10,643 bases of DNA from Pancytospora philotis (taxonomy: Eukaryota; Microsporidia). The stretch spans positions 1 to 10,643 of the forward strand of contig JALRLY010000192.1 in assembly GCA_023647555.1 (NCBI GenBank), in the 5' to 3' direction. Below the pieces are notes generated by a model that was given only the letters and a program-made list of their open reading frames with translations, did no database searches and was not told where the DNA came from. Made by a program: the position numbers and the translations under genes. Of this stretch, positions 1-10,643 are shown piece by piece (position 1 is the stretch's first letter; every line of letters starts with the position of its first letter).

Positions 1-2
1 TC

Positions 3-176
3 AAGTACCGGCTGTTCAACGGTCCCCACCGGCCGGCCAGGAGGGAGGATCTGATCCCCGCGCTCCAGATAGTCTGGAGAGAAACATCAGATGAGTTCAT
101 ACGGAGGCTATATCGCAGCATCCCTCGTCGCCTCACCGACGTAGTGCGTGCGCGCGGTGGCAACACGATCCATTAA
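3..176 (+). CDS. Tc1/mariner-family transposase, C-terminal 57 residues (cut by window edge)
   Basis: Frame 3 is open from the first bases to a TAA at 174-176 and gives 57 residues. The end has the typical Tc1 transposase tail: a W-R-E-T helix (WRETSDEFIRRLY), then S-I-P-R-R-L-x-x-V-V-x-A-R-G-G-N-T-x-H. This corresponds to the SMPRR...V..A.GG.T signature that closes most Tc1 transposases. The protein would be a DDE/DDD cut-and-paste transposase acting in the nucleus, but the DNA-binding and catalytic part lies to the left of the window. No stop or frameshift appears in the visible part, so whether the gene is intact cannot be judged. The inverted repeat and transposon end follow directly. Confidence 0.85.
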   Translation, partial: KYRLFNGPHRPARREDLIPALQIVWRETSDEFIRRLYRSIPRRLTDVVRARGGNTIH

Positions 177-182
177 ATTTCT

Positions 183-371
183 TCCAAAAAACTGCGCAGG
201 TGTTAGTGGCCTCAGCGCGACCGCTAGCGCATGCAGCCAGCAACGGCCAGCGTCATTGCAGTCTGCATGTTTGCGAACTTTTACTTACCGGTGGGCGGCT
301 GCTGGAGGCACGACGCTGAGCGGCGATCGAGCCCCTGTGAAAAATTTACCACACTTGCGCAGTTTTTTGGA
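183..371. repeat. Inverted repeat pair 183-203 / 351-371 in the Tc1 3' region
   Basis: TCCAAAAAACTGCGCAGGTGT at 183-203 is the reverse complement of 351-371 with one mismatch. The right arm is the subterminal part of the transposon end, six bases inside the CACTG terminus. The left arm lies directly behind the transposase stop, in the orientation expected for a left end, but lacks the outermost CAGTGC. A second nested pair, CTCAGCG (211-217) and CGCTGAG (314-320), makes the whole interval able to fold back on itself. Confidence 0.8.
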
Positions 372-377
372 GCACTG

Positions 378-625
378 TAAATGCCCGTTGCGACACTGAC
401 ATATCAGTAATTCATATCAGAAATCACTAGTAAAAGTACAAAAGAAATATACTTTTTTCATATGCATAGCTGAGCAATAATGAGCTGACTCTAGCAATAA
501 GATACTTATTGCGATAGTATTACATCTAAAGATGCTCTATACTCAAGTTTTTATTGGTCGTGTTAAAGTTGAAAGAACTCTGATGCCTAATTGTACTTAT
601 TAAAAGTACAGATAATTAAATACCC
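378..625. other. AT-rich spacer with 10-bp direct repeat and small dyad before the gag-like frame
   Basis: No open frame of note is present. The 10-mer TAAAAGTACA occurs at 431-440 and again at 601-610. The second copy forms the right half of a dyad, TGTACTT / AAGTACA at 592-610, sixteen bases before the ATG at 626. The ATG follows AAATACCC, so a CCC sits directly in front of it, as reported for many microsporidian start codons. This may be what is left of an LTR or promoter of the gag-like gene. I could not find a second copy of it in the window. Confidence 0.45.
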
Positions 626-1173
626 ATGTTTTTCAAAGATTTATTGGTGAATGAAGGTGATACCTACCTTAGCTTGCGTAAGCTAGAAGTGGTAACAGAT
701 GGCGATGATGACGGAAAGAGCAAGCGGAAGAGCGGGAAGAAGATGACCTTGGACGAGCTTATCGATAAGCTAGGGTCATTAAACGCTAGGACAGCTGTGC
801 ACAAAAAATTCGCAGAATTTTCTGAAAGAAGAGGATAAAATGCGGGGAAATTCTTGGAACAGATCGAAGCATTCGAGGAGATTGGGTGGAAAAACCTACT
901 TGAGCATGGTGAAGACCCATTTAGTAGGACAGGCCCTGAAATAGTTTGAAGGCGCGAACGGGTACCTCTTCACAACAAAGGTGAAATTTGAGTAGGTGTT
1001 CATGGAGATGTATGGAGATAGGAAAGAAAGCCTCACTATGCTGTTTGTCCAGAAGCTGGCCAGGATAAAACTGAAAATGGGTTTTTTTGGCGCTGGTTTA
1101 CTGAGATTGTTTAGCGAGTAACGGAAGTCAAAAATCGAGATGACAGAAATGTTGGAACTGGAGCTTGGGACTA
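626..1173 (+). pseudogene. Broken gag-like gene of an LTR retrotransposon
   Basis: An ATG at 626 preceded by CCC opens a lysine/aspartate-rich frame that stops at TAA 836-838. The same frame continues to about 900 with a helical segment (AGKFLEQIEAFEEIGWKN). The protein-like signal then moves to frame 3. It reads HLVGQALK, TAG (942-944), FEGANGYLFTTKVKFE, TAG (993-995), then VFMEMYGDRKESLTMLFVQK. The order G-x-A-x-x-W ... F...F is the pattern of Ty3/gypsy Gag capsid domains, and the TAG at 942 sits where Trp is expected. A further shift near the T-run at 1081-1088 would restore a FFWRWFTEIV frame. No protease or RT follows, because a Merlin scrap cuts the gene off. It could also be another retroelement ORF1. 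Assignment rests on pattern, not on a database match. Confidence 0.55.
744..779. repeat. Dyad inside the gag-like frame (AGCTTATCGATAAGCT core)
   Basis: The 16-base perfect palindrome AGCTTATCGATAAGCT (756-771) is flanked by a second inverted pair, TGACC (744-748) and GGTCA (774-778). It lies within codons for LDELIDKLG and may be chance. No function is claimed. Confidence 0.4.
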
Positions 1174-1255
1174 TTATGGGACAGAAAACGCCTTTTAAGC
1201 AAAATTTTGAAAAAAGAACCCTTAAAATTTTTTGACGAAAAATTGACACAGGTTC
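1174..1255 (+). pseudogene. N-terminal scrap of a Merlin (IS1595-like) transposase
   Basis: From ATTATGGGACAGAAAACGCC onward this stretch matches, in the opposite orientation, the start of the Merlin transposase gene near 5911. It encodes IMGQKTPFKQNFEKR against IMRQKTPYKQKFKKR there. By eye about 40 of the first 45 bases agree, and similarity fades near 1250 after a TGA at 1230-1232. The scrap follows the gag-like pseudogene without a gap and ends about 25 bases before the target duplication of LTR element A. It lacks the catalytic region and cannot be functional. It shows that at least two Merlin copies were once here, pointing toward each other. Confidence 0.75.
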
Positions 1256-1273
1256 TGGGCCTAGTGCGTGCTT

Positions 1274-1278
1274 GAAAT
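1274..1278. repeat. Target site duplication of element A, left copy (GAAAT)
   Basis: GAAAT lies directly before the LTR start TGTCG. The same five bases follow the other LTR at 5031-5035. Five-base duplications are usual for Ty3/gypsy integrases. Confidence 0.93.
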
Positions 1279-1372
1279 TGTCGAAAACATGTTTATTAAT
1301 ACTCGTGCCGTTATCTTGCATGGGGAAATTTTGCACAAAGTTTTTATACCGTAGCCCCTTTTTGCTACGACA
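1279..1372 (-). repeat. 3' LTR of element A (94 bp)
   Basis: This copy is identical base for base to 4937-5030. It begins TGTCG and ends CGACA on the + strand, so the terminal five bases are inverted repeats containing the canonical TG...CA. The poly(A) signal AATAAA (- strand, 1297-1292) lies 13 bases before the LTR end and would serve to end the element transcript. At 94 bp it is very short for a Ty3/gypsy LTR. Confidence 0.95.
1292..1297 (-). terminator. Poly(A) signal AATAAA in 3' LTR of element A
   Basis: TTTATT on the + strand reads AATAAA on the element strand, 13 bases before the outer end of the LTR. Cleavage would therefore fall at or near the element edge. The same hexamer in the 5' LTR is part of the coding frame as Asn-Lys. 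Confidence 0.6.
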
Positions 1373-1382
1373 CTCTTCTCCT
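1373..1382 (-). other. Polypurine tract of element A
   Basis: On the - strand AGGAGAAGAG directly abuts the 3' LTR. It lies between the Gag-Pol stop (1389-1391) and the LTR. A purine run in this position primes plus-strand DNA synthesis in LTR retrotransposons. Confidence 0.85.
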
Positions 1383-1388
1383 AGGCTT

Positions 1389-4300
1389 TTATGCTCGCTT
1401 CACATGAACTTTATTTAGTCTCATATTTTTAATTCCATCACTTACTTCATATGCATCTTCACCAATATGCTGCATAACATAAAATCCTGGAATCCAATTT
1501 CGGTCTAATTTTCCTTTCTTCACGTGGTTGAATACTAGTACCTGTGCGCCTATTTCGATATCTCTTTTAATAGTAATAGTGCCTTTAATGATTCCTGGTT
1601 TATATCGTTCACGGTGTTCACAGATTTTTTTCAGTAGTTCTTCATGGTTGATAGGTGCATCTGGTAGGCACAGAGCGTCCATTTCAGTATCAACAGGTAG
1701 TTTAGGTTTGTGTCCGAATCTTGCAATATAGGGAGACGTGTCAATCGCTCGATTGTAAGAGATGTTCGTGCCAAAGGCTGCTTTCTTCACTGCGTTCTTT
1801 AAAGAAAGTTGCCCAAATCTGCTCAATAGTTTCACTTTATTCCATAGCGTTTGGTTTGTACGTTCGACTAATCCTACCGTCTCGTGGTGATACGGTGAGC
1901 TGTACTCCCAGTGCACGCCGGCTCGCTTTGCCCACTCTTTAACTTCAGCATTTCTAAACTCAGTACCATTGTCAGTGAGCACTCGTTTAGGAAATGCACC
2001 TATTGCTTGTACAATACTCTCGATTGCTTTCTTGACTTCAATTGCACTTTTCTCATTTAGCGTTCTAGCCTCAACCCATTTAGTAAAATGGTCCACACAA
2101 ACCAGCACAAACTGTCCCTTTTTCTTTTCTGTATCAATTCGCCCAATGAGGTCCATCTCCCAAAGCTCATTTGGATGTTTTGTCTCCAGTGCCCGGTTCT
2201 TCGAATTCACCCGTGTGTGCCCAGCTTGCTGACACGTTCCACATTGATTCACCCAATCGTCAATGTCCTTGTGCATAGTGGCCCATGAATACCGGCCACA
2301 GAGCAAAAACTTCATCGTTGCCGCCGACCCGTGACCACTTAGGCAGTGGTATTCTTGTAGTATTGTCCGCTGCCTATCTTCCCTTACTTCGGCTATGTGC
2401 ATCTCCTTCTTCAGACCCTTTGTCGCTTCCTGTGTGTATCTACTCAGTCCGTCTGCTGCATTGTTTTCGCCTTTAATGTATACTACGTCGAACTGGTAGT
2501 CATGAAGTTTCATCGCCCAGCGGGCTAGGCGGGCGTTCAGATTCTGGGATTTATGCAGGGACGTAAGTGCTTGGTGGTCGGTCTTCAAAATGAACGGTTT
2601 ACCCACAAGATATTTCCTGAAATGCTCTAATGTCTTCACAACTGCTAACAATTCTTTGTCGGTTACTGAATAGTTTCTTTGAGCTTTTTCCATACTTTTG
2701 CTATAGCTATGAACAATATGCTCTCTGCCCGCGTCGTCCTTCTGCGACAAGATCCCTGAAATCGCGTAGTCTGATGCGTCTGTGGTGACAAAGAAGGTCT
2801 TCTCCATATCAGGCTGGTAGCGAAGCGTATGTTCTGTGATTTCTTTTTTTAGTTCTTGAAAGCATTGTTCTTCTTTCTCAGAAAATACAATTGACTTTAT
2901 GCTCCGTTTAGTCTCTCCCTCCAGAAGTTTGAACAGTGGTGCGGCCTTTCTTGATAGTTCTGTAATAAACTCTCGGCAAAAATTGACGAGACCAATGAAC
3001 GACCGTAGCTCTCGAATAGTCCTAGGCCGTTTGAATTCGCGAATTGCTCTTATCTTGTCAGGCGAAGGTTTGACAATGCCCTCTGCAACCACCCGTCCCA
3101 AGATCTCAATTTCTTGTTTGAACAGTTTGCATTTCTTGGGATTCAAAATTAAATTGTAGTCACTGATTCGCTTCATTACGCAGTCTAGATGTTGTTCATG
3201 GTCCCTCTTGGTTTCAGAAAATACGATAATATCGTCCAGGTAGGGTATCACAAACAACCCATATTCTCTCTGGAAAATTGTGTCCATAATCCTTTGGAAT
3301 GTCGGTGGGGCATTGCAAAGCCCGAACGGCATTCTGTTATATTCATAAAATCCCCCTTTGAATCTGAATGCAGTTTTCTTTTTATCCTGCTCTGCGACCC
3401 GAATCTGATGATATCCTGATGTCGCATCCAGTGAACTAAAGAATCTTGCCTTCCCTAACTTATCTAGAATCCAGTCAATCCGGGGTAGTGGATATTCATC
3501 CTTACTGGTTGCACCATTCAGCGGTCTATAATCTACGCATAGCCGCAAGCTTCCATCCTTTTTCTTGACCGGGACTATATTTGATGACCACTCACTCTTC
3601 GAATTTCTGATGATTCCGGTCCGTAACATATCTTGTACTTGAGTTCCTATCACCTCTTCCCACTGATATGGAATCGGGTATCCTTTCGCTGAAATAGGAG
3701 CTGTATTACCTGTTTCAATCCTGTGCTCCAACACGTTGCATGCTTTATCTCGAGGTAGTTCGTTACTCATTAGGTACTTGTATTTCTCTAAATACCTTTT
3801 TTCTGATACATTTTCTATCTCTGGTCCTGTTGTTACTGTTCCGTCTATGCTTGCTACGCTGGGCATTACAAGCTTGACAAATAGTTCCGCATTCTCGCAG
3901 ATCCAGTCGCTCCCCAGCAAGACGTGGTCCTGAGGGGTGTCTTCAGTAACAATAAACTCTGCCATACTCGGAATCCCCTGAATCTTAAATTTTATACTGG
4001 CTCTTCCCAGTACCTTTATCGGGGCTCCCGTCACACTTCTTAGAAGCATCTGTACAGGGGCCAGCGCTAGCCCCCTGGGAACACAGTCCCTCCGCATGAG
4101 CGAGACGTCTGCCCCTGTATCTAACAGTGCCATGCATTTCGTCGTCCCTAGCTCAAGCACTTTCTTAAAGGAGCTTACCATAGCTACCTTATCTCCGCGC
4201 CTCATCGAATAAACCATATAATTATCTTGAATTTTATTCATGCTTTGTTGTTTCTTTTGGTTTGGCTTCCCACGGCGCCACCCTTTAGACTCGACCAGTC

Positions 4301-4979
4301 TCACCACTTCACAGTCTGAAGTATAGTGCGATCCATTCCCGTGTAACCGACAGTACTTCGTCAGCCCAGAATTCCCGACCGCCTCAACTAGCGCCTGTTC
4401 AGTGTCCTGAACCATAACCTCATTAACGACCCTCTCTGGGAATGCAATCCATGCTGCCCCCTCTGCTTTGGTTACGAACGTTGTCCAATCGGCCGACTCG
4501 TTCGCAGCTTGGAGTAACATGGATTTGATATCCCCCGGAGACCGCACAATCACCTGCTTGATCAGTGATTCGCTGTTTACGCAACCCCTCCGATAGCACG
4601 TTGTTGCATCTGCTAAGAGCTTCATATATGCAACATACGTCTTCGACTGTCCTGCGGTGAAGAAACGACTAACTACTTCCGCTGTTTCTTTAGAGTTGGT
4701 AAAGCGCTGGATCAATTCTGCCATCAATGCTTCCACTGGTAGTTCCACCAGCCGGGTCCAATGCTCTGATGCCCAAGCTTCCGCTTCTCCTCTGAGGGAC
4801 ATCAGTGTCATGCCCGCAATCGTTCGGTCATCCAATCTCGAGCAGTGTCGGATCATCTTGATCCTCTCAACCCACTGCTCGATACACTCTCCTTGTTTAC
4901 CAGCAAACTCTCCCCACGACTTGTTATTCGTCGCCATGTCGAAAACATGTTTATTAATACTCGTGCCGTTATCTTGCAT
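1389..4979 (-). CDS. Gag-Pol polyprotein of element A, single frame (1196 codons)
   Basis: All proteins of the retrotransposon are made as one chain, to be cut by its own protease. Numbered from the ATG at 4979: Gag capsid-like region about 20-180; zinc knuckle 210-223 of form C-x2-H-x4-H-x4-C; aspartic protease with LLDTGA (Asp287); RT about 425-640 with Asp518 (SLDATSGYHQ) and YLDD 580-583; RNase H with Asp734, Glu776, Asp801, Asp843; integrase with H878-x4-H883-x29-C913-x2-C916 and D943, D1003, E1039 (DD35E). A GPY/F-like C-terminal segment follows (PGFYV); there is no chromodomain. The start at 4979 follows TTTCCCC and lies inside the 5' LTR, so the first 14 residues are LTR-encoded. The ATG at 4937, whose A is the last LTR base, is an alternative. 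No frameshift or stop separates gag from pol, so any Gag excess must arise by other means. Confidence 0.95.
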   Translation of the reverse strand: MQDNGTSINKHVFDMATNNKSWGEFAGKQGECIEQWVERIKMIRHCSRLDDRTIAGMTLMSLRGEAEAWASEHWTRLVELPVEALMAELIQRFTNSKETAEVVSRFFTAGQSKTYVAYMKLLADATTCYRRGCVNSESLIKQVIVRSPGDIKSMLLQAANESADWTTFVTKAEGAAWIAFPERVVNEVMVQDTEQALVEAVGNSGLTKYCRLHGNGSHYTSDCEVVRLVESKGWRRGKPNQKKQQSMNKIQDNYMVYSMRRGDKVAMVSSFKKVLELGTTKCMALLDTGADVSLMRRDCVPRGLALAPVQMLLRSVTGAPIKVLGRASIKFKIQGIPSMAEFIVTEDTPQDHVLLGSDWICENAELFVKLVMPSVASIDGTVTTGPEIENVSEKRYLEKYKYLMSNELPRDKACNVLEHRIETGNTAPISAKGYPIPYQWEEVIGTQVQDMLRTGIIRNSKSEWSSNIVPVKKKDGSLRLCVDYRPLNGATSKDEYPLPRIDWILDKLGKARFFSSLDATSGYHQIRVAEQDKKKTAFRFKGGFYEYNRMPFGLCNAPPTFQRIMDTIFQREYGLFVIPYLDDIIVFSETKRDHEQHLDCVMKRISDYNLILNPKKCKLFKQEIEILGRVVAEGIVKPSPDKIRAIREFKRPRTIRELRSFIGLVNFCREFITELSRKAAPLFKLLEGETKRSIKSIVFSEKEEQCFQELKKEITEHTLRYQPDMEKTFFVTTDASDYAISGILSQKDDAGREHIVHSYSKSMEKAQRNYSVTDKELLAVVKTLEHFRKYLVGKPFILKTDHQALTSLHKSQNLNARLARWAMKLHDYQFDVVYIKGENNAADGLSRYTQEATKGLKKEMHIAEVREDRQRTILQEYHCLSGHGSAATMKFLLCGRYSWATMHKDIDDWVNQCGTCQQAGHTRVNSKNRALETKHPNELWEMDLIGRIDTEKKKGQFVLVCVDHFTKWVEARTLNEKSAIEVKKAIESIVQAIGAFPKRVLTDNGTEFRNAEVKEWAKRAGVHWEYSSPYHHETVGLVERTNQTLWNKVKLLSRFGQLSLKNAVKKAAFGTNISYNRAIDTSPYIARFGHKPKLPVDTEMDALCLPDAPINHEELLKKICEHRERYKPGIIKGTITIKRDIEIGAQVLVFNHVKKGKLDRNWIPGFYVMQHIGEDAYEVSDGIKNMRLNKVHVKRA
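4927..4936 (-). other. Primer binding site of element A (TGGCGACGAA)
   Basis: On the - strand TGG follows the 5' LTR with no spacer, as expected for pairing with the CCA end of a tRNA. TGGCGACGA would pair with a tRNA ending TCGTCGCCA, which resembles some eukaryotic serine tRNAs; this is from recall and unchecked. The site overlaps codons Met-Ala-Thr (ATGGCGACG). Confidence 0.65.
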
Positions 4980-5030
4980 GGGGAAATTTTGCACAAAGTT
5001 TTTATACCGTAGCCCCTTTTTGCTACGACA
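4937..5030 (-). repeat. 5' LTR of element A (94 bp), also coding
   Basis: Identical to 1279-1372. In element orientation it runs: dyad CGTAGC/GCTACG, TATA box, CCCC-ATG, AATAAA read in frame, end ...CGACA. From the ATG at 4979 to its end the LTR encodes the first 14 Gag residues. Confidence 0.95.
4999..5027 (-). promoter_or_regulatory. Element A promoter: TATAAAAA with adjoining dyad
   Basis: On the - strand TATAAAAA spans 5006-4999, 27 bases before the ATG at 4979. Right upstream is a perfect inverted repeat, CGTAGC (5027-5022) and GCTACG (5013-5008), with an eight-base loop and one base between it and the TATA box. Transcription would begin close to the start codon, giving a nearly leaderless message. 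The dyad could bind a regulator or merely be structural; that part is speculative. The 3' LTR carries the same sequence at 1341-1369. Confidence 0.65.
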
Positions 5031-5035
5031 GAAAT
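5031..5035. repeat. Target site duplication of element A, right copy (GAAAT)
   Basis: GAAAT directly after the LTR end CGACA matches 1274-1278 exactly. Confidence 0.93.
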
Positions 5036-5068
5036 ACTTAAATAGCTATCACCACAAGAGTAATTCAA

Positions 5069-5932
5069 TCACTTTTTTAGTGTAATTCTTCGGGTACTCT
5101 TTTTTAACATAAACCTGAGCAGATACAGCCAGACAAGACTCTGAGCTTTCACCGCCGCCCAATTCCCTTCGATGGTGTTGGTATGCACACCAGTGACTGG
5201 ATCCTTGAAGTGCAGACTGTGGTTCACAGTCTCATGTGAGGCAAAAAGCTCTGCAGCGCCGATGTATCCTCTTCACATGTCGGATCGCATGCGTGACTCA
5301 ACGTGGATAAATCTAGATAGCACGCCTAGCAATATTTCTCGTGTGCAATTCGCGACAGGCAGCATAATAATCTACCGTTTACCTCCCTTCTCGGTAGCAC
5401 CAAGCACCCAAGTCGCATTCATCCTGTGCCCACGATGAAACTTGCGCTTACCGAACTTGGACTCGTCCACCTCGACAATCACATCAGGCCCGCCGATCTG
5501 CCCAACCCGCTTGTAGTACCGCGGGATAGCGATACGCGATACTTTTCATAGAAGGCGATGCACTGCCTTCCGCTCAATACGCGCCAGCTTACATATGAGC
5601 TTCGTGGATGCTCCATCCATCCACAAATCTAAAATCCCAAGCGCCTGCTCCCTTGGTATGCGAAGCTCTTCAAATATCGTGCCTTTCCACAAAGAACGGC
5701 GATGCCCACAGAACTTATTGGTGCACCAGATAGTGTGCCTGCCCTTGAAGACCTCCAGCCGTGCTTCCAACTTGCATTTATCGCATTTGAGCTCAGCTTG
5801 CGCCATTATCTGACTCAGAAGCTCGGTTTCCTCTCCATAGTCAAGACGCACCGTCAAATTTTTCTGGATTCTTTTTTTAAACTTTTGCTTATAAGGCGTT
5901 TTCTGTCTCATAATAAGGATATTAGCCGCCAT
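5069..5932 (-). pseudogene. Merlin (IS1595/ISXO2-like) DDE transposase, inactivated by three stops
   Basis: One - strand frame runs 287 codons from ATG 5932 (alternative 5911, before RQKTPYK) to TGA 5069-5071, near family length. It starts with a basic segment, then a zinc-ribbon-like C-x2-C ... W-C-x4-C part, then the helical LWMDGASTKLICKLARIERKAV segment of this family. The catalytic core shows VEVDESKFGKRKFHRGH (Asp at 5465-5467), an RSD (Asp at 5279-5281) and TNTIEGNW (Glu at 5168-5170), so all three acidic residues remain. Three in-frame stops kill it: TGA 5546-5548, TAG 5372-5374, TGA 5273-5275, with no frameshift. The last sits where such transposases usually have Trp. I could not identify terminal repeats or the 8-9 bp target duplication expected for Merlin, so the element borders are unknown. 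Confidence 0.85.
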
Positions 5933-6116
5933 AAGATAACCTAATGTGAAATTGAGCAAAATTCAAGCGACAAACACACCTTTTTTTAAAATAAGAAACT
6001 GAGCTCTTTAGTCCAGATGAAATATATATGCTGCTCAAAAGGTATATTAATACCAAATAATATGCGATTGCTATTTTTATATTTTATTATGCTATTTTAG
6101 ATTGCTTTTTGAAATT
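5933..6116. other. AT-rich spacer, no gene seen
   Basis: The sequence is strongly AT-rich with T and A runs. It would hold the promoter side of the Merlin gene and possibly its terminal repeat, but I could not match an inverted partner near 5036-5068. The + strand frame of the next feature is open back to 6051 without an ATG. Confidence 0.5.
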
Positions 6117-6278
6117 ATGCATTATTTTTTAAACAAAAATCCCGTCTGGGAGGCTAAAATGAGCCCATTGAGCATGGTTACAATAGTACCGAGAGAAACA
6201 AGATGCACATTCAAGAAATTTGATATAGAAGCAATAAGCAGAATAAAGTCGCAATCTATGCCAAATCCTGAATGGCAT
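6117..6278 (+). pseudogene. Unrecognised short ORF split by insertion of element B
   Basis: From ATG 6117 the frame codes 54 residues (beginning MHYFLNKNPVWEAK, later RETRCTFKKFDIEAISRIK) and runs into LTR element B at 6279. With the insertion and one target duplication removed, the frame would continue at 9875 for six codons and stop at TAA 9893-9895, giving about 60 residues. A second ATG lies at 6159. I do not recognise the protein: it has no clear domain, is basic and includes one Cys. It may be a small host gene, the tail of an older element, or chance. In favour of a gene is its less AT-rich, protein-like composition compared with the AT-rich sequence before it. Confidence 0.35.
6274..6278. 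repeat. Target site duplication of element B, left copy (GGCAT)
   Basis: GGCAT directly precedes the LTR start TGTTG and is repeated directly after the other LTR at 9870-9874. Confidence 0.93.
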
Positions 6279-6383
6279 TGTTGGAGCTTGCCAATGACGT
6301 AAGCGTGCGTGTATAAAAATTTGTCACGTAGGTCAGCCATCGGATGGCAGACCAAGAGTTCAATAAAGTCTGTTCAGTCAACA
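6279..6383 (+). repeat. 5' LTR of element B (105 bp), also coding
   Basis: Identical to 9765-9869. It starts TGTTG and ends CAACA, a five-base inverted terminal repeat around TG...CA. It holds CCAAT/TGACGTAA, TATAAAAA, the Gag ATG (6344) and AATAAA (6362-6367). The segment 6344-6383 encodes the first 13 Gag residues. Confidence 0.95.
6291..6319 (+). promoter_or_regulatory. Element B promoter: CCAAT, TGACGTAA and TATAAAAA
   Basis: CCAAT (6291-6295) overlaps TGACGTAA (6295-6302), which resembles a bZIP/CRE site. TATAAAAA follows at 6312-6319, 32 bases before the Gag ATG. Transcription would start only a few bases ahead of that ATG. In the 3' LTR the same bases encode the polyprotein C-terminus and stop. 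Factor identity is a guess from motif likeness; the TATA box is the firm part. Confidence 0.6.
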
Positions 6384-9300
6384 AAATGGCGATGACGCCG
6401 AGCTCAGGCAACTTAAAAGTACCCTTTACCTTCGGGGGAAGGAAGGGGGAGGATCCAGCGCGCTTCTTGAAAAGGTTCGAGGAGTACACGGTAGCGCTGG
6501 GTTACAGCGAGGTGCTGAAGAAGATAAGTTTAGAGCTAGCATTAGAGGGAGAGGCCCAAGTCTGGAGTGAGACGTTGGGTGATAAGGTGGATTTCGAAGA
6601 GCTCAAGGCGAGCTTACTGAATAGGTTCCGGCCCCGCCAGAGCGAGATGATGGCCTGGAAAGAGCTGATGGCAGCTTGCCGGGGCCCTAACGAAACGCTA
6701 ATGGGCTTTCTGGATAGGATCCAAGTGATCGGGAGACAGGGAGGGCTCGATAGGGAGATGATTTTGGGGCCCACGTTGAACGTTCTACCTACAGAATTCT
6801 TAGCTCGGGTGAGTTTAGACCCGCAGGGTATCAGTTGGGAGGGCTTGTATCGAGCGGCTGCCAGCGAGGAGTTGTTGAATGCACGGAAGCCAGTTGGCGA
6901 ATGTTATAGCATGGTCACTAGCATGGAGAGGCCGCAAAAGACAGAGAATGCTCAGTATGTACGGGGCAATTGCTTTTTCTGTGAGAAGCCCGGGCACTAC
7001 ATACGTAACTGCCTTGCTCTTCAGAGACTGAAAGCCGAGCGAGTACGCTCCGTACCGGCAGGTCCGGATAGGGCGTCGGAATTAAATTCATCGAGCTATG
7101 AGGTATGCAGATCATGTGTGGAGGAAGTAGCAGTGGAGCCAGTGCTACCTGCTAGGGTAGGCAGTCAGGTGGTAACTGCCATTTTAGATACAGGTTCAGA
7201 CCGTAGTCTGGTGGGAGCACATCTGGCTGGCAACCAGGTGCTGGAGCGATTAGATCACCAGATCAGGGCTGCGAACAATGTGGACATGCCTATCCTCGGA
7301 GTGTGGAAGCGAGCTCCGGTAAAAGTCTTAGGCGCAGAACGTCAGGTGGATTTGGTAGTTACACCTTCCTTAAACCGGAAGTGTATCTTGGGAAGAGATT
7401 TTCTCGCTGAGAATGGAATCCGGCTGAAGATGGATCAGGAAATGAAGCTGCTGGGTGAGCACCGAATACTCGTAGAAGGGGGAGGACCGATTGCTGTGCG
7501 ATATCGGCGCTACTCGTGGCACGAAGAGGAGGCGATGGAGAAGATCTTGGAGGAATGGCTGGAGAAAGGCATTATTCGCCACTCTACGAGCCCGTGGAGA
7601 GCGCCGCTGGTGCTTGTGCCGAAGAAGGATGGTCAATGGCGTATGTGCAATGACTTCCGAGCACTCAATCAGCTTACCAAGCGCGACGGGTACGTTCTTC
7701 CTTGGGTGGATGATATTTTTGATGCGCTGGCAGGAGCGACAATCTTCAGTAAGATGGATGCTAAAGCCGGGTACCATCAGATTGACCTCACTGAGGAGGA
7801 CAAGGAGAAAACCGCTTTTGGGTGCAAGTTTGGTACTTTTGAATACAACAAGATGCCGTTCGGGCTGGTGAATGCCCCGGCGACGTTCCAGCGAGTGATG
7901 GACCGCATACTGAGTGCGTACTTATGGAAGTTTGTAGTCGTGTACTTGGACGACATCATTGTCTTTAGCAAGAGTGTACAAGAGCATGAGATCCACCTGC
8001 GGTTGGTCACAAAGGCACTGGGCCAGGCCGGATTGATGCTTAACGAGCAAAAATGCGAGTACCAGAAGGAGGAGATCGAGGCGCTAGGGCATCAAGTCAG
8101 CGCTCAGGGAATCAAACCGGTAAAGGCTCGCATTGAGGCGATTGTGCACGCCAAATTGCCAACCACTCGGAAGGAAATGCAATCTTATCTAGGGCTTGTC
8201 AACTATTGTCGTAAGTTTATACCAAATCTATCGACAATCAGCGCTCCGTTATATGCACTCACAAAGACTAGCTGCACGGAGGAAGAGTTTGCTATGCAAG
8301 TAGTAGAAGCAGAAGCACAGCAGGCATTCAAAAGAATTGTGGAAGAGATGTCTAAGGAGCGCGTGTTGGCACTACCAAGAAGAGAAGGGTTGTTCATCTT
8401 AACGACTGATGCTTCAGAATTAGGTGTGGGAGCTGTATTGTCGCAGATCCAGGAGGAAGAGGAAAGGCCAATCGCATTTTACAGCGCGTTGCACTCAGGC
8501 GCAGAGCAAAGGTATTCGACCACCGAGCAGGAATTATTAGCAATTGTATCTGCTGTTCGCCATTTCCGTTACTACTTGCTGGGGAGGCCGTTTAAGCTGA
8601 GGACCGACCATAAGGCATTGGTGTACTTGTGGCAGTCGAAGGACAAGAACAATCGGCTATTCCGGTGGGCAATCCAGCTTCAGGAGTTCTCCTTCGAGTT
8701 AGAATATCTGAAGGGTGCAGAGAACTACAGCGACGTACTTAGCCGTGCGTTCAACTGTTTGGCTATTACGGAAGAGAGCGGAGATATCCAAGATCTCACA
8801 GGAGACGAAGCAGGTCAGATCAGAGAGTTTGAGCGAGCCCATATGGAGACTGGGCATGGGTCGGCGGAAGCCGTTAAGTATCTGTTAGCTAGGGAATTTT
8901 ACTGGAAGGGAATGAAAGGTGCGGTTGAGAAGTGGTGCAAGAACTGCAAGATTTGTCAAATGGACAAAGAGCCGCCACGTTCCAAATCGATCACGCCGAT
9001 GGAGATCTGGGCCCCAGATCGCCGGTGGGAGATCGACCTGATTGGGCCACTGGAGAACGGAGAGTACATCATGACGGCAATCGATGTGTTCACCCGCTTT
9101 GCGCAAGCGCGAAGACTCAGAGCTAAGGAAGCTGAGTCGGTGATTAGGGCGCTACACGATATGCTTAGACACGCGAGGGCTCCTGCTGAGATACTATGCG
9201 ATAATGGCCGTGAGTTTGTGAACCAGGCATTCGAAGAGTTCTGCGCTCGTAAGGGAATCAAGGTGAAACACGGAGCGCCGTACACTCCCACCACTACAGG

Positions 9301-9802
9301 AGCAATTGAAAGATTCAATCAAACTCTTATGAGCAAGATTCGGAAGCTAAGTGAGTTTGGTCGGATCGCGTGGTCGCGAGTACTACAGAAAGCAATCGAT
9401 GCCTACAACATATGCCCTTCGAGAGCTACAGGGGTAGCGCCGGCTGAGATTGTGGACCTCCAGGAACAAGGAGCGCCTGAAGAGTTGGCAGAGCTCCTCG
9501 ATCGCATTAGTATTCGGATTCGACGGTACCACGGTGAGTACCGAACTGAGGCAAAGCCTACTTATGAGTTTCACCTTGGCGAAGATGTATGGTATAAAGA
9601 CCACCGCGGTAGGTTGGGAAAACTAGCACCATTATGGTTTAGGCGCGGGCGTGTACAGGAAATACTCTTCAAGGCGGTGCGTATACTTACGGATGAAGGT
9701 AAGTTATTAGTAGTACATCATGCCAAGGTCAAGCCGGTATGCTCTAAGCCAAATGAGGGGGAAGTGTTGGAGCTTGCCAATGACGTAAGCGTGCGTGTAT
9801 AA
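6344..9802 (+). CDS. Gag-Pol polyprotein of element B, single frame (1152 residues)
   Basis: One chain carries all retrotransposon functions. Residues from ATG 6344: Gag capsid-like region about 25-180; zinc knuckle C210-x2-C213-x4-H218-x4-C223; aspartic protease ILDTGS (Asp282); RT about 385-590 with Asp472 (KMDAKAGYHQ) and YLDD 534-537; RNase H with Asp689, Glu730, Asp755, Asp797; integrase H833-x4-H838-x29-C868-x2-C871 and D898, D953, E989 (DD35E), then a basic C-terminal domain without a chromodomain. The start lies in the 5' LTR; in-frame ATGs at 6386 and 6392 behind the LTR are alternatives. The last twelve codons lie in or touch the 3' LTR, and the TAA stop (9800-9802) is part of the LTR TATA box. 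Gag and Pol are not separated by a stop or shift. All catalytic residues are present, so it is probably functional. Confidence 0.95.
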   Translation: MADQEFNKVCSVNKMAMTPSSGNLKVPFTFGGRKGEDPARFLKRFEEYTVALGYSEVLKKISLELALEGEAQVWSETLGDKVDFEELKASLLNRFRPRQSEMMAWKELMAACRGPNETLMGFLDRIQVIGRQGGLDREMILGPTLNVLPTEFLARVSLDPQGISWEGLYRAAASEELLNARKPVGECYSMVTSMERPQKTENAQYVRGNCFFCEKPGHYIRNCLALQRLKAERVRSVPAGPDRASELNSSSYEVCRSCVEEVAVEPVLPARVGSQVVTAILDTGSDRSLVGAHLAGNQVLERLDHQIRAANNVDMPILGVWKRAPVKVLGAERQVDLVVTPSLNRKCILGRDFLAENGIRLKMDQEMKLLGEHRILVEGGGPIAVRYRRYSWHEEEAMEKILEEWLEKGIIRHSTSPWRAPLVLVPKKDGQWRMCNDFRALNQLTKRDGYVLPWVDDIFDALAGATIFSKMDAKAGYHQIDLTEEDKEKTAFGCKFGTFEYNKMPFGLVNAPATFQRVMDRILSAYLWKFVVVYLDDIIVFSKSVQEHEIHLRLVTKALGQAGLMLNEQKCEYQKEEIEALGHQVSAQGIKPVKARIEAIVHAKLPTTRKEMQSYLGLVNYCRKFIPNLSTISAPLYALTKTSCTEEEFAMQVVEAEAQQAFKRIVEEMSKERVLALPRREGLFILTTDASELGVGAVLSQIQEEEERPIAFYSALHSGAEQRYSTTEQELLAIVSAVRHFRYYLLGRPFKLRTDHKALVYLWQSKDKNNRLFRWAIQLQEFSFELEYLKGAENYSDVLSRAFNCLAITEESGDIQDLTGDEAGQIREFERAHMETGHGSAEAVKYLLAREFYWKGMKGAVEKWCKNCKICQMDKEPPRSKSITPMEIWAPDRRWEIDLIGPLENGEYIMTAIDVFTRFAQARRLRAKEAESVIRALHDMLRHARAPAEILCDNGREFVNQAFEEFCARKGIKVKHGAPYTPTTTGAIERFNQTLMSKIRKLSEFGRIAWSRVLQKAIDAYNICPSRATGVAPAEIVDLQEQGAPEELAELLDRISIRIRRYHGEYRTEAKPTYEFHLGEDVWYKDHRGRLGKLAPLWFRRGRVQEILFKAVRILTDEGKLLVVHHAKVKPVCSKPNEGEVLELANDVSVRV
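6387..6396 (+). other. Primer binding site of element B (TGGCGATGAC)
   Basis: TGG begins three bases after the 5' LTR and shares TGGCGA-Y-GA with the primer site of element A, suggesting the same or a related tRNA primer. It overlaps in-frame ATGs at 6386 and 6392, so it is also coding (Met-Ala-Met-Thr). Confidence 0.55.
9755..9764 (+). other. Polypurine tract of element B, inside the coding frame
   Basis: GAGGGGGAAG directly abuts the 3' LTR. It is read through as codons for the Asn-Glu-Gly-Glu stretch before the LTR-encoded C-terminus, so priming site and protein code overlap. Confidence 0.8.
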
Positions 9803-9869
9803 AAATTTGTCACGTAGGTCAGCCATCGGATGGCAGACCAAGAGTTCAATAAAGTCTGTTCAGTCAACA
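9765..9869 (+). repeat. 3' LTR of element B (105 bp), carries the Gag-Pol stop
   Basis: Identical to 6279-6383. Its first 38 bases finish the polyprotein (…ELANDVSVRV, TAA at 9800-9802). Twenty-seven bases later the LTR's own ATG (9830) opens a 21-codon frame that runs into flanking DNA and stops at 9893-9895. Confidence 0.95.
9848..9853 (+). terminator. Poly(A) signal AATAAA in 3' LTR of element B
   Basis: AATAAA lies 16 bases before the LTR end, so cleavage would fall close to the element edge. The equivalent hexamer in the 5' LTR (6362-6367) is read in frame as Asn-Lys. Confidence 0.6.
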
Positions 9870-9874
9870 GGCAT
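9870..9874. repeat. Target site duplication of element B, right copy (GGCAT)
   Basis: GGCAT directly follows the LTR end CAACA and matches 6274-6278. Confidence 0.93.
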
Positions 9875-9895
9875 TATGCGTTTTTTTCTAAATAA

Positions 9896-10049
9896 ACTGT
9901 ATTTTGTGTGTCTTGAGCCTATTGAACAGCTCTTCTACGTTCTGCCAGGCCATAGGGGAACCTATTGGACAGGTTCTCAAAAATATTTTCCCTCCGCAAT
10001 TTTTTTACACTCTTGCCAAAAATTTATTCCCAAGTTTGGCGCGGTTTTG
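9896..10049. other. Unassigned stretch between element B and LINE remnant
   Basis: Two + frames stay open here, but neither shows a motif I recognise and composition is mixed (T runs next to GC-rich parts). It could be the decayed upstream part of the LINE that follows or unrelated flank. No RNA gene or repeat was seen. Confidence 0.4.
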
Positions 10050-10537
10050 GGACGCACTGTATGTCACCGAGGTAGTATGCATCGCGGCCGAGCGATGGGG
10101 GCTTATCGCAGAGAATCGTTAGGCACAGTTCGAGGTGTCCAAGGATCCAAAGAACAGGCGTTATTGAACATCGCGGCCAACAAGGCGCACGGCAACAAGC
10201 TGCTGGAGTTGTGGGTCGATGTCAAGAAAGCCTTCGACTCGGTAAACCACAGCTATCTCCTAGCCTGTATCAGACGCCTCTCTCTGCCAGCATGAGTGCA
10301 AGCATTTCTCGAGGCGACTATCGCAAGTTAGACACTGTAGGCCCGCTTGAACTTCGAGGTGATCTTGGCGAAGCGCGGTATTCTGCAGAGTGATACGCTC
10401 TCGCTGCTATTTTTCGCGCTGTGCACAGACCCCCTAAGCCGGTCGCTGAATGGGCTTTCTCTATGATAGCAGTTGAAGCAGGCGAGGGCCGCACCCACAG
10501 CATAAACCGCTTGCTCTTTGTTGAGTGGTCACTCTAG
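10050..10537 (+). pseudogene. Non-LTR (LINE) reverse transcriptase fragment, R2/CRE-like, decayed
   Basis: From 10119 a + frame reads LGTVRGVQGSKEQALLN, then WVDVKKAFDSVNH: RT motif A with Asp at 10218-10220 and 10236-10238. It continues through TGA 10293-10295, TAG 10329-10331 and TAG 10338-10340 in the same frame to KRGILQSDTLSLLFFALC (10371 on), where RGILQGD-LSPLLF is usual, then TDPLSRSLNG. After TGA 10464-10466 the signal shifts frame: NRLLFVEWSL (10505-10534) occupies the place of LLF-DDL, so the catalytic Asp pair (motif C) is lost. Upstream, ERWGLIAEN (ending near 10119) probably belongs to the same protein, one frame off. With five or more stops, two frame changes and a lost active site it is dead. 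The R2/CRE-like assignment is from motif style only; LINE RT is firm. Confidence 0.8.
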
Positions 10538-10562
10538 TTCATCAACTAGGACCTTATTGGGC

Positions 10563-10619
10563 ATAACCTGAAACAGGTTATGATAGGTTATACTATCCTA
10601 TTGGATAGAACCTGAAACA
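10563..10619. repeat. Double hairpin with direct repeats at the right edge
   Basis: ATAACCTG-AAA-CAGGTTAT (10563-10581) is a perfect 8-bp stem with a 3-base loop. CTATCC-TATT-GGATAG (10593-10608) is a second perfect stem. AACCTGAAACA occurs at 10565-10575 and again at 10609-10619, so half of the first hairpin is repeated after the second. The window ends 24 bases later. It could be the edge of another repeat element or a structured RNA end; no function can be assigned. Confidence 0.6.
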
Positions 10620-10643
10620 CATGCCTATATAAGGAATGTGATC

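Follow-up and report, generated by a model that had tools for sequence, protein, structure and literature searches.

A Ty3/gypsy element of Pancytospora philotis whose Gag-Pol frame starts in one LTR and stops in the other

Here we describe an intact-looking Ty3/gypsy-type element, element B, at positions 6279-9869 of a 10,643-nucleotide stretch of DNA from the microsporidian Pancytospora philotis (the window), in which a single Gag-Pol frame extends from the 5' LTR into the 3' LTR. Judging from the sequence, this layout is likely to reflect a host-style, near-leaderless promoter within the LTR at the 5' end and run-on of the frame at the 3' end.

Results

The coordinates (Table 1) confirm the frame proposed in an earlier note on this DNA, which had placed the ATG in the 5' LTR and the TAA inside the TATAAA of the 3' LTR. 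The open reading frame takes up 96.3% of the element length. The closest in-frame stop upstream of the ATG is a TAG at LTR position 51, and a second in-frame ATG lies at 6386, at the junction of LTR and primer site, just beyond the LTR. The note had also held that a promoter motif and the polypurine tract code for the C-terminus and that the same 105 bases code for both protein ends, and both statements stand: CCAAT/TGACGTAA and the purine tract GAGGGGGAAG are found within C-terminal codons, 78 of the 105 LTR bases are coding, and 27 nt separate the stop from the next ATG. We take CFFCEKPGHYIRNC in this frame to be a CCHC zinc knuckle. The identical LTRs suggest a recent insertion. A search of the P. 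philotis assembly with the B LTR matched only the element's own two LTRs, with no further copy, and a plasmid search with the same query gave no match.

Table 1. Coordinates of features of elements A and B in the window.
Feature	Position	Strand	Remarks
Element A	1279..5030	-	5' LTR 4937-5030, 3' LTR 1279-1372, duplication ATTTC
Target-site duplication, left	6274..6278		GGCAT
Element B 5' LTR	6279..6383	+	105 bp, TG...CA
TATAAA of 5' LTR	6312..6317	+	LTR 34-39, 32 nt upstream of ATG; putative promoter role
Proposed start codon ATG	6344..6346	+	LTR position 66; GCCATCGG there, no CCC within 8 nt
Single Gag-Pol frame	6344..9802	+	1152 aa
AATAAA	6362..6367	+	also coding; putative poly(A) signal
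Primer-binding site	6387..6397	+	11-nt perfect match to 3' end of tRNA-Ser(GCT) plus CCA; in frame within MAMT
CCHC zinc knuckle CFFCEKPGHYIRNC	6971..7012	+	putative assignment
Aspartic protease (PF00077; RVP)	7136..7426	+	residues 265-361; domain match
Reverse transcriptase (PF00078; RVT_1)	7616..8098	+	residues 425-585; domain match
RNase H (PF17917; RT_RNaseH)	8393..8689	+	residues 684-782; domain match
Integrase zinc domain (PF17921; H2C2) and core (PF00665; rve)	8828..9289	+	residues 829-875 and 891-982
Polypurine tract GAGGGGGAAG	9755..9764	+	translated, adjoining 3' LTR
Element B 3' LTR	9765..9869	+	identical to 5' LTR over 105 nt
Stop codon TAA	9800..9802	+	LTR 36-38, within TATAAA 9798-9803
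Target-site duplication, right	9870..9874		GGCAT

Protease, reverse transcriptase, RNase H and integrase follow one another in B in the order of Ty3/gypsy elements, and the hallmarks of this type are all present: a TG...CA LTR pair, a target duplication, a primer site and a polypurine tract. In Ty1/copia elements the integrase precedes the reverse transcriptase; in B it lies downstream of reverse transcriptase and RNase H, so B does not have the Ty1/copia order. In a quick tree of 27 rows, including 10 chosen outgroup rows, B clusters with P0002-P0010 (SH-aLRT 100; the host is named for only part of these) and then joins six P. philotis elements (97); C71 is long-branched and falls outside the microsporidian cluster. 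Besides this grouping with microsporidian elements, and not with those of other eukaryotes, B shares with microsporidian Ty3/gypsy elements the coding of one Gag-Pol polyprotein, described as a trait of these elements, which form microsporidia-specific groups, in the available passages of Parisot et al. 2014 (PMC4202319). P0002, a 70% identical P. philotis protein on a 4452-nt contig, is absent from the matches in the assembly searched, and the assembly is therefore probably incomplete; judged from the protein only, P0002 would end within an LTR. Further elements were found as proteins of Nosema, Vairimorpha, Enteropsectra and Pseudoloma.

Paired LTRs were available for five elements of the assembly (A, B, C24, C54 and C47), and the layout recurs among them, so the idea of B as a unique element was rejected. 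An in-frame start lies within the 5' LTR in 5/5 and the stop within the 3' LTR in 4/5; the case that the earlier note had set against the layout, that intact copies mostly stop upstream of the 3' LTR, thus fails. The exception is A, whose frame runs from an ATG at 4979 in the 5' LTR to a TAA at 1391-1389, 16 nt short of the 3' LTR; C29b, like A, is without 3' overlap of frame and LTR. In two elements, B and C47, the stop falls in TATAAA. LTR pairs are identical in four of the five elements and five-base target duplications are present in four (the left flank of C47 is N). The primer-site match to tRNA-Ser before the first mismatch is 7 nt in A, C24, C47 and C49 and 4 nt in L059; five of the 11 longest-looking matches examined, out of 63 tRNA matches in the primer search, are to tRNA-Ser.

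Among 27 loci recovered from genome contigs, only L059 is microsporidian-looking, and it lacks its 3' end. The pol frame of L065 and L072 likewise ends within the terminal repeat, and the 3' overlap is therefore not confined to microsporidia. For the most part the other loci offer no LTR pair that could be used, and where terminal repeats are short they may stem from overlaps in the assembly. Searching viral contigs with P0001 returned no relative DNA, and searching them with alignment A1 returned one unrelated-looking contig, L110, with a 123-bp terminal repeat at the contig ends.

Taken alone, the in-frame LTR ATG of B is unremarkable by chance, being found in 0.269 of dinucleotide-shuffled LTRs, and equally or further upstream in 0.131. 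Element by element, LTR shuffles give an open in-frame LTR ATG with a frequency of 0.09-0.30. Over the five paired elements the shuffle products fall to 1.6e-4 for an in-frame LTR ATG and to 3.6e-7 for one at least as far upstream, values that overstate the strength of the result because C24, C54 and C47 are related. AATAAA is present in all five LTRs, with a shuffle-frequency product of 4.5e-6 that is likewise overstated by this relatedness.

The distance from TATA-like box to ATG is 27 nt in A and C47, 28 nt in C24 and C54 (the C54 box, TTCTTAAG, was chosen by position) and 32 nt in B; beyond the pairs it is 27 nt in C49 and C29a and 28 nt in L059. CCC stands within 8 nt upstream of the ATG in 10 of the 11 element starts examined, with B as the exception, compared with 14 of the 340 ATGs on the two strands of the window. 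P. philotis proteasome genes have an ATG with CCC in 12/13 cases, in 11/13 at the first in-frame ATG. The available parts of PMC2803860 report 5' leaders of 1-7 nt for six E. cuniculi genes, with the CCC motif and AAUAAA, and cite work by other authors in which, for three genes of this species, 5'-RACE products lay far away from the start codon. Three features of B itself speak against a near-leaderless start: the missing CCC, the TATA-ATG distance of 32 rather than 27-28, and the second ATG.

If translation began instead at the junction ATG, the LTR-encoded N-terminus would be an open, untranslated extension. All five paired elements carry this ATG, it is where the deposited C24 protein begins (P0071, 1210 aa, 18 residues shorter than the LTR-ATG frame), and 7 of the 32 relatives inspected begin at the equivalent residue; the LTR ATG of B alone is also within chance. 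A junction start is nevertheless unlikely, since C49, P0003, P0004, P0005 and P0010 lack a junction ATG and show no further in-frame Met ahead of residue 53, and P0110, P0116 and P0118 are likewise without junction ATG and have no Met before residue 57. Of the 32 relatives, 17 start with a Met 8-22 residues ahead of the primer-site peptide, among them the proteins annotated for C47 and C79 of P. philotis (P0072, P0084). Moreover, the host CCC start motif is found at the LTR ATG of A, C24, C54 and C47 (4/5 paired elements), and a scanning ribosome would reach the 5'-proximal LTR ATG first.

Another possibility is that the protein ends encoded by the two LTRs are each functional and under selection, each LTR change being tested at both ends, in line with the tight dual constraint that the earlier note had proposed. 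Because the B LTR matched only itself, the C47 and C24 LTR families were used for the comparison of copies, and the C54 LTR was left out. The LTR-encoded N-terminus stays in frame (coding lengths 55, 58 and 58 nt), both indel events between near-relative LTRs are in U3, and between C24 and the C71 solo LTR the sole coding change is synonymous and the length change precedes the ATG. These points, and the large coding share of the B LTR, favour selection. However, N-terminal residues change freely: between C47 and C29a, 4 codons out of 20 differ synonymously and 5 nonsynonymously. The LTR-encoded C-terminus is short, is missing from A and C29b, and is not longer than the shuffled expectation, the frame running no further than in shuffles before its first stop (P(shuffled >= observed) 0.59-0.89). 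Mapped on the tree, the stop trait shows 3 changes with inferred protein ends included and one among DNA-verified elements. What holds of the proposal is the keeping of the N-terminal frame; the tight dual constraint as a whole is weakly supported, and selection on both ends appears improbable.

An assembly artefact or a degenerate frame open by chance is hardly credible despite the low copy number (A and B occur once each in the assembly), since identical LTR pairs, target duplications and intact domains stand against it, the same layout is present in independent contigs and species, and chance and artefact were rejected on this recurrence and on the shuffle frequencies.

Discussion

We favour near-leaderless transcription combined with 3' run-on as the explanation of the layout. 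The start in the LTR is probably a consequence of mRNA leaders as short as those reported for a related species, and the 5' half of the layout looks general and explicable. The LTR would act as a host-style core promoter, its TATA setting the transcription start 27-32 nt downstream, at the ATG or a few bases before it, a spacing that resembles E. cuniculi genes with 1-7-nt leaders. The evidence for short leaders comes from species other than P. philotis. Since the transcription start is the U3/R border by definition, a near-leaderless mRNA would have its start codon in R, and hence in the LTR. In the five paired elements R would encode the first 13-19 residues and end near AATAAA, and the frame would continue through the tRNA-Ser primer-binding site, so that the primer site would itself be translated.

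At the 3' end, there would be no strong selection for a stop ahead of the polypurine tract. Most frames would pass through the tract into U3 and halt at the first stop met, which in B and C47 would be the TAA of TATAAA. With run-on to the first stop, the 3' overlap would thus represent compaction and not a conserved C-terminal function. On sequence grounds the stop in the LTR is facultative, with element A stopping ahead of it.

More tentatively, near-leaderless transcription could underlie a shared gypsy layout in microsporidia, an extension that we hold possible but somewhat short of probable. Start, R, primer site and polypurine tract would all be translated, the TATA region would often give the stop, and in each LTR only the 21-27 bases from stop to start would stay uncoded. 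A translating ribosome and the tRNA-Ser primer would in that case contend for one stretch of bases, so translation and reverse transcription would be mutually exclusive states of one RNA.

This explanation ties a host trait, almost leaderless mRNAs, to the layout of a retroelement, and it predicts that the start codon of a microsporidian LTR element should sit inside the LTR. It also bears on annotation, the deposited C24 protein being shorter than its LTR-ATG frame, and it provides a small natural example of bases that serve at once as primer site, R and protein N-terminus.

No description of a microsporidian element with a frame running from LTR to LTR was found in the literature searched, which was mostly outside subscription journals and is therefore weak evidence of absence. 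Open frames that reach into the 3' LTR, as in B, are known from HIV nef and MMTV sag, but these are accessory genes, and the main Gag there starts after the LTR, unlike in B. Ty1, unlike B, has the copia domain order. The microsporidian elements in the passages available from PMC4202319 are like B of Ty3/gypsy type, with a single Gag-Pol ORF and microsporidia-specific groups, and those passages do not mention where the frames begin or end relative to the LTRs. The earlier note knew of no described element with such a dual constraint; for the LTR start, Ty1 is a precedent: according to the available part of PMC5454406, its RNA begins near nt 241 of the 334-bp LTR with a leader of 53 nt, which by calculation places the GAG start in the LTR. 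Ty1 therefore resembles B in its start within the LTR and in its coding primer-site bases, and differs from it in the 53-nt leader, the 334-bp LTR and the separate GAG and POL frames (PMC5454406).

Results

The frame of element B, a Ty3/gypsy-type LTR retrotransposon, opens in one LTR and closes in the other with its stop in the TATA box, as the earlier note had claimed. Two identical LTRs of 105 bp, flanked by a GGCAT target duplication, enclose B, whose single frame carries protease, reverse transcriptase, RNase H and integrase in the Ty3/gypsy order. Searches of the assembly (3.68 Mb, 83 contigs, the window being C62) with the B protein and the reverse transcriptase family gave 12 further stretches, and these were scanned for repeats together with the window. 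Five paired-LTR elements were found (A, B, and those on contigs C24, C54 and C47; LTRs of 91-105 bp), the remaining element pieces having no LTR pair. The Gag-Pol frame of each of the five begins at an ATG within the 5' LTR, and the stop lies within the 3' LTR in B, C47, C24 and C54. The frame of A ends 16 nt short of its 3' LTR, and in C29b the stop precedes the purine tract and the contig ends before any 3' LTR.

Positions of the elements, frame ends and neighbouring features
Feature	Sequence	Position	Strand	Detail
Element A	window	1279-5030	-	
Element B	window	6279-9869	+	
B frame start	window	6344	+	LTR position 66
B junction ATG	window	6386	+	
B primer site	window	6387-6397	+	11-nt match, tRNA-Ser(GCT)
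B stop	window	ends 9802	+	LTR positions 36-38, in TATAAA of 3' LTR
C47 stop	C47			in TATAAA of 3' LTR
C24 stop	C24			in 3' LTR, TATTTAAG
C54 stop	C54			in 3' LTR, TTCTTAAG
C35 copy	L047	4795 onward		
C79 copy	L048	1578 onward		
C71 direct repeat	L053	1461 and 4780	-	about 39 bp, contains CCCATGG
Inverted 60-nt copies	window	1172-1231; 5856-5915		87% complementary
Short frame	window	5546-5959	-	no Pfam match
Weak reverse-transcriptase match	window	10173-10454		with stops, under family cut-off

A rival start is the in-frame junction ATG at the border of LTR and primer site. This ATG is missing from C49 and from the proteins P0003, P0004, P0005 and P0010 (protein rows, in which the place of the LTR was inferred from the primer-site-encoded peptide), with the next Met no earlier than residue 53. 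In a second search, 32 relatives from the best 120 of 1086 matches were inspected, including proteins named Nosema granulosis, Vairimorpha necatrix, Enteropsectra breve and Pseudoloma neurophilia; 17 begin with a Met 8-22 residues ahead of the primer-site peptide, 7 begin at that peptide, the peptide is missing in 7, and one is open without a Met. The deposited C47 protein (P0072, PAPHI01_1237) begins at the LTR CCCATG. The deposited C24 protein (P0071, PAPHI01_2429), however, begins at the junction, 18 residues after the LTR ATG, a choice that a gene caller might make.

In a 27-row tree, B groups with P0002-P0010 in a microsporidian clade whose sister holds A, C24, C54, C47, C35 and C49. The stop trait takes one change among DNA-verified elements and three with protein ends added. 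Among the matches listed, many relatives' protein ends, such as ...GEVS and ...GGDVATGI, fit a purine tract with TGTCG... after it, which, as read from protein alone, suggests a short run-on into the LTR in other relatives too.

The earlier note had also proposed a tight dual constraint on the LTR, for which support is weak. The LTRs related to that of C47, in C29a and as a solo LTR on C49, share its coding length of 58 nt and show a 2-nt difference in U3; on C31, another LTR is likewise open across 58 nt. Between C24 and a solo LTR on C71 (duplication GACTG) there is one synonymous change, and their lengths differ by 1 nt ahead of the ATG; C54 departs from C24 by 3 nt in the length of the coding part. 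C47 and C29a differ by 4 synonymous and 5 nonsynonymous codon changes in 20 codons, C29a and the C49 solo LTR by 2 and 1, and C47 and the C49 solo LTR by 3 and 6. Judged from these changes and the coding lengths, the frame is kept in this small sample and the N-terminal residues are loosely held. At the other end, the run-on of a shuffled LTR equals or exceeds the observed one in 59% of trials for B, 84% for C24, 74% for C54 and 89% for C47, so in these four elements nothing points to selection for extending the C-terminus.

The primer site, which lies within the reading frame of these elements and would encode MAMT in B, matches tRNA-Ser(AGA) over 12 nt in C54 and 13 nt in C29b, tRNA-Ser(CGA) over 15 nt in C29a and tRNA-Ser(TGA) over 11 nt in C35/C79; in A, C24, C47 and C49 only 7 nt match before a mismatch. 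With GCT in B, four tRNA-Ser species are apparently used as primers in one genome. C35 and C79 hold one element inserted twice, with different left flanks and identical over 3310 nt as far as the contig ends; no 3' LTR is in view, and the inferred LTR is only 72 bp, with ACCCCATTCGATG and AATAAA. C71 has a divergent gypsy-like frame, 1095 aa long, with a direct repeat on either side; if LTRs, these repeats are extremely short.

Within the window, inverted copies lie one on each side of A, the short minus-strand frame presumably resembles a Merlin/ISXO2-type transposase piece, and the weak reverse-transcriptase match is probably a broken non-LTR element.

Discussion

Six E. cuniculi genes examined by RACE have leaders of 1-7 nt; in this species the ATG is directly preceded by a CCC-like motif, ribosomal protein genes have an AAATTT-like signal further upstream, and AAUAAA serves as poly(A) signal. 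The distant 5' ends cited for three genes are attributed there to cryptic promoters (PMC2803860). Among 13 proteasome genes of the present assembly, fetched out of 17 matches, CCC lies at most 8 nt from an in-frame ATG in 12 and at the first such ATG in 11 (the fetched stretch of one gene lacks an in-frame ATG), compared with only 14 of the 340 ATGs of the window. Ten of 11 element starts examined carry CCC, B being the exception. The distance from TATA-like box to ATG is 27 or 28 nt in A, C24, C54 and C47, 32 nt in B, 27 nt in C49 and C29a, and 28 nt in the microsporidian-looking locus L059. If, by the usual rule, transcription begins about 28-32 nt past TATA, the element mRNA would start at the ATG or just before it. 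As the U3/R border is set by the first transcribed base, the ATG would in that case fall in R and so within the LTR. All five paired elements have AATAAA further on in the same LTR, beginning 19-26 nt from the LTR end.

We found no description, in the literature searched, of an LTR-to-LTR frame with a TATA-box stop common to the elements of one genome, and this arrangement appears undescribed. The microsporidian Ty3/gypsy element type itself has already been described (PMC4202319), and a start within the LTR, as in these elements, is already known from Ty1 (PMC5454406).
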